A DNA stretch of 64,000 nt, from positions 62,001 to 126,000 of the forward strand of contig NZ_RRYH01000005.1 of NCBI RefSeq assembly GCF_004010155.1. The letters run 5' to 3'. Source of the stretch: Solirhodobacter olei. GTDB taxonomy: Bacteria > Pseudomonadota > Alphaproteobacteria > Rhodobacterales > Rhodobacteraceae. Of this stretch, positions 1 to 64,000 are shown one piece after another. The notes under the pieces are model-generated. The model was not told the DNA's origin. It ran no database searches and saw only the letters and a list, made by a program, of their open reading frames with translations. The position numbers were made by a program, and so were the translations under genes. The first letter of the stretch is position 1, and each line of letters begins with the position of its first letter.

Positions 1-1805
1 GCATCGACGCCGAGCGCCACATGGTCCCCCATGGCGACCGTTCCAAGGTCGCGATCGAACCCTTCCTGACCGACCAGTGGTTCGTCGACACCGCCAAGAT
101 CGTGGAACCGGCGCTCGACGCCGTCCGCCGCGGCATGGCAGCGCAGGAGGCGGGCCAGTTCGACGAGACCGCCGGCTACACCCGCATCCTGCCGGAGCGC
201 GACGCCAAGACCTATTACCACTGGCTGGAGAACATCGAGCCCTGGTGCATTTCCCGCCAGCTCTGGTGGGGGCACCAGATCCCGGTCTGGTACGGGCCCG
301 GCGTCGAAAAGGACGGCACGGCCGACTATTCGGCCGAGAACCAGAAGGTCTTCTGCGGGGCCAGCTTCGAAGAAGTCGCCGCACAGGCGCGCAAGTTCTA
401 CGGCGTCGGGACCGTCCACGAGAAGGCCGATTTCTCTGCCGCGCTCGAGGACCAGCTCGAAAGCTTCAGCAATTCGGAGTCCTCGGTCTCGCTCTGGCGC
501 GAGCCGGACGTCCTTGACACCTGGTTCTCCTCCGGCCTCTGGCCGATCGGTACGCTGGGCTGGCCGGAAGAGACGCCGGAGCTGCAGAAATACTTCCCGA
601 CCTCGGTCCTCGTCACCGGCTTCGACATCATCTTCTTCTGGGTCGCCCGGATGATGATGATGCAGCTCGCCGTGGTCGATCAGATCCCCTTCCACACCGT
701 CTATGTCCATGCCCTCGTCCGCGACGAGAAGGGCAAGAAGATGTCGAAGTCGCTGGGCAACGTCCTCGATCCGCTGGAGCTGATCGATGAATACGGCGCC
801 GACGCCGTCCGGTTCACGCTGACCGCTATGGCCGCCATGGGGCGCGACCTGAAGCTGTCCACCCAGCGGGTCGCCGGCTACCGGAACTTCACCACGAAGC
901 TCTGGAACGCCTGCCGCTTCGCCGAGATGAACGGCGTCTGGGAAGGCCACGCCACGCGCACCGCCCCGCCTGAACCGAAAGCCACCGTCAACCGCTGGAT
1001 CCTGGGCGAGACCGCGCGGGTCCGCGAGGCCGTGGACGAGGCGCTCAACGGCTTCCGCTTCGACGCGGCGGCCAACGCGCTTTATGCCTTCACCAGGGGC
1101 AAGGTCTGCGACTGGTACGTGGAATTCGCCAAACCGCTTTTCGACGATCCGGAGACGGCGGGCGAGACGCGCGAGACGATGGCCTGGGTTCTCGACCAGT
1201 GCATGATCCTGCTGCATCCGATCATGCCCTTCATCACCGAGGAGCTCTGGGCCACCACCGGCACCCGCGCGAAGCCGCTGGTTCACGCCGAATGGCCCAC
1301 CTACGGCTCCGAGATGATCGACGCCGCCGCGGACCGTGAGATGAACTGGGTCGTGGGGCTGATCGAGGAGATCCGGTCCGCTCGGGCCCAGGTGCATGTG
1401 CCGGTCGGCCTCAAGCTCGACATGGTCCAGCTGTCGCTCGACGAGGCCGGCCGCGGCGCGCTCGGCCGGAACGAGGCGCTGCTCAAGCGCCTCGCCCGGA
1501 TCGAGGGCATCTCGGAAGCCGCCGAGGCGCCCAAGGGGGCGCTGACCATCGCGGTCGAGGGCGGCGCCTTCGCGATCCCGCTTGCCGGCATCATCGACAT
1601 CGCCGAAGAGCGCGCGCGTCTCGCCAAGACGCTGGAGAAGCTTCAGAAGGATCTCGGCGGGCTGCGCGGGCGGCTGGGCAACCCGAAGTTCGTCGAGAGC
1701 GCCCCGGAAGACGTGGTGGACGAGACCCGCGCCAAGCTCGAACAGGGCGAAGACGAGGCGGAGAAGCTCTCCGCCGCACTGAAGCGGCTGGCCGAGCTCG
1801 GCTGA
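1..1805 (+). CDS. valS: valyl-tRNA synthetase, 3' portion (5' end outside window)
   Basis: Class Ia aminoacyl-tRNA synthetase that charges tRNA-Val with valine in the cytoplasm. The frame is already open at base 3, so the N-terminus with the HIGH motif lies upstream of the window. Visible are the block after the CP1 editing domain (VPHGDRSKV, then [13 protein letters not shown]), the [10 protein letters not shown] signature near 517, and the catalytic KMSKS loop at 738-752. The anticodon-binding helical domain follows at about 960-1400. The last about 70 codons are rich in Glu, Lys and Leu, as expected for the C-terminal coiled-coil arm of ValRS. Stop TGA is at 1803-1805. Nothing looks broken. 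Confidence 0.97.
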
Positions 1806-1854
1806 GCGCGGCCGCGTGCACCCACGCGGTGTTTTCGGGCAGAGGGCGGGCTAT

Positions 1855-1913
1855 CGTCTTTCTTCTGCTCGAAAATATCCCGGTGGGTGCCGCAGGCGGG
1901 GGCAGCGCCCGCC
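1855..1913. repeat. 3'-end GC-rich repeat element, diverged copy A
   Basis: Lies 50 bases after the valS stop. It has a T/C-rich segment, then an A-rich core (CGAAAATATCCCGG), then a GC palindrome GGCGGGGGCAGCGCCCGCC. The same order of blocks occurs near 12119, 25091, 25151 and 48803, each time downstream of a gene end, so this is a dispersed, probably non-coding family. It may act in transcript ending. Confidence 0.5.
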
Positions 1914-1996
1914 TTCACCCGCTCCGCGGCCCGAGCTGCATTGACGCCGGTGCGGCCCCGATCTAGCTCTGTCGGGCCGCGCTACGGAGCCCAGAC

Positions 1997-3199
1997 ATGA
2001 ACCTCGCCAACGGTCGTCCCTATCTTGCCATCCCCGGCCCCTCGGTGGTGCCCGATCGCGTGCTTGCCGCGATGCACCGCCCGGCGCCGAACATCTACGA
2101 GGGCGATCTGATCGAGAAGACGGCCCGGATCGTCGCGGACCTGAAGACCGTGGCGGGCACGAAGGCCAATGTGGCCATCTACATCGCCAATGGCCACGGA
2201 GCCTGGGAAGGCGCGATCGCCAACCTTTTCTCGCGCGGCGAGAAGGCGCTGTCGCTCGCCACCGGGCGCTTCGGGATCGGCTGGGCCGATGCCGCGCGGC
2301 GGATGGGGGTGGAGGTCGACGTGCTCGACTTCGGCCGCTCGTCGACGGTGGATCTGGCCCGGCTGGAGGCCGCGCTTCGGGCCGATGCGGGTCACGAGAT
2401 AAAGGTGGTGCTGACCACCCAGACCGACACCGCAAGCTCGGTGCGCAACGACATCGTGGCGATCCGCAAGGCAATCGACGCGACCGGCCACCCGGCGCTG
2501 CTGGCGGTCGATGCCATCGCATCGCTCGGCTGCGACGAGATGCGGATGGATGCCTGGGGCGTCGACGTGCTGGTTGCGGCGAGCCAGAAGGGGCTGATGA
2601 CGCCCCCCGGCCTCGGCTTTGTGTGGTTCTCCGACAAGGCGCGGGAGCGCTGCCGCGGCGGCGATCTCGCCACGCCCTACTGGGACTGGGGCCCGCGCGC
2701 CGCGCCCGATGGCTATTACCAGCATTTCTGCGGCACCGCGCCGACGCATCATCTTTTCGGCCTCGCCGAGGCGCTGACCATGCTGGTCCACGAGGAGGGG
2801 CTGGAGGCCGCCTGGGCCCGTCATGCCCGCCTCGCCCGTGCGGTCTGGGCGGCCTTCGGGGCCTGGAACGCAGGCAATCCGGACATCGCGCTCAACGTCG
2901 CCGATCCCGCCTATCGCGGCCATTCGGTGACAGCCGCGCGGATCGGCGCGCCCTTCGGCACGAATCTGCGGAACTGGTGCGAGCAGCAGGCAGGCGTCAC
3001 GCTTGGGATCGGCCTTGGTATGGCCGAGCCGAACGAGACCGCCTACCACGGCTTCCTGCGGGTCGCGCACATGGGGCATGTGAACGCCCATATGACGCTG
3101 GGCGCCCTTGCGGTGATGGATGCCGGGCTGAAGAGCCTCGGCGTGCCGCATGGCAAGGGCGCGCTGGAAGCAGCGGCGGCCGTGGTGGCGGAGGCCTGA
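1997..3199 (+). CDS. class V aminotransferase, alanine/serine-glyoxylate aminotransferase family
   Basis: PLP-dependent fold-type I aminotransferase of 400 residues, the normal length for the family. Family members transfer an amino group from serine or alanine to glyoxylate, linking photorespiration-like or C1 metabolism to glycine. The N-terminal substrate loop PGPSVVPDRVL, the cofactor region IYIANGHGAWEG and the Schiff-base lysine in ASQKGLMTPPGLG (Lys198) are all visible. The start ATG at 1997 follows a GGAG about 8 bases upstream. It stands alone between valS and the convergent DUF2177 gene. The exact amino donor cannot be told from sequence; serine-glyoxylate transaminase is the most likely call. 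Confidence 0.85.
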   Translation: MNLANGRPYLAIPGPSVVPDRVLAAMHRPAPNIYEGDLIEKTARIVADLKTVAGTKANVAIYIANGHGAWEGAIANLFSRGEKALSLATGRFGIGWADAARRMGVEVDVLDFGRSSTVDLARLEAALRADAGHEIKVVLTTQTDTASSVRNDIVAIRKAIDATGHPALLAVDAIASLGCDEMRMDAWGVDVLVAASQKGLMTPPGLGFVWFSDKARERCRGGDLATPYWDWGPRAAPDGYYQHFCGTAPTHHLFGLAEALTMLVHEEGLEAAWARHARLARAVWAAFGAWNAGNPDIALNVADPAYRGHSVTAARIGAPFGTNLRNWCEQQAGVTLGIGLGMAEPNETAYHGFLRVAHMGHVNAHMTLGALAVMDAGLKSLGVPHGKGALEAAAAVVAEA

Positions 3200-3234
3200 G
3201 GCCCCCGCGCCCCAGCCGCTCGGGAGCGGTCCGT

Positions 3235-3639
3235 TCAGCCCACCTGCAGAGCACGCAGCGCCGCCACCCCTGCCCAGGCGGAGATGGCGGTCAGCACGGC
3301 GCCCCAGGTCACATCGACCGCCACCATCCGCGGCGACCAGTCCCGCATGATTGCGTAGCTCGTGAATTCATAGGTCCCGTAGGCCATCGCCCCCAGAACC
3401 GCGCCTGCGACCAGCGCCTGGCCCGGCGAGCCCGCGCGCAGGGCCGGGAGCGAAACCAGCCACAACAGCCCCGCGACATAGCCGAGGTAGAACACCGCCG
3501 CCGCGCCGAGACGCAGCGGATCGGCCATCAGCGGGCCGATCTGGGCCTCGAAGATCGGGCGCATGACCAGCTTCAGCATAACCGCATCGAGCGCGAGAAA
3601 GATGCCGGCGGTCACCAGATAGAGGACGAGGATCTGCAT
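3235..3639 (-). CDS. DUF2177 family membrane protein
   Basis: Predicted inner-membrane protein of 134 residues with about four hydrophobic segments and no catalytic motif. The pattern LDAVMLKLVMRPIFEAQIG and AYGTYEFTSYAIMRDW is what I recognise as DUF2177 (recalled family, no search run). The start at 3639 was chosen because GGAGAC stands 3 bases upstream and a sigma-E-type promoter (3658-3686) leaves only a short leader. A longer frame to 3747 would run through that promoter. DUF2177 genes commonly travel with ECF/ChrR pairs and CFA-like genes, so it is probably part of the singlet-oxygen module. Biochemical function is unknown. Confidence 0.85.
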   Translation of the reverse strand: MQILVLYLVTAGIFLALDAVMLKLVMRPIFEAQIGPLMADPLRLGAAAVFYLGYVAGLLWLVSLPALRAGSPGQALVAGAVLGAMAYGTYEFTSYAIMRDWSPRMVAVDVTWGAVLTAISAWAGVAALRALQVG

Positions 3640-3657
3640 GGTGTCTCCTTTCGCATC

Positions 3658-3686
3658 CCCTACGCGGCAGCGCGCCGGATGGATCA
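3658..3686 (-). promoter_or_regulatory. candidate sigma-E promoter for the DUF2177 gene
   Basis: On the minus strand TGATCC (3686 to 3681) is followed by exactly 18 bases and TAGGG (3662 to 3658). The same -35 and spacer occur in the rpoE and FAD-oxidoreductase promoters nearby. The R. sphaeroides sigma-E consensus is recalled as TGATCC-N18-TAAGA. The predicted start is about 12 bases before the ATG, leaving room for the GGAGAC ribosome site. Confidence 0.7.
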
Positions 3687-3779
3687 CAGCAGGCGGGACA
3701 AGACGGCACGGCGTTGGGTGAGCGGCGGGCAGCATGGCCGGTGGCATCCCCTGAGACGCCGGCCGGCCGGGCAGCCCGG

Positions 3780-4430
3780 TCAGATACGGAAGACGCGCTG
3801 GAGCAGCCGCGGCACGAGGGCGTTAAAGCGCAGCGGCGCGTCGGTCGCGGCGAGGCAGATGCAGGCCTCTCCCTCCATCGCGATCGGCGTATGTTCCAGA
3901 TCCGGATCGCCCACCTGCACGTCGCCGCGCGCGTATTTGCCGGTGATGTCCTGAAAGGCACCCTGCAGGACCATCGTCATCTCCAGCCCGTTGTGGCCGT
4001 GATCCGGAACCGCCTTGCCGCCGGGGATGTAGAGAAGCCGCACCGACCCCTCCGGCCCCGCGGTCAGGATGGTCTGGCGGATCCCGGCGCCGAGGCTTTT
4101 CCAGCGCGGCGGGCGGCCGCCCAGTTCGGCCATCACTGCGGACGGATAGATCCCGGCGGGTGCGGGGATGGGCATCGCCTCGCGTGGAAGAGCCTCGACG
4201 GAGTCGAGCGCGGCCAGGGTGCGGGCACGGAGATCGGCATCGGGCGCCGCATCGGATGGCAGCGCGTCAAGCGCCGCGCCCGCAAGCGCCTCCTGCGCCT
4301 CGGCCGTCGCGCGGCAGGCATCGCATAGCGACAGATGCGCGGCCACGACAACGGCGAAGGCATGGGGCAGACGGCCGGACACGTAGGCCTGGACGATATC
4401 CTCCGGGATATGATGTTGAACCGGCGGCAT
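3780..4430 (-). CDS. chrR: anti-sigma-E factor ChrR, zinc-binding ASD plus cupin domain
   Basis: Cytoplasmic anti-sigma factor that holds RpoE inactive until singlet oxygen triggers its release. It has 216 residues. The N-terminal zinc anti-sigma domain shows His7 (with His6 beside it), His32, Cys36 and Cys39, the ZAS ligand set of Rhodobacter ChrR shifted by one. The C-terminal cupin domain (about 110-210) keeps a second metal set: His144, His146, Glu150 and His180. All ligands are intact, so it should be a working sensor of the cupin class. The start is 2 bases after the rpoE stop, which fits co-transcription and coupled translation. Confidence 0.93.
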   Translation of the reverse strand: MPPVQHHIPEDIVQAYVSGRLPHAFAVVVAAHLSLCDACRATAEAQEALAGAALDALPSDAAPDADLRARTLAALDSVEALPREAMPIPAPAGIYPSAVMAELGGRPPRWKSLGAGIRQTILTAGPEGSVRLLYIPGGKAVPDHGHNGLEMTMVLQGAFQDITGKYARGDVQVGDPDLEHTPIAMEGEACICLAATDAPLRFNALVPRLLQRVFRI

Positions 4431-4432
4431 GG

Positions 4433-4999
4433 TCAGCGAAGTTCCTTCAGCTCATGGCGCAACCGCTCCAACCCCAGCCGGATGCGCGATTTGATGGTCC
4501 CGAGCGGCACGCCCGTGCGCTCGCGGATCTCTGTGTGGGTCAGATCGCCCAGGAAGGACTGCTCGATCATCTGGCGCTGTTCGGGCGCCAGCTTCTCGAG
4601 TGCCGCGCGCAATGCGCGGGCCTCCTGGTCGAGGGCGAGGGTCTGGGCGGCATCGGTCTCGTCCGCCTCCTCTGGCAGGGCAAGCGCGTCCGGCAGGGGC
4701 CGGCGCTCGCGCCGCAGGTGGTCGATCTGGCGGTTACGGGCGATGCGGTAGATCCAGGCCGAGGCCTGGGCCCGGCTCGGATCGAACTGCCCGGCCTTGG
4801 TCCAGGCGGTCAGCAGCACGTCCTGAACCAGGTCGTCGGCCATGGCCCGGGTCATGCCTGATTTCAGCATCATCGCCGTCAGACGCGGCGCGAAATGGTC
4901 AAAGAGCTTCCCAAACGCCGCGCGGTCGCGGCGATCGCGTACGGCGATCAGCCATTCGGTTGGCGGAGAGAGTGCCCCCGCGATCGCTTCCGGCTCCAT
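4433..4999 (-). CDS. rpoE: ECF sigma factor RpoE (sigma-E, ChrR partner, ECF11 type)
   Basis: Group IV sigma factor of 188 residues. Region 2 runs from FDHFAPRLTAMM through DDLVQDVLLTAWTKAG, FDPSRA and WIYRIARNRQIDHLRRE. Region 4 has the helix-turn-helix DLTHTEIRERTGVPLGTIK then SRIRLGLERLR. An open frame continues upstream to 5149, but that part would cover the divergent promoter region, including the -10 at 5098-5102. ATG 4999 is therefore preferred, giving a leader of about 90 bases. In Rhodobacter this sigma directs the singlet-oxygen response, including its own operon, so autoregulation is expected here. Confidence 0.93.
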   Translation of the reverse strand: MEPEAIAGALSPPTEWLIAVRDRRDRAAFGKLFDHFAPRLTAMMLKSGMTRAMADDLVQDVLLTAWTKAGQFDPSRAQASAWIYRIARNRQIDHLRRERRPLPDALALPEEADETDAAQTLALDQEARALRAALEKLAPEQRQMIEQSFLGDLTHTEIRERTGVPLGTIKSRIRLGLERLRHELKELR

Positions 5000-5097
5000 G
5001 TGCGCGCCCTGCCTGCGCGGCACAGCCCCCCCTCTCCGTCCGAAGACGGCGCTTGGGCCCTGCCCCTTCTGGATGTCTATCCCGCTCAGCATAGCCC

Positions 5098-5126
5098 TTC
5101 TACGCTCAGGGCCAATGGTTGGATCA
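5098..5126 (-). promoter_or_regulatory. sigma-E promoter of rpoE-chrR (candidate)
   Basis: Minus-strand TGATCC (5126 to 5121), an 18-base spacer, then TAGAA (5102 to 5098). Spacing and -35 are identical to the divergent promoter next to it. This supports autoregulation of rpoE-chrR. Confidence 0.75.
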
Positions 5127-5136
5127 CCGGTGATCC
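5121..5136. promoter_or_regulatory. 16-bp perfect palindrome formed by two back-to-back sigma-E -35 elements
   Basis: GGATCACCGGTGATCC is self-complementary over all 16 bases. Each half contains one TGATCC hexamer on opposite strands, with only CCGG-centre bases between them. The two polymerase sites therefore face away from a shared centre. A dimeric repressor could also bind here, but no such protein is implied by neighbours. Confidence 0.8.
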
Positions 5137-5159
5137 GTCGGCTCGACAAAATCGTAATC
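5131..5159 (+). promoter_or_regulatory. sigma-E promoter of the FAD oxidoreductase-DUF1365-methylase-SDR operon (candidate)
   Basis: TGATCC at 5131-5136, 18-base spacer, TAATC at 5155-5159. The predicted start near 5166 gives a leader of about 30 bases with AAGGAAG before ATG 5197. Confidence 0.78.
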
Positions 5160-5196
5160 TCCTGATGAAAAGTCCAAGCGATCCAAGGAAGACCTG

Positions 5197-6492
5197 ATGT
5201 CCTTCGATGCCCCGCCAGATCTCAATGGCCCAGTGCCCCGCCGCGTCGCCGTTATCGGCGGCGGCATATCGGGGATGGCGACGGCGCTTCTGCTGGCGCC
5301 CGGGCGTCAGGTGACGCTGATGGAGGCCGAGCCGCGGCTTGGCGGTCATGCCCGCACGGTCGTGGCCGGCAAGCGCGGCGACCAGGCGGTCGATACGGGT
5401 TTCATCGTCTTCAACTATGCCAATTACCCCCATCTGACCCGCCTGTTCGCCGAACTCGACGTGCCGGTCGAGAAGAGCGACATGAGCTTCGGCGCCAGCC
5501 TCGACGGCGGGCGGCTGGAATATGCGCTCCGAAGTCTCCCCGCGCTTTTCGCCCAGAGGCGCAACCTCCTCCGGCCGGGCTTCCTCGCCATGCTGCGCGA
5601 TATCCTGCGCTTCAACGCCGAGGCCGAGGCGCTGGCCGAGAGCCGGCCCGAGATGACGGTGGCGGAACTGACCCGAGCCCTCGGCCTGGGAGAGGCGTTC
5701 CGGCGCAATTACCTGATGCCGATCTGCGGTGCGATCTGGTCGACGCCGGCGGCGGAGGTGGGGGCGTTCCCGGCGAAAAGCCTGCTGCGCTTCTTCCGCA
5801 ACCACGCTCTTCTTTCACCCAAGGGCCAGCACCAGTGGTGGACCGTTTCCGGCGGAAGCGTCGAATATGTCCGCCGCCTATCCGCCCGACTTAAGATGAT
5901 CGGGGTCGAGATCCGCACCTCCTGCCCCGTCCGCAGCGTCAGCCGCGACGAGACCGGCGTGACGATCCGTGCCGAAGGCGGCCTGCCCGAACGGTTCGAC
6001 GCGGTCGTCATGGCCTGCCATTCGGACCAGGCGCTCCACCTGCTGCGCGATCCATCGGCGGCCGAGCTTTCGGCGCTATCGGCGGTGGCCTACCGGCCGA
6101 ACCGCGCCGTCCTTCATGCCGACCCCGGCCAGATGCCGCGCCGCCGGGCCTGCTGGTCCTCCTGGGTCTACCAGTCGGAGCGGCGGGGCGAGAACGCGGG
6201 CGTCGGCGTGACCTACTGGATGAACCGGCTCCAGAACATCCCCGAGAACGATCCGCTTTTCGTCACCTTGAACCCGCAGCGCCCGATCGACCCGCGGCTG
6301 ATCTATAACGAGGTGACGTTCGCCCATCCGGTCTTTGACCGCGCGGCACTGGCGGCGCAGGAGGCGATCTCGGCCATGAACGGCGCGCAGGGCACCTGGT
6401 ATGCCGGGGCCTGGCTGCGCTTCGGTTTCCACGAGGACGGCTTTGCCTCGGCCCACCGCATTGCCCGGGCGATGGCTCAGGTGCAGGCATGA
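5197..6492 (+). CDS. FAD-dependent oxidoreductase, amine-oxidase fold (UfaD-like candidate)
   Basis: Flavoprotein of 431 residues. The dinucleotide fold begins at residue 16 with VAVIGGGISGMATALLL (GGGISG 21-26). An acidic residue ends the second strand (Glu43), followed by the LGGHARTV flavin-contact motif. A C-terminal flavin segment, YAGAWLRFGFHEDGFASA, is also present, so the family fold is complete. It is first in a four-gene operon whose cistrons overlap by 4-8 bases. Relatives sit in ECF/ChrR-controlled clusters. R. sphaeroides UfaD desaturates a methylated acyl chain on phospholipid; I infer this role from the neighbours, not from a diagnostic residue. Ribosome site AAGGAAG precedes the ATG. 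Confidence 0.85.
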   Translation: MSFDAPPDLNGPVPRRVAVIGGGISGMATALLLAPGRQVTLMEAEPRLGGHARTVVAGKRGDQAVDTGFIVFNYANYPHLTRLFAELDVPVEKSDMSFGASLDGGRLEYALRSLPALFAQRRNLLRPGFLAMLRDILRFNAEAEALAESRPEMTVAELTRALGLGEAFRRNYLMPICGAIWSTPAAEVGAFPAKSLLRFFRNHALLSPKGQHQWWTVSGGSVEYVRRLSARLKMIGVEIRTSCPVRSVSRDETGVTIRAEGGLPERFDAVVMACHSDQALHLLRDPSAAELSALSAVAYRPNRAVLHADPGQMPRRRACWSSWVYQSERRGENAGVGVTYWMNRLQNIPENDPLFVTLNPQRPIDPRLIYNEVTFAHPVFDRAALAAQEAISAMNGAQGTWYAGAWLRFGFHEDGFASAHRIARAMAQVQA

Positions 6493-7241
6493 GCGCCTGG
6501 CCCGAACATGTGGCGGGCGAGACCACCCACGCGCGGCGCGGGTCCATCGCACATGCCTTCCGATACCGCACCGATTACGTGCTGATCGACCCCGAGACGC
6601 GGCAGGGACCCTGGCTCTTCTCGCGGAACGCGGTGAACCTCGCTTCGGTCGATGACCGCTGCCATGGCGGGGTCCGCGGTGCAGGCGAAGGCGCCGCCTG
6701 GGCGCGCCGCGCTCTGACCGAGGCGGGCGCGCCGGAGGGGCTGTCGCTCCGTCTCCTCACCCAGCCGCGTTTCCTTGGCGTCTGGTTCTGCCCGGTGAGC
6801 TTCTGGCTGGCCTTCGAGGGCGCGGCGCTGCGCGCCGTGATCGCGGAGGTGTCGAACACCTTCGGCGAGCGCCACTCCTATCTCTGCGCGCGCGAGGGGT
6901 TCGAGCCCATCGGCCCGGCCGATCGGCTGGCCGCGCGGAAGGTGTTCCATGTCTCGCCCTTTCAGGACGTCGCAGGCGGCTACAGCTTCGCCTTCGACAT
7001 CACCGCGGCGCGGATCGCCATCCGCATAGCACTGTCTGACGGGCCCGAGGGCGTGATCGCCACGCTCACCGGCCCGCGCGCGCCGCTCACCAACCGCGCG
7101 ATCCTTGCCGCGGCGCTGCGCCGTCCTTTCGGCCCGCTGCGCACGCTCGCGCTCATCTACTTGAATGCGCTGCGCCTGCGCGCCAAGGGCGCGGCCTACC
7201 GCGCGCGGCCGCTTCCGCCCGCACATGAGGTCAGCCGATGA
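6489..7241 (+). CDS. DUF1365 family protein
   Basis: Protein of 250 residues that begins inside the stop of the upstream flavoprotein (ATGA overlap), so translation is probably coupled. Conserved DUF1365 features as I know them are visible: an early HARRGSIAHAFRYRTDYVLID block, RLLTQPRFLGVWFCPVSFW in the middle, and ARKVFHVSPFQDVAGGYSF towards the end. Length and order of blocks are normal. No cofactor motif is obvious. DUF1365 almost always pairs with an amine-oxidase-like protein and a CFA-like methylase, so it is probably a lipid-modifying enzyme or accessory. It is a candidate for the oxygen-inserting step (UfaO-like), but this is inference. Confidence 0.85.
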   Translation: MSAWPEHVAGETTHARRGSIAHAFRYRTDYVLIDPETRQGPWLFSRNAVNLASVDDRCHGGVRGAGEGAAWARRALTEAGAPEGLSLRLLTQPRFLGVWFCPVSFWLAFEGAALRAVIAEVSNTFGERHSYLCAREGFEPIGPADRLAARKVFHVSPFQDVAGGYSFAFDITAARIAIRIALSDGPEGVIATLTGPRAPLTNRAILAAALRRPFGPLRTLALIYLNALRLRAKGAAYRARPLPPAHEVSR

Positions 7242-8398
7242 TCCCCTTCGCCACCCGCCGCCTGAAACGCGATTTCCTCGACGCCTGCGCCTGCCTTTCG
7301 GAAGGCCGGCTTCGGCTGATCACCCCGGAGGGGGAACGCCATGACTTCGGCAGCGCCGGGCCGGAGGCCGAGATCCACATCAACGACTGGGCCGTGGCAA
7401 GCGCCGTCGCTGCGCGGGGCGATATCGGCTTCGGCGAGGCCTATGTCGCCGGCCTCTGGGACGCCCCCTCGATCGAGGGGGTAGCCTCGCTGGCGCTGAC
7501 GAACCTCTCCCGCCTCGGTCCCGCCGCGTCCCCCGGGGCGTTCCAGCGGCTGAAGCTGCGCGCGATCGACCGGGTGCTGCGCGCCAATTCCCGCCGCGGC
7601 GCCTCGCGCAACATCCGGGCGCATTACGACGTGGGCAACGAGTTCTACCAGCTCTGGCTCGACCGGACGATGACCTATTCCTCCGCCCTCTACGCGCCGG
7701 GCGACGACCTGGAGCGGGCGCAGGCGCGCAAGTACGACCGCATCCTCGACCGCATCGGCCCCTCGGTGGAACGGGTGCTGGAGGTCGGCTGCGGCTGGGG
7801 CGGTTTCGCCGAGCGCGCCGCCGAGAGCGGGCGACATGTCACCGGCCTCACGATCTCTCCCGCCCAGAAGGGCTATGCCGATGCGCGGCTCGACGGGCGG
7901 GCGGAGATCCGGCTGCAGGACTACCGCGACGCGGGCGGGCGGTTCGACGCCGTCGTCTCGATCGAGATGGTGGAGGCGGTGGGCCTGCGCTACTGGCCGA
8001 CCTATTTCGCCATGCTGCGCGAGCGCCTCGCCCCCGGCGGCCGGGCCGTGCTGCAGGCGATCACCGTGCCGGATGCCAATTTCGAGGGCTACTCCCGCCG
8101 CTCGGACTACATCCGCCATCACACCTTCCCGGGGGGCATGCTGCTTTCAGACGCGAGCATCGCCGAACAGGCTCGCCTGGCGGGCATGAAGGTCACCGAC
8201 AACTTCGCCTTCGGCAGCCATTACGCCGACACCTGCCGCGCCTGGGTGGAGCGGCTGGAGGCCGCCGCCCCGCGCATCCGCGCCCTCGGCCGGGGCGAGG
8301 GCTTCCTGCGCAGCTGGCGCTACTACCTGCACATCTGCGCCGCGAGCTTCGCGCTTGGCCGTGCCGACGTGGTGCAGGTGGAGCTGGCCCATGCCTGA
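7238..8398 (+). CDS. CFA-synthase-family SAM methyltransferase, probable non-cyclopropanating (UfaM-like)
   Basis: SAM-dependent methyltransferase of 386 residues acting on unsaturated acyl chains of phospholipids. The SAM site is VGCGWGG (183-189), with HYDVGNEF at 129-136. Compared with E. coli cyclopropane synthase, the bicarbonate-site Cys of YSCAY is Ser here (YSSALY, Ser149), and the His of LLHTIG is Gln (VLQAI, Gln273). The Glu of the MxE motif (Glu246) and the late Tyr (Tyr329) are kept. That pattern argues for a methylating or methylene-forming enzyme rather than ring closure. It overlaps the upstream stop (ATGA) and the downstream start. UfaM of R. sphaeroides is the closest functional model I know. 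Confidence 0.88.
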   Translation: MIPFATRRLKRDFLDACACLSEGRLRLITPEGERHDFGSAGPEAEIHINDWAVASAVAARGDIGFGEAYVAGLWDAPSIEGVASLALTNLSRLGPAASPGAFQRLKLRAIDRVLRANSRRGASRNIRAHYDVGNEFYQLWLDRTMTYSSALYAPGDDLERAQARKYDRILDRIGPSVERVLEVGCGWGGFAERAAESGRHVTGLTISPAQKGYADARLDGRAEIRLQDYRDAGGRFDAVVSIEMVEAVGLRYWPTYFAMLRERLAPGGRAVLQAITVPDANFEGYSRRSDYIRHHTFPGGMLLSDASIAEQARLAGMKVTDNFAFGSHYADTCRAWVERLEAAAPRIRALGRGEGFLRSWRYYLHICAASFALGRADVVQVELAHA

Positions 8399-9134
8399 GG
8401 CCCCCGCTCCCGGCCCGACCCGGGCCGCCTGCTGGTGGATCGTCGGCGCGAGCGAGGGGCTCGGCCGGGCCTTGGCGAAGCGGCTCGACGCCGAGGGCGC
8501 CTCTCTGATCCTCTCGGCCCGCAATGCCGAGCGGCTGGAGGCGCTGGCGGCCGAGTTGCGCGACGCCCGCGCGGTGGTGATGGACGTGACCGACCCGGCC
8601 TCCGTCGGCGCGGCGGTGGCGGAGGCGCGGCCGGTCGACGGGATCATCTATTGTGTCGGCCTCTACACGCCCATGTCGGCGCGGGAGTGGCAGGCGGAGG
8701 CCTCTGTCGCCGTGGCGGAGGCGAATTTCATCGGCGCGCTGCGGGTTCTGGGCGCGGTGGTGCCGGGGTTTTGCGCGCGGGGGGCGGGGCGCGTCATTCT
8801 GATCGGCTCGCTTGCAGGGTTCCGGGGCTTGCCCGGTTCCATCGGCTACGGCGCGAGCAAGGCCGCGCTGATGCACCTGGCCGAGAACATGCGCGCCGAC
8901 CTGCGCGGCACGGGCGTATCGGTGCAGGTGGTAAACCCGGGCTTTATCGACACGCGGCTGACCAAGCAGAACAGCTTCCGCATGCCCTCGATCATGTCGC
9001 CCGAGGCGGCGGCCGAGCGGGTCCATCGCGCAATCCGGCGCCGGCGCTTCGCGACCTCGTTCCCCTACCCGTTTGCGCTGATCTTCCGCGCCGGCCCGCT
9101 GCTGCCGCTGCGGCTGTTCCAGGCGCTGTTCTAG
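8391..9134 (+). CDS. short-chain dehydrogenase/reductase, last gene of the sigma-E operon
   Basis: NAD(P)-dependent SDR of 247 residues. The cofactor loop is WIVGASEGLGRALAKRL; the catalytic Ser lies in LIGSLAGFRGLPGS, and Tyr-Lys in YGASKAAL. The ATG at 8391 overlaps the methylase stop by 8 bases; an upstream start at 8355 would lie deep in the methylase and has no ribosome site. The C-terminus RFATSFPYPFALIFRAGPLLPL is hydrophobic and could contact membrane, fitting a lipid substrate. The stop TAG (9132-9134) shares the CTAG palindrome with the stop of the convergent aminotransferase. The true substrate is unknown. Confidence 0.88.
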   Translation: MPEAPAPGPTRAACWWIVGASEGLGRALAKRLDAEGASLILSARNAERLEALAAELRDARAVVMDVTDPASVGAAVAEARPVDGIIYCVGLYTPMSAREWQAEASVAVAEANFIGALRVLGAVVPGFCARGAGRVILIGSLAGFRGLPGSIGYGASKAALMHLAENMRADLRGTGVSVQVVNPGFIDTRLTKQNSFRMPSIMSPEAAAERVHRAIRRRRFATSFPYPFALIFRAGPLLPLRLFQALF

Positions 9135-10240
9135 CCCTGGCGGGCCGCGACGAGCGCCTCTGGCAGGGCCCCGGCGAGGGCATCGAGCATCGGATCGGTA
9201 CCACAGCTCACCCGGATGCAACGGTTCTGCGGCGCGACGAAGGGCATGCGCACGAAAATCCCGCGCGCCACCAGCCCATCGAGCACGCGCCGGGCGAAGG
9301 CGCCGTCCCGCCCGCAGTCGATGGTCACGAAATTCGTGGCCGAGGGCAGCGGCACCAACCCGTTCTGCTTTGCGATCGCGCCGATCCGGTCGCGGGCCTG
9401 GGCGACCTTGGTCTTCACCCCGGCGAGATAGCCCTGGTCCGCCAGCGCGGCGAGCGCGCCGGCCTGGCTGATCCGGCTCATCCCGAAATGGTTGCGGATC
9501 TTGTCGAAGGCAGAGATCACTCCCGGCGCGCCGATGGCATAGCCCACCCGCGCGCCTGCCATGCCGTAGCCCTTTGAGAAGGTGCGCATGCGGATCACCC
9601 GCAGATCGCCTGGGTCGATCGGCGGCGCGGTGCCTTCGGGGGCGAGGTCGATATAGGCCTCGTCGAGCACGAGGAGGCTGCCCTCCGGCACCGCGCCGAT
9701 CATAGACTGGATCCGCGCCGCGCCATGGGCGCCGCCCATCGGGTTGTCGGGGTTGGCGAGGTAGATGAGCTTGGGGTGGACCTCGCGGGCGAGCGCGATC
9801 AGCGCCTCCGGATCCTCGGCATCGTCGCGGTAGGGCACCTTGTGGAGCGTGCCGCCATAGCCCGCGACGTGAAAGTTGAAGGTCGGGTAGGCGCCGTCAG
9901 AGGTCACGACCGGGTCGCCGGGGCCAACCAGGAGGCGGACGAGATAGCCCAGAAGACCGTCTATCCCCTCGCCCACCATGATGTTTTCCGGCGCCACGCC
10001 ATGATGCGCGGCAAGCGCGTGACGAAGGTCGTGGTTCTCCGGGTCGCCGTACATCCAGCAGTCGGCGGCCGCAGCCTGCATCGCGGCGATGGCCTTCGGC
10101 GAGGGACCGAAGACCGATTCGTTGGCCCCGATCCGGGCGGTGAAGGGGCGGCCAGAGGCGCGTTCCTGGGTCTCCGGCCCGACGAAGGGGACGGTGGCGG
10201 GAAGGCTCTCGGCCAGGGGGGTGAAGCGGGGTCCTGTCAT
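9131..10240 (-). CDS. HisC-like class I/II aminotransferase
   Basis: PLP-dependent aminotransferase of 369 residues, similar in size and motifs to histidinol-phosphate aminotransferase. Visible are ARIGANESVFGPSP near the N-terminus, YGDPENHDLR, the PDNPMGGAH loop, VLDEAYIDLAP and the PLP-lysine motif TFSKGYGMAGARVGY. ATG 10240 is chosen because the protein then starts just before the conserved N-terminus; a longer frame to 10327 would reach almost to the divergent MFS gene. It is not in a his operon, so it may serve another amino acid (for example aromatic) rather than histidine. Convergent with the SDR gene, overlapping by 4 bases. Confidence 0.85.
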   Translation of the reverse strand: MTGPRFTPLAESLPATVPFVGPETQERASGRPFTARIGANESVFGPSPKAIAAMQAAAADCWMYGDPENHDLRHALAAHHGVAPENIMVGEGIDGLLGYLVRLLVGPGDPVVTSDGAYPTFNFHVAGYGGTLHKVPYRDDAEDPEALIALAREVHPKLIYLANPDNPMGGAHGAARIQSMIGAVPEGSLLVLDEAYIDLAPEGTAPPIDPGDLRVIRMRTFSKGYGMAGARVGYAIGAPGVISAFDKIRNHFGMSRISQAGALAALADQGYLAGVKTKVAQARDRIGAIAKQNGLVPLPSATNFVTIDCGRDGAFARRVLDGLVARGIFVRMPFVAPQNRCIRVSCGTDPMLDALAGALPEALVAARQG

Positions 10241-10349
10241 GGCGGCACTGAAGCGGATTTCCGGCAGTGCGGCAAGCGGCTCGCTGCGCCCGGTGGGGGG
10301 TTGAGCTTCCCGCCGCAGAGGCGTCATATCAGCGCAGCGGAGGGGCCAG

Positions 10350-11993
10350 ATGGACCAGGAGTTGAGAGGACAGACCCGCCAACCGGTGTTTGCGCCGTTG
10401 GCGAACCGGAGCTACCGGGAACTGTGGATCGGGTCCAACGTCTCAAACCTCGGCACGCTGATCCAGACCGTCGGCTCCGGTTGGCTGATGACGCAGCTCG
10501 CCGCCTCGAACGGCATGGTGGCCCTGGTGCAGGCGGCCAACGTCCTGCCGCTGATGGCTTTTTCCATTCTTGCCGGGGCGCTTGCGGATAATTTCGACCG
10601 CCGGACGATCCTGGTGTCGGCGCAGGTCTTCATGCTGGTCGTCTCTGGCGTGCTGGCCCTGCTGGTCTATACCGGGATGGTGACGCCCTGGATCGTGCTT
10701 GCGCTGACCTTCCTCACCGGCTGCGGCACCGCGCTCTACAGCCCCGCCTGGCAGGCCTCGGTGGGCGATATCGTGCCGCGGAATCTGGTGCGCGGGGCGG
10801 TTTCTCTGAACTCCATGGGGTTCAACCTGATGCGCTCCGTCGGGCCGGCGCTGGGGGGCGTGATCGTCGCAGCCTTCGGCGCGGGCGCGGCTTTTGCCGT
10901 CAATACAGTGAGTTATTCGGCCCTGATCACGGCGCTGATGCGCTGGAAGGCGCCGCCGCGCGACAAGCACCTGCCGCGCGAGGCGCTGGGGACCGCGCTG
11001 AGCTCGGGGCTGCGCTATGTCTCGATGTCGCCGGCGCTGATGCGGGTGATGGCGCGGGGCGCGCTTTTCGGGCTGGCGGCCTCCTCGGTGCTGGCGCTGC
11101 TGCCGGTGGTGGCCGCGGATGTGCTGAAGGGCACGGCGCTGACCTACGGGATCCTGCTGGGCGCCTTCGGGGTGGGGGCAATCGGCGGGGTTTTGGCCTC
11201 CAGCCGGCTCTCCGCCCGGCTCAGGAACGAGGCGATGGTGCGCCTGGCTTTCCTGGGATTTGCCATTGGAGTCGAGGGGTTGGCGGCTTCCCGGATGCTG
11301 ATCACCAGCGTTCCGGCGCTGATGATCTGCGGGGCTGCCTGGGTGCTGGCGCTGTCGCTTTTCAACGTGACGGTGCAGCTTTCGACGCCGCGTTGGGTGG
11401 TGGCGCGGGCGCTGTCGTTCTACCAGACGGCCACCTTCGGCGGCATGGCGGCGGGCAGCTGGCTCTGGGGCGCGCTGTCGGACCTGCACGGGCCGGTCTG
11501 GTCGCTCTCTGTTTCCGGCGCGGTGCTGCTGGCGGGGGTCTTCGCCGGGCGCTGGATGGGGATGGCGGAGTTCGACAACCTCAACCTCGACCCCGTCGGC
11601 GCCTGGCGCGAACCGGCGCTGAAGCTGGACCTGCGCGGCCGCTCCGGCCCGGTCATGGTGATGATCGACTACGAGATCGCGCAGGAAGATGTCGAGGAAT
11701 TCCTGGGCCTTATGCGCCAGCGCCGCCGCATCCGCATCCGCGACGGGGCGCGGCAATGGGCGCTTTTGCGGGATCTCGAAAACCCCGAGCTCTGGACTGA
11801 AAGCTACCATGTCCCGACCTGGACGGACTATGTCCGACATCAGGAGCGGCGGGTGCAGGCGGATGCCGACGTGGCCGAGCGGATCTGGGCGATGCACAAG
11901 GGCGAGGCACGCCCGAGGGTGCATCGGATGATCGAGCGGCAGACGGTGCCGGTGCATGACGACATGCCGCTGAAGATGACCGACGTCACCTGA
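10350..11993 (+). CDS. MFS exporter (MFS_3/EntS-like) with C-terminal soluble domain
   Basis: Inner-membrane efflux protein of 547 residues. About 12 hydrophobic segments fill residues 15-405, with the loop motif GALADNFDRRTIL between helices 2 and 3. The last about 120 residues are soluble and start with GPVMVMIDYEIAQEDVEEF, resembling the small alpha/beta monooxygenase-like tail known in this MFS group. Start ATG 10350 has GGAGGGG about 4 bases upstream. It is divergent from the HisC-like gene across a 109-base gap, and stands alone. EntS-type members export siderophores or drugs; the substrate cannot be deduced here. Confidence 0.87.
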   Translation: MDQELRGQTRQPVFAPLANRSYRELWIGSNVSNLGTLIQTVGSGWLMTQLAASNGMVALVQAANVLPLMAFSILAGALADNFDRRTILVSAQVFMLVVSGVLALLVYTGMVTPWIVLALTFLTGCGTALYSPAWQASVGDIVPRNLVRGAVSLNSMGFNLMRSVGPALGGVIVAAFGAGAAFAVNTVSYSALITALMRWKAPPRDKHLPREALGTALSSGLRYVSMSPALMRVMARGALFGLAASSVLALLPVVAADVLKGTALTYGILLGAFGVGAIGGVLASSRLSARLRNEAMVRLAFLGFAIGVEGLAASRMLITSVPALMICGAAWVLALSLFNVTVQLSTPRWVVARALSFYQTATFGGMAAGSWLWGALSDLHGPVWSLSVSGAVLLAGVFAGRWMGMAEFDNLNLDPVGAWREPALKLDLRGRSGPVMVMIDYEIAQEDVEEFLGLMRQRRRIRIRDGARQWALLRDLENPELWTESYHVPTWTDYVRHQERRVQADADVAERIWAMHKGEARPRVHRMIERQTVPVHDDMPLKMTDVT

Positions 11994-12118
11994 CCGCCCG
12001 CAAAAGCCTGGAAACGCTGAGAAATCCGGCTACCGATTCAGCACCGTTTTCGCACAGCTTTCGCACCGTAAAATACCGCAAATCGGGACGGTGCCCTGCC
12101 CTGCGGCGCAACGCCCGC

Positions 12119-12166
12119 TTTTTCCTGGCGGAAATACTCCGGGGGTCCGGGGGCAGCGCCCCCGGC
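12119..12166. repeat. 3'-end GC-rich repeat element, copy B (best-preserved)
   Basis: Blocks in order: TTTTCCTGGC, GGAAATACTCC, GGGGGTCCGGGGG, CAGCGCCCCCGG. It lies between the convergent MFS and short glycosyltransferase genes. The final GGGGGCAGCGCCCCC part is a perfect short hairpin. Shares blocks with elements near 1855, 25091, 25151 and 48803. Confidence 0.65.
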
Positions 12167-12172
12167 CTTCGC

Positions 12173-12637
12173 TCACTTCAGCCGCACCCCGCGCCCCATC
12201 GCCGCCGCCGGCCCGGAGGCCAGGGCCTGCGGCATCAGCAGCCACGGCCGCCCCGGCCGCAGCCGGTTCCAGAGCCCGCCGCCGGCGGGGCGGGCGGGCA
12301 GCCGGCCCAGGGTTCCGGCGGCGGTTTCGAGGTGGCGCAGCAGGCCCTCGGTCCAGCCCGGGGCGGGCAGCGTGTCCGGCGCGGGGATCAGCAGCCATTC
12401 GCCGGAGGCCCCGGCGATCCCGCGCTGCAAGGCCTCCGCCCGCACGGGCGAGTCCTTCAGGATCACCGCGCCCGCGGCCTCGGCCAGCTCCAGCGTGCCG
12501 TCCTTCGAACCGCCGTCGACCACGATGACCTCGCGGATCAGCCCGTCGGCCAGCGCCTCGCCAAGAACGGAGAACTGACGGGCCAGCATCGCTTCGCCAT
12601 TCGTCACCGCGATCACCACCGACACGGGCGCGCGCAT
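12173..12637 (-). CDS. short GT2-type glycosyltransferase
   Basis: Protein of 154 residues with the N-terminal half of a GT-A fold: SVVIAVTNGEAMLARQF, then VIVVDGGSKDGTLELAEA (nucleotide-binding Asp pair), then GEWLLIPAPDTLPAPGW in place of the usual DxD region. Typical GT2 proteins are 220 residues or more, so this one is short and lacks a clear acceptor part. It may be a degenerate or special family member. ATG 12637 has GGGAGAAGG upstream; the longer frame to 12691 would overlap the divergent YgfZ-like promoter area. Function unknown. Confidence 0.65.
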   Translation of the reverse strand: MRAPVSVVIAVTNGEAMLARQFSVLGEALADGLIREVIVVDGGSKDGTLELAEAAGAVILKDSPVRAEALQRGIAGASGEWLLIPAPDTLPAPGWTEGLLRHLETAAGTLGRLPARPAGGGLWNRLRPGRPWLLMPQALASGPAAAMGRGVRLK

Positions 12638-12703
12638 CGCCTTCTCCCTGTTCCCTTGCGGTTGTGATCCTATATGTCGGGGACGTGCCATGGGGAGAAA
12701 AAA

Positions 12704-13456
12704 ATGTCAGCCGGCCCGAACGATCGCCGCATCCTGCGCCTGACGGGCAAGGATCGGGAAACATTCCTGCAGGGATTGGTGACGAATGACGTCCGCCGCC
12801 TTGCGGAGGGGCCGGTCTATGCCGCGCTGCTGACGGTGCAGGGCAAGTACCTTGCCGATTTTCTGCTGATCCCTGACGGCGAGTCGGTCCTTCTCGATGT
12901 GAAGGCCGATCTTGCCGATGCGCTTGTGCGCCGGCTGACGATGTACAAGCTGCGCGCCGATGTGCAGATCGCGGAGAGCGGGCTGAGCGTGCGCCGGGGC
13001 CTTGGCACGCCGCCGGAGGGCGCAGTGGCGGACCCGCGCCATCCGGCGCTCGGCTGGCGGCTCTACGCCGCGGATCCGGGGCCGGAGGAGCCGGTCGACT
13101 GGGATGCGCTACGCGTGGCCGAGATGATCCCCGAGACAGGGGTCGAATTGATCCCGGATGACACCTATATCCTGGAGGTGGGGTTCGAGCGGCTGCACGG
13201 CGTCGACTTTCGGAAGGGCTGCTATGTCGGCCAGGAAGTCACGGCGCGGATGAAGCACAAGACCGAGCTGCGCAAGGGTCTCGCCCAGGTCGAGATCGAG
13301 GGCGCGGCAGCACCGGGCACGGCGATCCTCGCGGGAGAGAAGGAGGCCGGCACGCTGTTTACCCAGGCCGGCGGCAAGGCCTTGGCGCATCTGCGCTTCG
13401 ACCGGGCCGAGGGCGAGATGACGGCGGGCGCGGCGCGGCTGCGCCGAGTCGGCTGA
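12704..13456 (+). CDS. ygfZ: YgfZ/GcvT-domain folate-binding protein
   Basis: Cytoplasmic protein of 250 residues in the tetrahydrofolate-binding YgfZ family, which helps assembly or repair of iron-sulfur proteins such as MiaB. The family signature KGCYVGQEVTARMKHK begins at Lys171, with the reactive Cys173. Start ATG 12704 is preceded by GGGGAG and an A-run; another ATG at 12674 lies upstream without a site. Divergent from the short glycosyltransferase. Length is a little short of E. coli YgfZ (326) because the C-terminal domain is trimmed, which is usual in alphaproteobacteria. Confidence 0.85.
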   Translation: MSAGPNDRRILRLTGKDRETFLQGLVTNDVRRLAEGPVYAALLTVQGKYLADFLLIPDGESVLLDVKADLADALVRRLTMYKLRADVQIAESGLSVRRGLGTPPEGAVADPRHPALGWRLYAADPGPEEPVDWDALRVAEMIPETGVELIPDDTYILEVGFERLHGVDFRKGCYVGQEVTARMKHKTELRKGLAQVEIEGAAAPGTAILAGEKEAGTLFTQAGGKALAHLRFDRAEGEMTAGAARLRRVG

Positions 13457-13766
13457 GGCTGCGGCGGAAGACGGGTCCAAACCCGCATCCGGCGTGACAA
13501 AACCGGGCGAAAACGGGGCCTTGGCGTGGACTTCACGGCGAGGCTTCGCCGATGTCGCAGATTCTTCATCAAATGCTTGATGGAAAGGGGCTGCGCGCTA
13601 TATATGGACGGTCTCCAGGGGGCATTCAGACGAAATGCTGTGGTAAGGCACCCAAGATATGCCGCTGACGCATATCTGACATTCCCTTGTGGGGATACCG
13701 AATCGGGCCGAAACCGCCATATTCGCCGGACACCCGGCAGACGCAAGAGCAAGAATAAAGGACGAT
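13457..13766. other. 310-base intergenic region upstream of the DUF6280 gene
   Basis: No gene recognised. It holds a candidate vegetative promoter at 13577-13604 with an inverted repeat over its -35, then a leader of about 155 bases to ATG 13767. The leader has no obvious riboswitch or strong hairpin by eye. Confidence 0.5.
13567..13604 (+). promoter_or_regulatory. candidate sigma-70 promoter with inverted repeat over the -35
   Basis: TTGATG (13577-13582), 16-base spacer, TATATA (13599-13604). The -35 is the right arm of CATCAA-N4-TTGATG (13567-13582), which could be an operator. Confidence 0.5.
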
Positions 13767-14096
13767 ATGATGTTCGATCTCGTTGACGGCACCGCGTTCA
13801 ACCACGAGCAAGGCCAGCGGGCGCGCAAGCTGTTCGCCGCCGTTGTGCTCGCGGCGTTGGACGATGCGATTGCCGACGACAAGAAGTACGGCAACGGCCC
13901 GGACCAGATCGCCCGCTGGGCGCGGTCGCGGGACGGCCGTGAAGTGCTCTCCTGCGCCGGGATCGACCCGAACGAGCGCGTGGTGAAGGGCCTGATGGAA
14001 TTCGTGGCCAAGGGCGTGCGGACCTCCGTCGCGCTGTCGCGCGAGGAAAGCGAACGCCGCCACGCGGCCGAGCTGGAGCAGGCGGAAGCCGCCTGA
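13767..14096 (+). CDS. DUF6280 family protein
   Basis: Small soluble acidic protein of 109 residues that I recognise as a family very conserved across Rhodobacteraceae, now called DUF6280 (recalled, not searched). It is mostly helical: DGTAFNHEQGQRARKLF, then VVLAALDDAIADDKKYG, then WARSRDGREVLSCAGIDP and FVAKGVRTSVALSREESE. One Cys, no catalytic motif. ATG 13767 follows AAAGGACGAT. It is monocistronic with its own promoter and a clean terminator. High conservation with unknown role suggests a core regulatory or structural function. Confidence 0.85.
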   Translation: MMFDLVDGTAFNHEQGQRARKLFAAVVLAALDDAIADDKKYGNGPDQIARWARSRDGREVLSCAGIDPNERVVKGLMEFVAKGVRTSVALSREESERRHAAELEQAEAA

Positions 14097-14125
14097 ACCA
14101 CCGGGCCAATCCGGCCAAGGCAGTG

Positions 14126-14148
14126 CGCGCCCCTCCGGGGCGCGTTTT
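14126..14148 (+). terminator. intrinsic terminator after the DUF6280 gene
   Basis: CGCGCCCC, loop TCC, GGGGCGCG, then TTTT: a perfect 8-base-pair stem 30 bases after the stop. Confidence 0.85.
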
Positions 14149-14241
14149 GCATTTCGGGCGGCGGGTTGAGGTTCGGGCTGGGCAGTGCCGGGAGTACAAG
14201 CGACAGCGCTGCATGAGCGACGGGGCTGCGAGCGCCACAGT

Positions 14242-14306
14242 GGGGCCTGCGGGCCCCCTGCCCTTTTGACGGTCACGCGGGATACGGAACGGGGCCAGCC
14301 GGCCCC
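14242..14306. terminator. pair of GC palindromes between DUF6280 and PopZ-like genes
   Basis: GGGGCCTGCGGGCCCC (14242-14257) and GGGGCCAGCCGGCCCC (14291-14306), each a 6-bp stem with a 4-base loop. The second begins 7 bases past the PopZ-like stop on the minus strand. No strong T-run, so termination is only possible. Confidence 0.35.
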
Positions 14307-14312
14307 GGCGGG

Positions 14313-15140
14313 TCACTCGCCGCCGAACTGCTGGCCCGCCAGAGCGAGCTTGATCTCGGCCCGGATCAGCTTGCGCAGGTTGCGGGTCATCCGTTCGCCG
14401 AGCGTGCCCTGAAGTTCCTCGCGGATCACCGAGCGGATGATCTCGCGCAGCGCCTCCTCGTCCAGCTCTTCCGGCTCGGTCTCCCCAAAGACGGGCGTGG
14501 CTTCGGGGGGCGCGGCTTCGGGGCCCTCGCCCGCCGAGCGGTGATGGGCAAACTGCGGTACCGGCTCGGGCTTCTTCTGCCAGCCGGCGGTCGCCGGCCC
14601 GGGGGCCGCGGGCGCAGCGGGGGCGGCTTCGGGCGCCGTATCCTCCGCTTCGTCGCGATAGGCGCGGCTGCGGGCGGTGAAGGCCAGCGGCGGCTCGGGG
14701 GGCTCCTCCTCGGCAGAGACGGCCATCGGGGCCTCGGCGGCCTCGTCCTCGTCCTGCGGCTCGGGCAGCGGTTCGGAGAGATAGGCAGAAGGCGCGACCT
14801 CGGAGCCGTCAGGCTCGAACTCGCCCGTGGCGCTGGTCACGGTCGCTTCGAGCACCGCGATGCGGTCATGCAGCGCCGGGGCGGCGGGCTCAGGGCTTTC
14901 GGCCGCGTCGTCATTGGCGGCCGACTGCGGCGCCGGGGAGGCTGCGGGCGGATCCTGGGGGATCCGGAAGGCCGGGGTAAGCACCAGTTTATCAACCGGT
15001 TCCCCCGACGTCGCCGGCGCGGGCGTTTCCGTGCGGGCGCCGCGTTCCGAACGGAACGGGTAGCGCTGCTCCTCCGAGACCAGCCGACGGATCGAGGAGA
15101 GGACATCCTCGATCTCGGTATTCGTCATGCGATCCGACAT
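14313..15140 (-). CDS. PopZ-like (DUF2497) polar organising protein
   Basis: Protein of 275 residues with the three-part layout of Caulobacter PopZ. A short N-terminal helix TEIEDVLSSIRRLVSEEQR (about 6-24) matches the EEILASIRRIISED type. A long Pro/Ala/Glu-rich disordered spacer follows (about 25-220). C-terminal helices include LREIIRSVIREELQGTLGE and MTRNLRKLIRAEIKLAL. PopZ forms polar condensates that anchor the chromosome origin. The spacer is longer than in Caulobacter (whole protein 177). It follows PCMT and TolC genes on the same strand, a neighbourhood I know for DUF2497 in alphaproteobacteria. Start could also be the ATG 12 bases further in. Confidence 0.72.
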   Translation of the reverse strand: MSDRMTNTEIEDVLSSIRRLVSEEQRYPFRSERGARTETPAPATSGEPVDKLVLTPAFRIPQDPPAASPAPQSAANDDAAESPEPAAPALHDRIAVLEATVTSATGEFEPDGSEVAPSAYLSEPLPEPQDEDEAAEAPMAVSAEEEPPEPPLAFTARSRAYRDEAEDTAPEAAPAAPAAPGPATAGWQKKPEPVPQFAHHRSAGEGPEAAPPEATPVFGETEPEELDEEALREIIRSVIREELQGTLGERMTRNLRKLIRAEIKLALAGQQFGGE

Positions 15141-15209
15141 GCCTGCATCCCTACTGCCCCCGATGGAACTCTACCGCCGAAGGGGTCGGGATACAACAAC
15201 GGGTGGCGG

Positions 15210-16586
15210 TTACTGCCCCGCAATCCGCTTCATGATGCGGTCGAGCGCCTTGGCCTGCGAGCTGAGCCCGGAGGCGGGCGCGTGCCGCACGGCATTGTAA
15301 TAGGCGGCCGGGTCGTAGCTGGGCACGCCGAGCTTCAGGTGATCGGCGGTCAGAAGGCCCATCGAGGCCAGAAGCGAATAGACGGCCTGCTCCTGCGTCG
15401 TCTCGGCATTGACGAGCGAGACCTTGGCGTTCAGCAGCGTCTGTTCCGCCGTCAGCACGTCGAGCGTGGTGCGCGAGCCGAGCTTGGCCTCTTCCCGGAC
15501 GCCCTCGAAGGCGACCTGTGCGGCGCGGACCTGCTCGCGGTTGGCCACGATGGAGGAGCGCGCGACGGAGAGCTGCGACCAGGCGTTGTCGACGTTCTGC
15601 TGCACACCCACCGTGGTCTGCATCAGCGCGGCCATGGCCTGGTCGCTGTTGGCGACGGCCTGACGGTAGGCCGAGGAGATCTTGCCGCCGGCATAGATCG
15701 GCTGGGTCAGCGTAACGCTCAGCGTGTTGCCGCTGTTGCTCTTGTTGTCGATGCCGGCCTCGGCGGTGGCCGAGAGGTTCGGGCGGGTGCCGTCCTTGGC
15801 ACGCTCGACGTTCCACTTGGCGGCCTCGACCTGGTGCTGGGCCTGCAGGACGGACGGATGCTCGCGCACCGCGATGGCCTGGGCGGCGGCGAGGTTCTTG
15901 GCCGTGGCGGGCGCCGTCGGCGGCGGGCTCAGCTTCGTCGGGTAGCTGCCGGTGGCGGCCTTGAAAGCCTCGCGCGCGACCTCGTAATTGCCGCGGGCGG
16001 CGACCAGCCCGGCGCTGGCCTGGGCCAGCGCGGCCTGGGCCTGGGCGACGTCGGTCTTGGTGACCTCGCCCACGTCGAACTTGTCCTGCGTCGCCTTCAG
16101 CTCCTGCTTCAGCACGTTCACGTTGTTCTGCTGGAGCGAGACGGTCTGGCTGTTCTGCAGCACGCCGAGATAGGCCGAGACGGCGGAGAGCAGCACCTGC
16201 TGTTCGACCCCCACCAGCGCCTCACGGGTCGCCAGGACGGTTTCCTTGGCGGCGTTGATCCCGGCGCGGGTGCGGCCGAAATCGTAAAGCGTCATCGAGG
16301 CCGAGAGCGCCAGCGTGCCGTAAAGATTGTTGTAGTAGGTCGCGGCCGTGGCCGGCGTCTGCACCTTGCCCTGGGCGACGAAGTTGAGCACCGGGCGCAG
16401 AGCGGAAACCGATTGGGCCACGCCCTCGTCGGCGGCACGCAGGACGGCGCGGTTCTCTTCCAGAAGGTGGGAATGGCGGTAGGCCATCACCAGCGCATCG
16501 GTCAGCGTTTCCGCCTGCACCTGCGGCGCCAGGACGGCCGCCGCAGAAAGGGCGGCCAGGAACCGCCCGAAGGTCACTTTACGCAT
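15210..16586 (-). CDS. tolC: TolC family outer-membrane efflux/secretion protein
   Basis: Outer-membrane channel of 458 residues for type I secretion or drug efflux. There is a signal peptide (RKVTFGRFLAALSAAAVLA, cleavage after VQA), then two OEP repeats rich in heptads. The repeats are marked by ALVMAYRHSHLLEENRA, LYDFGRTRAGINAAKE, LTQPIYAGGKISSAYRQA and LGSRTTLDVLTAEQTLLNA. ATG 16586 has AGGAG 8 bases upstream; a GTG at 16595 would touch that site, so it is less likely. It lies 30 bases after the PCMT gene and 69 before the PopZ-like gene, forming one transcription unit. Confidence 0.92.
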   Translation of the reverse strand: MRKVTFGRFLAALSAAAVLAPQVQAETLTDALVMAYRHSHLLEENRAVLRAADEGVAQSVSALRPVLNFVAQGKVQTPATAATYYNNLYGTLALSASMTLYDFGRTRAGINAAKETVLATREALVGVEQQVLLSAVSAYLGVLQNSQTVSLQQNNVNVLKQELKATQDKFDVGEVTKTDVAQAQAALAQASAGLVAARGNYEVAREAFKAATGSYPTKLSPPPTAPATAKNLAAAQAIAVREHPSVLQAQHQVEAAKWNVERAKDGTRPNLSATAEAGIDNKSNSGNTLSVTLTQPIYAGGKISSAYRQAVANSDQAMAALMQTTVGVQQNVDNAWSQLSVARSSIVANREQVRAAQVAFEGVREEAKLGSRTTLDVLTAEQTLLNAKVSLVNAETTQEQAVYSLLASMGLLTADHLKLGVPSYDPAAYYNAVRHAPASGLSSQAKALDRIMKRIAGQ

Positions 16587-16616
16587 CAGCCTCACTCCTG
16601 CTCGTCGTGCGCCAGC

Positions 16617-17261
16617 CTAGAGGGCGAAGGCCCGCACCTTTTCGAACCCCGGCATGACCGGGGCATTTGCATTGAAGGAGAAACGCCAAGTGATGGCGCC
16701 ATCGATCTTGTGGCCGATCCGGCAGATGCCCAGCGCGCCCTCGGCGAAGAGCGCGGCGATACGGCCGCCCTCCTTCAGCTGCGCGGCGATCGCCTCGGGC
16801 AGCACCTCGATCGCACCTTCGACGACGATGGCGTCGTAGGGTCCCTGCTGCGGGGCGCCCGCGGCGGGCGCGCCCGAAACCAGCGTGACATTCGGCACGG
16901 AGGCGAGCGCGGCCTGCGCGGCCTCCGCCAGCGCGCCCTCCTCGACCGAGACGACCTCGCCCGCCAGATGCGCGATCAGCGCAGCGGAATAGCCGAGGCC
17001 GCAGCCGAGATCGAGCACCCGCTCGCCCTGCTGCAGGTCGAGCCCGTCGAGCATCTTGGCCAGCGTCCGGGGCTCCAGCATCACCCGGCCGTTGCCGAGG
17101 GCGAAGTTCTCGCCCGCATAGGCGGCCTCGCGCCGGGCTTCCGGAACGAAGGCCTCCCGCGGCACGGTCAGCATGGCTTCTATGATCGGGAACTTCGTCA
17201 CGTCGGAGGGACGGACCTGGGTATCGACCATGACGGTGCGGCGGGCGGCGAAGTCGGGCAT
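16617..17261 (-). CDS. PCMT-family protein (L-isoaspartate O-methyltransferase-like)
   Basis: SAM-binding protein of 214 residues in the protein-L-isoaspartate methyltransferase family. The SAM motif [20 protein letters not shown] and the post-motif VVSVEEG are clear, and the N-terminal region [12 protein letters not shown] is that of the alphaproteobacterial group. This group often lacks residues of true repair enzymes, so repair activity is not certain. The start at 17261 gives the conserved MPDFAARR beginning; a longer frame to 17513 would run through the tRNA-like sequence. First gene of the PCMT-TolC-PopZ-like set. Confidence 0.85.
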
Positions 17262-17388
17262 GTCTGAACTCGTCGGTCTAGTTTCCTTGCCGACTATTGC
17301 CACATAAGATCGGCCTCGGCAACCACGTCCGGCGGCGCGGAATGGCTTGCGTGGCATAAACACATGGTATACGTGGGTCGCCGCCCGA

Positions 17389-17462
17389 GGCGAGTTGGCG
17401 GAGAGGTTACGCAGCGGATTGCAAATCCGTGTAGACCGGTTCGGCTGGTGTACCCGCTTCTG
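17389..17462 (+). pseudogene. tRNA-Cys(GCA) remnant with broken T-arm and no CCA end
   Basis: The 5' half reads as tRNA-Cys: acceptor GGCGAGT, D-arm with GGTTA loop, and an anticodon arm with loop TTGCAAA (anticodon GCA). The 3' part is abnormal. The T-stem arms ACCGG and GGTGT pair at only two of five positions, the T-loop is TTCGGCT instead of TTCGAxT, the acceptor partner ACCCGCT gives one mismatch and one G-T pair, and the end is TCTGG rather than TCCA. Compared with usual alphaproteobacterial tRNA-Cys the length is unchanged and the changes are substitutions crowded in the last 23 bases. Probably non-functional. Confidence 0.6.
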
Positions 17463-18200
17463 GGTACTGTTCCAACTACCCGTTGTTTTCCGCCGGGGAT
17501 TCGCGATCAGCACCCCTTGCGCGAAGTTTGGATCGGGTTCGCCCGTACTCGTTCACACAACTCAGCATAGTAACCCGCCTGATCAACCCGCGTGACGTGG
17601 CTGTGGTCAGGCGTACGCACACGGTGCGAAGGTCCTACCTCGCCACGGCGCAGGGTTAGATTCGTCTAATCGGCCAACCGAAAATGCGCCCGGACGCTTC
17701 GGGCCGCACGGTTGCGCAGAATCGGATTGGCGGTGCTGTTCGCGACGGGGGTGCCACGGAAGTTCCTCCGCCCTTTCCGGATCCTTCAAGCCATCGGCTC
17801 AGTCGTTTCGAGGTTGCTGGCCGATCCATGCCGAAGTCGTAGCCACAATACGGCCGTTCCGGCCAGGCGCGGCAACGTCTCCTCGACTTGGCCCGATCCG
17901 CCTTCGGCACCAACAGGTTCGAGACTATGAGCGGGGCATGACCGAAAGCGCGAAGGGCGGCAAACGCCTCGCGATGAAGTCCGAGGTCAGCGTCGAGGGG
18001 AAAGGCAAGACAGATGACAATCTGACCGGAGACGACGACGCCCCCCCCCCCCCGCGGAGCGCCGGATCTTCCGAGATGGGACGAGGACGTGACAGGGTTG
18101 TCCGAAGCGCGTTAGCGAGCCGCGCACCGGATCTGGCGGCCCAGGCGCGCCAGTTCGCGTAGCACTTTCCAGGTGGAGGGCGCACTCATCCCGTCGGCCC
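17463..18200. other. unrecognised spacer, possible relic region with C13 tract
   Basis: About 740 bases with no gene I can support on either strand. Frames are short and their translations match no family I know. It lies between a decayed tRNA and a glycan operon, a usual place for old integrations, but no integrase or transposase motif was found. A 13-C run is at 18041-18053. Confidence 0.5.
18041..18053. repeat. homopolymer of 13 C
   Basis: Thirteen consecutive C after GACGACGACG. By eye it is the longest single-base run in the window. It is either a slip-prone tract or a spot of uncertain base count. Confidence 0.9.
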
Positions 18201-19055
18201 CTAACTGCCCAGCGTCCCCGACAACACCCCCCGGAAGAAGCCCAGCTGCTTGGCCCGCTTGCGCCGCGACAGCAGGACCAGCGGCGAGAGGAGTTGCGTC
18301 GTAGCGGAAAGAAGGGCGCGGGCGGCGGCGAGGGGCTGGCCGTGCTTGCGGGCGGCGTAGACCCGGCTGCGCCCCATGTGCCAGGCCTTAAGCGCCGCGA
18401 CCTCGGCGTTCCGCACGCTCGATCGGCCGCCCTGGTGCCGCACGACCGCGGAGCGGATGAACATGAGAGGGCCACGTTCCGCCTTCAGGCGCAGGCTCAG
18501 GTCGTCGTCCTCGTGGTAGAGGAAGATCAACGGATCGAAGCCGCCCACCGCCTCAAAATCGGCGCGGCGCAGGAAGAGCGCGGCCCCGGAGAGGACAGGG
18601 ACTTCGCGATCCGCCTCCGGCCAGCCTCGGGGCAGGCGTGCGGCGCGGGGCAGCAGCACCGATCCGCGCTTGAAATAGGCGCTGCCGTCGGCCTCCTCGA
18701 TGCGGGGATTGAAGCCCGACGCCCCGGGGTAGCGCCCCGTGGCGGCGACCAGCGCCTCCAGAGCGCCAGGGGCGAGGGTGGCATCGGGGTTGAGGAAAAG
18801 CAGATACTCGGTTGTCGCGAGGGCCGCGCCCTGGTTGCAGGCGACACCGAAGCCGCGGTTCTCCGGGTTGCGGATCAGCCGGGCGCCGTGGCGGGCGGCG
18901 GCGGCCTCCAGCGCGGCGGCATCAGAGGACGCGTTGTCGACCAGGACCACCGGCGACGAGGGCGGCAGCGAGGCCAGCATCTGAGGGATCACCGCCATGC
19001 TGTTGTAGCAGACGGAGACGATGGTGACGCGATCAGGGGCGGAAGCTTCGCTCAT
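18201..19055 (-). CDS. GT2 glycosyltransferase, rhamnosyltransferase-like
   Basis: Cytoplasmic or membrane-associated GT2 enzyme of 284 residues that should add a sugar to a lipid-linked glycan. GT-A motifs: VTIVSVCYNSMAVIPQML, VVLVDNASSD, NPENRGFGVACNQGA, the DxD equivalent FLNPDATL, and FLYHEDDDLSLRLKAERG with the catalytic ED. This is the WbbL/rhamnosyl type. The C-terminal LSPLVLLSRRKRAKQLGFFRG is basic and may bind membrane. It is last in the operon with the NusG paralogue and WecA-like genes. I would expect more glycosyltransferases in a full polysaccharide locus, so the operon looks minimal or shortened. Confidence 0.87.
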   Translation of the reverse strand: MSEASAPDRVTIVSVCYNSMAVIPQMLASLPPSSPVVLVDNASSDAAALEAAAARHGARLIRNPENRGFGVACNQGAALATTEYLLFLNPDATLAPGALEALVAATGRYPGASGFNPRIEEADGSAYFKRGSVLLPRAARLPRGWPEADREVPVLSGAALFLRRADFEAVGGFDPLIFLYHEDDDLSLRLKAERGPLMFIRSAVVRHQGGRSSVRNAEVAALKAWHMGRSRVYAARKHGQPLAAARALLSATTQLLSPLVLLSRRKRAKQLGFFRGVLSGTLGS

Positions 19056-19135
19056 GGCTGCGGCTTAGCGGAGCGGCGCGGCCTTGTCATCGCCTTTGGA
19101 GCCGGGGCGGCATGGGCCTCGCCCGCGTCCCCCAC

Positions 19136-19681
19136 TCAGGCCCTGACCAGATCCTCCGGCACGACGCCGACGCGGGTGCGGCGGCCGAGGAGGTCGAGCA
19201 GGAACCAGACCCGGCGGTCGGGGGTGACGGCCTCGATCGTGGCCACGAAATCGGCGAAGGGGCCGCGCAGCAGGCGGACGCGGTCGCCGGGCCCGAGCGT
19301 CTCGGGCGGGGTCAGAAGGCCGTTCTCGTTGCAGCGCAGCTGGAGGTCCTTGATCAGCCCGGGCGGAACGGGGCGCGGGCCTTCGGTGCCGAAACCCACG
19401 AGCCGGGTGACGCCGCGGGTCGAGTTGATCGCGCGCCAGCCCGGACGGGCGGGATCGAAGCTGACGAAGACATAGCCGGGAAAGAGCGGGACCCAGGGCA
19501 GGTCCACCCCGGAGGTCCGGCGCGGGTTCGAGGGCAACTTCGGAAGGAACACGTCGAACCCCTGACGGTTCAACCCGCGCAGCGCCATATGGAGCATGTT
19601 CGGCCGCAGCTGGGCGACATACCAGGGGGCATCGTCGTCCGGCCGGTCCTCGTTGGTCTGCGTCCTGGCGGTCTGGGTCAT
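19136..19681 (-). CDS. NusG paralogue (RfaH/UpxY-like antiterminator)
   Basis: Transcription elongation factor paralogue of 181 residues. The N-terminal NGN domain starts at PWYVAQLRPNMLHMALRGL and includes VPLFPGYVFVSFDP. A C-terminal KOW domain has LGPGDRVRLLRGPFADFVA. It lies between a WecA-like transferase and a glycosyltransferase, as specialised NusG proteins often do, and so probably lets polymerase read through this operon. Two starts are possible: 19681, used here, leaves 4 bases after the upstream stop; 19699 would overlap it. Neither has a clear ribosome site. No ops-type sequence was recognised. Confidence 0.85.
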   Translation of the reverse strand: MTQTARTQTNEDRPDDDAPWYVAQLRPNMLHMALRGLNRQGFDVFLPKLPSNPRRTSGVDLPWVPLFPGYVFVSFDPARPGWRAINSTRGVTRLVGFGTEGPRPVPPGLIKDLQLRCNENGLLTPPETLGPGDRVRLLRGPFADFVATIEAVTPDRRVWFLLDLLGRRTRVGVVPEDLVRA

Positions 19682-19685
19682 GCGA

Positions 19686-20864
19686 TCAGCGGGTGGCATC
19701 TTGCAGAACGGGTTCAGACATCTCGGGTTCCACCACCATCACGGGTTCCGGCGCGTGCCCTTCTGCGGGCTCCGGCGCGGGGGCAGGCTGCGGCGCGACG
19801 CGAGGCTCGGGCCGGGTCTGCCCCCGGGCCTTGCGGGCGACCAGACCGTAGGCGAGGCGGTAGAGGACGAGGTTGGCGGCCGCAGCGATCAGAACCAGCG
19901 CCGGGCTCTGCCAGGCCAGAAGGACGGCCATCACGGAGGAGATCAGGGGCAGCGACCACAGCAGCACGCTCGAAAGCGAGTTGCGCAGGACCGGATCGGC
20001 CACCCGCCCTTCCAGCGCCTTGAAGGTCAGGCTGTGCAGATGCAGCCGGTCGGGCTGCCCAACCGCGCCGCCGCCCTTCCCCATCCGCCGGACGATGGAA
20101 TAGAGCGTCTCGCTGACCGGGTAGATGACCACCAGAAGGCCGATGACGGGCGAGATATCGGCGTGCCGTGCCGGCAGTGCCACGGCAAAGGCCGCGATCA
20201 GGAAGCCCATGGAATAGGCGCCGGCATCGCCGAGGAAGATATAGCCGCGCGGGAAGTTGATCAGGAAGAAGCCGCCGACGCCGGCCATGCTGAGAAGGAC
20301 GATGGAGAGCAGGGCGTAATCGCCCTCGATCCCGGCGATGGCGGCAAAGGCGCCGAGCAGGATCATCGCGGTGCCCGCGGCAAGCCCGTTGCAACCGTCG
20401 ATGATGTTCATCGCATTGGCCACGCCGCCGATGGCGAAGCCGGTGAACAGCACCGCGACTGCCGGCACGCCAAGGAGCACGTCCACCGGCCAGAGGTCGA
20501 GGTGATGCAGCGAATAGCCGGTCAGCTCTGCGAAGAGGGCGCCGGCGAAGATGGTGGCGAGGAAGCGGGCGCGGACGCCGACCTTCTTGGTCAGGTCCTC
20601 CCACAGGCCAGCGGTGAAGGCGGGCAGCGCCCCCAGCACCACGAACCACCAGAGCGGCCCGCCGTGGGTGAGCAGCGCGCCCCCGAGAAGCAGCCCGCCG
20701 GCCAGGCCGAGCCCGCCGACGCGGGGCACAGCGCCTTGATGGATCTTCTGGGCCCCCTGTACGCCGTCCAGCGTCAGGTGCCCGTGAAGGTGGCAGGTTC
20801 GAACAAGAAGCCAGCAGGTGATCAATGAACCCGCGAATGCAACAAATGGCGGCAGCATAGACAT
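19686..20864 (-). CDS. MraY/WecA-family sugar-1-phosphate transferase
   Basis: Polytopic membrane enzyme of 392 residues that should transfer a sugar-1-phosphate (often GlcNAc-1-P) to undecaprenyl phosphate, the first step of a glycan. About 10-11 membrane segments. Family motifs: GAQKIHQGAVPRVGGLGL, VANAMNIIDGCNGLAAG (the Asn-Asp catalytic loop), GDAGAYSMGF and the His-rich DRLHLHSLTF. The C-terminal about 45 residues are Pro/Glu-rich and disordered. ATG 20864 has GGGAGT 9 bases upstream, better than the GTG at 20891. It leads the operon with the NusG paralogue and GT2. Confidence 0.9.
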   Translation of the reverse strand: MSMLPPFVAFAGSLITCWLLVRTCHLHGHLTLDGVQGAQKIHQGAVPRVGGLGLAGGLLLGGALLTHGGPLWWFVVLGALPAFTAGLWEDLTKKVGVRARFLATIFAGALFAELTGYSLHHLDLWPVDVLLGVPAVAVLFTGFAIGGVANAMNIIDGCNGLAAGTAMILLGAFAAIAGIEGDYALLSIVLLSMAGVGGFFLINFPRGYIFLGDAGAYSMGFLIAAFAVALPARHADISPVIGLLVVIYPVSETLYSIVRRMGKGGGAVGQPDRLHLHSLTFKALEGRVADPVLRNSLSSVLLWSLPLISSVMAVLLAWQSPALVLIAAAANLVLYRLAYGLVARKARGQTRPEPRVAPQPAPAPEPAEGHAPEPVMVVEPEMSEPVLQDATR

Positions 20865-21606
20865 CAATAAAGACTCCCACTCGGTGCGCACCGGCTAACT
20901 GCCGGCCAAAAACAAACCAGCCGGCAAAACAGGGCCGGCATTCTCACGCACCGCACGGCCCCCACCCTGGAGGCGATTACTGTTCACGTCCCCCGATCCA
21001 TCAGGCGCAACCCTGAGGAGACAACCGAGGCCGCCCAAAACGGCCCATAACTGGGAAAAACAACGTGCAAAGGCCGCGCCGGACAGGGGTCTACCCCTCC
21101 GAATTCGACAGCCCTGCCAAGTCCCACTCCCAATCAACGATGACGCTAGGCGATCAGTATGACGGTTTCAACACGAACGTTTCCCGTGTCCTATTTTTGC
21201 CATGTTTCGTTGTACCGAAGCGATCACATGCCCTAGATTGAAACCAATCATCCCGGCTGCAACCGTGGCGAGCCCTATATGCTGTAGGCCCGGATCAAGA
21301 AGACACAAAAGAATCGCCCGCTCCCCACTTTGCTGAAAAATGTGGCACGGCTCGCACGCTGGCCCAGCGGCCCCGCACGCTGGCCGATTGCCACTCTCCC
21401 GCCGAGAGAATCAGCCCGGCCGCCACGCGCCTCCGACACGGACGCGATCGGCGACAGTCACGCCCGTCGCGCCACCCTGTCCCCATGCGGGCGACAGCAG
21501 GGCGAGAAATCGGCCGCGGCACCCCGCATCCTGCCTGTGGTAACGGAGCATTAATACACAATCCGTAGCGTCGAGATCGGGGTGCATACAAAGATATGGT
21601 GGAATT
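20865..21606. promoter_or_regulatory. 742-base leader and regulatory region of the glycan operon
   Basis: No gene recognised on either strand. Reading towards the WecA-like gene it holds three GCCGGC blocks (20901, 20920, 20934) with T-rich loops, and the palindrome GGTGCGCACC (20883-20892). At 21130-21260 is a relatively AT-rich stretch with inverted repeats GGTTTCAA/TTGAAACC (21164-21171 and 21238-21245) and ACACG/CGTGT (21171-21175 and 21185-21189). This suits a promoter with operators and a structured leader. The same gap must also hold the promoter of the divergent cyclase gene. Confidence 0.5.
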
Positions 21607-22710
21607 GTGCGATCAGATCCGGACGGGGCATTGGCCGCGGGGCTGCCGAACCTGGCCCAGCAAATGGGGATATCAGCGGCCGAGTTGCGACACCGTAAGG
21701 AGCTTCTGGGCTTCACCCCCGCCCATGCCGAATCGCTCGCCGGGCTGCGCGCCATCGCGCTCGCCGAGGTCGACGGGTTGGTCGAAGAATTCTGTCGCCG
21801 CCAGCTTGCCGTCCCGGCGATCCGCGCGCTGATCGGCGACCGCGACACGATCCTGCGCCTTGGCGCGGCGATGCGGGCCTATGTGCTGAGGATGTTCGAG
21901 GGCAGCTATGACATCGGCTATGCCAACTCCCGCCTCCGCGTCGGGCAGGTCCATGCCCGGCTCGGGGTGGCCCCCAACCTCTACATCGCGGCGCTGCATA
22001 TGCTGGAGTCTCTGGTGGAGGAGCGGATCGGCAAGACCCCTTGCCCTGCGCTGCACAAGCTCTTCCTGCTCGACCTGCAATTCGCCTTCGACGCCTATGT
22101 CCACGGCCTCAGCGGCGAACTTGCCCGTACCCGCGACGAGATCCGCCACCATTCCCAGGCGCTCGAACGCGCCTTCGAGGAACGCATGGCGGAGGCGCTG
22201 CGCGATGCCGATACCGATCCGCTTTCCGGCCTGCGCAGCCGGCGGGGGTTCGAGGCCGTCTTCGCCCGGGAATGGGAGATCGCGCTTGCCACCGGCGTGG
22301 ACCTGACCATCGCGGTGCTCGACCTCGACGGTTTCAAGCGGATCAACGACAGCAAGGGCCACCTGGAAGGCGACCGCGTCATCCAGGTTGTCGGCCAGGT
22401 CATCGCCGCGGCGCGGCGGTCGGCCGATTTCGCCTTCCGCATCGGCGGCGACGAATTCTGCCTGATCCTGCCGATGACCGGCCGACGCGAGGCCACTGCC
22501 GCCTGCGAGCGGCTTCGCGCCCGGATCGGCGAGGCGCTCGGCGGCGAGGTGACGATCAGCTACGGGCTGGCCGCGCTCCGGGGCAGTGGGGCGGCGATGC
22601 CGAGGGATCTTCTGGCCGAGGCAGACCGCGCGCTCTACCGGATGAAGGCCGCACCCGGGCCGGCACGGGGCGGGGCGCTGCTGCGGGTGGCGGCGAAGGT
22701 GCCGGCCTAG
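21607..22710 (+). CDS. globin-coupled sensor diguanylate cyclase
   Basis: Soluble enzyme of 367 residues that makes cyclic di-GMP in response to a heme-bound gas (usually oxygen). Residues 10-165 form a protoglobin-type sensor; the likely proximal heme His is His116 in VGQVHARLGV. A helical linker follows, then the GGDEF domain with the active loop GGDEF at 280-284. The inhibitory I-site RSAD lies 5 residues before it (271-274), so it should be active and product-inhibited. The start is a GTG with a weak GGTGGA site; ATG 21664 is an alternative that would cut the sensor. It is divergent from the glycan operon. Confidence 0.87.
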   Translation: MRSDPDGALAAGLPNLAQQMGISAAELRHRKELLGFTPAHAESLAGLRAIALAEVDGLVEEFCRRQLAVPAIRALIGDRDTILRLGAAMRAYVLRMFEGSYDIGYANSRLRVGQVHARLGVAPNLYIAALHMLESLVEERIGKTPCPALHKLFLLDLQFAFDAYVHGLSGELARTRDEIRHHSQALERAFEERMAEALRDADTDPLSGLRSRRGFEAVFAREWEIALATGVDLTIAVLDLDGFKRINDSKGHLEGDRVIQVVGQVIAAARRSADFAFRIGGDEFCLILPMTGRREATAACERLRARIGEALGGEVTISYGLAALRGSGAAMPRDLLAEADRALYRMKAAPGPARGGALLRVAAKVPA

Positions 22711-22760
22711 GCTCGCCTTGCACCCGGGGGGGGCGAAGGCCTAGATGGGGGCAAAAGCTG

Positions 22761-24602
22761 ATGAGGTTGCCCATGACGATCCCCCTGCCCCGCCCCGTCT
22801 TCGATGCCGATGCCAAAGGCGGCAAGGATCTGGGCAAGCTGCCCGACTGGGATCTGACCGACCTCTATACCGCGCCCGATGCGCCGGAGTTCAAGCGCGA
22901 CCTCGCCTGGGTCGCCGAGGCCTGCCAGGGCTTCGCGAAGGATTACGAGGGCAAGCTTGCCACGCTCGACGCCGCCGGGATGCTGGAATGCATCCGCCGC
23001 TACGAGGCGATCGAGGTGACCGCCGGGCGGATCATGTCTTACGCCGGGCTGCGCTATTACCAGAACACGCTCGACGCGACGCGCGCCAAGGTTCTGGGCG
23101 ACGCGCAGGAGGCGATCACCGATGCCACCACGCCGCTGGTCTTCTTCACGCTGGAGTTCAACCGCCTTGAGGAGGCGCATCTGCAGGCTCTGCTGACCGC
23201 GCATGCCGATCTCGCGCGCTATGCCTCGATGTTCCGGCGGATGCGGGCGATGCGGCCGCACCAGCTTTCCGACGAGATGGAGCGGCTGCTGCACGACCAG
23301 TCTGCCGTCGGCGCCTCGGCATGGAACAAGCTTTTCGACGAGACCATGGCTGGCCTCGAATTCACCGTCGCGGACGAGGAGGAGCCGCTGAGCCTGGAGG
23401 CGACGCTGGACCTGTTGACCGATCCGGTCCGCGACCGGCGCGAGGCCGGCGCGAGGGCGCTGGCCGAGGTTTTCGGCAAGAACGTCAAGCTCTTCGCGCG
23501 GGTTCACAACACGCTCGCCAAGGAGAAGGAGATCGAGGACCGCTGGCGCAAGATGCCCTCGGCCCAGACCAGCCGGCACCTGTCGAACGATGTCGAGCCG
23601 GAAGTGGTCGAGGCGCTTCGCAACGCCGTGGTCGCCGCCTATCCCAAGCTCTCGCACCGCTACTATGCGCTGAAGGCGAAATGGATGGGCCTCGACACGC
23701 TGCAGGTCTGGGACCGGAACGCGCCGCTGCCGATCGAGCCGCCGCGGACGGTGGGCTGGGAAGAGGCGAAGGCCACCGTGCTCGGCGCCTACGGTGCCTT
23801 CTCGCCCAAGATGGCGGAGATCGCGCAGCCGTTCTTCGACAAGGGCTGGATCGACGCCGGCGTGAAGCCCGGCAAGGCGCCCGGCGCCTTCGCGCATCCG
23901 ACCGTCACCACCGCGCACCCCTATGTGCTCTTGAACTACCTCGGCAAGCCGCGCGACGTGATGACGCTGGCGCATGAACTGGGCCATGGCGTCCACCAGG
24001 TTCTGGCCGCGGGCCAGGGGGAGCTTCTGGCCTCCACCCCGCTGACGCTGGCGGAAACCGCGAGCGTCTTCGGCGAAATGCTGACCTTCCGCCGCCTCCT
24101 CGACCAGGCGAAGACGCCGACGGAGCGCAAGACGCTGCTGGCCGGCAAGGTGGAGGACATGATCAACACCGTCGTCCGCCAGATCGCGTTTTACGATTTC
24201 GAGTGCAAGCTGCACGCCGCGCGGCGGCAGGGCGAGCTGATGCCGGAAGACATCAACGCGCTCTGGATGTCGGTGCAGGCGGAAAGCCTCGGGCCGGTCT
24301 TCGAATACATGGATGGGTACGAGACCTTCTGGTCCTACATACCGCATTTCATCCATTCGCCCTTCTACGTCTACGCCTATGCCTTCGGCGACGGGCTGGT
24401 GAACGCGCTCTATGCCGTCTACGCCGAGGGCGCGCCGGGCTTTCAGGAGAAGTACTTCGACATGCTCCGCGCCGGCGGCTCGATGCATCACAAGGAACTT
24501 CTGGCGCCCTTCGGGCTGGACCTCACCGATCCGGCCTTCTGGGACAAGGGCCTTTCGATGATCGCGGGCTTCATCGACGAGCTCGAGGCGATGGAGGAGT
24601 GA
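22761..24602 (+). CDS. pepF: oligoendopeptidase F (M3 family)
   Basis: Cytoplasmic zinc peptidase of 613 residues that cleaves short peptides. The zinc motif HELGHGVHQ is followed about 25 residues later by the Glu ligand in LTLAETASVFGEML. The N-terminal LPDWDLTDLYTAPD is the family hallmark and the length is normal. ATG 22761 follows GGGGGC; a second ATG is 12 bases further. The frame is open far upstream through the cyclase gene but that part has no sense. Its stop overlaps the GTG start of the next gene. Confidence 0.92.
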   Translation: MRLPMTIPLPRPVFDADAKGGKDLGKLPDWDLTDLYTAPDAPEFKRDLAWVAEACQGFAKDYEGKLATLDAAGMLECIRRYEAIEVTAGRIMSYAGLRYYQNTLDATRAKVLGDAQEAITDATTPLVFFTLEFNRLEEAHLQALLTAHADLARYASMFRRMRAMRPHQLSDEMERLLHDQSAVGASAWNKLFDETMAGLEFTVADEEEPLSLEATLDLLTDPVRDRREAGARALAEVFGKNVKLFARVHNTLAKEKEIEDRWRKMPSAQTSRHLSNDVEPEVVEALRNAVVAAYPKLSHRYYALKAKWMGLDTLQVWDRNAPLPIEPPRTVGWEEAKATVLGAYGAFSPKMAEIAQPFFDKGWIDAGVKPGKAPGAFAHPTVTTAHPYVLLNYLGKPRDVMTLAHELGHGVHQVLAAGQGELLASTPLTLAETASVFGEMLTFRRLLDQAKTPTERKTLLAGKVEDMINTVVRQIAFYDFECKLHAARRQGELMPEDINALWMSVQAESLGPVFEYMDGYETFWSYIPHFIHSPFYVYAYAFGDGLVNALYAVYAEGAPGFQEKYFDMLRAGGSMHHKELLAPFGLDLTDPAFWDKGLSMIAGFIDELEAMEE

Positions 24603-25078
24603 ACCTCGGCTACGAGCGGCTCGGGGCGGAAGACGCCCCCCGCGTCGCGCATCTGACGCTCCGCCCCGGGCAGGACCAGTTCACCGCGGTCCCCGCGCAG
24701 CGCCTTGCCGCGCTGCGGCCGGGGGAGGACCCCTGGGGCGTTCTGTGGGACGACGTGCTGGCCGGGTTCCTGATCATCGACCGCTACTATTCCAGCCAGT
24801 ACGACTTCGCCCGCTCCGGTGAGCCGGGCCTGCGCTCCGTCCTGATCGACGCGGCCCGTCAGGGCGAGGGCATCGGCACAGCAGCGATGGAGGCGCTTCC
24901 GGCGCTGATGCAGGCGGAATACCCGCAGGCGCGCAGCCTCGTTCTGACGGTAAACCGGCAGAACCCGGGCGCGCTGGCGGTCTACCTGCGGGCAGGCTTC
25001 GTCGATACCGGCACACTTTTCCTCGGCGGGCGGGCGGGGCCGCAGCATATCCTTAGGATGCCCCTGAAGGCGCGCTGA
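24599..25078 (+). CDS. GNAT family N-acetyltransferase
   Basis: Acetyl-CoA-dependent acyltransferase of 159 residues. The CoA-binding motif A is SVLIDAARQGEGIGTAAMEAL and motif B is VNRQNPGALAVYLRAGFVDTG. The start is a GTG inside the pepF stop (GTGA), with GGAGGA just upstream, so translation is likely coupled. Small GNATs of this type act on small molecules or protein N-termini; the substrate is unknown. Confidence 0.82.
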   Translation: MNLGYERLGAEDAPRVAHLTLRPGQDQFTAVPAQRLAALRPGEDPWGVLWDDVLAGFLIIDRYYSSQYDFARSGEPGLRSVLIDAARQGEGIGTAAMEALPALMQAEYPQARSLVLTVNRQNPGALAVYLRAGFVDTGTLFLGGRAGPQHILRMPLKAR

Positions 25079-25090
25079 CGGGCAGCGCGG

Positions 25091-25182
25091 CGCCGGGGGT
25101 TTTCCACCCCCGGACCCCCGGAGAGTATTTTGCCAAGGAAATGCGGGCCCGCCTTTTCCTGGCCCAAATACTCCCGCCGGAG
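25091..25182. terminator. inverted pair of 3'-end repeat elements (copies C and D), probable two-way terminator
   Basis: Copy C (25091-25140) is inverted relative to copy D (25151-25182). The arms AGTATTTTGCCAAGGAAA and TTTTCCTGGCCCAAATACT can pair around a GGGCCC centre. It lies between convergent GNAT and quinone oxidoreductase genes, so it may end transcripts from both sides. Confidence 0.6.
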
Positions 25183-25205
25183 GCAAGCCCGCGCGCGCGA
25201 GCCTT

Positions 25206-25243
25206 CCCCTAAAGCGTCAGGATGCCCCTAAAGCGTCAGGATG
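25206..25243. repeat. 19-bp tandem duplication at the quinone oxidoreductase stop
   Basis: CCCCTAAAGCGTCAGGATG occurs twice without a gap (25206-25224 and 25225-25243). Each copy carries the last codons and TAG of the minus-strand gene, so the first stop is used and the second copy is untranslated. Confidence 0.9.
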
Positions 25244-26208
25244 GTCGAGCCGGTCGTCGCCCGCGCCTCGAGCGCGCGGTGCGCCTCGGCCACTTCTTCC
25301 AGCGGGAAGCTCTGGCCGATGTCGATCTTCACCTGGCCGGAGGCGACCTTCTCGAACAGGCGTTGCGACATCGACATGCAGTCTTCGTGCCTGGCGATGT
25401 AATTGAAGAGCGAGGGCCGGGTGATCTTCAGCGAGCCACCCGCCGCGAGGCGGCCGAGGTCGAAAAGCGGCACGGGGCCCGAGGAGGCGCCGAAGAGCAT
25501 CATGAAGCCGAAGGGGCGCAGGCAGGAGAGCGAGCCGTCGAACGTGTCGCGGCCGACCGAGTCCATCACCACGTGGACGCCTTCGCCGCCGGTGATCTCG
25601 CGCACCCGGGCGGCGAAATCCTCGGTCCGGTAGTTGATCGCATGGGCCGCGCCATTGGCGAGCGCCAGGTCGCACTTCTCCTTCGAGCCGGCGGTGCCGA
25701 TCAGCGTGATCCCCTCCGAGCGCGCCCATTGGCAGCCGATCAGCCCGACGCCGCCGGCGGCGGCCTGCATCAGCACCACCTCGCCCCTGGCGATCGGCGT
25801 GATCCGCTCGAAGAGATAGACGACCGTCAGCCCCTTCAGCATCATCGCGGCCCCTTCTTCGAAGGAGATCGCGTCGGGCAGCGGCATGACATGGACCGCC
25901 GGCATTACCCGCGCCTCGCAATAGGCGCCCGGCGGGTTGGCGGCATAGGCCGCGCGGTCGCCGGGCTTGAGATGGGTGACGCCTTCGCCCACCGCCTCGA
26001 CCACGCCCGATGCCTCCATCCCCATGGTCAGGGGCAGCGGGTTCTTGTAGAGGCCGGTGCGCTGGTAGACCTCGATGAAGTTGAGGCCGATCGCATTGTG
26101 GCGGATCAGGATCTCGCCCGGCCCGGGGGTGCCGAGCGGGCGATCCACGATCTTCAGCTTCTCGGGGCCGCCGGTTTCCTCGATGATGACGGTCTTCGCG
26201 GTTGCCAT
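25228..26208 (-). CDS. qor: NADPH:quinone oxidoreductase (zinc-independent MDR family)
   Basis: Soluble NADPH-dependent reductase of 326 residues for quinones or similar carbonyl compounds. N-terminal GroES-like part with IGLNFIEVYQRTGLY, the family signature, and the NADPH fold with VLMQAAAGGVGLIGCQWA. No structural zinc cysteines are seen, as expected for this branch. ATG 26208 has GGAGGGG upstream. It begins 14 bases after the aldo/keto reductase stop, so the two redox genes form an operon. Its 3' end is duplicated in tandem. Confidence 0.9.
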   Translation of the reverse strand: MATAKTVIIEETGGPEKLKIVDRPLGTPGPGEILIRHNAIGLNFIEVYQRTGLYKNPLPLTMGMEASGVVEAVGEGVTHLKPGDRAAYAANPPGAYCEARVMPAVHVMPLPDAISFEEGAAMMLKGLTVVYLFERITPIARGEVVLMQAAAGGVGLIGCQWARSEGITLIGTAGSKEKCDLALANGAAHAINYRTEDFAARVREITGGEGVHVVMDSVGRDTFDGSLSCLRPFGFMMLFGASSGPVPLFDLGRLAAGGSLKITRPSLFNYIARHEDCMSMSQRLFEKVASGQVKIDIGQSFPLEEVAEAHRALEARATTGSTILTL

Positions 26209-26222
26209 TGGCCCCTCCCTGC

Positions 26223-27251
26223 TTATGCGTCCGAAGACCGCTTCCAGATGTTGACGTTGCCGGTGTCCGACCACTTGTCGATCGCGGCGCGTTCCTCGGC
26301 CGAGAACTCCAGGTTGCCAAGCGCGCCGACGCAGTCGGTCACCTGCTCGGGCCGCGAGGCGCCGATCAGGGCGGTGGTGATGCCGCCATCGCGCAGCACC
26401 CAGGCGATTGCCATCTGTGCCAGCGTCTGGCCGCGGGCCTCGGCGATCTTGTTCAGCTCGCGGATGTTGGTGAGCGCCTTCTCGTTCAGCCAGCCGGCGT
26501 TCAGCGACTTCTCCTGCGCGGCGCGGCTGTCCTCGGGGATGCCCTTGAGGTACTTGTTCGTCAGCATCCCCTGCGCCAGCGGCGAGAAGACGATGGAGCC
26601 GATGCCAAGCTCGGTCAGCGTGTCCTTCAGCCCGTCTTCCTCGATCCAGCGGTTGATGATCGAATAGGACGGCTGGTGGATCAGGCAGGGGGTGCCGAGC
26701 TCCTTCAGGATCGCGGCGGCCTGCCGGGTGCGCTCCGAATTGTAGGAGGAGATCCCGACATAGAGCGCACGGCCCGAGCGGACGATGTGGTCAAGCGCCA
26801 TCATCGTCTCTTCCAGCGGCGTGTCCGGGTCGACGCGGTGCGAATAGAAGATGTCCACGTAATCGACGCCGAGCCGCTTCAGCGACTGGTCGCAGGAGGA
26901 GATCAGGTATTTCCGGCTGCCCCATTCGCCATAGGGCCCCGGCCACATCAGGTAGCCGGCCTTGGAGGAGACGACCAGCTCGTCGCGGTGGTGCTTGAAG
27001 TCAGTCTTCAGGATCTCGCCGAAGGCTTCCTCGGCCGAGCCGGGGGGCGGGCCGTAGTTGTTGGCGAGGTCGAAATGGGTGATGCCCGCGTCGAAGGCCG
27101 TGCGGCAGATCGCCTGCTTGGTCCCGTGCGGGGTGTCGTGGCCGAAGTTGTGCCAGAGGCCGAGGGAGATCGCCGGAAGCTTCAGGCCCGAATTGCCGCA
27201 GCGGTTGTAGATCATGGTGTCGTAGCGGTTGTCCGCCGGGGTCCAGGGCAT
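26223..27251 (-). CDS. aldo/keto reductase, YghZ/MgrA-like
   Basis: NADPH-dependent reductase of 342 residues with a TIM-barrel fold. Tetrad residues are visible: Asp in HFDLANNYG with the Tyr three residues on, Lys in VVSSKAGYLMWPGPYG, and His in DIFYSHRVDPDTP. The insert LMWPGPYGEWGSRKYL is typical of the L-glyceraldehyde-3-phosphate reductase (YghZ) branch, which also reduces methylglyoxal. The length fits. First gene of a two-gene unit with the quinone oxidoreductase; both suggest carbonyl detoxification. Confidence 0.9.
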   Translation of the reverse strand: MPWTPADNRYDTMIYNRCGNSGLKLPAISLGLWHNFGHDTPHGTKQAICRTAFDAGITHFDLANNYGPPPGSAEEAFGEILKTDFKHHRDELVVSSKAGYLMWPGPYGEWGSRKYLISSCDQSLKRLGVDYVDIFYSHRVDPDTPLEETMMALDHIVRSGRALYVGISSYNSERTRQAAAILKELGTPCLIHQPSYSIINRWIEEDGLKDTLTELGIGSIVFSPLAQGMLTNKYLKGIPEDSRAAQEKSLNAGWLNEKALTNIRELNKIAEARGQTLAQMAIAWVLRDGGITTALIGASRPEQVTDCVGALGNLEFSAEERAAIDKWSDTGNVNIWKRSSDA

Positions 27252-27400
27252 GGGTCTCTCCTCGTTCTGTCGGGGCGAAAACTAGTGCGGCACCCGGGCA
27301 AAGGCCAGAGCGGCGGGCGGTAATTCCCGCCGCGCCGGGCAGATGAGCGGGCGGTCGCGGCCTATGAGCGCCGTGGCGCGTGGCAAAGGCCGGTGCGGCC

Positions 27401-28456
27401 TCAGCCGAGGCGCTTGCCGGTCTCGGCCGAGAAGGCGTGGACCGCGCCGGGTTCGGGCATCAGCGTCAGCGTGTCCCCGACCTCGCCCTCCGGGTCGAGC
27501 GCGCAGACGAAGTTCTGCCCCTCGACCTGGCCGTGGACGAGGCGATGAGCGCCCAGCTCCTCGACATAGGCGGTCTTCAGGATCAGGGCGCCCTCGGTCC
27601 CCGGCGCGACCGGCTTCACCGATTCCGGGCGCATGCCGATGGTCACCTTCGGCCCCGGTGTCACGCCCTCGGGCAGCGGCAGGACGGCCGAGCCGAGGCG
27701 GGCGGTGCTGCCCTCCACCTGCGCCTGAACCAGGTTCATCGCGGGCGAGCCGATGAAGGCCGCGACGAAGGTCGAGGCGGGCTTGCGATAGACCTCGATC
27801 GGGGTGCCGACCTGCTCGATCGCGCCGCCATTCAGCACGACCAGGCGGTGGGCCAGCGTCATCGCCTCCAGCTGGTCATGGGTGACGTAGATCGAGGTGG
27901 TGCCGAGGCGGGACTGAAGCTGCTTGATCTCGCCGCGCATCTGCACGCGCAGCTTGGCGTCGAGGTTGGAGAGCGGCTCGTCGAACAGGAAGGCCGCGGG
28001 CTCGCGCACGATGGCGCGGCCCATGGCGACGCGCTGGCGCTGACCGCCCGAAAGCGCGCGCGGCTTGCGGTCGAGGAAGGCGCCGATCTCGAGGATCTTC
28101 GCGGCCTCGTCGACGCGGCGGTCGATCTCCGCCTTCGCCATCTTCCGGTTCTTCAGCCCGTAGGCGAGGTTCTGGCGCACCGTCATGTGGGGGTAGAGCG
28201 CGTAGTTCTGGAAGACCATGGCGATGTCGCGGTCGGCGGGCTCGACCTCGTTGACCTTGCGGCCGGCGATCGTCACCGAGCCCGAGGTGATCGTCTCCAG
28301 CCCCGCGACCATGCGCAGGAGCGTGGACTTGCCGCAGCCCGAAGGCCCGACGAGGACGAGGAACTCGCCATCGGCGATATCGAGGTCAATGGAATGAACG
28401 GCGGTGACGCCGCCCGTATAGGTCTTGCCCACCGCCTCGAGCGTGATTGCGGCCAT
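27401..28456 (-). CDS. ugpC: sn-glycerol-3-phosphate ABC transporter ATP-binding protein
   Basis: Cytoplasmic ATPase of 351 residues of the MalK/UgpC class. Walker A is GPSGCGKST, the signature is [16 protein letters not shown], Walker B is [14 protein letters not shown], and the H-loop [10 protein letters not shown] is seen. A C-terminal TOBE/OB regulatory part (about 235-351) follows. It is last in ugpB-A-E-C, 3 bases after ugpE. Substrates are glycerol-3-phosphate and glycerophosphodiesters. Confidence 0.92.
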
Positions 28457-28459
28457 TCG

Positions 28460-29308
28460 TTATTTCTCCGTCTCGATCAGGCCCTTCACGAAGAGCTTCT
28501 GCATGAAGATCACCACCAGTACCGGCGGCAGCATCGCGAGGATCGCGGTGGCCATGATGTAGTTCCACTGCGGCTGCGCGTCGGTCACGTCGGCCATGCG
28601 CTTGATGCCCATGACGATGGTGTAATGCGAGGTGTCGGTGGTCACGATGAGCGGCCAGAGATACTGGTTCCAGCCGTAGATGAAGAGGATCACGAAGAGC
28701 GCCGCGATGTTGTTGCGCGACATCGGCAGCAGGATGTCCCAGAAGAACTTCAGCGGGCCCGCGCCGTCGATCCGCGCGGCCTCCATCAGCTCGTCCGGGA
28801 TGGTCAGGAAGACCTGCCGGAAGAGGAAGGTCGCCGTGGCCGAGGCGATCAGCGGGATCGTCAGGCCGGCGTAGGTGTTCAGCATGCCGAGCTCGGCCAC
28901 CACCTTGTAGGTCGGCAGGATCCGCACCTCGACCGGCATCATCAGCGTGATGAAGATCAGCCAGAAGGCGATGCCCCGGCCGGGGAACTTGAAATAGACG
29001 ATCGCGTAGGCCGAGATGATCGAGATCGCGATCTTCCCGATGGCGATGGTCAGCGCCATGATGAGCGAGTTGCCCATCTGCAGCGACAGGGGCGGCATGC
29101 CGGAGGATTTCATCCCGTCGGTCAGCATGGTGCCGTAGGTGTGCCAGATGTTGTGGCCCGGCGTCATCGGGATCAGGCCCGACAGGAAGTCGGTCGGGCC
29201 ATGGGTGGAGGCGATGAAGGCCACGTAGATCGGGAAGGCGACGATCGCCACGCCGATGATCAGCACCAGATGGGCGAGGAAGTTCAGAACGGGGCGGTTT
29301 TCGACCAT
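28460..29308 (-). CDS. ugpE: sn-glycerol-3-phosphate ABC transporter permease UgpE
   Basis: Inner-membrane permease of 282 residues with six segments. The EAA loop ELMEAARIDGAGPLKFFWDI, which contacts the ATPase, is clear. A periplasmic stretch TYGTMLTDGMKSSGMPPLSL precedes the core. Start ATG 29308. It lies 10 bases after ugpA. Confidence 0.93.
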   Translation of the reverse strand: MVENRPVLNFLAHLVLIIGVAIVAFPIYVAFIASTHGPTDFLSGLIPMTPGHNIWHTYGTMLTDGMKSSGMPPLSLQMGNSLIMALTIAIGKIAISIISAYAIVYFKFPGRGIAFWLIFITLMMPVEVRILPTYKVVAELGMLNTYAGLTIPLIASATATFLFRQVFLTIPDELMEAARIDGAGPLKFFWDILLPMSRNNIAALFVILFIYGWNQYLWPLIVTTDTSHYTIVMGIKRMADVTDAQPQWNYIMATAILAMLPPVLVVIFMQKLFVKGLIETEK

Positions 29309-29318
29309 GCGTCGGCCC

Positions 29319-30197
29319 TCAATATTGCACGCGCCGCTCGACCCAGCCGAACTGGACCGCGGTAAGCGCGATGACGATGACCAGAAGCACCACGGATTGC
29401 GCCGCGGAAGAGCCGAGGTTCAGCCCGACGAACCCGTCCTCGTAAACCTTGAAGACGAGGATGTCGGTCGATCCGGCCGGCCCGCCCTGGGTGGTGGCAT
29501 GGATCACGGGGAAGGTGTTGAACATCGCGTAGACGAGGTTCACGACCATCAGGAAGAACGTCGTCGGCGACAGAAGCGGCAGGGTGATGGTGAAGAAGCG
29601 CTTCACCGGCCCGGCGCCGTCGATCGCGGCAGCCTCGCGCAGCGAGGCGGGGATCGACTGCAACCCCGCGACGAAGAACAGGAAATTGTAGCTGACCTGC
29701 GGCCAGGCGGCGGCGATGACGACGAGGATCATCGCGTCCTGCCCGTGCAGCGAATGGTCCCAGTTGTAGCCCATCTGCCCCAGCACATAGGGCAAGGGGC
29801 CGATCGTCGGGTTGAAGAGGAACCACCAGAGCACGCCCACCACGGCTGGCGCCACGGCATAGGGCCAGACGAGGAGCGTCGTATAGGTCGGCCCCGCCTT
29901 CACCGTCCGGTCGACGGCAAGCGCCAGCAGAAGCGCCACGATCAGCGAGGAGAAGGTGACGGCGACGGTGAAGATCACCGTGACCTCGAGCGACTGGATG
30001 TAGCTCGGGTCGGCGAACAGCGCCTGGTAATTGGCAAAGCCCACCCAGTTGGTGTGCAGCCCGAAGGCGTCTTCCTGCTGGAAGCTCTGCACGATGGCCT
30101 GGCCGGTGGGCCAGAGGAAGAAGACGATCGTCACCGCCATCTGGGGGGCGATCAGCAGATAGGCCAGGGCCCTCTGATTGAACGTTGTGCGCTTCAT
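29319..30197 (-). CDS. ugpA: sn-glycerol-3-phosphate ABC transporter permease UgpA
   Basis: Inner-membrane permease of 292 residues, partner of UgpE. It starts MKRTTFNQRALAYLLIAPQ and has six segments. The EAA loop is SLREAAAIDGAGPVKRFF and the family-specific GGPAGSTDILVFKVYEDGF is present. It follows ugpB after a 70-base gap that holds a strong hairpin, which probably lowers permease expression relative to the binding protein. Confidence 0.93.
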   Translation of the reverse strand: MKRTTFNQRALAYLLIAPQMAVTIVFFLWPTGQAIVQSFQQEDAFGLHTNWVGFANYQALFADPSYIQSLEVTVIFTVAVTFSSLIVALLLALAVDRTVKAGPTYTTLLVWPYAVAPAVVGVLWWFLFNPTIGPLPYVLGQMGYNWDHSLHGQDAMILVVIAAAWPQVSYNFLFFVAGLQSIPASLREAAAIDGAGPVKRFFTITLPLLSPTTFFLMVVNLVYAMFNTFPVIHATTQGGPAGSTDILVFKVYEDGFVGLNLGSSAAQSVVLLVIVIALTAVQFGWVERRVQY

Positions 30198-30222
30198 CGG
30201 CCCTCGCGGCTCGGTCGAATAC

Positions 30223-30253
30223 GGAAGGCCCGCGCGCTCGGCGCGGGCCTTCC
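30223..30253 (-). terminator. intercistronic hairpin between ugpB and ugpA
   Basis: Perfect 13-base-pair stem: GGAAGGCCCGCGC, loop GCTCG, GCGCGGGCCTTCC. No T-run follows, so it is more likely an mRNA-stabilising or partial-stop element after ugpB than a full terminator. Confidence 0.75.
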
Positions 30254-30267
30254 CGGGGCTTGGCCCC

Positions 30268-31599
30268 TTACTTGTTGGCCGCCTGGAACTGGGCGATCAG
30301 CTTGTTGCCGCGGCTGTCGACGTTGTCGAGCGCCTGCTGGGCGGTTTCCTTGCCGCCGAGCATCTTCTGGAACTCCTCGTCGATGATGTCGCGCACCTGG
30401 ACGTAGTTGCCGAAGCGCAGACCCTTGGAGTTCGCGGTCGGAGCGTGGAGCGTGATCTCCTTGATGCCGACGTCGGAGCCCGGGTTATTGGCGTAGTAGC
30501 CCTGCTTCTGACCCAGATCATAGGCCGCCTTGGTGATCGGCAGGTAGCCCGAGAACTGCGACCAGTCTGCCTGCACCGCCGGCGAGGACATGTAGTGCAG
30601 GAAGTTCGCCACGGCCTTGTAATGGGCCTTGTCGTGACCCTGCAGGACCCAGAGGGTCGCACCACCGATAATGGTGTTCTGCGGCGCGCCCTTCACGTCT
30701 GCGTAGTAGGGCAGCATGCCGTAGCCCACGTCGAACTTGCCCTTGGTGTTGGCCAGAACGCCCGCGCGCGAGGCGGAGGAGTTCATGTACATGGCGCAGT
30801 CGCCCGAATAGAACATCGGCGGGGCATCGTTGCCGCCGCCCGGGCCGCCGTACTTGAAGACGCCGTCCTTCTGCCACTTGGCCATGTTGGCCCAGTGGTT
30901 CACGAGCGGCTTGTCCTTGCCGAAGACCAGCCGGGCGCCGAGGCCGCCGAAGCCGTTCTCCATCGTGCCGATCGGCTGGTTATGCCAGGCCGAGAAGTTC
31001 TCGGTCTGCACCCAGGAGATCCAGCCCGAGGTGAAGCCGCACTTGGAGATGCCGGCATCCATCAGCTTCTTCGAATCGGCTTCCAGTTCGCCCCAGGTCT
31101 TCGGCGGACCGTCGATCCCGGCCTTCTTGAACTCGTCCTTGTTGTAATAAAGGATCGGCGTGGAGGAGTTGAACGGGAAGGACAGCATGTTGCCGTGGGT
31201 GTCGGTGTAGTAGCCCACGACCGCCGGCAGGAAGCCCTTCGGATCGAACGGCTCGCCCATGTCCTTCATCAGCTTGTAGACCGGGTAGATCGCGCCCTTG
31301 GCGGCCATCATCGTGCCGGTGCCGACTTCGAAGACCTGGACGATGTCGGGCTGCTTGTGCGCCCGGAACGCCGCGATGGCCGAGGTCATCGTTTCGGAAT
31401 AGGAACCCTTGTAGGTCGCGACGACCTTATACTTGTCCTGGCTCTTGTTGTAGTTGGCCACGATCTGGTCGAGCTTCTGGCCAAGCTCCCCCCCCATGGC
31501 GTGCCACCAGGTGATGGTGGTGGTGGCTTCTGCGGCAGAGCCCATGGCCATAGCCGAAGCGCCGGCCACGAGACCGGCGAGCATCATTTTGCGGAACAT
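30268..31599 (-). CDS. ugpB: sn-glycerol-3-phosphate ABC transporter substrate-binding protein
   Basis: Periplasmic binding protein of 443 residues. The signal peptide MFRKMMLAGLVAGASAMAMG ends near AEA. The mature part starts TTTITWWHAMGGELGQKLDQ, typical of UgpB, and contains PFNSSTPILYYNKDEFKKAG. It captures glycerol-3-phosphate for UgpAEC. Start ATG 31599 has GGAGGAAGGA upstream. First gene of the operon. Confidence 0.93.
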   Translation of the reverse strand: MFRKMMLAGLVAGASAMAMGSAAEATTTITWWHAMGGELGQKLDQIVANYNKSQDKYKVVATYKGSYSETMTSAIAAFRAHKQPDIVQVFEVGTGTMMAAKGAIYPVYKLMKDMGEPFDPKGFLPAVVGYYTDTHGNMLSFPFNSSTPILYYNKDEFKKAGIDGPPKTWGELEADSKKLMDAGISKCGFTSGWISWVQTENFSAWHNQPIGTMENGFGGLGARLVFGKDKPLVNHWANMAKWQKDGVFKYGGPGGGNDAPPMFYSGDCAMYMNSSASRAGVLANTKGKFDVGYGMLPYYADVKGAPQNTIIGGATLWVLQGHDKAHYKAVANFLHYMSSPAVQADWSQFSGYLPITKAAYDLGQKQGYYANNPGSDVGIKEITLHAPTANSKGLRFGNYVQVRDIIDEEFQKMLGGKETAQQALDNVDSRGNKLIAQFQAANK

Positions 31600-31671
31600 T
31601 TCCTTCCTCCCGTCTGGAGCGTGAACGCGGCCACGCTTAGGACCGGGACGTTACAGGAGTGTTTTCGTTTT

Positions 31672-31689
31672 GTGTAGCTTTTGTAACGG
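31672..31689 (-). promoter_or_regulatory. weak Pho-box-like site upstream of ugpB
   Basis: On the minus strand CCGTTACAAAAGCTACAC agrees with the E. coli PHO box at about 11 of 18 positions. It lies in an A-rich stretch about 75 bases before ATG 31599. ugp operons are PhoB-controlled in other bacteria; here the match is weak. Confidence 0.3.
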
Positions 31690-31824
31690 TTGTTCCATAT
31701 TTTTTTTCGCAACCTACAGGAAAGCCTTTAGGAAAAGGCCGAAATGCCCCCAGAAGCCATGTCAGGGAATGTTCGCTTGGTCCCGCATCGCGCCCGAAAG
31801 GCTGAGCGTTTCGGCGCGAACCGC

Positions 31825-33300
31825 TCAGAACAGGCTGCCCTGCTCGGGCGGCTTTCCGGGGGTGGACTTGCGCGGGGGGCGGGCGCCGAGGCTGAGGCGG
31901 CCGTCCTGGAACTCGATCTCCAGCGCCTGGGCCGTCTCGGCCGCGGCCTTGGTGGTCAGCACGCCCCCCTCGCCCCGCACCACGGCGAAGCCGCGCTTCA
32001 GCGTCTCGGTATAGCCCAGCGTCTGGCGCATCCGGTCGAGCCCGTCGAGCCGCGCGCGCCAGCCCTCGGTCTGGGCCGAGGCCGCGCGGGAAAGCCGCTG
32101 CGACAGCCAGTCGAGCCGCTCGCGACGGCGCGCACTCTCACGCAGGAGCGCCTCCGGGCGGAGGCGGTCCGCCCGGGCGGCAAGGCGCTCGGAAAGCCGC
32201 GTCACCAGCTCTGAAAGCAGCCGCGGCCGGATATGGGCCGCATGCTCGGCATAGAGCGCGCGCTTACGCGCCGCGGCCTGGGCCAGCGCGTTCGGCAGCC
32301 GCTCCGCCAGCAGGTCAAGCTTCTGGTTGGCGCCGGCGGTCAGCGCCTCGGGCCGCGGCAGGGCGCGGGAAAGATCGCTCAGGCGCTGGCCTCGCCGGCC
32401 CAGCGCCTGCACCAGGGCATGCGAGCGCCGCGCGCCGAGCTGGTCGAGCGTCGCGGCAAGCTCGGCGCGCACCGGCACCGCAAGCTCGGCCGCCGCAGTC
32501 GGCGTCGGCGCGCGCAGGTCCGCGGCATAGTCGATCAGCGTGGTGTCGGTTTCGTGCCCGACGGCGGAGATCAGCGGGATGGCCGAGGCCGCGGCGGCGC
32601 GGGCGACAACCTCTTCGTTGAAGCCCCAGAGATCTTCCAGGCTGCCGCCGCCGCGCGCGACGATCAGCACGTCCGGCCGCGGCACCGGCCCGCCGGGCGC
32701 GATGGCATTGAAACCGGCGATGGCGGCGGCGACCTCGGGGGCGCAGCGCTCGCCCTGCACCGCCACCGGCCAGATCAGCACCCGGCGCGGGAAGCGGTCG
32801 CGCAGCCGGTGCAGGATGTCGCGGATCACCGCACCGGAGGGGGAGGTGATGACGCCGATCACCTCCGGCAGATAGGGGATCGGTTTCTTTCGGGCGCTGT
32901 CGAACAGCCCTTCCGCCGCGAGCTGGGCCTTGCGCTTCTCCAGCATCGCCATCAGCGCACCTGCGCCGGCGGGCACCAGATCCTCCACGATCATCTGGTA
33001 TTTCGACTGGCCCGGGAAGGTCGTCATCCGCCCGGTAGCGATGACCTCCATGCCCTCCTCGGGCCGGGTCGTCAGCCGCGCGGCCTGGCCCTTCCAGGCG
33101 ATCGCGGCCAGCACCGCGCGCTCGTCCTTCAGGTCGAAATAGAGATGGCCCGAAGCGGGGCGCGAGACGCGCCCGATCTCGCCCCGGACGCGGACGAAGC
33201 CGAACTCGCCCTCGATCATGCGCTTCACCGCGCCGGAGAGCTCCGAAACGGTGAATTCGGGCGTATTGCCGGGGGCGTCGGTTTCGATGAGGTCGGACAT
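31825..33300 (-). CDS. xseA: exodeoxyribonuclease VII large subunit
   Basis: Large subunit (491 residues) of the single-strand exonuclease that acts in mismatch repair and DNA clean-up. The N-terminal OB-fold is FTVSELSGAVKRMIEGEFG through SGHLYFDLKD. The catalytic core includes VIGVITSPSGAVIRDILHR, DVLIVARGGGSLEDLWGFN and ISAVGHETDTTLIDYAADLR. A long helical region follows. ATG 33300 is chosen because MSDLIETDAPGNTPEFTVSE fits the family N-terminus; a longer frame would overlap purD. Divergent from purD over 68 bases. xseB is not in this window. Confidence 0.94.
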   Translation of the reverse strand: MSDLIETDAPGNTPEFTVSELSGAVKRMIEGEFGFVRVRGEIGRVSRPASGHLYFDLKDERAVLAAIAWKGQAARLTTRPEEGMEVIATGRMTTFPGQSKYQMIVEDLVPAGAGALMAMLEKRKAQLAAEGLFDSARKKPIPYLPEVIGVITSPSGAVIRDILHRLRDRFPRRVLIWPVAVQGERCAPEVAAAIAGFNAIAPGGPVPRPDVLIVARGGGSLEDLWGFNEEVVARAAAASAIPLISAVGHETDTTLIDYAADLRAPTPTAAAELAVPVRAELAATLDQLGARRSHALVQALGRRGQRLSDLSRALPRPEALTAGANQKLDLLAERLPNALAQAAARKRALYAEHAAHIRPRLLSELVTRLSERLAARADRLRPEALLRESARRRERLDWLSQRLSRAASAQTEGWRARLDGLDRMRQTLGYTETLKRGFAVVRGEGGVLTTKAAAETAQALEIEFQDGRLSLGARPPRKSTPGKPPEQGSLF

Positions 33301-33368
33301 GTCGCTCGCTTGTGATCCGCTGGCCGAGACCTTAGAACGCGCCAAACGCGAGGGAAAGGGTTCGGGCG

Positions 33369-34631
33369 ATGAACATCCTGGTGCTGGGCGGCGGCGGGCG
33401 GGAACACGCGCTGGCCTGGGCGATTGCGCAGAACCCGAAATGCGACCGGCTGATCGTGGCACCTGGCAACGCCGGGATCGCGGCGCTGGCCGAATGCGCG
33501 GAACTCGACATCCTCGACGGCGCGGCGGCGGTGGACTTCTGCGTCGCCCGCGCGGTGGATTTCGTGGTGATCGGGCCGGAGGCGCCGCTCGCCGCCGGCG
33601 TGGCCGATGCGCTGGACGCCGCGGGCATACTCTGCTTCGGCCCGTCGGCCGCGGCGGCTCAGCTCGAGGCCTCGAAGACCTTTACCAAGGAGATCTGCGA
33701 CGCCTGCGGCGCGCCGACCGCCGCCTGGGCGCGCTTCACCGATGCCGGGGCCGCCGCCGCCTACATCCGCGCCCAGGGCGCGCCGATCGTGGTGAAGGCC
33801 GACGGGCTTGCCGCGGGCAAGGGCGTGGTCGTCGCGACGAGCGTGGAGGAGGCCGTCGCGGCGGTGGAGGAGATGTTCGCCGGATCGCTCGGCTCGGCCG
33901 GCGCCTCCGTCGTGATCGAGGAGTTCATGGCGGGCGAGGAGGCGAGCTTCTTCGTCCTTTGCGACGGCACGGCGGTGGTGCCCGTCGGCACGGCGCAGGA
34001 CCACAAGCGCGTCGGCGAAGGCGACACCGGCCCGAACACCGGCGGTATGGGAGCCTATTCCCCGGCGCCGGTTCTCACCCCGGCGATCCAGGCCCAGGCG
34101 CTGGAAGAGATCATCCGCCCGACGGTGGCCGAGATGGCCCGGCGCGGCATGCCCTATAAGGGCGTTCTTTACGCCGGGCTGATGATCGAGGGCGGCCGGG
34201 CGCGGCTGGTGGAATACAACGTCCGGTTCGGCGATCCGGAGGCGCAGGTGCTGATGATGCGGATGGGCGCCCAGGTGCTGGACCTGCTGCTGGCCTGCGC
34301 CGAAGGCCGGCTGGAGGGGGCGGAGGTGAACTGGGCGGCGGATCATGCGCTGACCGTGGTGATGGCGGCCGAGGGGTATCCCGGCGCCTATGCCAAGGGC
34401 AGCGAGATCCGCGGGCTGGAGGCTCTGCCCGAGGACAGTGCCCACATGGTGTTCCACGCCGGGACCGCGCTGCGCGGGGGCCGGATCACCGCCAATGGCG
34501 GGCGCGTTCTCAACGTCACCGCCCGGGCGGCGAGCCTCGCCGACGCGCGGACAGAGGCCTATGCGATGATCGACGCCATCGACTGGCCAGAGGGTTTCTG
34601 CCGCCGCGATATCGGCTGGCGCGCGCTCTGA
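33369..34631 (+). CDS. purD: phosphoribosylamine-glycine ligase (GAR synthetase)
   Basis: Second enzyme of purine synthesis; it joins glycine to phosphoribosylamine with ATP. It has 420 residues, the normal length. The N-terminal MNILVLGGGGREHALAWA, ATP-grasp segments IVVKADGLAAGKGVVVATS and GGMGAYSPAP, and the late VEYNVRFGDPEAQVLMMR metal/ATP site are intact. ATG 33369. Single gene, divergent from xseA. Confidence 0.96.
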   Translation: MNILVLGGGGREHALAWAIAQNPKCDRLIVAPGNAGIAALAECAELDILDGAAAVDFCVARAVDFVVIGPEAPLAAGVADALDAAGILCFGPSAAAAQLEASKTFTKEICDACGAPTAAWARFTDAGAAAAYIRAQGAPIVVKADGLAAGKGVVVATSVEEAVAAVEEMFAGSLGSAGASVVIEEFMAGEEASFFVLCDGTAVVPVGTAQDHKRVGEGDTGPNTGGMGAYSPAPVLTPAIQAQALEEIIRPTVAEMARRGMPYKGVLYAGLMIEGGRARLVEYNVRFGDPEAQVLMMRMGAQVLDLLLACAEGRLEGAEVNWAADHALTVVMAAEGYPGAYAKGSEIRGLEALPEDSAHMVFHAGTALRGGRITANGGRVLNVTARAASLADARTEAYAMIDAIDWPEGFCRRDIGWRAL

Positions 34632-34750
34632 AGGGACAACCGCCGGCCGCGCCCGGGGCGCCCCTTCGGCACGGCTGACGGCGTCGCGCGCCCCTCCTGC
34701 TCTGCATGGCGCACTGTCCGGCGGCGCGTCCGTCCCACTCCGTACGCAGC

Positions 34751-34783
34751 CCACGGTTCGGCCCCGGCCCACCGTTCGGCCCC
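34751..34783. repeat. short direct repeat between purD and the chemoreceptor gene
   Basis: CCACGGTTCGGCCCC (34751-34765) and CCACCGTTCGGCCCC (34769-34783) differ at one base, with a period of 18. It lies in a 200-base gap between convergent genes with no other feature seen. Confidence 0.6.
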
Positions 34784-34831
34784 ACTCACGGCCATTGGAC
34801 CACCGCAGTTCTGCCGCCGAGGAGGCCGCCG

Positions 34832-37800
34832 TCAGGCACGCATTGCCCGGGCGGGCGGCCGGCCGGCGACGCGGCTGCCGGCAGGCTGCCCGCCCTCCTC
34901 CGCATCGTTGCCGAGGCGGAAGCGGGCGACCAGGGTAGAGAGGCCCTCCGCTTCCTGGCGCAGCGCGTGGCCGTCGGCCGTGGCCTGATCGACCATGGCG
35001 GCGTTCTGCTGGGTGACCTCCGCCAGCGCATTCGCACCGGTGCTGATCTCGGAGATGCCGGTCGATTGCTCGTCCTGGGCCGAGGCGATGCCGGAGACCA
35101 GGGTGGAGATATGCGACGCCGAGGAGAGGATGCTCTGCAGCGCCTCGCCGGCCTCGCCGACCAGCCGCACGCCGTGATCGACATGGCCGGAGGAGGTCGA
35201 GATCAGCGTCTCGATCTCCTTGGCGGCTTCGGAGGAGCGCTGCGCGAGGTCGCGGACCTCTGAGGCGACGACCGCGAAGCCGCGGCCAGCCTCGCCCGCG
35301 CGGGCGGCCTCGACCCCGGCGTTGAGCGCAAGGAGGTTGGTCTGGAATGCGATGTTGTCGATCAGCCCGACGATGCGGACGATCTGGCTGGAGGATTTCT
35401 GGATCTCGCCCATCGCGTCGACGGCCTGCGACATCACCCTGCCCGAGGCCTCCGCCTCGCCCTGGGCGCCGCGTACGGCCTGATCAGCCTCGTTGGCGCC
35501 GGCGGCGGTGGTGCGGACACTGGTGGAAAGCTCCTCCAGCGCGGCGCTGGTCTCCTCCAGCGTCGCAGCCTGGTTTTCGGTGCGGCGCGAGAGATCGTCG
35601 GAAGCCTTGGCGATGCGCATGGCACCGTCGTTGATGTGCGCGACCGCCATTCGCAACTGGGTGACGACGCCATGCAGCTTCGCGCGAGCGGAGTTGAAAT
35701 CGTGGCGGACCTGTTCGTATTCGGCACCGAAGGGCCGATCGAGCTCGGTCGTCAGATCGCCCTCGGCGAGCGCCGAGAGGCCTCGGCTCAGGTCCTCGAC
35801 CACGAGCCGCTGCGCCTCGGCGCGCTCCAGCGTCTCGGCCTCCGCGGCCTTGCGCGCGGCCTCGATCCGGGTGACGTCGGTGCCGATCTCGACGATCCGG
35901 TCGAGCTTGCCCTGATGGCTGAAGATCGGGTTCATCGCCACCTCGACAATGACCTCGCCACCCGCCTTGGTGGGGCGCACCACCTTGCGGTTCACCGTCA
36001 GCCCGCCCTTCAGGCGCTGCATGCCGATCCGTGTATCCTCGTTCGGACCGAAGAGCTGCTCGAAGGTGCGGCCCCTGGCCTCCTGCCCCCAGCAGAAGAT
36101 CTCGGTGAACTTGTCATTGGCCTTGATCAGGCGGAACTCGGAATCGTATTCGAGCATCGCCTGGTTGCGGCGGATCGCCTCCATGATCGAGGCGTTGATC
36201 CGGGCCTCGCGGACATCCAGCCAGTGCAGCGAGGCGCCGATGTAGTTGCCATCGTCGTCGAGGATCGCCTGGATCGAGACCTGCAGCCGCGATTCGCCCA
36301 GCGCTATGTCGGCGACACAGGGCAGGTTCGCCGGATCCGAGAACAGGCGTTCCTGCCGGTCGGCATCGATACGGAAGCGGTCGACCGACTGGCCGATCAG
36401 CCGCTCGGGGTCGAAGTCGGGCCAGTTTGCGCGCATCGCGTCTATGTTGTCGCGGAAGATCTGTTTCAGCTCGGTGTTGTAATCGACGATACCGCGCTCG
36501 CGGTCGACCAGCATCATCGCCGCCGAGGAGGTGGTGAAGGCGCGCGCCTTGAAAAGCGCCATCTGCGCCGCAGCCTCGTTCTCCTTCAGCTTGGTTCGGA
36601 ACGCCTCGAGGTTTCGGGCGATGGCGCCCGTCTCGTCGCGCCGCCCGATATAGGGCACGTCGAAATCGTAGTCCTTCGCCGCGATCCGGTCCATCGCCTG
36701 GCCCACCGTCACCAGTGGCCGGACGATGCTGCGCGCGATGGCAAGGCCGATCAGCACCGCTGCCAGCGCCGCCACGGCCATCATGGCCAGGCTGTGCGTG
36801 CGCAGTCGCGTCACATCGGCGAGCAGTTCGGCCCGGTCCTCTGCAGCGACAACGGCCCAGTGATTGCCGAAAAGATCGAAGGACCGGTAGGCGACCACGG
36901 AGGGCGCGCCGTCGATGAAGCCGCGGCCGTCGAGGTCGAGCCCGGTCTTGCCGGCGGCGGCCCGTCCCACGTCGGGGTCCTTCGGCATCGGGTTCAGCAT
37001 CGCGTCGACCGTGGCCAGCATCGGGGATCCGCTGCGGCGCAGCCCGTCCGCCCCGATCAGCACAAGCTGACCGGTCCGTCCCAGACCGACAAGGTTGGCG
37101 ACGATGGCGTTGACGCGGTCGGCCGAAAGCTCGATCGCCAGCACCCCCAGCAGGGTGCCGTTTTCCGCCTTCACCGGGGTCGCGAGGAAGGCCACGGCCG
37201 CGCCGCCCGTGGGCTCGAAATGGCTGAAATCGATGAAGACCGGCTTGCCGTCGCTTGATTGCATCGCCCTGCGGAAGGCCTGACCCAGCCCGGATTGCGC
37301 CCAGGGGCCGGTGCGCAGGTTGGTGGCGAAGTCCTTCTCCTTCGTGAGGGCATAGACCACGTTTCCCTTGGCATCGGCGAGGATCACGTCGTGATAGCCG
37401 CGGACCGCCGCCAGGTCGCGGAAATGCCCATTGAAGCGCTGATGCGCCTGCGACCACTGCGACCCGTCGCCGGCATTGTCGGTCTTGCCCGCGCCGGCCG
37501 CGCCCGCGGGCAATGTGGGCGGGTAATGCTGCTGCAGATAGCTGACCGGATCGCCCGGGATGGCGTTCCAGCCGGCCTGAAACTGCAGCAGCGCCTGAAC
37601 GGTGGACGGGTCGCCCGCCGTCAGCGTCAGGTTGGCAGCGACCCGTCGAAAGAGCGCCTGCACCGCCTCTGCCCGCACCTGCGCGACCAGGGCGAGGCGC
37701 TGCCCCGCCTCGGCGCGAAGCGACCTGCTCGCGCCTTCGTAACTGAAGAGGGCGATCACGGCCGATACGATGATCACCACAAGTGCGCTGAGAAAGGGGA

Positions 37801-37834
37801 TGCGCACAGCGAGCGAGTTACGGTTGAACGTCAT
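34832..37834 (-). CDS. methyl-accepting chemotaxis protein with Cache, HAMP and two PAS domains
   Basis: Membrane chemoreceptor of 1000 residues. Order: transmembrane helix at about 10-32, a large periplasmic Cache-type sensor to about 310, a second helix (MMAVAALAAVLIGLAIARSI), HAMP, PAS (SSAAMMLVDRERGIVDYN), PAS (YDSEFRLIKANDKFTEIF), a second HAMP (ALAEGDLTTELDRPFGAEYE), then the signalling domain with tip FAVVASEVRDLAQRSSEAA. No C-terminal CheR-binding pentapeptide is seen. ATG 37834 has GGAG upstream; a start at 37897 lacks one. Most such receptors sense small ligands outside and redox or heme/FAD inside; the ligand is unknown. It is a single gene, no che cluster nearby. Confidence 0.9.
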   Translation of the reverse strand: MTFNRNSLAVRIPFLSALVVIIVSAVIALFSYEGASRSLRAEAGQRLALVAQVRAEAVQALFRRVAANLTLTAGDPSTVQALLQFQAGWNAIPGDPVSYLQQHYPPTLPAGAAGAGKTDNAGDGSQWSQAHQRFNGHFRDLAAVRGYHDVILADAKGNVVYALTKEKDFATNLRTGPWAQSGLGQAFRRAMQSSDGKPVFIDFSHFEPTGGAAVAFLATPVKAENGTLLGVLAIELSADRVNAIVANLVGLGRTGQLVLIGADGLRRSGSPMLATVDAMLNPMPKDPDVGRAAAGKTGLDLDGRGFIDGAPSVVAYRSFDLFGNHWAVVAAEDRAELLADVTRLRTHSLAMMAVAALAAVLIGLAIARSIVRPLVTVGQAMDRIAAKDYDFDVPYIGRRDETGAIARNLEAFRTKLKENEAAAQMALFKARAFTTSSAAMMLVDRERGIVDYNTELKQIFRDNIDAMRANWPDFDPERLIGQSVDRFRIDADRQERLFSDPANLPCVADIALGESRLQVSIQAILDDDGNYIGASLHWLDVREARINASIMEAIRRNQAMLEYDSEFRLIKANDKFTEIFCWGQEARGRTFEQLFGPNEDTRIGMQRLKGGLTVNRKVVRPTKAGGEVIVEVAMNPIFSHQGKLDRIVEIGTDVTRIEAARKAAEAETLERAEAQRLVVEDLSRGLSALAEGDLTTELDRPFGAEYEQVRHDFNSARAKLHGVVTQLRMAVAHINDGAMRIAKASDDLSRRTENQAATLEETSAALEELSTSVRTTAAGANEADQAVRGAQGEAEASGRVMSQAVDAMGEIQKSSSQIVRIVGLIDNIAFQTNLLALNAGVEAARAGEAGRGFAVVASEVRDLAQRSSEAAKEIETLISTSSGHVDHGVRLVGEAGEALQSILSSASHISTLVSGIASAQDEQSTGISEISTGANALAEVTQQNAAMVDQATADGHALRQEAEGLSTLVARFRLGNDAEEGGQPAGSRVAGRPPARAMRA

Positions 37835-38156
37835 GATCTCCACCACGAAGGGACGGCGGGACCGGCCGGCGCCCGCTGGACCCCGTCCTATCGTCATTTC
37901 GTGTATGGCTGCTTAACCGCGCCCCGGCCCAGGGCCTTGTGCCGTCGTGATAACGGGCGATGAGCCCTTCAGGGCCCCAGCCAAACCGTCTTTCCGCGGC
38001 AGGGATTGTCGGCTAGCCTCGGCGCATGTTTGCCGATGAGTAGATTTGGCGACATTCTGCCCGGGCCTGGGTGAGAGTGTATCGCGCGTTGGTTTGTAGG
38101 ACGACCGCGGTCGAGACGTAGAGTTGCCGTCCGTTGCGGCGTTAGGAGACAAATCA
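37835..38156. other. 322-base intergenic region between chemoreceptor and PAP2 genes
   Basis: Divergent genes share this gap, so both promoters should be here. I see no convincing -35/-10 pair, operator or hairpin. TAGGAGAC at 38143-38150 is the ribosome site of the PAP2 gene. Confidence 0.4.
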
Positions 38157-38717
38157 ATGACACGTACCACCCTGGCCACCGCGGGCCTGATCGCCCTGAT
38201 GTCCGCAAGCGCGCTGACCCCGCTTCCTGCCCAGGCGGCCAACAGGAAGGCCTGGGACCACGGCTCGACCGCCTTGGCGCTCGGCCTTGGCGCGCTGGCC
38301 GCCGGGAGTACGCTGGCGAAGTCGGACGCCCCCGGCGCCTGGCAGCTGGCCTATACGATCGGGTCCACGTTCCTTGCGACAGAGGCCCTGAAGGCGGCGA
38401 TCAAGGAGCAGCGGCCGGATGGTTCGGGCAACGACAGCTTCCCTTCCGGACACACGTCGATGGCATTCGCGGCCGCGACCTATTTCAATATCCGCTACGG
38501 CCACGAATATCCGCAGTACGTGCCCTGGGTATACGGCGCGGCGGCGCTGACCGGCGTCGCCCGGGTCGAGGCGAAGAAGCATTATGCGCAGGACGTGGTC
38601 GCCGGGGCCGCGCTCGGATGGGTGCTGGCGCGATATTTCACGACGTCGCAGGACGCCCAGGTCACGGTTGCGCCGACGGCGGATGGTGCTGCGGTGACCT
38701 TCACCCAGCACTTCTGA
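38157..38717 (+). CDS. PAP2-superfamily phosphatase, exported
   Basis: Protein of 186 residues with a signal peptide (MTRTTLATAGLIALMSASAL, then PAQA). All three PAP2 motifs are present: KEQRPDG, FPSGHTSM and ARVEAKKHYAQDVVAG, with the catalytic His pair and Asp. It should remove phosphate from phosphatidic acid, undecaprenyl-PP or a sugar phosphate on the periplasmic side. ATG 38157 follows GGAGACAAATCA. It stands 7 bases before a diacylglycerol kinase gene, so the pair may cycle phosphatidic acid and diacylglycerol. Confidence 0.88.
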   Translation: MTRTTLATAGLIALMSASALTPLPAQAANRKAWDHGSTALALGLGALAAGSTLAKSDAPGAWQLAYTIGSTFLATEALKAAIKEQRPDGSGNDSFPSGHTSMAFAAATYFNIRYGHEYPQYVPWVYGAAALTGVARVEAKKHYAQDVVAGAALGWVLARYFTTSQDAQVTVAPTADGAAVTFTQHF

Positions 38718-38724
38718 CGCGCGG

Positions 38725-39084
38725 ATGGGAAAGCTGCGGGCAAGGATCGCCTCTTTCCGCTTCGCCGGGCGCGGCCTGGCGGTTCTTGTCCGCCAGCCGA
38801 ATGCGATCATTCACCTGTGCGCCGCCGCAATCGTCATCAGCCTTGCCGCGGCATACCGGGTCACGCCGGGCGACTGGATCGCCCTGATCCTTGCCATGAC
38901 ACTGGTTCTTGCGGCGGAGGCCATGAACACCGCGCTGGAGCGCGTCGTCGACCTGGCGAGCCCCGAATGGAGCGCGCTCGCACGCGACGCAAAGGATCTC
39001 GCCGCGGCCTCCGTGCTGATCTGCTCCATCGGCGCGGCCTGCACCGGCGCGGTGGTCTTCTGGCCCTACGTCTTCGGCCCGTGA
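38725..39084 (+). CDS. dgkA: diacylglycerol kinase
   Basis: Small integral membrane kinase of 119 residues that phosphorylates diacylglycerol to phosphatidic acid. Three hydrophobic segments and the family motif EAMNTALERVVDL with the catalytic Glu are clear. The N-terminal amphipathic helix FAGRGLAVLVRQPNAIIHL is typical. Second gene after the PAP2 phosphatase. Confidence 0.9.
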   Translation: MGKLRARIASFRFAGRGLAVLVRQPNAIIHLCAAAIVISLAAAYRVTPGDWIALILAMTLVLAAEAMNTALERVVDLASPEWSALARDAKDLAAASVLICSIGAACTGAVVFWPYVFGP

Positions 39085-39100
39085 TCCCGGGGGGACGGTC

Positions 39101-39454
<354 letters not shown>

Positions 39455-39543
39455 CTATCTAGCCCAGCTTCCCCGGCCCCGCCACCCCTCTGTTGGAAAG
39501 ACGGCGGAGGTGGCAGAATGTTACGAAAGCGAGGGAGGCTGGC

Positions 39544-40146
39544 ATGGCGCTGAAGGTGATCGGAACGGGATTCGGACGGACGGGAACGGATTCGATGCGC
39601 GAGGCGCTGGGGATCCTCGGCTTCGGCCCCTGCCATCACATGCTGGAGATCATCGCGCATGAGACGCAGCGCGACCGCTGGCGGGCGCTTGCCGCGGGCG
39701 GGACGCCGGATTGGGAGCATCTCTTCGAAGGCTACGTCTCCTGCGTCGACTGGCCCTCGGCCTTTTACTGGCGCGAGATCGTGGCGACCTATCCCGAGGC
39801 CCGGGTGATCCTGACCTGGCGCGATCCGGAGAGCTGGTGGCGGAGCTTCTCGGGCACCATCCTGAAGCATCTGACCGGCGAGGGGGACCCCGACACGCTG
39901 GGCCGGATGCTGATCGCGCGGCAGGTGTTCGGCGGCCGGCCGGACGACCGCGAGCATGCCATCGCCACCTACCGCGCGAATGTCGAGGCGGTGATGGCCG
40001 AGGTGCCGCCGGGCCGCCTCCTCGTGCATAGGCTGGGCGACGGCTGGGGATCGCTCTGTGCCCATCTCGGCGTGCCGGTGCCCGATGTGCCCTATCCGCA
40101 TGCCAATACCACCGAGGTCTTCAACGCCCGTATCCCGGCGCGCTGA
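39544..40146 (+). CDS. sulfotransferase-family protein (small)
   Basis: Protein of 200 residues in the eukaryote-like sulfotransferase group common in alphaproteobacteria. The PAPS 5'-phosphosulfate loop is VIGTGFGRTGTDSMREAL; the 3'-phosphate part ARVILTWRDPESWWRSFSG follows. ATG 39544 has GGAG 6 bases upstream. The acceptor is unknown; many members act on sugars or lipids, and some may not be real sulfotransferases. Confidence 0.85.
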   Translation: MALKVIGTGFGRTGTDSMREALGILGFGPCHHMLEIIAHETQRDRWRALAAGGTPDWEHLFEGYVSCVDWPSAFYWREIVATYPEARVILTWRDPESWWRSFSGTILKHLTGEGDPDTLGRMLIARQVFGGRPDDREHAIATYRANVEAVMAEVPPGRLLVHRLGDGWGSLCAHLGVPVPDVPYPHANTTEVFNARIPAR

Positions 40147-40155
40147 GGCTAACGT

Positions 40156-40185
40156 GTAGGAGGCTGGCGGGTAGGAGGCTGGCGG
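40156..40185. repeat. two tandem copies of a 15-bp unit
   Basis: GTAGGAGGCTGGCGG is present twice in a row, followed by a partial GGCTGAGGCT. It lies just upstream of the SOS promoter. Confidence 0.85.
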
Positions 40186-40194
40186 GGCTGAGGC

Positions 40195-40222
40195 TTGCCC
40201 GGCGGCGCGCATGTTCTATAAT
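40195..40222 (+). promoter_or_regulatory. sigma-70 promoter overlapping the SOS box
   Basis: TTGCCC (40195-40200), 16-base spacer, perfect TATAAT (40217-40222). The start would fall at or next to A40230, the first base of the ATG, giving a leaderless message. Confidence 0.7.
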
Positions 40223-40227
40223 TGTTC
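40213..40227 (+). promoter_or_regulatory. LexA (SOS) box, alphaproteobacterial type
   Basis: GTTCTATAATTGTTC is an exact GTTC-N7-GTTC direct repeat, the known LexA site of alphaproteobacteria. The -10 hexamer sits inside it, so LexA would block polymerase directly. Confidence 0.82.
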
Positions 40228-40229
40228 TC

Positions 40230-40676
40230 ATGCAGCCGCTTGATTCCACCTCGCCTCCGCCGGGGCGCTGGCCGCGCCCGCCCTCCTGCCTGCCCGCCGG
40301 GCGGCTGGGCGAGCCGCCGAACGGCGCGCGGGTCGCCGTCGCCGGGCTGGTCCTGGTGCGGCAGCGGCCGGGCACGTCCAAGGGCGTGGTCTTCCTGACG
40401 CTGGAGGACGAGACCGGGGTCTGCAATGTCGTGGTCTGGGCCAAGATGTTCGAGCGGTTCCGCCGCGCGGTGATCGCGGGCCGGCTCTTGCGCGTCACCG
40501 GCCGGCTACAGCGCGAGGCCGGGGTGGTGCATCTGGTGGCCGAGCGGATCGAGGATCTGTCGCATCTGCTCGACGAGCTGCTGAACCCCGGCTTTGCCGA
40601 ACGGATCGAGGCGGCGGATCAGGCGGGCCGCGCCCCGCGCCCTCTGCCTGAGCCCCCGCCGGAACACGCCGGCTGA
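40230..40676 (+). CDS. orphan C-terminal OB-fold of error-prone polymerase DnaE2, SOS-controlled
   Basis: Protein of 148 residues. From about residue 30 it reads as the end of DnaE2: GARVAVAGLVLVRQRPGTSK, VVFLTLEDETGVCNVVVWAK, LRVTGRLQREAGVVHLVAER and IEDLSHLLDELL. Full DnaE2 has over 1000 residues and polymerase, PHP and fingers domains, all missing here. No imuA or imuB is nearby. The first about 25 residues (Pro-rich) match nothing. ATG 40230 directly follows a SOS box and -10 element. Either a large deletion fused the operator of an imuA-imuB-dnaE2 operon to its last domain, or this is a kept SOS-induced DNA-binding protein. The frame is intact. Confidence 0.7.
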   Translation: MQPLDSTSPPPGRWPRPPSCLPAGRLGEPPNGARVAVAGLVLVRQRPGTSKGVVFLTLEDETGVCNVVVWAKMFERFRRAVIAGRLLRVTGRLQREAGVVHLVAERIEDLSHLLDELLNPGFAERIEAADQAGRAPRPLPEPPPEHAG

Positions 40677-40795
40677 ACACCTGGGCAGGTCCCCGCGCGG
40701 CTGACCTCCGACCCCGCCCCTTCACGCGCTTATGTGCTTCCCCGGTCGGGGGCGAGCCGTTATCGTAGCGCGAAAACCGGAGCCCGGGCAGACAG

Positions 40796-41368
40796 ATGCG
40801 CACCCTCCTTCCCCTCCTCGCCCTGCTGCCGCTCCTGGCCGGCTGCGGCTCCGCCGCGTCGCAGGACCCGCTGCTGAAACCCGACGCGCTGGGGACGCGC
40901 TCTCTCGCCCCCGAGCTGATCCGCTCCGACGCCAACACGCCGCCCTCCTCCAAGGCCGGGCAATGCTGGGCCGATGCCGTGACCCCGGCGATCTATGAAA
41001 CCGATACCGAGCACCAGCAGGTCCGAGCCGCCCGCCCGGCCCGCGACGGCCATCCGGCGGAACCGGCGGAGTTCCAGACCATCGTGCGCCAGCGCATCGT
41101 GAAGGATCGCGAGAAGGTCTGGTTCCGCACCCCCTGCCCGGCCGAGATGACGCCGGATTTCATCGGCTCGCTGCAGCGGGCGCTGCTGGCGCGGGGCTAT
41201 TACCGGGGCGCGCTGACCGGGGTGATGGACCGGCCGACCCGGGCCGCGCTGCGCCGCTACCAGGACCAGCTCGGGCTCGACAGCACGATCCTTGCGCTGG
41301 GAACCGCGCGGGAGCTGGGGCTGGTCAGCTACCACCTGACCAAGGCGCAGGACGGCGGCTCCTCCTGA
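40796..41368 (+). CDS. peptidoglycan-binding-domain lipoprotein
   Basis: Protein of 190 residues with a lipobox LLAGC (Cys17), so it should be anchored in the envelope. The C-terminal half has a PG_binding_1 repeat: SLQRALLARGYYRGALTGVM and TRAALRRYQDQLGLDS. The middle part carries two further Cys (CWADAVTP and TPCPAEM) that could form a disulfide. Rhodobacteraceae have many such proteins of unknown role in wall binding. ATG 40796 has no strong ribosome site. Confidence 0.82.
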   Translation: MRTLLPLLALLPLLAGCGSAASQDPLLKPDALGTRSLAPELIRSDANTPPSSKAGQCWADAVTPAIYETDTEHQQVRAARPARDGHPAEPAEFQTIVRQRIVKDREKVWFRTPCPAEMTPDFIGSLQRALLARGYYRGALTGVMDRPTRAALRRYQDQLGLDSTILALGTARELGLVSYHLTKAQDGGSS

Positions 41369-41386
41369 GCCAGCCCGCCGGACAGC

Positions 41387-41460
41387 CTGTCACGCACCCG
41401 TGATTGTCCGTGTTGGAAACGTGAGCCGCCGTGAAGATCGGGCTGTCACACTCCTGACGG
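41387..41460 (+). promoter_or_regulatory. candidate PhoB sites upstream of acpA
   Basis: Two CTGTCAC blocks (41387-41393 and 41443-41449), each followed at an 11-base period by a looser repeat (CCGTGAT at 41398, CTGACGG at 41454). The 11-base direct-repeat period is that of PHO boxes. The second pair ends 50 bases before ATG 41510. Confidence 0.45.
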
Positions 41461-41509
41461 ATATGCGGAGCGTCCGATGCAGCAACCCCTCCGCAGGAAG
41501 GAGTCCTCG

Positions 41510-43132
41510 ATGCACTTCCCCCGTATCCTCCGGCGTGCCGCCGCCAGCGCCCTGGCGCTGAGCGCCGTGCAGGCCGCCCCGGCGCTTGCCGCCAACACCG
41601 CCACGCCGATCAAGCACCTGGTGGTGATCTTCCAGGAGAACGTCTCCTTCGACCATTACTTCGGCACCTATCCGAAGGCCGCGAACCCGGCGGGCGAGCC
41701 CGCCTTCCATGCCGCCGCCGACACCCCGAAGGATATCGACACGCTGGCCCATGCCGGGCTTCTGGACAAGAACCCGAACGCCGGTGCCGCCAACGGCGCC
41801 GATGCCGCGGGCCCGTTCAGGCTTGACCGGACCCAGGCCGGCACCGCCGACCAGAACCACGGCTATACCGCCGAACAGGCCGCCTACGACGGCTTCAAGA
41901 TGGATCTCTTCCCCAAGCACACCGGGAAGGGCACCAAGGACGGCGCGGGCGCCTTCGGCACCAAGGGCCAGGTGATGGGCTATTATGACGGCAACACCGT
42001 CACCGCGCTCTGGAACTACGCTCAGCATTACGCGATGAACGACGCGTCCTTCTCCACCACCTTCGGGCCGTCGACCCCGGGCGCGATCAACCTCGTCTCC
42101 GGCCAGACCAACGGCGTCTTCCTGCCGCCGGGCTACACGCTCGCCAAGGACGGCAGCTACGACGGCGGCCGGGTCGTTCCCGACGGCCAGGGCGGCTGGA
42201 CGATGATCTCGGACCTCGACCCCACCGGCGATGTCTGCTCGAACCCGAAATATCCGACCGCTCTGATGACCGGCAAGAACATCGGCGACATGCTGAACGC
42301 CCGGCACATCACCTGGGGCTGGTTCGAGGGCGGCTTCGACCTCGGCATGAAGAACGCCAACGGCACGACCGGCTGCAAGCGCTCGACGACCTCCTCGATC
42401 ATCAACGTGAAGTCGTCTGACTACATTCCGCACCACGAGCCGTTCCAGTACTACCCCTCGACCGCGAACCCCAAGCACCTGCGCCCCTCCTCGGTCGCGG
42501 CGATCGGCACCTCGGCGGACGGCGGCGCGAACCACCAGTACGACATTCACGACTGGTATGACGCGATGGCCGCGGGCAACCTGCCGGCGGTCAGTTTCCT
42601 GAAGGCCGCGGGCTACGAAGACGGCCATGCCGGCTATTCCGACCCGTTCGACGGACAGGAATTCATCACCAAGGCCGTGAACGAGATCCAGAAGTCGAAG
42701 TTCTGGAAGGACACGGCGATCATCGTCCTCTACGACGACTCGGACGGCTGGTACGACCACGCCCATCACGTCATCAACGCCTCCGACATCCCGCTGAAGG
42801 GCTATGACGTCCTGACCGGGAACACCTGCGAAAGCGGCACGCCGCTGCCGGGCGTGAACGGGCTTCCGGTCCAGGGCCGCTGCGGCTACGGCACCCGCCA
42901 GCCCTTCGTGGTCATCTCGCCCTACGCCAAGGTGAACTTCGTGGACCACACCGTCACCGACCAGTCGAGCGTGATGCGCTTCATCGAGGACAACTGGCTG
43001 AGCGGCGCCCGCCTCGGCGGCGGCTCGTTCGATGCCATCTCCGGCACGATCGACGGCATGTTCAACTGGGCCAAGCCCGCCGCGGGCAAGCTGATCCTCG
43101 ATCCGGCGACGGGCGAGCCCTCGAAGTCCTGA
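41510..43132 (+). CDS. acpA: AcpA-type acid phosphatase / phospholipase C family
   Basis: Exported phosphoesterase of 540 residues, PF04185 type. It has a signal peptide ending in ALAAN. Metal and catalytic motifs: HLVVIFQENVSFDHYFGTYP near residue 30, TTFGPSTPGAINLVSGQTNG in the middle, and LYDDSDGWYDHAHHVINASD in the last third. It would release phosphate from many esters, including phospholipid head groups. ATG 41510 has AAGGAG 6 bases upstream; a start at 41477 would add 11 residues before the signal peptide. It is 19 bases before a diheme peroxidase gene, a pairing known for acpA in Burkholderia. Pho-box-like repeats lie upstream. Confidence 0.88.
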   Translation: MHFPRILRRAAASALALSAVQAAPALAANTATPIKHLVVIFQENVSFDHYFGTYPKAANPAGEPAFHAAADTPKDIDTLAHAGLLDKNPNAGAANGADAAGPFRLDRTQAGTADQNHGYTAEQAAYDGFKMDLFPKHTGKGTKDGAGAFGTKGQVMGYYDGNTVTALWNYAQHYAMNDASFSTTFGPSTPGAINLVSGQTNGVFLPPGYTLAKDGSYDGGRVVPDGQGGWTMISDLDPTGDVCSNPKYPTALMTGKNIGDMLNARHITWGWFEGGFDLGMKNANGTTGCKRSTTSSIINVKSSDYIPHHEPFQYYPSTANPKHLRPSSVAAIGTSADGGANHQYDIHDWYDAMAAGNLPAVSFLKAAGYEDGHAGYSDPFDGQEFITKAVNEIQKSKFWKDTAIIVLYDDSDGWYDHAHHVINASDIPLKGYDVLTGNTCESGTPLPGVNGLPVQGRCGYGTRQPFVVISPYAKVNFVDHTVTDQSSVMRFIEDNWLSGARLGGGSFDAISGTIDGMFNWAKPAAGKLILDPATGEPSKS

Positions 43133-43151
43133 CCCGGGTAAGAGACCGCCG

Positions 43152-44522
43152 ATGCAAAGACCGGCACTTCCTGTCGCATCGGCGGCCGTGCTCGCGGGGA
43201 TCCTCCTCGCGGGCACGCTGCCTTCGCTTTCCCGGGCCGGCGACCCGGCGCCCGGCCCGTCGACCACAAGGCCGCTCAGCGCCGTCGCCAGCCTCGGCAA
43301 GCGGATGTTCTTCGACCCCTCGCTTTCCGGCTCCGGCGCGATGTCCTGCGCCTTCTGCCACGACCCGGCGAACCATTACGGCCCCCGCCCCGGGGCCGAC
43401 ACGCCGGTGGTCTACGGCGGGCCGAAACTGGACCGGCCCGGCCTGCGCACCGTTCCGACGCTCACCTACAAGGAGCTGACGCCGCCCTTCACCATCGGTC
43501 CTTCAAACCCCGAGAGCGAGGCCGCCGAGGCCGCGCCGATGGCGGTGGCCGAAACCAGCGACCTCGTGCCCTTCTCCGCCACCAACGCCTTCGCCAAGCT
43601 GGTGGTGGCCAACCGGGCGCCGAAACAGGCCAAGGCCGGCAACACCTCGGCCAACATGGTGGCCCGCGGCGGCCTGTTCTGGGACGGTCGCGCCGGCACA
43701 CTTCAGGACCAGGCGCTCGGGCCCCTGCTGTCACCCTTCGAGATGGCGAACACCGACATCCCGAGCCTCGCCCGCGCGGTCAAGGCGGGCTACGGCAAGG
43801 AGATCGGCCAGCTCTTCGGCGCGCAGATCCTGAAGGACCCCACCATGACCGTGGACGAGGCCGCATATGCCATCGCCCGCTTCGAGATCGAGGATCCCTC
43901 CTTCCACCCGTTCACCTCCAAATACGACGCCTATCTCGCCGGCAAGGCGAAGCTGACCCCGGCCGAGGCGCGCGGGCTGAAGCTCTTCAACGATCCGAAG
44001 AAGGGCAACTGCGCCGCCTGCCACCTCGACACGCCCGGCGCGAACGGCGCGCCGCCGATGTTCACCGATTACGAGTTCGAGGCGCTGGCCGTGCCCCGCA
44101 ACCCGGCGATCCCGGCGAACGGCGACCCCGCCTACCACGACCTCGGCATCTGCGGACCGCTCCGCACTGATGCCGCGGCGCATCAGGCGGCCAATTGCGG
44201 GCTCTTCAAGACGCCGACGCTCAGGAACGTCGCCAGCCGGCCGTTCTTCTTTCACAACGGCATCTACCACTCGCTGACCGACGTCGTCCGCTTCTATGTC
44301 GAGCGTGATACCGAGCCGCAGAAGATCTACCCCAAGGGGCCGGACGGAAAGCCCGCGCTCTACAACGATCTGCCGAGGAAATACTGGGGAAACATCGACC
44401 GGATCGACGCGCCGCTTGACCGGCATCTGGGCGAGAAACCCGCGCTCGACGCGGCCGAGATCGCCGATGTCGTGGCATTCCTGCATACCCTGACGGACGG
44501 CTGGCATCCGCCGGTGCGCTGA
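43152..44522 (+). CDS. diheme cytochrome c peroxidase / MauG family
   Basis: Periplasmic diheme protein of 456 residues. A signal sequence ends near residue 29. Two heme c sites are present: CAFCH at 66-70 and CAACH at 287-291. Other family parts are LGKRMFFDPSLSGSGAMSC and the late TPTLRNVASRPFFFHNGIYH. Classical members reduce hydrogen peroxide; some oxidise proteins as MauG does. An insert of about 60 residues, rich in Pro, Glu and Ala, follows the first heme. It shares a transcript with acpA, so it may be phosphate-starvation controlled. Confidence 0.9.
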   Translation: MQRPALPVASAAVLAGILLAGTLPSLSRAGDPAPGPSTTRPLSAVASLGKRMFFDPSLSGSGAMSCAFCHDPANHYGPRPGADTPVVYGGPKLDRPGLRTVPTLTYKELTPPFTIGPSNPESEAAEAAPMAVAETSDLVPFSATNAFAKLVVANRAPKQAKAGNTSANMVARGGLFWDGRAGTLQDQALGPLLSPFEMANTDIPSLARAVKAGYGKEIGQLFGAQILKDPTMTVDEAAYAIARFEIEDPSFHPFTSKYDAYLAGKAKLTPAEARGLKLFNDPKKGNCAACHLDTPGANGAPPMFTDYEFEALAVPRNPAIPANGDPAYHDLGICGPLRTDAAAHQAANCGLFKTPTLRNVASRPFFFHNGIYHSLTDVVRFYVERDTEPQKIYPKGPDGKPALYNDLPRKYWGNIDRIDAPLDRHLGEKPALDAAEIADVVAFLHTLTDGWHPPVR

Positions 44523-44580
44523 GCGTTGACGGGGCGGAACAAAAAGCTAACGTCTCCCGGCAAACGGGAGGTGCGGAACC

Positions 44581-45336
44581 ATGAGCCTTGAAGGCCGCCA
44601 CGCGCTCGTCACCGGAGGGGGGACGGGGATCGGCCTCGCCATCGCGCGGGCGCTGGCGACGGCAGGCGCGACCGTCACGATCACCGGGCGGCGGGCCAAT
44701 GTCCTGGGCGAGGCGGGGGATATCCACGGCCTCAACCCGGTAATGATGGACGTGACCGTCGAAAGCTCGATCATCGACGCGGTGCAGCGGGCGACGCGGG
44801 CGCATGGCCCGATCACCATCTGCGTCGCCAATGCCGGCATCGCCGAGGGCCGCGCGCTGCAGAAGACGGAACTCAGCTTCTGGCGCCGGATCATGCAGAC
44901 CAACCTCGACGGGGCGTTCCTGACCATCCGGGAATGCCTGCAGGGCATGCAGACCGAGGGCTGGGGCCGGGTCATCGCCGTCGCCTCCGTCGCGGGGCTG
45001 CGCGGGCTGAAGGGCGCGCCGGCCTACACCGCATCGAAGCATGGCCTCGTCGGGCTGATCCGGGGGCTGAGCGAGGATTACCTCGGCACCGACATCACCT
45101 TCAACGCGCTCTGCCCGGGCTATACCGACACCGACATCGTGCTGCAGAACACCGAAAGCATCGCAGCCCGCGCCGGCATCAGCCCGGATGCGGCGCGCGA
45201 GCTGATGATCTCCGCCAACCGCCACGGCCGGCTGATCGACCCGGCCGAGGTCGGCGCCGCAGCGCTCTGGCTCTGCGAGCCGGGGGCGGAGAGCGTGAAC
45301 GGACAGGCGATCGAAATCGCGGGCGGGCAGGTCTGA
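44581..45336 (+). CDS. short-chain dehydrogenase/reductase
   Basis: NAD(P)-dependent SDR of 251 residues. The cofactor loop is LVTGGGTGIGLAIARALA; the NAG motif is VANAGIAEG; catalytic Ser-Tyr-Lys are in VASVAGLRGLKGAPAYTASK; and the late PGYTDTDIV and GQAIEIAGGQV are classical. Similar to 3-hydroxyacyl or 3-hydroxybutyrate dehydrogenases, but the substrate is not fixed by sequence. GGGAGGTG precedes ATG 44581. Neighbours give no pathway hint. Confidence 0.9.
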   Translation: MSLEGRHALVTGGGTGIGLAIARALATAGATVTITGRRANVLGEAGDIHGLNPVMMDVTVESSIIDAVQRATRAHGPITICVANAGIAEGRALQKTELSFWRRIMQTNLDGAFLTIRECLQGMQTEGWGRVIAVASVAGLRGLKGAPAYTASKHGLVGLIRGLSEDYLGTDITFNALCPGYTDTDIVLQNTESIAARAGISPDAARELMISANRHGRLIDPAEVGAAALWLCEPGAESVNGQAIEIAGGQV

Positions 45337-45429
45337 GGGCGCGCCGCCCCTGCCCCGCGCGCCTTGCCAATCCGGGCCCGACTGGATACCCGAAAGCCAT
45401 GGCTCCCGCCCGCGAGGTGACGCGACACG

Positions 45430-47226
45430 ATGCCCACGGCCAATGACCTCCTCCTCCGCGCCCGCAAGCTCGAGAGCAAGGGCCGCATGGCCGAGGCGCG
45501 GGAGATCTACGAAGGGATCCTCGCCCGCTTCCCCGCAAATGCCCGTGCGCGTCAGGCGCTGGAGCGAATGCAGGCCCCCGCACCCGCCGGGCAATCGGCG
45601 CAGGAGCCCGCGCAGAACGTGATCGCCGGGCTGGTCGGCCTCCTCCAGCAGGGCCGGGTCGAGGCCGCGGCGGCCCAGGCCCGCGGCCTTGTCCAGAGCT
45701 TCCCGCGCTCGGCGACGCTGCAGACGATCCTCGGCATGGCCTCTGCCACGGTGGGCGACCTCGCCGGCGCCGAGGCCGGGTTCCGCGCGGCCGCCACGCT
45801 CAACCCCGCCGATGCCGACGCGCTCAGCAACCTCGGCAACACCTTGCAGCAGCAGGGCCGCACCGCCGAGGCGATCGAGAGCCACCGCAAGGCGCTTGAG
45901 ATCCGCCCCGACTTCCCCGAGGCCTCCAACAACCTCGGCAACGCTCTGCGACAGGACGGCGAACCCGAGGCCGCCGCCGAGGCCTACCGCCGCGCCTTTG
46001 CCCGCCGCCCGGACTATATCGACGCCCGCATCAACCTTTCCAACGCGCTAAAGGACATGGGCGATGTCGAAGGCGCCGAGGCGTGCCTTCGCCGTGCGCT
46101 GGAGCTTCGCCCCGATCACGTCGCGCTGCTGAGAAACCTCGGCCTCGCGCTGGCCGACCTCGGCCGCTTCGCGGAGGCTGAGGTCGCCTACCGGCGCGCC
46201 CTCATGCTCGATCCGCAGAATGCCGAGGCCTTCCGCTACCTCACGGCGGTGACGAAACTCCCCCCCGGGGCCCCGGAATTCGCGCAGATGGAGCGGCTGC
46301 GCGCGGCCTCCGCCCCCGGCACCGACGCCCGCTGCCAGGTCTGCTTCGCACTCTACAAGGCCTATGAGGGGATCGGCGAAGACGCCAAGGCCTTCGCGGC
46401 GCTGGCCGAGGGCAACGCCACCCGGAAGCGCCTTCTCGGCCACTCCTCAGAGGCCGACGCCCGAATGTTCGCGAAACTCCGCGAGACCGCGGACCGCATC
46501 CCCGCGCTCGCCGCCACCGAACCCGCCAGGGTGACACCGATCTTCATCCTCGGCATGCCGCGCTCGGGCACCACGCTGGTCGAGCAGATCCTATCCAGCC
46601 ATTCCGGGGTCCACGGCGCGGGCGAGCTGCCGCATGTGTCGATCTACGGCGCCCCCCTCGCCCTCGGCGAGGCCGAGCCGACGCCAGAGGCCCTGGCCAC
46701 CCTGCGCAGCCGCTACCTCGGGCGGATCGAACGGCTGTCGCAGGGCCGCCCCTACGTGACCGACAAGATGCCCGACAACTTCCGCTTCCTCGGCCTGATC
46801 GCCAAGGCGCTGCCAGAGGCGAAGATCATCCACGTCAACCGCGACCCGCGCGCCGTCTGCTGGTCGAACTTCAGCAATTACTTCAACGGCATGGGGCTCG
46901 GCTTCACCTGCGGGCTGGAGGATGTCGTGGCCTATTGGCGCCATTACGAAGCCCTCATGGATTTCTGGGCCGAACGCCACGGCGACCGGATCTACCAGCT
47001 CGACTACGCGCGGCTCACCGAGGATCCCGAGGGCGAGACCCGCAAGCTCGTCGCCCATCTTGGCCTGGGCTGGGAAGACGCCTGCCTTTCGCCGCAGGAG
47101 AACCGGCGCGCGGTCGCCACCTCCTCGCAGGCGCAGATCCGCCAACCGATCTACCGCGGCAGCAACGAGGCCTGGCGGCGCTACGCCCCTTTCATCGGCG
47201 CGGTCTTCGACCCGCTCGGCGGCTGA
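45430..47226 (+). CDS. TPR-repeat sulfotransferase
   Basis: Protein of 598 residues. Residues 1-290 hold about seven TPR units, seen as repeated PADADALSNLGNTLQQQGR and DFPEASNNLGNALRQDGE type blocks. The C-terminal part is a sulfotransferase domain with PAPS loop FILGMPRSGTTLVEQILSSH and 3'-phosphate motif AKIIHVNRDPRAVCWSNF. The TPR part probably selects a protein or glycan acceptor. ATG 45430 has GAGGTG about 10 bases upstream. Second sulfotransferase in the window. Confidence 0.9.
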   Translation: MPTANDLLLRARKLESKGRMAEAREIYEGILARFPANARARQALERMQAPAPAGQSAQEPAQNVIAGLVGLLQQGRVEAAAAQARGLVQSFPRSATLQTILGMASATVGDLAGAEAGFRAAATLNPADADALSNLGNTLQQQGRTAEAIESHRKALEIRPDFPEASNNLGNALRQDGEPEAAAEAYRRAFARRPDYIDARINLSNALKDMGDVEGAEACLRRALELRPDHVALLRNLGLALADLGRFAEAEVAYRRALMLDPQNAEAFRYLTAVTKLPPGAPEFAQMERLRAASAPGTDARCQVCFALYKAYEGIGEDAKAFAALAEGNATRKRLLGHSSEADARMFAKLRETADRIPALAATEPARVTPIFILGMPRSGTTLVEQILSSHSGVHGAGELPHVSIYGAPLALGEAEPTPEALATLRSRYLGRIERLSQGRPYVTDKMPDNFRFLGLIAKALPEAKIIHVNRDPRAVCWSNFSNYFNGMGLGFTCGLEDVVAYWRHYEALMDFWAERHGDRIYQLDYARLTEDPEGETRKLVAHLGLGWEDACLSPQENRRAVATSSQAQIRQPIYRGSNEAWRRYAPFIGAVFDPLGG

Positions 47227-47342
47227 TCCTGCGGCGATCCGCCTGCGATCCTCTGGCGATCCGCCGCCCCCGGGCCCTCAAATCCGTTGCCCCCCGCGCC
47301 CCAGCCCTCTAATCAGAAGCCCAGCAAAGAACGGAGGCCCCG

Positions 47343-48266
47343 ATGATCCTGTGCTGCGGCGAAGCCCTGATCGACATGTTGCCGCGAAAGACGGCCGAGG
47401 GTGAGGGCTGCTTCGCGCCCCATTCCGGCGGCGCCGTCTTCAACACGGCGATCGCGCTCGGCCGGCTTGGCGCGCCGGCGGGATTCTTCTCGGGTCTCTC
47501 GAACGACCTCTTCGGCCGCCAGCTGGCAGAGGCGCTGGCCGCCTCCGGGGTCGACACCTCCTATGCCATCCGCAGCGACCGGCCGGCCACGCTCGCCTTC
47601 GTTCACCTGAAGGACGGCCAGGCCAGCTACGATTTCTACGACGAGAACACCGCCGGCCGGATGCTGGCCGAGGCCGACCTGCCCGACCTGCCCGCCGCGG
47701 TCGACGCGCTCTACTTCGGCTCGATCAGCCTGGTGAACGATCCCGCCGCCTCCACCTACGAGGCGCTCTGCGCCCGCGAGGCGCCCACCCGGCTGATCAT
47801 GTTCGACCCGAACATCCGCGCGAGCTTCGTGACCGACGAGAAGAGCTACCGCGCCCGGGTGGCCCGAATGATGAAGCTCGCCGATATCGTCAAGCTCTCC
47901 GACGAAGACCTGCACTGGCTGGAAGGCAAGGGCGACAGCGCGGACCTCGCCGCCGGCCTGCTGTCGCGTGGCCCGAAGATCGTCTGCATCACCGAGGGCG
48001 CGACCGGCGCCACCGCCTATACCGCGCGCGACAAGCTCTTCGTGCCCTCGCGCAAGGTCGAGGTCGCGGATACGGTCGGCGCGGGCGACACGTTCAACGC
48101 GGCGATGCTGGCCTCGCTCCACCGCCAGGGCAAGCTGACCAAGGCCGCCGTCGCCGCCGCCGACAAGCCGATGCTGGAACACATGCTGACCCTTGGGGTG
48201 AAGGCCTCGGCCGTCACGGTCAGCCGTGCCGGCGCCAACCCGCCCTGGGCGCGCGAGATCGACTGA
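47343..48266 (+). CDS. PfkB-family sugar kinase, probable fructokinase
   Basis: ATP-dependent sugar kinase of 307 residues. The N-terminal [15 protein letters not shown], the sugar-binding [20 protein letters not shown] and the C-terminal anion hole [17 protein letters not shown] with the catalytic Asp are intact. Similar to fructokinases; ribose or aminosugar use is possible. GGAGG precedes ATG 47343. Its stop overlaps the dtd start by one base, so the two are coupled. Confidence 0.9.
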
Positions 48267-48703
48267 TGCGGGCGCTTCTGCAGCGCGTCACCTCCGCCTC
48301 CGTCGCGGTCGACGGCACGGTGGTGGGAGAGATCGGCCCCGGCCTTCTGATCCTCGTCTGCGCCATGCAGGGCGACGGCGACGAGAAGCCCGCCCAGCTT
48401 GCCGCACGCATCGCCAAGCTGCGCATCTTCCGCGACGAGGCGGGCAAGATGAACCGCAGCCTGCGCGACAGCGGGGGCGCGGCGCTGGTGGTCAGCCAGT
48501 TCACGCTCGCCGCCGATACCTCGCGCGGCAACCGCCCCGGCTTCTCGACTGCGGCCCCGCCCGAGGAGGGCCGCCGCCTCTACGAAGCCTTCGCCGCGGC
48601 AATGCGCGCGGAGGGGTTCGAGACCGCAACCGGCATCTTCGGGGCGGAGATGGCGGTGAGCCTGGTCAACGACGGGCCGGTGACGATCTGGCTCGATCTC
48701 TGA
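48266..48703 (+). CDS. dtd: D-aminoacyl-tRNA deacylase
   Basis: Enzyme of 145 residues that removes D-amino acids (and Gly from tRNA-Ala) from tRNA. Cross-subunit active-site motifs are present: [20 protein letters not shown] and the Gly-cisPro type [12 protein letters not shown] at the C-terminus. The N-terminal [17 protein letters not shown] is typical. Start overlaps the kinase stop (TGATG). Confidence 0.95.
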
Positions 48704-48802
48704 GCCTCGCCCTGGGGCCGCGCCAGCCGGCGCGGGCAGGCGTTCGTCGCTGACGCTCCTTTCGCTTCCGGGGATGCCTGGGGACAGAAGAAGACAGGCC
48801 GG

Positions 48803-48833
48803 TTTCTTCCTGGCCCGAAACCTCCCGCCGGTG
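48803..48833. repeat. 3'-end repeat element, copy E
   Basis: TTTCTTCCTGGCCCGAAACCTCCCGCCGG resembles copy D near 25151. It lies 100 bases after the dtd stop, in a 250-base gap that otherwise has no recognisable feature. Confidence 0.5.
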
Positions 48834-48954
48834 GCGCCCGTCCTCACCGAAACGCGCCCGCCCGGGACATGGCCGCGCCGGGCAATCCGGCCTAGGCTGG
48901 ACGTCAGGCCTATGTCAGCCTCCCGTCAGCCCCCCGATGCGAAAGCCGGTGCCC

Positions 48955-49263
48955 ATGAAGATACGCGCAGCCATCCTGATCCTCGCCCTCACCCTGCCGG
49001 CCGCCCTGGCCGCGCGGGCCGACAGCGACGACCAGAACCGGGCGCGCGAGGCCTATGAACGGCACGAGATCCTGCCGCTGTCCGGCATCCTTGCCTCGGT
49101 CAGGAAATCCTACCCCGGCAACGTGGTGAACATCGAATACGAGGAGCTGGCCCACCGCCACATCTACGAGTTCGAGATCGTCAACCCGAAGGGTCAGGTG
49201 GTAGAGGTCGACGTCGATGCGGCGACCGGTAAAGTGATCGGTGCCGAAGCGGGAGAAGACTGA
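48955..49263 (+). CDS. exported PepSY-domain protein
   Basis: Small periplasmic protein of 102 residues. The signal peptide is MKIRAAILILALTLPAALA then ARA. The mature part is a PepSY fold: LPLSGILASVRKSYPGNVVN and VVEVDVDAATGKVIGAEA. Upstream ATG 48937 would add six polar residues before the signal; ATG 48955 gives a normal one. It overlaps the response regulator start by one base. PepSY proteins beside two-component genes are often inhibitors or sensors for the kinase, so it may modulate the histidine kinase. Confidence 0.85.
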   Translation: MKIRAAILILALTLPAALAARADSDDQNRAREAYERHEILPLSGILASVRKSYPGNVVNIEYEELAHRHIYEFEIVNPKGQVVEVDVDAATGKVIGAEAGED

Positions 49264-49928
49264 TGCGTGTGCTGGCTGTGGAGGACGATCCGAGGATCGC
49301 TGCTGACCTGACGTCGGCGCTGAGCCGGGCGGGCTTCCTGGTGGAGACCTGCGCCGATGGCGAGGAGGCCTGGTTCCGCGGCGATACCGAGTCCTACGAC
49401 CTGATCGTGCTTGACCTCGGGCTGCCGAAGCTCGACGGGCTGACGGTGCTGAAACGCTGGCGCGCCGGCGGCTGCGAGGTGCCGGTCCTGGTGCTGACCG
49501 CTCGCGGCGCCTGGAGCGAGCGGGTCGAGGGAATCGACGCCGGCGCCGACGACTACCTGCCCAAGCCGTTCCGGATGGAGGAGCTGGTCGCCCGCGCCCG
49601 CGCGCTGATCCGCCGCTCCGCCGGGCGCGGCAACCCGGTCCAGGTGCAGGGCAAGCTGAGCCTCGACCCCGCGCGGATGGAAGTCTCCGTCTCCGGCAAG
49701 CCGGTCTCGGTCTCCGCGCTGGAATACAGGCTGCTGTCCTACCTGATGCTGCACCGTGACCGGGTGCTGCCGGTGGGCGAGCTTCTGGAACACCTCTACG
49801 GCGACGAGGATTCGCGCGAGGCCAACGCGCTGGAGGCGCTGGTGGCGCGCCTGCGCCGCAAGCTTGGCCCGGGGGTGATCGGCACGCGGCGTGGCTTCGG
49901 GTATTTCCTCGAGGGCGGCGGGTCTTGA
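49263..49928 (+). CDS. OmpR-family response regulator
   Basis: Transcription factor of 221 residues. The receiver domain has acidic residues Glu7-Asp9, the phosphoacceptor Asp51 in LIVLDLGLPKLDG, Thr in LVLTARG and Lys in DDYLPKPFRMEE. The C-terminal winged helix ends with ANALEALVARLRRKLG and GTRRGFGYFLEGG. It belongs to the PhoP/QseB-like branch. Coupled to the PepSY gene upstream and the kinase downstream by overlaps of 1 and 4 bases. Targets are unknown; it could control the metal ATPase and exporter nearby. Confidence 0.92.
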   Translation: MRVLAVEDDPRIAADLTSALSRAGFLVETCADGEEAWFRGDTESYDLIVLDLGLPKLDGLTVLKRWRAGGCEVPVLVLTARGAWSERVEGIDAGADDYLPKPFRMEELVARARALIRRSAGRGNPVQVQGKLSLDPARMEVSVSGKPVSVSALEYRLLSYLMLHRDRVLPVGELLEHLYGDEDSREANALEALVARLRRKLGPGVIGTRRGFGYFLEGGGS

Positions 49929-51289
49929 GGCGCTGGTCGCTTCACCTCAGGCTCTTCGCCGCCGGCGCGGCTTCCGTGATCGCAGCCCTGGCGCTGGCCG
50001 CGCTCGGGCTCTCGCTTCTCTTCAACGCGCATGTCGAGCGCCGCGCGGTGGCCGATCTTTCGCTGCAGCTCGACCAGGTCCTCGCGGGCCTCGCGCTTGA
50101 CTCGCAGGGCCGGCTCATCCTGCCCGAACCGCCCGGCGATCCCCGCTTCAAGCGCCCGCTGGGGGGCCTCTACTGGCAGGTCACGGGGCCCGAGACGACG
50201 ATCCGCTCGCGCTCGCTCTGGGACGACACGCTGCCGCTGCCGCAGAACGATCCGGTCGACGGGGTGGTGCATCTGCACAGGCTTCCCGGCCCGGCGGGGG
50301 GCAGCGTGCTTGCCGTCGTCCGCCACGTCCGCCTGCCCGCGCGGCTGGGCGGCAAGACCGTGCTGCTGGCCGTGGCGATGAACCGCGCCCAGCTCGTCGC
50401 CGAGGGCCGCAGCTTCGTCACCGACATGACGCCCTACCTGGCGCTGCTCGCGCTCTTCCTGATCGCGGCGGGCTGGCTGCAGGTGGCCGTGGGCCTGCGC
50501 CCGCTCGCCACCGTCGGGGCCCGCGTCGCCGCCATCCGCTCCGGCGAAAGCGCGCGGCTGGGCGATGATTTCCCCTCCGAGGTCCGCCCCCTCGCCTCCG
50601 AGGTCGACCAGCTCATCGCCGCGCGCGAGGCCGATATCGCCAAGGCCCGCGCCCGGGCGGGCGACCTCGCCCACGGCCTGAAGACGCCGCTGCAGGCGCT
50701 CTATGGCGAGGCCGGTCGCCTGCGCGACCAGCAGAACGATGAGGCCGCCGCCGCCATCGAGGAGATCGCAGCGGCGATGCAGGCCCATGTGAACCGCGAG
50801 CTGACCCGCGCCCGCATCGCCGCCTCGGCGCCGGCCGCCCATGCCGAGATGGCCGGGGTGGTGGAGCGGGTGCTGTCGGTCATCCGCCGCACGCCGGAGG
50901 GCAAGCGGGTCGACTGGCGGGTGGAGGTCCCCCCCGCGCTGGTCGCGCGGATCGACCCCGGCGACCTGACCGAGGCGGTGGGCGCGCTGATCGAGAACGC
51001 CTCCCGCCATGCCCGCAGGCGCGTCGCGATCCGTGCGGCGCGGCACGATCGGGCGCTGTCCCTGACGATCTCGGACGACGGGCCCGGCATCCCGCCCGAC
51101 CGGCTGGAGGCGCTGATGGCACGTGGCGCGCGGCTCGACAGCGCCGGACCCGGGCACGGGCTGGGCCTCTCCATCGCGGCCGAGATCCTGACGGCCGCGG
51201 GCGGGGGGCTGAACCTCGCCAACCGCACGCCGGGGCCCGGGCTCGACGTGACGCTGCATCTGCCAGAGGCACCCCTACCGCGCACCTGA
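49925..51289 (+). CDS. sensor histidine kinase
   Basis: Membrane kinase of 454 residues. TTG at 49925 (TTGA overlap with the regulator stop) is the only sensible start. Transmembrane helix at about 10-32, a periplasmic domain of about 125 residues, a second helix (YLALLALFLIAAGWLQVAVG), HAMP, then the H-box DLAHGLKTPLQAL with His250. ATP-binding boxes: N-box LIENASRH, and ISDDGPGIPPDRLEAL with GHGLGLSIAAEIL. Same branch as PhoQ/QseC-like kinases. Forms a PepSY-regulator-kinase operon. Confidence 0.92.
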   Translation: MRRWSLHLRLFAAGAASVIAALALAALGLSLLFNAHVERRAVADLSLQLDQVLAGLALDSQGRLILPEPPGDPRFKRPLGGLYWQVTGPETTIRSRSLWDDTLPLPQNDPVDGVVHLHRLPGPAGGSVLAVVRHVRLPARLGGKTVLLAVAMNRAQLVAEGRSFVTDMTPYLALLALFLIAAGWLQVAVGLRPLATVGARVAAIRSGESARLGDDFPSEVRPLASEVDQLIAAREADIAKARARAGDLAHGLKTPLQALYGEAGRLRDQQNDEAAAAIEEIAAAMQAHVNRELTRARIAASAPAAHAEMAGVVERVLSVIRRTPEGKRVDWRVEVPPALVARIDPGDLTEAVGALIENASRHARRRVAIRAARHDRALSLTISDDGPGIPPDRLEALMARGARLDSAGPGHGLGLSIAAEILTAAGGGLNLANRTPGPGLDVTLHLPEAPLPRT

Positions 51290-51405
51290 TCCGGCGGGAT
51301 CCGCGAGGGTTCGGCAGGATCTGTCAGGCTGGTGTCAGGCCCGGTGCCGAAGATGGCCTCAGGCGTTCCCACACGCCTGATCCCGGCGTCCCAAGCCTTG
51401 GGGTC

Positions 51406-51445
51406 GGGCCCGCAACCCCACTTCCAGGCCCGGGGTTGCGGGCCC
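51406..51445. terminator. 14-bp perfect inverted repeat, probable two-way terminator
   Basis: GGGCCCGCAACCCC (51406-51419) and GGGGTTGCGGGCCC (51432-51445) with a 12-base loop, between the convergent kinase and P-type ATPase genes. No T-run, but it is the strongest stem in the gap. Confidence 0.7.
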
Positions 51446-51491
51446 CTGTTCCCTCCCTGCCCCTGTTCCCGCAGCGCCCCGGCAACCACGC

Positions 51492-53321
51492 TCAGCCGCG
51501 CAGGGCCCGCAGCGCGTTCAGCACCACCGCCACGTCGATCAGCTCCTGCAACAGCGCGCCCTCCACGGGGACGATCAGGCCCAGCGCGGCCGCCAGCATG
51601 CCCAGGACGGAAAGCCCGATTCCCGCGACCACGCTTTGAAGCGCGATCCGCCGGGTGCGGCGGGCGATGGCGAGCGCGGGCAGTACACGGTCGAGCCGGT
51701 CGACCAGCAGCACCACGTCGGCCGCCTCCGCGCTCGCCGCCGCCCCCCGCGCGCCCATCGCGACGCCGACATCCGCCGCCGCCAGCGCGGGCGCGTCGTT
51801 CACCCCGTCACCGACCATCATCACCCGGCCCGCCTTGCGCTCTGCCAGCACCACGCCGATCTTGTCGGCGGGGGCGAGCCCCGCATGGACCGCCTCGAAG
51901 CCGAGACCGTCCACGACCGCCTCGGCCACGTCAGGCCGGTCGCCGGTGGCCAGCACGATCCGCGCGATGCCGGCCGCGCGGAGCGCCGCGAATAGCCCCT
52001 CGATCCCCTCGCGCAGCGTGTCGGCCAGCACCAGCTCCCCCGCCCAGCGCCCGTCGACGGCGACGGCCACCGTCACCTCGCCCGGCCCGGCGCCATCCTT
52101 CGGCGGGGCCGCCAGACCTAGCTGCGCCGCGACGAAGCCCCGCCCGCCAAGGAGCACCGCGCGCCCGTCGATCCGCCCCTCCACGCCCTCGCCCGCCGTC
52201 TCGCGCACCGCCTCGGGCTTCGGCAGGTCCAGATGCCGCCGCCGCGCCTCGGCCACCAGCATCTCGGCGATCGTGTGGGGCGAGGCCTGCTCCAGCGCCG
52301 CGGCAAGGCGCAGCAGCTCCTCCGCCGGGACCTCGCCCGCCTCTCGGATCTCGATCAGCCCGGGCTGGCCGGAGGTCAGCGTCCCGGTCTTGTCCAGCAC
52401 CAGCGCCGAGATCCCTGCCAGCGCCTCCAGCGCCCGGCCGGACTTGATCAGGATCCCCTGCTTGGCCGCCTGGCTGAGCCCCGCCACCAGCGCCACCGGC
52501 ACGGCGAGGATCAGCGGGCAGGGCGTGGCGACGACGAGGACCGCGACGGCGCGGACCGGATCCCCACTTAGCCCCCAGGCCGCGCCCGCCAGCGCCAGCG
52601 TCAGGACCAGGAAGCCCAGCGCGTAGCGGTCCGCGAGACGCGCCATCGGTGCCCGCACCGCCTGCGCCTGCTGCACCAGGCGGACGATACCGGCAAAGGT
52701 GCTTTCCGCCGCCACGCGGCGCGCCAGAAGGTCGAACGGGTCGCCCGCATTCGTCGCCCCGCTCATCAGCTCCGCCCCGCCCTCGAAGCGCTGCGGCAGC
52801 GGCTCTCCGGTCAGCGCCGACAGGTCGAGATGCGCGATATCAGAGGCAAGCGCGCCATCCACCGGCAGCACATCGCCGCGCCGGATCAGCAGCCGGTCGC
52901 CGGGGCGGACGGCGTCCAGGTCAACCTCCTCCAGCGCCGCGCCGCGGTGGCGGATCGCCTTGCGCGGCACCCGGGTCAGCAGCGCCGTCATCTCGGATCG
53001 CGCGCGGCGCTCGGCAAAGGCCTCCAGCGCCTGCCCGCCCGCATACATCAGCGCGACGACGGCGGCGGCAAGCGTCTCGCCGAAGACCAGCGCGGCGGTC
53101 ATCGAAAGCGCCGCCACCAGGTCCAGCCCGAACTCGCCGCGGCGAAGCGTGGTCACGATCTCGACCAGCAGCATCGCCAGTACCGGCAGCGTCGCCCCGG
53201 TCCAGACCGTCGCCGCGCCGCCCGTCCCGGCCCAGCGCAGCACAAGGCCAAGGACAAGCCCGCCCGCGCCCCAGGCGATGAGGCCGGGCCGCAGCGCCTT
53301 CTGAAGATCACCTATGCTCAT
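51492..53321 (-). CDS. heavy-metal P1B-type ATPase with TPC membrane motif
   Basis: Inner-membrane metal pump of 609 residues. The actuator TGEPLP (171-176), phosphorylation site DKTGT (Asp310) and hinge GDGVNDAP (504-511) are intact. The metal-site motif is TPCP (266-269) rather than CPC or SPC, and the usual SEHP of the nucleotide domain is replaced by SPHT (347-350). There is no N-terminal CXXC metal-binding domain. TPC is typical of the P1B-5 or related groups, linked to nickel, iron or zinc. The exact metal is unknown. It follows the ABC exporter genes by 55 bases on the same strand, so it may be co-transcribed. Confidence 0.88.
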   Translation of the reverse strand: MSIGDLQKALRPGLIAWGAGGLVLGLVLRWAGTGGAATVWTGATLPVLAMLLVEIVTTLRRGEFGLDLVAALSMTAALVFGETLAAAVVALMYAGGQALEAFAERRARSEMTALLTRVPRKAIRHRGAALEEVDLDAVRPGDRLLIRRGDVLPVDGALASDIAHLDLSALTGEPLPQRFEGGAELMSGATNAGDPFDLLARRVAAESTFAGIVRLVQQAQAVRAPMARLADRYALGFLVLTLALAGAAWGLSGDPVRAVAVLVVATPCPLILAVPVALVAGLSQAAKQGILIKSGRALEALAGISALVLDKTGTLTSGQPGLIEIREAGEVPAEELLRLAAALEQASPHTIAEMLVAEARRRHLDLPKPEAVRETAGEGVEGRIDGRAVLLGGRGFVAAQLGLAAPPKDGAGPGEVTVAVAVDGRWAGELVLADTLREGIEGLFAALRAAGIARIVLATGDRPDVAEAVVDGLGFEAVHAGLAPADKIGVVLAERKAGRVMMVGDGVNDAPALAAADVGVAMGARGAAASAEAADVVLLVDRLDRVLPALAIARRTRRIALQSVVAGIGLSVLGMLAAALGLIVPVEGALLQELIDVAVVLNALRALRG

Positions 53322-53376
53322 GGCCCCTCCTAGCCCGGGCGCCCCGCCCGGACCTTGACCGGCATCAACTTCGCGC

Positions 53377-54513
53377 TCAGTCCAGCGTGCGGCGGAACCG
53401 CGTCAGCGCCAGCACCGCGAAGATCACCACGAAGGCGATCAGCGCGGCCAGCGTCGGGCGCACATCGGTGAAGCCCGCGCCCTTCAGCATCACCGCCCGC
53501 ACCAGCCGCAGGAAATGCGTCAGCGGCAGCGCCTCGCCCAGGTCCTGCGCCCAGAGCGGCATCCCCTGGAACGGGAACATGAAGCCCGAAAGCAGGATCG
53601 ACGGCAGGAAGAAGAAGAATGTCAGCTGCATCGCCTGCATCTGCGTCCGCGACAGGGTGGAGATCGTGTAGCCCAGAAGCACGAGCGCCATGACGAAGAT
53701 CAGCACGCCGGAGAGCAGCAGCCAAAGGCTGCCCACGAAGGGCACCTGGAACAGGACCTTGGCGGCGACGAGGATCACCGTCAGCTGCACCGCGCCCACC
53801 GCGAAGAACGGCAGCACCTTGCCCAGCATGATCTCCAGCGGGCTCGCCGGCATGGCGAGGAGGTTCTCCATCGTGCCCCGCTCGGTCTCCCGCGTCAGCG
53901 CCATCGAAGTCATCATCACCATGGTCATCTGCAGGATGACCCCCAGCAGGCCCGGCACGATGTTGTACTGGGTGACGCCCTCGGGGTTGTAGCGCAGATG
54001 AGTGACGACCTCGACCTGGCTCGCCTTCTGCGCGGCGGCCTGGGCCTCGGTCCCCTCCTCGTGCTGCAGCGCCTCCTGCGCGACCGTCCCGAGGGTCGAG
54101 ACCGCACCGGAAGAGGCCGAGGGGTCGGTCGCATCCGCCTCGATCAGAAGCGTCGGATGATCGCCCCGGTCCACCCGCCGGTCGAAATCCGCGGGGATGG
54201 TGACGACGAAGGAGACATCGCCGCGCGCCAGCAGCGCGTCGCCCTCGGTCGCGGAGATGCCGACATGTGTGAAGTGGTAGTAGCCCGTCGCCTCCAGCGC
54301 CGCGACGATGGCGCGCTCATAGGGACCCTGATGCGCGGTCACCAGCGCCGCCGGCAGGTGCTTGGGGTTGGTGTTGATCGCGAAGCCGAAGAGGACAAGC
54401 AGCATCAAGGGCACGCCCAGCATCATCGCGAAGGTCACCCGGTCGCGGCGCATCTGGATGAATTCCTTCGCCAGCATCGCGCGCAGGCGGGTGAGGGAGA
54501 AGACCGCGTTCAT
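53377..54513 (-). CDS. ABC-2 type permease (YbhS/YbhR-like)
   Basis: Export permease of 378 residues. It starts MNAVFSLTRLRAMLAKEFIQ, with one N-terminal helix, a large periplasmic part (about 45-175), then five helices. The MTSMALTRETERGTMENLLA block is the hallmark of the ABC-2 drug/lipid export group. The ATG overlaps the ATPase stop by 4 bases. It probably works as a homodimer because only one permease gene is present, while E. coli ybhS-ybhR has two. Confidence 0.9.
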   Translation of the reverse strand: MNAVFSLTRLRAMLAKEFIQMRRDRVTFAMMLGVPLMLLVLFGFAINTNPKHLPAALVTAHQGPYERAIVAALEATGYYHFTHVGISATEGDALLARGDVSFVVTIPADFDRRVDRGDHPTLLIEADATDPSASSGAVSTLGTVAQEALQHEEGTEAQAAAQKASQVEVVTHLRYNPEGVTQYNIVPGLLGVILQMTMVMMTSMALTRETERGTMENLLAMPASPLEIMLGKVLPFFAVGAVQLTVILVAAKVLFQVPFVGSLWLLLSGVLIFVMALVLLGYTISTLSRTQMQAMQLTFFFFLPSILLSGFMFPFQGMPLWAQDLGEALPLTHFLRLVRAVMLKGAGFTDVRPTLAALIAFVVIFAVLALTRFRRTLD

Positions 54514-55442
54514 GCCATATTGTCCCGCGAGGCGCCCATGAGCTGGATGAACGTATCTTCGAGGCTCGTCTCCGCAGGGGCCCAGCGCACGCCCGCCCCT
54601 TCGGCGATCTTTCTGACGGAGGCCTCCAGCGCCGCCCCGTCGCGGCCGACGACATGCAGCGTCGTGCCGAAGGGCGCGACCTGGTCGACGCCGGGCGCGG
54701 CGCGCAGGTCCTGCGCCACCCGCAGCATCTGGCCGCCATGGTCGCCGTTCACCAGGAAGGTCGTCAGCCCCGCGCCCGCCACCACCTCGGCCACCGTCCC
54801 CTTGGCGATCAGCTTGCCGTAGGAGATGTAGTTGATCCGATGGCAGCGCTCCGCCTCGTCCATGTAATGGGTAGAGACGAGCACGGTGATCCCCTGCCCC
54901 GCCAGCCGGTGGATCTCGTCCCAGAACTCGCGCCGCGCCTTCGGGTCGACCCCGGCGGTGGGCTCGTCCAGAAGCAGCAGCCTCGGCTGGTGCATGGTGC
55001 AGGCGGCCAGCGCCAGCCGCTGCTTCCAGCCGCCCGAAAGGCGCCCGGCCAGCTGGTTCCGGCGCGAGGCGAGGCCCAGCTCCTCCAGCGTGCGGTCCAC
55101 CACCTTCCGGCGCGGCGCGATGCGGTAGAGACCGGCCACGAAATCGAGGTTCTCCGCGATCGAGAGATCCTCGTAGAACGAGAACCGCTGCGTCATGTAT
55201 CCGACCTCGCGCTTGATCTTCAGCGCGTCGCGGGCAAGGTCCATCCCCAGCACCCGGCCGGTGCCGGCATCGGGCTTCAGAAGGCCGCACATGATCCGGA
55301 TGGTGGTGGTCTTGCCCGATCCGTTCGGGCCGAGAAAGCCCGCGATCTCGCCCTTCTCGACGGTGATCGTCACGTCGTCGACCACCGTCTTGTCGCCGTA
55401 GCGCTTGACGAGGCCGCGCACATCTATGGCGGGTTCGGTCAC
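54510..55442 (-). CDS. ABC exporter ATP-binding protein (YbhF-like, single domain)
   Basis: Cytoplasmic ATPase of 310 residues. Walker A GPNGSGKTTT, Q-loop and signature LSGGWKQRLALA, Walker B LLLLDEPTAGVDPKARREF and the switch VSTHYMDEAERC are intact. The last about 80 residues form the extra C-terminal part of this group. E. coli YbhF carries two ATPase halves; here there is one, so it should dimerise. Overlaps both neighbours by 4 bases. Confidence 0.92.
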   Translation of the reverse strand: MTEPAIDVRGLVKRYGDKTVVDDVTITVEKGEIAGFLGPNGSGKTTTIRIMCGLLKPDAGTGRVLGMDLARDALKIKREVGYMTQRFSFYEDLSIAENLDFVAGLYRIAPRRKVVDRTLEELGLASRRNQLAGRLSGGWKQRLALAACTMHQPRLLLLDEPTAGVDPKARREFWDEIHRLAGQGITVLVSTHYMDEAERCHRINYISYGKLIAKGTVAEVVAGAGLTTFLVNGDHGGQMLRVAQDLRAAPGVDQVAPFGTTLHVVGRDGAALEASVRKIAEGAGVRWAPAETSLEDTFIQLMGASRDNMA

Positions 55443-56395
55443 TTTCCGGCCCCGCGCGGCAGGTCGACGTCGACGATCTGGCCCGGCTTCAGCCGCACTG
55501 CGCCCGGATCCGGCCGCGCCTCGATCAGGTAGACCAGCTTCTGGCGGTTCTGCAGCGAGTAGATCACCGGCGGAGTGAACTCCGGCTGGTCGGCGATATA
55601 GGTGATGGTCGCATGTTCATCCGATCCGCAGCCGTCGCAGCGGACGTCGAGCCGGGTTCCGACATGGACATGGCTGAGAGAGTCTTCCGGCAGGTAGAGC
55701 ATCAGCTTCACGGCGCCCTCCGGCAGGAAGGTCAGAACGGGCGCCGAGGGCCCCGCGATCTCGCCCGGATGGCGCAGCACCTCGGTGATCTCGCCGGATG
55801 CCGGGGCGATCAGCGTCCGCTGGCCCAGCTCCCAGGCTGCCGCGTCCCGCGCCGCGCGCGCCTGCGCCACCGCCGCGGTGGCCGCGGCGATCTGGTCGGG
55901 CCGGGCGGGCAGCTTGGCGACCGCCAGATTGGCGCTTGCCTGCGCCACCGCGGCCTGCGCCACATCGAGCTGGGTGCGCGCGGTATCGAGGTTCGCCTGC
56001 GGGGCCACGCCCCGGTCGTTCAGGCTCTGGGCCCGCGCCAGCTCCTTGCCGGCATTCTCCTCCTGCGCCTTTGCCGAGGCGAGCGCGGCTTCCAGCACCT
56101 TGATCTCCTCCGGCCGGCGGCCCTGCTTGAGGTCGGCCAGCTGGCTTTCCGCCTGCGCCAGCGCCGCCCGCGCCTTGGCGAGGGTGATATAGGCGTCGCG
56201 CTGTTCCATCCGCACGATCACCGCGCCCGCCTTCACATGATCGCCGCGCGCCACCTCCAGCGTCTTCACCTGCGCGACCGCAACCGGGGCGATCAGGTCA
56301 TAGTCGCCCTCGACATAGCCGGTGGCCAGCGGCGGCGCCGGGATGCAGGCGTTGAAGAAGGCGCTCAGGATCGGCACGGCACAGAGAAAGCTCAT
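55439..56395 (-). CDS. HlyD/YbhG-family membrane fusion protein
   Basis: Periplasmic adaptor of 318 residues with an N-terminal membrane or lipid anchor (FLCAVPILSAFFNAC). A split biotinyl-lipoyl domain (VKTLEVARGDHVKAGAVIV and LIAPASGEITEVL) surrounds a long coiled coil (residues about 65-185, rich in Ala, Gln, Glu and Lys). It links the ABC permease to an outer-membrane channel such as the TolC at 15210. Overlaps the regulator and ATPase genes by 4 bases. Confidence 0.9.
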   Translation of the reverse strand: MSFLCAVPILSAFFNACIPAPPLATGYVEGDYDLIAPVAVAQVKTLEVARGDHVKAGAVIVRMEQRDAYITLAKARAALAQAESQLADLKQGRRPEEIKVLEAALASAKAQEENAGKELARAQSLNDRGVAPQANLDTARTQLDVAQAAVAQASANLAVAKLPARPDQIAAATAAVAQARAARDAAAWELGQRTLIAPASGEITEVLRHPGEIAGPSAPVLTFLPEGAVKLMLYLPEDSLSHVHVGTRLDVRCDGCGSDEHATITYIADQPEFTPPVIYSLQNRQKLVYLIEARPDPGAVRLKPGQIVDVDLPRGAGK

Positions 56396-57066
56396 CGATC
56401 GGTCCTTTCACCTGCGGCACGCGCCGCGTCCTTGCTGGCGGCAAGCGCCCCGTGGAGGTTCCCGGCCAGAAGATCCGCGATCACCGCGGCCCGCTCCGGC
56501 CCGATCGCGTCCCAGCCAAGTCGGCGCAGCACCATCGGCTGGCCGACGCGGAAATAGATCACCTGCCCGATCATCGCGAAAACGGCGAGCCGCACGCCCT
56601 CGCTTTCGGGATCGAGCCCCGTTGCGCGGCCCCAGAGCCGGCAGAGCATCCGGTGTCGCGGCCCGATGATGCGTTCGTAGATCGGGTCGACCAGCGGGCC
56701 GGCCATGGTGATCTCGCGCAGCAGGAAGACGGCGAAATCCTGCGCCGGCCCGGGGCCGGCCATGAAGCGCACGGCCGCATGCAGCAACCGCTCCAGCACG
56801 GCCGCGGCCTCCTCCGCCCGCTCCGGCAGAAGGGCGGCGCCGTCGGCGGGCAGGATGGTATCGATCTCGGCGGCGATCGCCTCGACGCAGGCCAGCCGCA
56901 GGCCCGCCTTGCCGCCGAAATGATAGGCGATGGCGGCTACGTTGGCCCCGGCACGGGCGGCGATCTCGCGGGTCGAGGCGCCGTCGAACCCCTTGCGGCC
57001 GAAGAGATGCAGCGCCGCCTCGATCAGCGCGGCACGGGTGGGCATCTCGGCATCTGGCGACGGCAT
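56392..57066 (-). CDS. TetR-family regulator, CecR (YbiH)-like
   Basis: Repressor of 224 residues. The N-terminal helix-turn-helix domain is ALIEAALHLFGRKGFDGAS then TREIAARAGANVAAIAYHFG. The C-terminal ligand domain (about 90-205) matches the CecR/DUF1956 type. It heads the operon with YbhG-, YbhF- and YbhS-like genes, the same order as cecR-ybhGFSR of E. coli, which handles drugs such as chloramphenicol and cefoperazone. An inverted repeat 35 bases upstream is probably its operator, giving self-repression. Confidence 0.9.
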   Translation of the reverse strand: MPSPDAEMPTRAALIEAALHLFGRKGFDGASTREIAARAGANVAAIAYHFGGKAGLRLACVEAIAAEIDTILPADGAALLPERAEEAAAVLERLLHAAVRFMAGPGPAQDFAVFLLREITMAGPLVDPIYERIIGPRHRMLCRLWGRATGLDPESEGVRLAVFAMIGQVIYFRVGQPMVLRRLGWDAIGPERAAVIADLLAGNLHGALAASKDAARAAGERTDR

Positions 57067-57521
57067 CGGCGCGACCCCGGCTTTAACTAACCGGACATTA
57101 AATCAAACGATTGATTACGTCGAGTCCCCTTCACCCCTGCGCGAGGTGGCCCGCGGCCGGGCCCGGATCGGCGGCAGGTGGCGTGACGAGGGGAGGCGGA
57201 TCGGCGGGGTCCCGCCGGTCGCGTGCCGGGGAAACCCGCCCAGCCCGCTTGCGGCCGGCCCGGACCCGCCCGGAATTCGGATACCCCGATGAACAAAGCA
57301 GATTTTCCGCCCCCGCCGGGCGGCGCGCGCACCGTCAGGGATGCGCAAAATGCTGCAGGAGCAGCCAATTCCGCGGCCAACCGGCGGATAATTGCCGATG
57401 CCGGTCCTTCGCCTGCGCCGATGCCCGGGCCGGTTGCCGCCCATTCGTGATCGCCCTGTAGCGAACTGGCCCGGAAAGTGATTTCAATCAGCGAAATAGC
57501 TGCCGCGAATCAGATACTTCG
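57067..57521. other. 455-base intergenic region between cecR-like and opgG genes
   Basis: Divergent promoters for both genes must be here. The regulator side has an AT-rich operator-like repeat at 57101-57116. The rest is GC-rich with no gene, clear -10 or terminator that I can support. Confidence 0.45.
57101..57116. promoter_or_regulatory. candidate operator of the CecR-like regulator
   Basis: AATCAAACGATTGATT is a perfect inverted repeat, arms AATCAA and TTGATT around ACGA, the size and type used by TetR-family proteins. It is 35 bases before ATG 57066. Confidence 0.6.
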
Positions 57522-59135
57522 ATGTTCGACCAGACCCCGGCCCAGCCGACCTCCTCCACGCGCCGTCGCCTCATCGCGACGCTGCCGCTTTCGGCGTTTC
57601 TGCTGGGTGGCACCGCCCTGCCGCGCATCGTCCGGGCGCAGTCGGCCCCCGCCAAGCCCGGCCCCGATGCCGCGCCGCAGAAATTCTCCTTCGACATCCT
57701 GACCGAGCAGATGCGCGCCCGGGCCAAGGCGTCCTATGTCGCGCCGAAGAAGGTCACCAGCATCCTCGGCCAGCTCAAGTACGACGATTACCAGAAGATC
57801 CAGTACAATCCCAAGCAATCGCGCTGGAGCGGTGCGGACAGCTTCTTCCGGGTCGACGCCTTCCACCTCGGCTGGCTCTTCGACATGCCGGTCGGCCTCT
57901 ACCAGGTCGAGGGCGGAACGGCGAAACCCTTCGTCTTCACCACGGACGACTTCCTCTACCACGGCGATCTCGCCGCGCGGGTGCCCAAGGACGCGCAGCT
58001 GAAGGGCGTGGCCGGCTTCCGGCTGCGCTACCCGCTGAACCGCGCCGACATCTTCGACGAGTTGGTGGCCTTCATCGGCGCCTCCTATTTCCGGGCGCTT
58101 GGCGAAGGCAACACCTACGGCCTTTCCGCCCGGGGCCTCGCCATCAACACCGGCCTCTCGGGGGCCGAGGAATTCCCCCGCTTCTCGGATTTCTACCTCG
58201 AGAAGCCGGCCCCGGGCGCGCAGTCGGTGGTGGTCAACGCAGCACTCGAAAGCCCCTCCTGCACCGGCGCCTACCGGTTCGTCATCACCCCCGGCGAGAA
58301 CACCGTGATGGAGGTGACCGCGCGGCTCTTCTTCCGCGCCGCGGTCCAGCAGCTCGGCATCGCGCCGCTGACCTCGATGTTCCTCTACTCAGCCGTGAAC
58401 CGCGAGGGCTTCGACGATTACCGCCCGCAGGTCCACGATTCCGACGGGCTGATGATCCGCCGCGCCGATGGCGACGTGATGTGGCGCCAGCTCGCCAACC
58501 CGCCGCGGCTGGGCAGCTCGGTCTTCACCGTGAAATCCCCTGTCAGCTTCGGCCTGCACCAGCGGGACCGCAACTTCGACGACTACCAGGACGCGGGCGC
58601 CCATTACGAAACCCGCCCCTCGATCAACGTCGAGCCGATCGGGGACTGGGGTGACGGCGCCGTTCGGCTGGTGGAGATCCCCTCCCAGCTCGAGGTGAAC
58701 GACAACATCGTCGCCTTCTGGATCCCCGCCGCCCCGGTGCAGGCCGGCCAGGCGCTGGAGTTCCGCTACCGCCTGGTCTGGGGCGACCTGCCCCCGAACG
58801 GCAAGGGCGAACGCGCCTATGTCGAACAGACGCGCGCGGGCCATGGCGGCATCTCGGGGGCCAAGCCGGACCCCAATACCCGCAAGTTCGTGATCGACTT
58901 CAAGGGCGGCATCCTCGCCCGCATGCCGGGTGACGCGGATGTCAAACCCGTCATTACCGTATCGCATGGCAAAATCGTCGATCAGACCTTGTTCAAAGTC
59001 ACCGGCGAGAACATATGGCGGCTCGTTCTGAACGTGTCGGCGCAAAGCGGCAGCATCGTAGAATTGACCGCGCACATTGCAGGCTATGGCAGGAAGCTTA
59101 CCGAGATCTGGCTCTATCAATGGATGAGAGACTGA
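57522..59135 (+). CDS. opgG: periplasmic glucan biosynthesis protein OpgG/OpgD
   Basis: Periplasmic protein of 537 residues needed to build osmoregulated periplasmic glucans (OPGs). The N-terminus has a twin-arginine signal (STRRRLIATLPLSAFLLGG), which is more OpgD-like; the operon position matches opgG. Family blocks: FSFDILTEQMRARAKASYV, AFHLGWLFDMPVGLYQVEG, GLSARGLAINTG and EFPRFSDFYLEKPAPGAQ. The length is normal. No strong ribosome site before ATG 57522. It overlaps the next small gene by one base. Confidence 0.92.
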   Translation: MFDQTPAQPTSSTRRRLIATLPLSAFLLGGTALPRIVRAQSAPAKPGPDAAPQKFSFDILTEQMRARAKASYVAPKKVTSILGQLKYDDYQKIQYNPKQSRWSGADSFFRVDAFHLGWLFDMPVGLYQVEGGTAKPFVFTTDDFLYHGDLAARVPKDAQLKGVAGFRLRYPLNRADIFDELVAFIGASYFRALGEGNTYGLSARGLAINTGLSGAEEFPRFSDFYLEKPAPGAQSVVVNAALESPSCTGAYRFVITPGENTVMEVTARLFFRAAVQQLGIAPLTSMFLYSAVNREGFDDYRPQVHDSDGLMIRRADGDVMWRQLANPPRLGSSVFTVKSPVSFGLHQRDRNFDDYQDAGAHYETRPSINVEPIGDWGDGAVRLVEIPSQLEVNDNIVAFWIPAAPVQAGQALEFRYRLVWGDLPPNGKGERAYVEQTRAGHGGISGAKPDPNTRKFVIDFKGGILARMPGDADVKPVITVSHGKIVDQTLFKVTGENIWRLVLNVSAQSGSIVELTAHIAGYGRKLTEIWLYQWMRD

Positions 59136-59314
59136 TGCCCAAGGACCTTTACATTCCGGGCGATTCCGAAGTGATCCGCGCCGAGCCCGTCGGCGCCCTG
59201 CCGAAGGCACCGCTTGCCATGCCGCGCCAGGTGCTGGAGCACCCCATGGGCCGCCTGGCCCGGCTCCGCCTTGTCTGGGACGGCTGGCTCAGGGCCCATG
59301 TGCTTGGGAACTGA
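59135..59314 (+). CDS. opgI: OpgI-like small protein between opgG and opgH
   Basis: Predicted protein of 59 residues. ATG 59135 overlaps the opgG stop by one base (TGATG) and its stop lies 3 bases before opgH. The end, LEHPMGRLARLRLVWDGWLR, resembles the N-terminal cytoplasmic region of long OpgH proteins (E. coli NPVGRFWDRLRG). R. sphaeroides is known to carry opgG-opgI-opgH, with opgI of unclear function. I infer it is a detached OpgH N-terminal part. An earlier start (59120) would overlap opgG more. Confidence 0.7.
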   Translation: MPKDLYIPGDSEVIRAEPVGALPKAPLAMPRQVLEHPMGRLARLRLVWDGWLRAHVLGN

Positions 59315-59317
59315 GTT

Positions 59318-61087
59318 TTGGAGCGTGACGCCAGGCGCGACGCGGCGCTCGAGCTGCGGCGCACGGCCGCCCTCGGCCTGAGCCTCGCGCTCGCTGCGGG
59401 CGCGGGCCTGCTTTTTCTGCAATTCGGCCTCGCCGACGGGTTCGACCTGATGGACGTGGTCCGTTCGGTGCTGATCTTCGGCTCCACCTTCTGGCTGGCC
59501 TGGGGGGCGGTGCAGGGGCTTGCGGGGCTCGCCTGGCGCGCCCCCGCCCTGCCCCGCGTCGAGGGGCCGATCACCGGCCGCACCGCCATCCTTGTGCCGG
59601 TCTATAACGAGGACCCCGTCGTCACCTTCGCCCGCATCGCGGCGATGGACGAAAGCCTCGCGGCCACCGGCCAGGGCGCGCTCTTCGACTTCGCCATCCT
59701 CTCCGATACCCGCGACGAGGCGGTGGCCGAGGCAGAGCAGCACTGGTTCCTGCACCTGCTCGACGCGCGCGGGGCCGAGGGGCGGATCTTCTACCGCCGC
59801 CGCGCCCGCAACACCGGCAAGAAGGCCGGCAATGTCGAGGATTTCATCACCACCTCCGGCGGCGCCTATGACTACGCGCTGATCCTCGACGCCGACAGCC
59901 TGATGGAAGGCGCCACGATCGTCGAGATGGTCCGGCGGATGGAGGCAGTGCCGGATCTGGGCCTTCTCCAGACCCTGCCGAAGATCATCCGCGCGCGGTC
60001 GCGCTTCGGGCGCGCGCAGCAGTTCTCCGCCAGCTTCTTCTCGCCGATCTTCGCCCGCGGGCTGGCGCTGATGGCCGGGCGCACCGGCCCGTTCTGGGGC
60101 CATAACGCGCTTGTCCGCACCCAGGCCTTCGCCAGCGCCTGTGGCCTGCCCGCGCTCTCCGGCCAGCCGCCCTTCGGCGGCCATATCCTCAGCCACGATT
60201 ACGTCGAGGCGGCGCTGCTGGCCCGCGCTGGCTGGCTGGTGCGGCTCGACCCGGATCTGGAGGGCTCCTTCGAGGAGGGCCCGGAGAACATCGTCGATTT
60301 CGCCAAGCGCGACCGGCGCTGGTGCCAGGGCAACCTGCAGCACGGCCGCCTTCTGGATGCGCCCGGGCTGCGGCCGTGGAGCCGCTTCGTCTTCCTGCAG
60401 GGCATCCTTGCCTATGTCGCGCCGCTCCTCTGGCTGGGCTTCATCCTCGCCTCGATCGCCGCGCCGCTCTTCGTCGCCGCGCCGAACTATTTTCCGGAAC
60501 CCTACCTGCTCTTCCCGGTCTTTCCCTCGAACGAGACATCTAAGGCGATGGGGCTCGCCTTCGGCGTCTTCGGGCTGCTGCTTCTGCCGAAGCTGATGAT
60601 CGCGGCCGAGGCCGCCATGACCGGCCGTGCCCGCCCCTTCGGCGGCGGATTGCGCGGGGCGGTCTCGACGCTGTGGGAGCTGGCGCTCTCCTCGCTGATC
60701 GCGCCGGTGATGCTGATGTTCACGACGCGCTCGGTGCTGCAGGTGCTGATGCGGATCGACGCCGGATGGCCGCCCAACAACCGCGGCGACGGCACGCTCT
60801 CGCTGTCCGACGCCTGGATCGCCTCGCGCTGGATCGTGGCGACGGGTCTGCTCCTTTTGGGGGCCTCCTGGGCGCTGGCGCCGGAGCTGGTGCTGTGGCT
60901 CCTGCCGGTGTCGCTGCCGATGATGGCCGCGCCGCTGCTGATCGCCTGGACCTCCCGCCCCGGCGCGCGGGGCCTTCTGCGCACCGGGACCGAAGGCACG
61001 ACGCCCGAGGTCGTGGCCACCCATGACCACATCCTGGCCGCCTGGCAGGCGGCCGGGGCAAGGCGCGAACCCGCCCTCACCGTCTGA
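59318..61087 (+). CDS. opgH: OPG backbone glucosyltransferase OpgH (short form)
   Basis: Membrane GT2 enzyme of 589 residues that makes the beta-1,2-glucan backbone of OPGs. The start is a TTG 3 bases after the small gene. Motifs: VPVYNEDP, FDFAILSDTRDE, LILDADSLMEG (DxD), LSHDYVEAALLARAGW and KRDRRWCQGNLQHG (the RxxRW type). Two N-terminal and about six C-terminal membrane helices. It lacks the long cytoplasmic N-terminus of E. coli OpgH (847 residues). In R. sphaeroides opgC follows; here an unrelated RND gene on the other strand follows instead. Confidence 0.93.
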   Translation: MERDARRDAALELRRTAALGLSLALAAGAGLLFLQFGLADGFDLMDVVRSVLIFGSTFWLAWGAVQGLAGLAWRAPALPRVEGPITGRTAILVPVYNEDPVVTFARIAAMDESLAATGQGALFDFAILSDTRDEAVAEAEQHWFLHLLDARGAEGRIFYRRRARNTGKKAGNVEDFITTSGGAYDYALILDADSLMEGATIVEMVRRMEAVPDLGLLQTLPKIIRARSRFGRAQQFSASFFSPIFARGLALMAGRTGPFWGHNALVRTQAFASACGLPALSGQPPFGGHILSHDYVEAALLARAGWLVRLDPDLEGSFEEGPENIVDFAKRDRRWCQGNLQHGRLLDAPGLRPWSRFVFLQGILAYVAPLLWLGFILASIAAPLFVAAPNYFPEPYLLFPVFPSNETSKAMGLAFGVFGLLLLPKLMIAAEAAMTGRARPFGGGLRGAVSTLWELALSSLIAPVMLMFTTRSVLQVLMRIDAGWPPNNRGDGTLSLSDAWIASRWIVATGLLLLGASWALAPELVLWLLPVSLPMMAAPLLIAWTSRPGARGLLRTGTEGTTPEVVATHDHILAAWQAAGARREPALTV

Positions 61088-61095
61088 GGCCCGAA

Positions 61096-61182
61096 GGTGC
61101 GCAGCGAATGCGCACCCTACGCCGTTTCGGGTCGGGCTTCCCCCCGAATGCAAAACCCTCCCCCCTTGCGGGGAGAGGGCCA
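61096..61182. repeat. palindromes in the opgH-RND gap, likely two-way terminator
   Basis: GGTGCGCA, loop GCGAA, TGCGCACC (61096-61116) is a perfect 8-bp stem directly after opgH. CCCTCCCCCCTTGCGGGGAGAGGG-type pairing follows at about 61159-61182. They lie between convergent genes. Confidence 0.6.
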
Positions 61183-61212
61183 ACGGTCGCGAAGGATCCG
61201 CCCCGGCCGCGC

Positions 61213-64000
61213 TTACTCCGCCACCACCGGCTGGTTCGCGCCCTCGCCGCCCTTGCGCTGCCGCTTGCGCCACCCGCCCTTCACCAGGCGCAGCGTGAAG
61301 CCCGAAAGCTTCTCCATCTGCACGAAGATCACTGGCGTGATGTAAAGCGTCAGCGCCTGGCTCACCAGAAGGCCACCGACCACCGCGACCCCCAGCGGCT
61401 GGCGCAGCTCCGAGCTTGCGCCCGTGCCCAGCGCGATCGGCAGCACACCCAGCATCGCGCAGAAGGTCGTCATCATGATCGGCCGGAACCGCCTTGCCGC
61501 AGCGATGCGGATCGCGTCCACCGCGCTCATCGCCTCCTCTCGTCGCAAGACCAGCGCCACGTCGATCATCATGATCGCGTTCTTCTTCACGATCCCGATC
61601 AGCATCAGAAGCCCGATAAGCGCGATGATCGACAGGTCGAACCCGGTGACCTGCAGCGCCAGAAGCGACCCCAGCGCCGCCGAAGGCAGGCCCGACAGGA
61701 TGGTGATCGGATGGATGAAGCTCTCGTAGAGCACCCCCAGCACGATGTAGATCGTCAGCACCGCCGCCCCGATCAGAAGCCCGGTGTTCCCGCTCGCCTG
61801 CTGGAACAGCTTCGCCGCGCCGGCGTAGGAGGTCAGCACCGTCGCCGGCATCCCCATCTGCGCCTTCAGCTGGCTGATCCGCTCCGTCGCGGTACCGAGG
61901 GACACCCCGGCAGGCAGGTTGAACGACAGCGTCACGGCCGTCAGCTGCCCGGTCTGGTTCACCGAGACCGGCCCGGCGCTGCGCACCACCTTCGCGAAGG
62001 AGGCCAGCGGCACCAGCTTGCCCGAACTCGTCGGAATCATCAGCGACTGAAGCGAGGATTCCGTCCACTGGAAGTTCGGATTGTATTCCAGGATCACGTC
62101 ATAGCTCGATCCGGTGGTCTGGATCTGCGTCGCCACGTCCGATCCGAAGCCCGCTTCCAGCGTCGTGCGAAGCGACTGGGCCGTCACCCCAAGCCGGCTT
62201 GCCGCGTTCTGGTCGACGACGACCTTCGCCTGCAGGGCATTGTCCTCGTAATCCGAGGCGACATCCACGAAATGCGCCGGGTCGCTGCGCATCGCGTCTT
62301 CCAGCTTCTGGGCCCAGAGCCGGCCGACGCTGGCGTCGATGGACTGCAGGACGATCTGGTAGGTCGAATCCGTCGCCCGCCCGCCGAAGCGGATCGACTG
62401 GGTCGGGCTGACGAAGGCCCGGATGCCGGGGATGCCGCCCAGCGTGCGCCGCAGCTGGCCCAGCGTCACCTGGATCGGCGGGCGCGTCTTCTTGTCCTTC
62501 AGCTGGACATACATGAAGCCGCGGTTGGTCTGGCTCGACCGGATGACAGAGGCGACATGCGCCACCGCCGGGTTCTTCTTCACCGCGGCCGCCGCCTCGC
62601 CCTGCAGCTTCTCCATCGCGGCGTAGGAGATGTCCTGCCGCGCCGTGGTGGACACGATCAGCGTTCCCAGGTCCTCCGGCGGAAAGAAGCTCCGCTGGAT
62701 CGTGGTGAACAGGTAGAACGAGGACACCGCCGTGGCGAAGAACAGCATCAGGATCATCCCCTGATGCCGCAGGCACCATGCGACCGAGCGCTCGTACCCG
62801 TCCGTGATCCGGTGGGACAGTGTCCGCTTGGCGGCGCCGGCGTGATGCACGACGGGAAGCCGCGCCGCCATCATCGGCGTCGCCGTAAGCGACACCACGG
62901 CCGAACTCAGGATCGCGATCGTGACCACCACCCCGAACTCGTTCAGGATCCGGCCCACGACGCCGCCCATCAGCAGGATCGGCAGGAACACGGCGACCAG
63001 CGACAGCGACATCGAGATGATGGTGCTCGTGACCTCGCGCGAGCCCTCGAGCGCCGCATGCATCGGCGGCTCGCCCAGCTCGGTTCGTCGGACGATGTTC
63101 TCCAGCATCACGATGGCGTCGTCGACCACCAGCCCGACAGAGAGCGTCATCCCCATCAGCGAGATGTTGTCGATCGAATAGCCGAGGAAATACATCAGCC
63201 CCAGCGTCGCGATCAGCGACAGCGGCACCGCGATGGCCGGGATCATCGTCGCGGTCAGCCGGTTGAGGAAGATGTAGATCACCAGCACCACAAGCCCGAT
63301 GGTGATGGCCAGCGTGCCCTGAACGTCATGCACGGCGGCCTTGATGGGCGCGGCGGCATCGTTGACCACGCGGATGGTCGTGCCCGCGGGCAGCGCCGCG
63401 CGGATCTCGGGCAGCTTGGCGCGGATCGCATCGACCACGGCCACGGTGTTTGCGTCGGGCTGGCGCTGGACGGCCAGGATGATGCCGCGCTGGCCGTCGA
63501 AACGCGCCCCGCTGTTGAGGCTGTTCACGCTGTCATAGACATTCGCGACATCGCCGAGGCGGACGAAATTCCCGTCCGGCTTCGCGATGATGAGCGTCCG
63601 GAACGCCGCGGCACTGGTGCGCTGGGTATCGGCAGAGATCGTCAGCTGCTGGCTGGAGTTCTGGATTTCGCCGACCGGCGTCTGGTCGTTCGCGGCCTTC
63701 AGCGCGCTGGCCACGTCGTTCATCGACAGGTTGCGCGCATGCAGCTTCTTCGGCGACACGTCGACCCGGACCGCATAGGTGCGCGAGCCGAACACAAGCG
63801 CCTGCGCCACGCCCGGCAGCGTCGACAGCATGGGCGAGATCACGTTCTCCGCGATATCGTCAACCTGCGTCAGCGGCGCCGCGTCCGAGGTCAGCGCCAG
63901 CATGATGATCGGCGCGGAGGCAGGGTTGACCTTCCGGTAACTCGGCGTCTGCGTCATGTTCGACGGCAGCTTGCGCGAGGCCCGGCTGATCGCCGCCTGC
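61213..64000 (-). CDS. RND efflux transporter permease, MdtB/MdtC-like (N-terminus outside window)
   Basis: Inner-membrane proton-driven pump; about 928 residues of the usual 1020-1040 are present and the frame stays open to the window edge (QAAISRASRKLPSNM is still family sequence). Visible blocks: LTSDAAPLTQVDDIAENVI, the TM4-side GLVVDDAIVMLENIVRRTEL, HVASVIRSSQTNRGFMYVQL and the late VLPIALGTGASSELRQPLG. The last is typical of MdtC. The C-terminus is basic. The partner MFP and MdtB-like genes are expected further right. It would use a TolC channel. Confidence 0.93.
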   Translation of the reverse strand, partial: QAAISRASRKLPSNMTQTPSYRKVNPASAPIIMLALTSDAAPLTQVDDIAENVISPMLSTLPGVAQALVFGSRTYAVRVDVSPKKLHARNLSMNDVASALKAANDQTPVGEIQNSSQQLTISADTQRTSAAAFRTLIIAKPDGNFVRLGDVANVYDSVNSLNSGARFDGQRGIILAVQRQPDANTVAVVDAIRAKLPEIRAALPAGTTIRVVNDAAAPIKAAVHDVQGTLAITIGLVVLVIYIFLNRLTATMIPAIAVPLSLIATLGLMYFLGYSIDNISLMGMTLSVGLVVDDAIVMLENIVRRTELGEPPMHAALEGSREVTSTIISMSLSLVAVFLPILLMGGVVGRILNEFGVVVTIAILSSAVVSLTATPMMAARLPVVHHAGAAKRTLSHRITDGYERSVAWCLRHQGMILMLFFATAVSSFYLFTTIQRSFFPPEDLGTLIVSTTARQDISYAAMEKLQGEAAAAVKKNPAVAHVASVIRSSQTNRGFMYVQLKDKKTRPPIQVTLGQLRRTLGGIPGIRAFVSPTQSIRFGGRATDSTYQIVLQSIDASVGRLWAQKLEDAMRSDPAHFVDVASDYEDNALQAKVVVDQNAASRLGVTAQSLRTTLEAGFGSDVATQIQTTGSSYDVILEYNPNFQWTESSLQSLMIPTSSGKLVPLASFAKVVRSAGPVSVNQTGQLTAVTLSFNLPAGVSLGTATERISQLKAQMGMPATVLTSYAGAAKLFQQASGNTGLLIGAAVLTIYIVLGVLYESFIHPITILSGLPSAALGSLLALQVTGFDLSIIALIGLLMLIGIVKKNAIMMIDVALVLRREEAMSAVDAIRIAAARRFRPIMMTTFCAMLGVLPIALGTGASSELRQPLGVAVVGGLLVSQALTLYITPVIFVQMEKLSGFTLRLVKGGWRKRQRKGGEGANQPVVAE

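Follow-up and report, generated by a model that had tools for sequence, protein, structure and literature searches.

The RpoE-ChrR singlet-oxygen response is a model ECF circuit, and the two promoters considered here belong to its well-known targets. In R. sphaeroides, the rpoE-chrR and RSP_1091/1090 operons are both RpoE dependent, and RSP_1090/1091 feed back on the circuit by promoting ChrR turnover (PMC3818230). Furan fatty acids are made by the ufaD and ufaO gene products, an activity established with genes from R. sphaeroides and R. palustris (PMC7380195); the R. sphaeroides operon thus has both a lipid product and a feedback role (PMC3818230, PMC7380195, PMC6852236). The published RpoE/ChrR-type promoter motif is TGATCC-N15-GCGTA or TGATCC-N16-CGTA (PMC5036791, PMC5507510). 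In Shewanella oneidensis, a TGATCC promoter is located at rpoE2 and a TGATCA promoter at SO_1987, which is induced by RpoE2 (PMC4336711).

We analyzed a 64-kb stretch of the Solirhodobacter olei genome (the window) that contains a locus of this kind (Table 1). The locus encodes an ECF11 RpoE-ChrR system: a sigma factor (Sigma70_r2/r4) has a ChrR-type zinc/cupin anti-sigma gene directly downstream and, upstream, the autoregulatory TGATCC-N16-CGTA promoter characteristic of ECF11. The best PDB match of the window RpoE was R. sphaeroides RpoE (2q1z, E = 9.5e-49). On the opposite strand, overlapping open reading frames (ORFs) encode an FAD oxidoreductase, a DUF1365 protein, a CMAS methyltransferase, and an SDR, the first two of which match ufaD-ufaO (RSP_1091-1090) by family and by position adjoining rpoE-chrR. 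By likeness to the R. sphaeroides genes, ufaD-ufaO-cfa-SDR is a putative furan-fatty-acid-type operon. Just beyond chrR, a third exact sigma-E-type promoter (TGATCC-N16-CGTA; 3661-3686, minus strand) was found upstream of a gene (3639-3235) for a DUF2177 membrane protein.

Table 1. Genes, putative start sites, and promoter elements at the rpoE-ufaD locus (window coordinates)
Feature	Position	Strand	Details
rpoE (ECF sigma factor)	4433-5092	minus	proposed ATG 5092-5090; 219 aa
Possible internal rpoE start, GTG	5021-5023	minus	preceded by Shine-Dalgarno-like GGAGAGGGG; would yield short form
chrR, ChrR-family anti-sigma-E factor	3780-4430	minus	TIGR02451, 185 bits (cutoff, 124.5)
ufaD-like FAD amine-oxidase-family protein	5197-6492	plus	PF01593; RSP_1091 position (PMC7380195)
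ufaO-like DUF1365 protein	6489-7241	plus	PF07103; RSP_1090 position (PMC7380195)
CMAS-family fatty acyl methyltransferase (cfaS/ufaM-like)	7238-8398	plus	
Short-chain dehydrogenase (SDR), last gene of operon	8391-9134	plus	overlapping ORFs
GGATCACCGGTGATCC	5121-5136		two sigma-E -35 hexamers back to back, 4-bp center CCGG
rpoE sigma-E promoter	5098-5126	minus	-35 TGATCC 5126-5121, N16, CGTA 5104-5101; -10 TAGAA 5102-5098
ufaD operon sigma-E promoter	5131-5159	plus	-35 TGATCC 5131-5136, N16, CGTA 5153-5156; -10 TAATC 5155-5159

A sequence-only reading of the window had proposed two divergent sigma-E promoters between rpoE and ufaD, TGATCC-N18-TAATC (plus) and TGATCC-N18-TAGAA (minus), and both were present as described (5131-5159 and 5126-5098). 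CG precedes both -10 elements to form CGTA, such that each -35 is followed by N16-CGTA (equivalent to N18-TA). The Rhodobacter consensus invoked in that reading also proved apt, spacing included, since both promoters match the published motif exactly (PMC5036791, PMC5507510). The -35 hexamers do lie back to back in a perfect 16-bp palindrome, as that reading described, but they do not overlap, being separated by CCGG. It is this center that renders the 16-mer perfectly palindromic. A distance of 10 bp, or roughly one turn of the helix, separates the hexamer centers, and the transcription start sites predicted from sequence lie 73 bp from each other; the core elements are therefore near enough for predicted holoenzyme footprints to overlap. 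Motif, neighboring genes, and conservation together showed that both elements have the sequence of sigma-E (ECF11) promoters, one predicted to autoregulate rpoE-chrR and the other to drive ufaD-ufaO-cfa-SDR, and their R. sphaeroides counterparts are RpoE dependent (PMC3818230).

The 16-mer GGATCACCGGTGATCC occurs once in the window, and a match with no more than two mismatches arose in 3 of 100 shuffles. Bare pairs of the form GGATCA-N3-7-TGATCC are common genome-wide, however (family genomes carry about 7 each). The palindrome alone is thus weak evidence; we discarded it as such and tested the whole element instead. TACG-N16-GGATCA-N0-30-TGATCC-N16-CGTA was detected once in the 4.78-Mb genome to which the window belongs and in 55 of 296 family genomes, and the reversed-pattern control of the full divergent element had no matches in any of these genomes. 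Exact single TGATCC-N16-CGTA sites numbered 12 in the window's own genome versus 1 for the reversed control; given 12 such sites, a back-to-back pair with a gap of 0 to 8 bp is expected at random only about 7e-5 times. By eye, other exact sigma-E-type promoters in this genome (G000; L285, L289, and L294) precede methyltransferase-like, response-regulator-like, and secreted fasciclin-like ORFs.

We compared the locus with relatives drawn from a genome collection (80 loci) and from family genomes (140 loci). After removal of identical copies and loci that were too short, 208 rpoE-chrR loci were kept, including the window; R. sphaeroides itself lies outside this set. The ufaD gene was divergent from rpoE in 167 loci, downstream on the same strand in 19, and absent from the stretch in 22. 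Exact rpoE promoters were detected in 160 of the 167 divergent loci and exact ufaD promoters in 96. Where ufaD lies downstream of rpoE, the exact rpoE promoter was retained in 13 of 19 loci and an exact opposing promoter was found in 0 of 19, a natural control that assigns the second half of the palindrome to ufaD.

Allowing at most one departure from the promoter motif, 56 loci had a compact gap of 3 to 8 bp between the -35 hexamers (4 bp in 30 loci, the mode; 5 bp in 16; 7 bp in 6; 3 bp in 2; 6 and 8 bp in 1 each). Gaps of 9 to 12 bp were found in only 3 loci, gaps of 0 to 2 bp were never seen in the family set, and the remainder fell mostly between 13 and 45 bp; in all, the hexamers are at least 11 bp apart in 82 divergent loci. 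The compact layout is thus present in a third of the sampled divergent loci, across dozens of related genera. The related genomes, which the earlier reading had named as a check, therefore preserve the back-to-back layout but not the perfect palindrome: the center of the gap is usually A/T only, most commonly AAAA, and CCGG occurs only in the window and one relative (L009). Gaps are wide in the loci of this set closest to R. sphaeroides (up to 78% identical), measuring 36, 32, and 58 bp in L201, L215, and L207, respectively. Outside the family, one locus (L255) carries a back-to-back sigma-E pair with a 2-bp gap beside a weakly ufaO-like divergent gene.

Spacing in the compact class appears to be constrained. 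The gap was identical or differed by no more than 1 bp between sisters in 19 of 23 compact pairs versus 8 of 34 wide pairs (Fisher's exact test, p = 1.3e-5, which, like the Mann-Whitney tests used here, takes related loci as independent), and the letters of the spacers vary in sister pairs although the compact gap is kept. Conserved helical phase as the sole spacing rule gained no clean support, with a gap of 7 bp in use (6 loci) and a gap of 6 bp rare. Base composition also differed between the classes. Solo and wide promoters carry an UP-element-like A/T block 13 to 19 bp upstream of the -35. In compact loci, the corresponding place falls within the spacer of the opposite promoter, which is A/T rich: A/T content at ufaD spacer positions 2 to 10 was 0.67 in compact loci versus 0.36 (p = 4.5e-11), and that of the rpoE spacer was 0.52 versus 0.37. 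These A/T-rich opposite spacers suggest interlocked polymerase contacts in compact loci. In the window, a clear UP-like A/T block was not evident, its spacer and flanks being G/C rich. Sequence comparison confirms that the back-to-back -35 layout is a promoter arrangement conserved within the established ECF11 circuit.

From this geometry, we infer that the palindrome probably, though by no means certainly, joins the upstream ends of two genuine sigma-E promoters that would be occupied by one holoenzyme at a time, with coupling of both outputs as the regulatory effect. Upon destruction of ChrR under singlet oxygen, the sigma-E holoenzyme would bind either of the two TGATCC hexamers. Contacts made by sigma region 4 at the two hexamers would lie on the same DNA face, because the hexamer centers are about one helical turn apart, and the upstream contact zone of each promoter would fall inside the core of the other, which makes occupancy by one holoenzyme at a time most probable. 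Two holoenzymes reaching upstream of their own -35 elements would most likely collide, such that direction would be chosen at each binding event, and a single platform firing either way would make the expression of both rpoE and the operon depend on the same occupancy event. Promoter geometry therefore makes it likely that two holoenzymes exclude each other, and the retention of the tight layout across genera suggests that RNA polymerase may serve only one side at a time; the idea that the two operons compete or alternate is a reasonable reading of the sequence. Divergent phage lambda promoters PR and PRM, whose starts are about 82 bp apart, slightly further than here, interfere with each other yet may be co-occupied. 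By analogy, polymerases on neighboring divergent promoters may sometimes be bound together, which counts against exclusion. Nor would competition or exclusion be essential to the circuit, because at least 82 divergent loci with separated -35 elements presumably still work.

The most serious alternative, which we regard as possible though clearly the less probable account, is that these are two ordinary coregulated divergent promoters with a short A-tract in common, placed close together through compactness or descent, with little functional coupling and with either or both bound. Wide and compact layouts do coexist within one family, and A/T just upstream of the -35 is also typical of solo promoters, so that sharing it would be economical. 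Compact status is moreover clustered on the RpoE tree, such that inertia accounts for part of the pattern; the compact/wide state requires 15 changes on this FastTree phylogeny, of which its supported branches, support being weak overall, force only about 4 to 5. Descent and compactness do not readily explain, however, why compact gaps stay within 1 to 2 bp between sisters whereas the median drift of wide gaps is 6 bp, a difference that was also significant in matched distance bins, both short and long. Nor are the ufaD leaders shortened in compact loci: their median length is similar in the two classes (21 nt in compact versus 24 nt in wide loci), which places the compactness in the gap itself rather than in a general shrinkage of the region.

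We consider it very improbable that the palindrome is instead the operator of a dimeric regulator, with half-sites 10 bp apart, overlapping the promoters. The dyad is perfect in the window, and a half-site spacing of 10 bp fits a helix-turn-helix dimer. Each half, however, is the sigma-E -35 consensus and persists without the dyad in the 32 solo loci whose rpoE promoter is exact, most relatives lack a palindromic center, and the gap ranges from 3 to 8 bp, where a dimer site should hold its spacing. The variable center and gap and the single -35 elements kept in solo loci led us to reject a dimeric operator; the restriction of CCGG to the window and one relative, when most have AAAA, likewise identifies the dyad as a promoter pair. 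Slimmer still is the chance that only one direction works as a sigma-E promoter and the other is a look-alike. The lower frequency of exact promoters at ufaD than at rpoE points that way, but N16-CGTA is kept on both sides in the window and in compact loci, and both R. sphaeroides operons depend on RpoE (PMC3818230).

The same comparison bears on where rpoE translation begins. Among 194 loci with a clear rpoE promoter, 189 have an in-frame start codon 10 to 13 nt after the -10 T, and in 182 the distance from the first T of the -10 to an ATG is exactly 10 nt, as it is in the window (ATG at 5092-5090). This codon is ATG in all but one of the 189 in-frame starts, and the frame remains open through the conserved RpoE body. 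The 15 to 67 codons that precede the first aligned RpoE residue are poorly conserved in sequence, with the frame kept; in the window, the alignment with 2q1z starts at residue 45 of the window protein and residue 11 of the R. sphaeroides protein, leaving the predicted N-terminal tail without a counterpart in the R. sphaeroides protein of the structure database. A Shine-Dalgarno match precedes the rpoE start in 12% of loci versus about 90% for ufaD. The position of the in-frame start and the scarcity of Shine-Dalgarno matches point to a probable leaderless mRNA transcribed from the sigma-E promoter of rpoE, with a sigma factor extended at its N terminus as the product (from 5092 in the window, 219 aa). 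This start may be a more useful discovery than the promoter spacing: stress-induced RpoE may carry an N terminus unlike that of the previously studied protein, and public rpoE start annotations may differ, with misannotation possible in many Rhodobacteraceae.

Internal Shine-Dalgarno matches of at least 5 nt were detected in frames 0, +1, and +2 in 50, 19, and 5 of the 189 loci, and rpoE core windows were equally rich (0.32 versus 0.28 in the first core window). A general excess of internal rpoE starts over coding controls was thus not demonstrated across the 189 loci; an internal start was suggestive in one group only, where AAGGA holds its place across two codon registers. Early interruption of the ATG reading frame in L201 and L207, both close to R. 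sphaeroides, means that translation there has to begin internally; in L201, the truncated leaderless frame terminates at a TGA that overlaps the GTG start of a short rpoE, which suggests translational coupling. A two-way promoter switch combined with a leaderless long RpoE distinct from a short form made through an internal ribosome-binding start, somewhat like SigR/SigR', is a speculative and rather unlikely extension; if true, about 100 bp of DNA would unite autoregulation, isoform choice, and output.

Together, these results suggest that the palindrome is the joined front end of outward-facing promoters, with a light-stress sigma factor made one way and a membrane-lipid operon the other. 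The single -35 pair seen in a third of the sampled divergent loci points to a possible physical coupling between sigma factor production and expression of the membrane-protection operon. Both promoters are already known in R. sphaeroides; as far as the literature was searched, the compact back-to-back arrangement and its conservation appear to be the new part. The accessible literature held no description of the back-to-back spacing, its conservation, or the leaderless rpoE start, and an earlier account in other R. sphaeroides promoter papers is possible.

Among described systems, the locus most resembles rpoE-chrR/RSP_1091-1087 of R. sphaeroides in its first genes (rpoE-chrR and ufaD-ufaO), in its promoter motif, and in the RpoE dependence established there (PMC3818230, PMC7380195, PMC6852236). 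Unlike RSP_1091-1087, the window operon also includes a CMAS gene and an SDR. The rpoE2-chrR/SO_1987 locus of Shewanella likewise pairs a sigma gene with a neighboring target through TGATCC/CGTA-type promoters, but its partner SO_1987 is a Lon domain protein. Overlapping divergent core promoters with proposed switch behavior have been described for Pc/Pr of plasmid pLS20 (PMC4207663). In contrast to the pair described here, these are very unequal promoters governed by a dedicated regulator and DNA looping rather than two promoters of one ECF sigma factor. For the proposed leaderless RpoE, the nearest parallel is Streptomyces SigR/SigR', in which an autoregulated promoter yields a longer, N-terminally extended form and another promoter the short form (PMC4921905). 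SigR' is analogous to the long RpoE proposed here, with no claim of membership; it differs in having 55 extra residues and separate promoters (p1/p2), whereas the short RpoE form of the window is putative.
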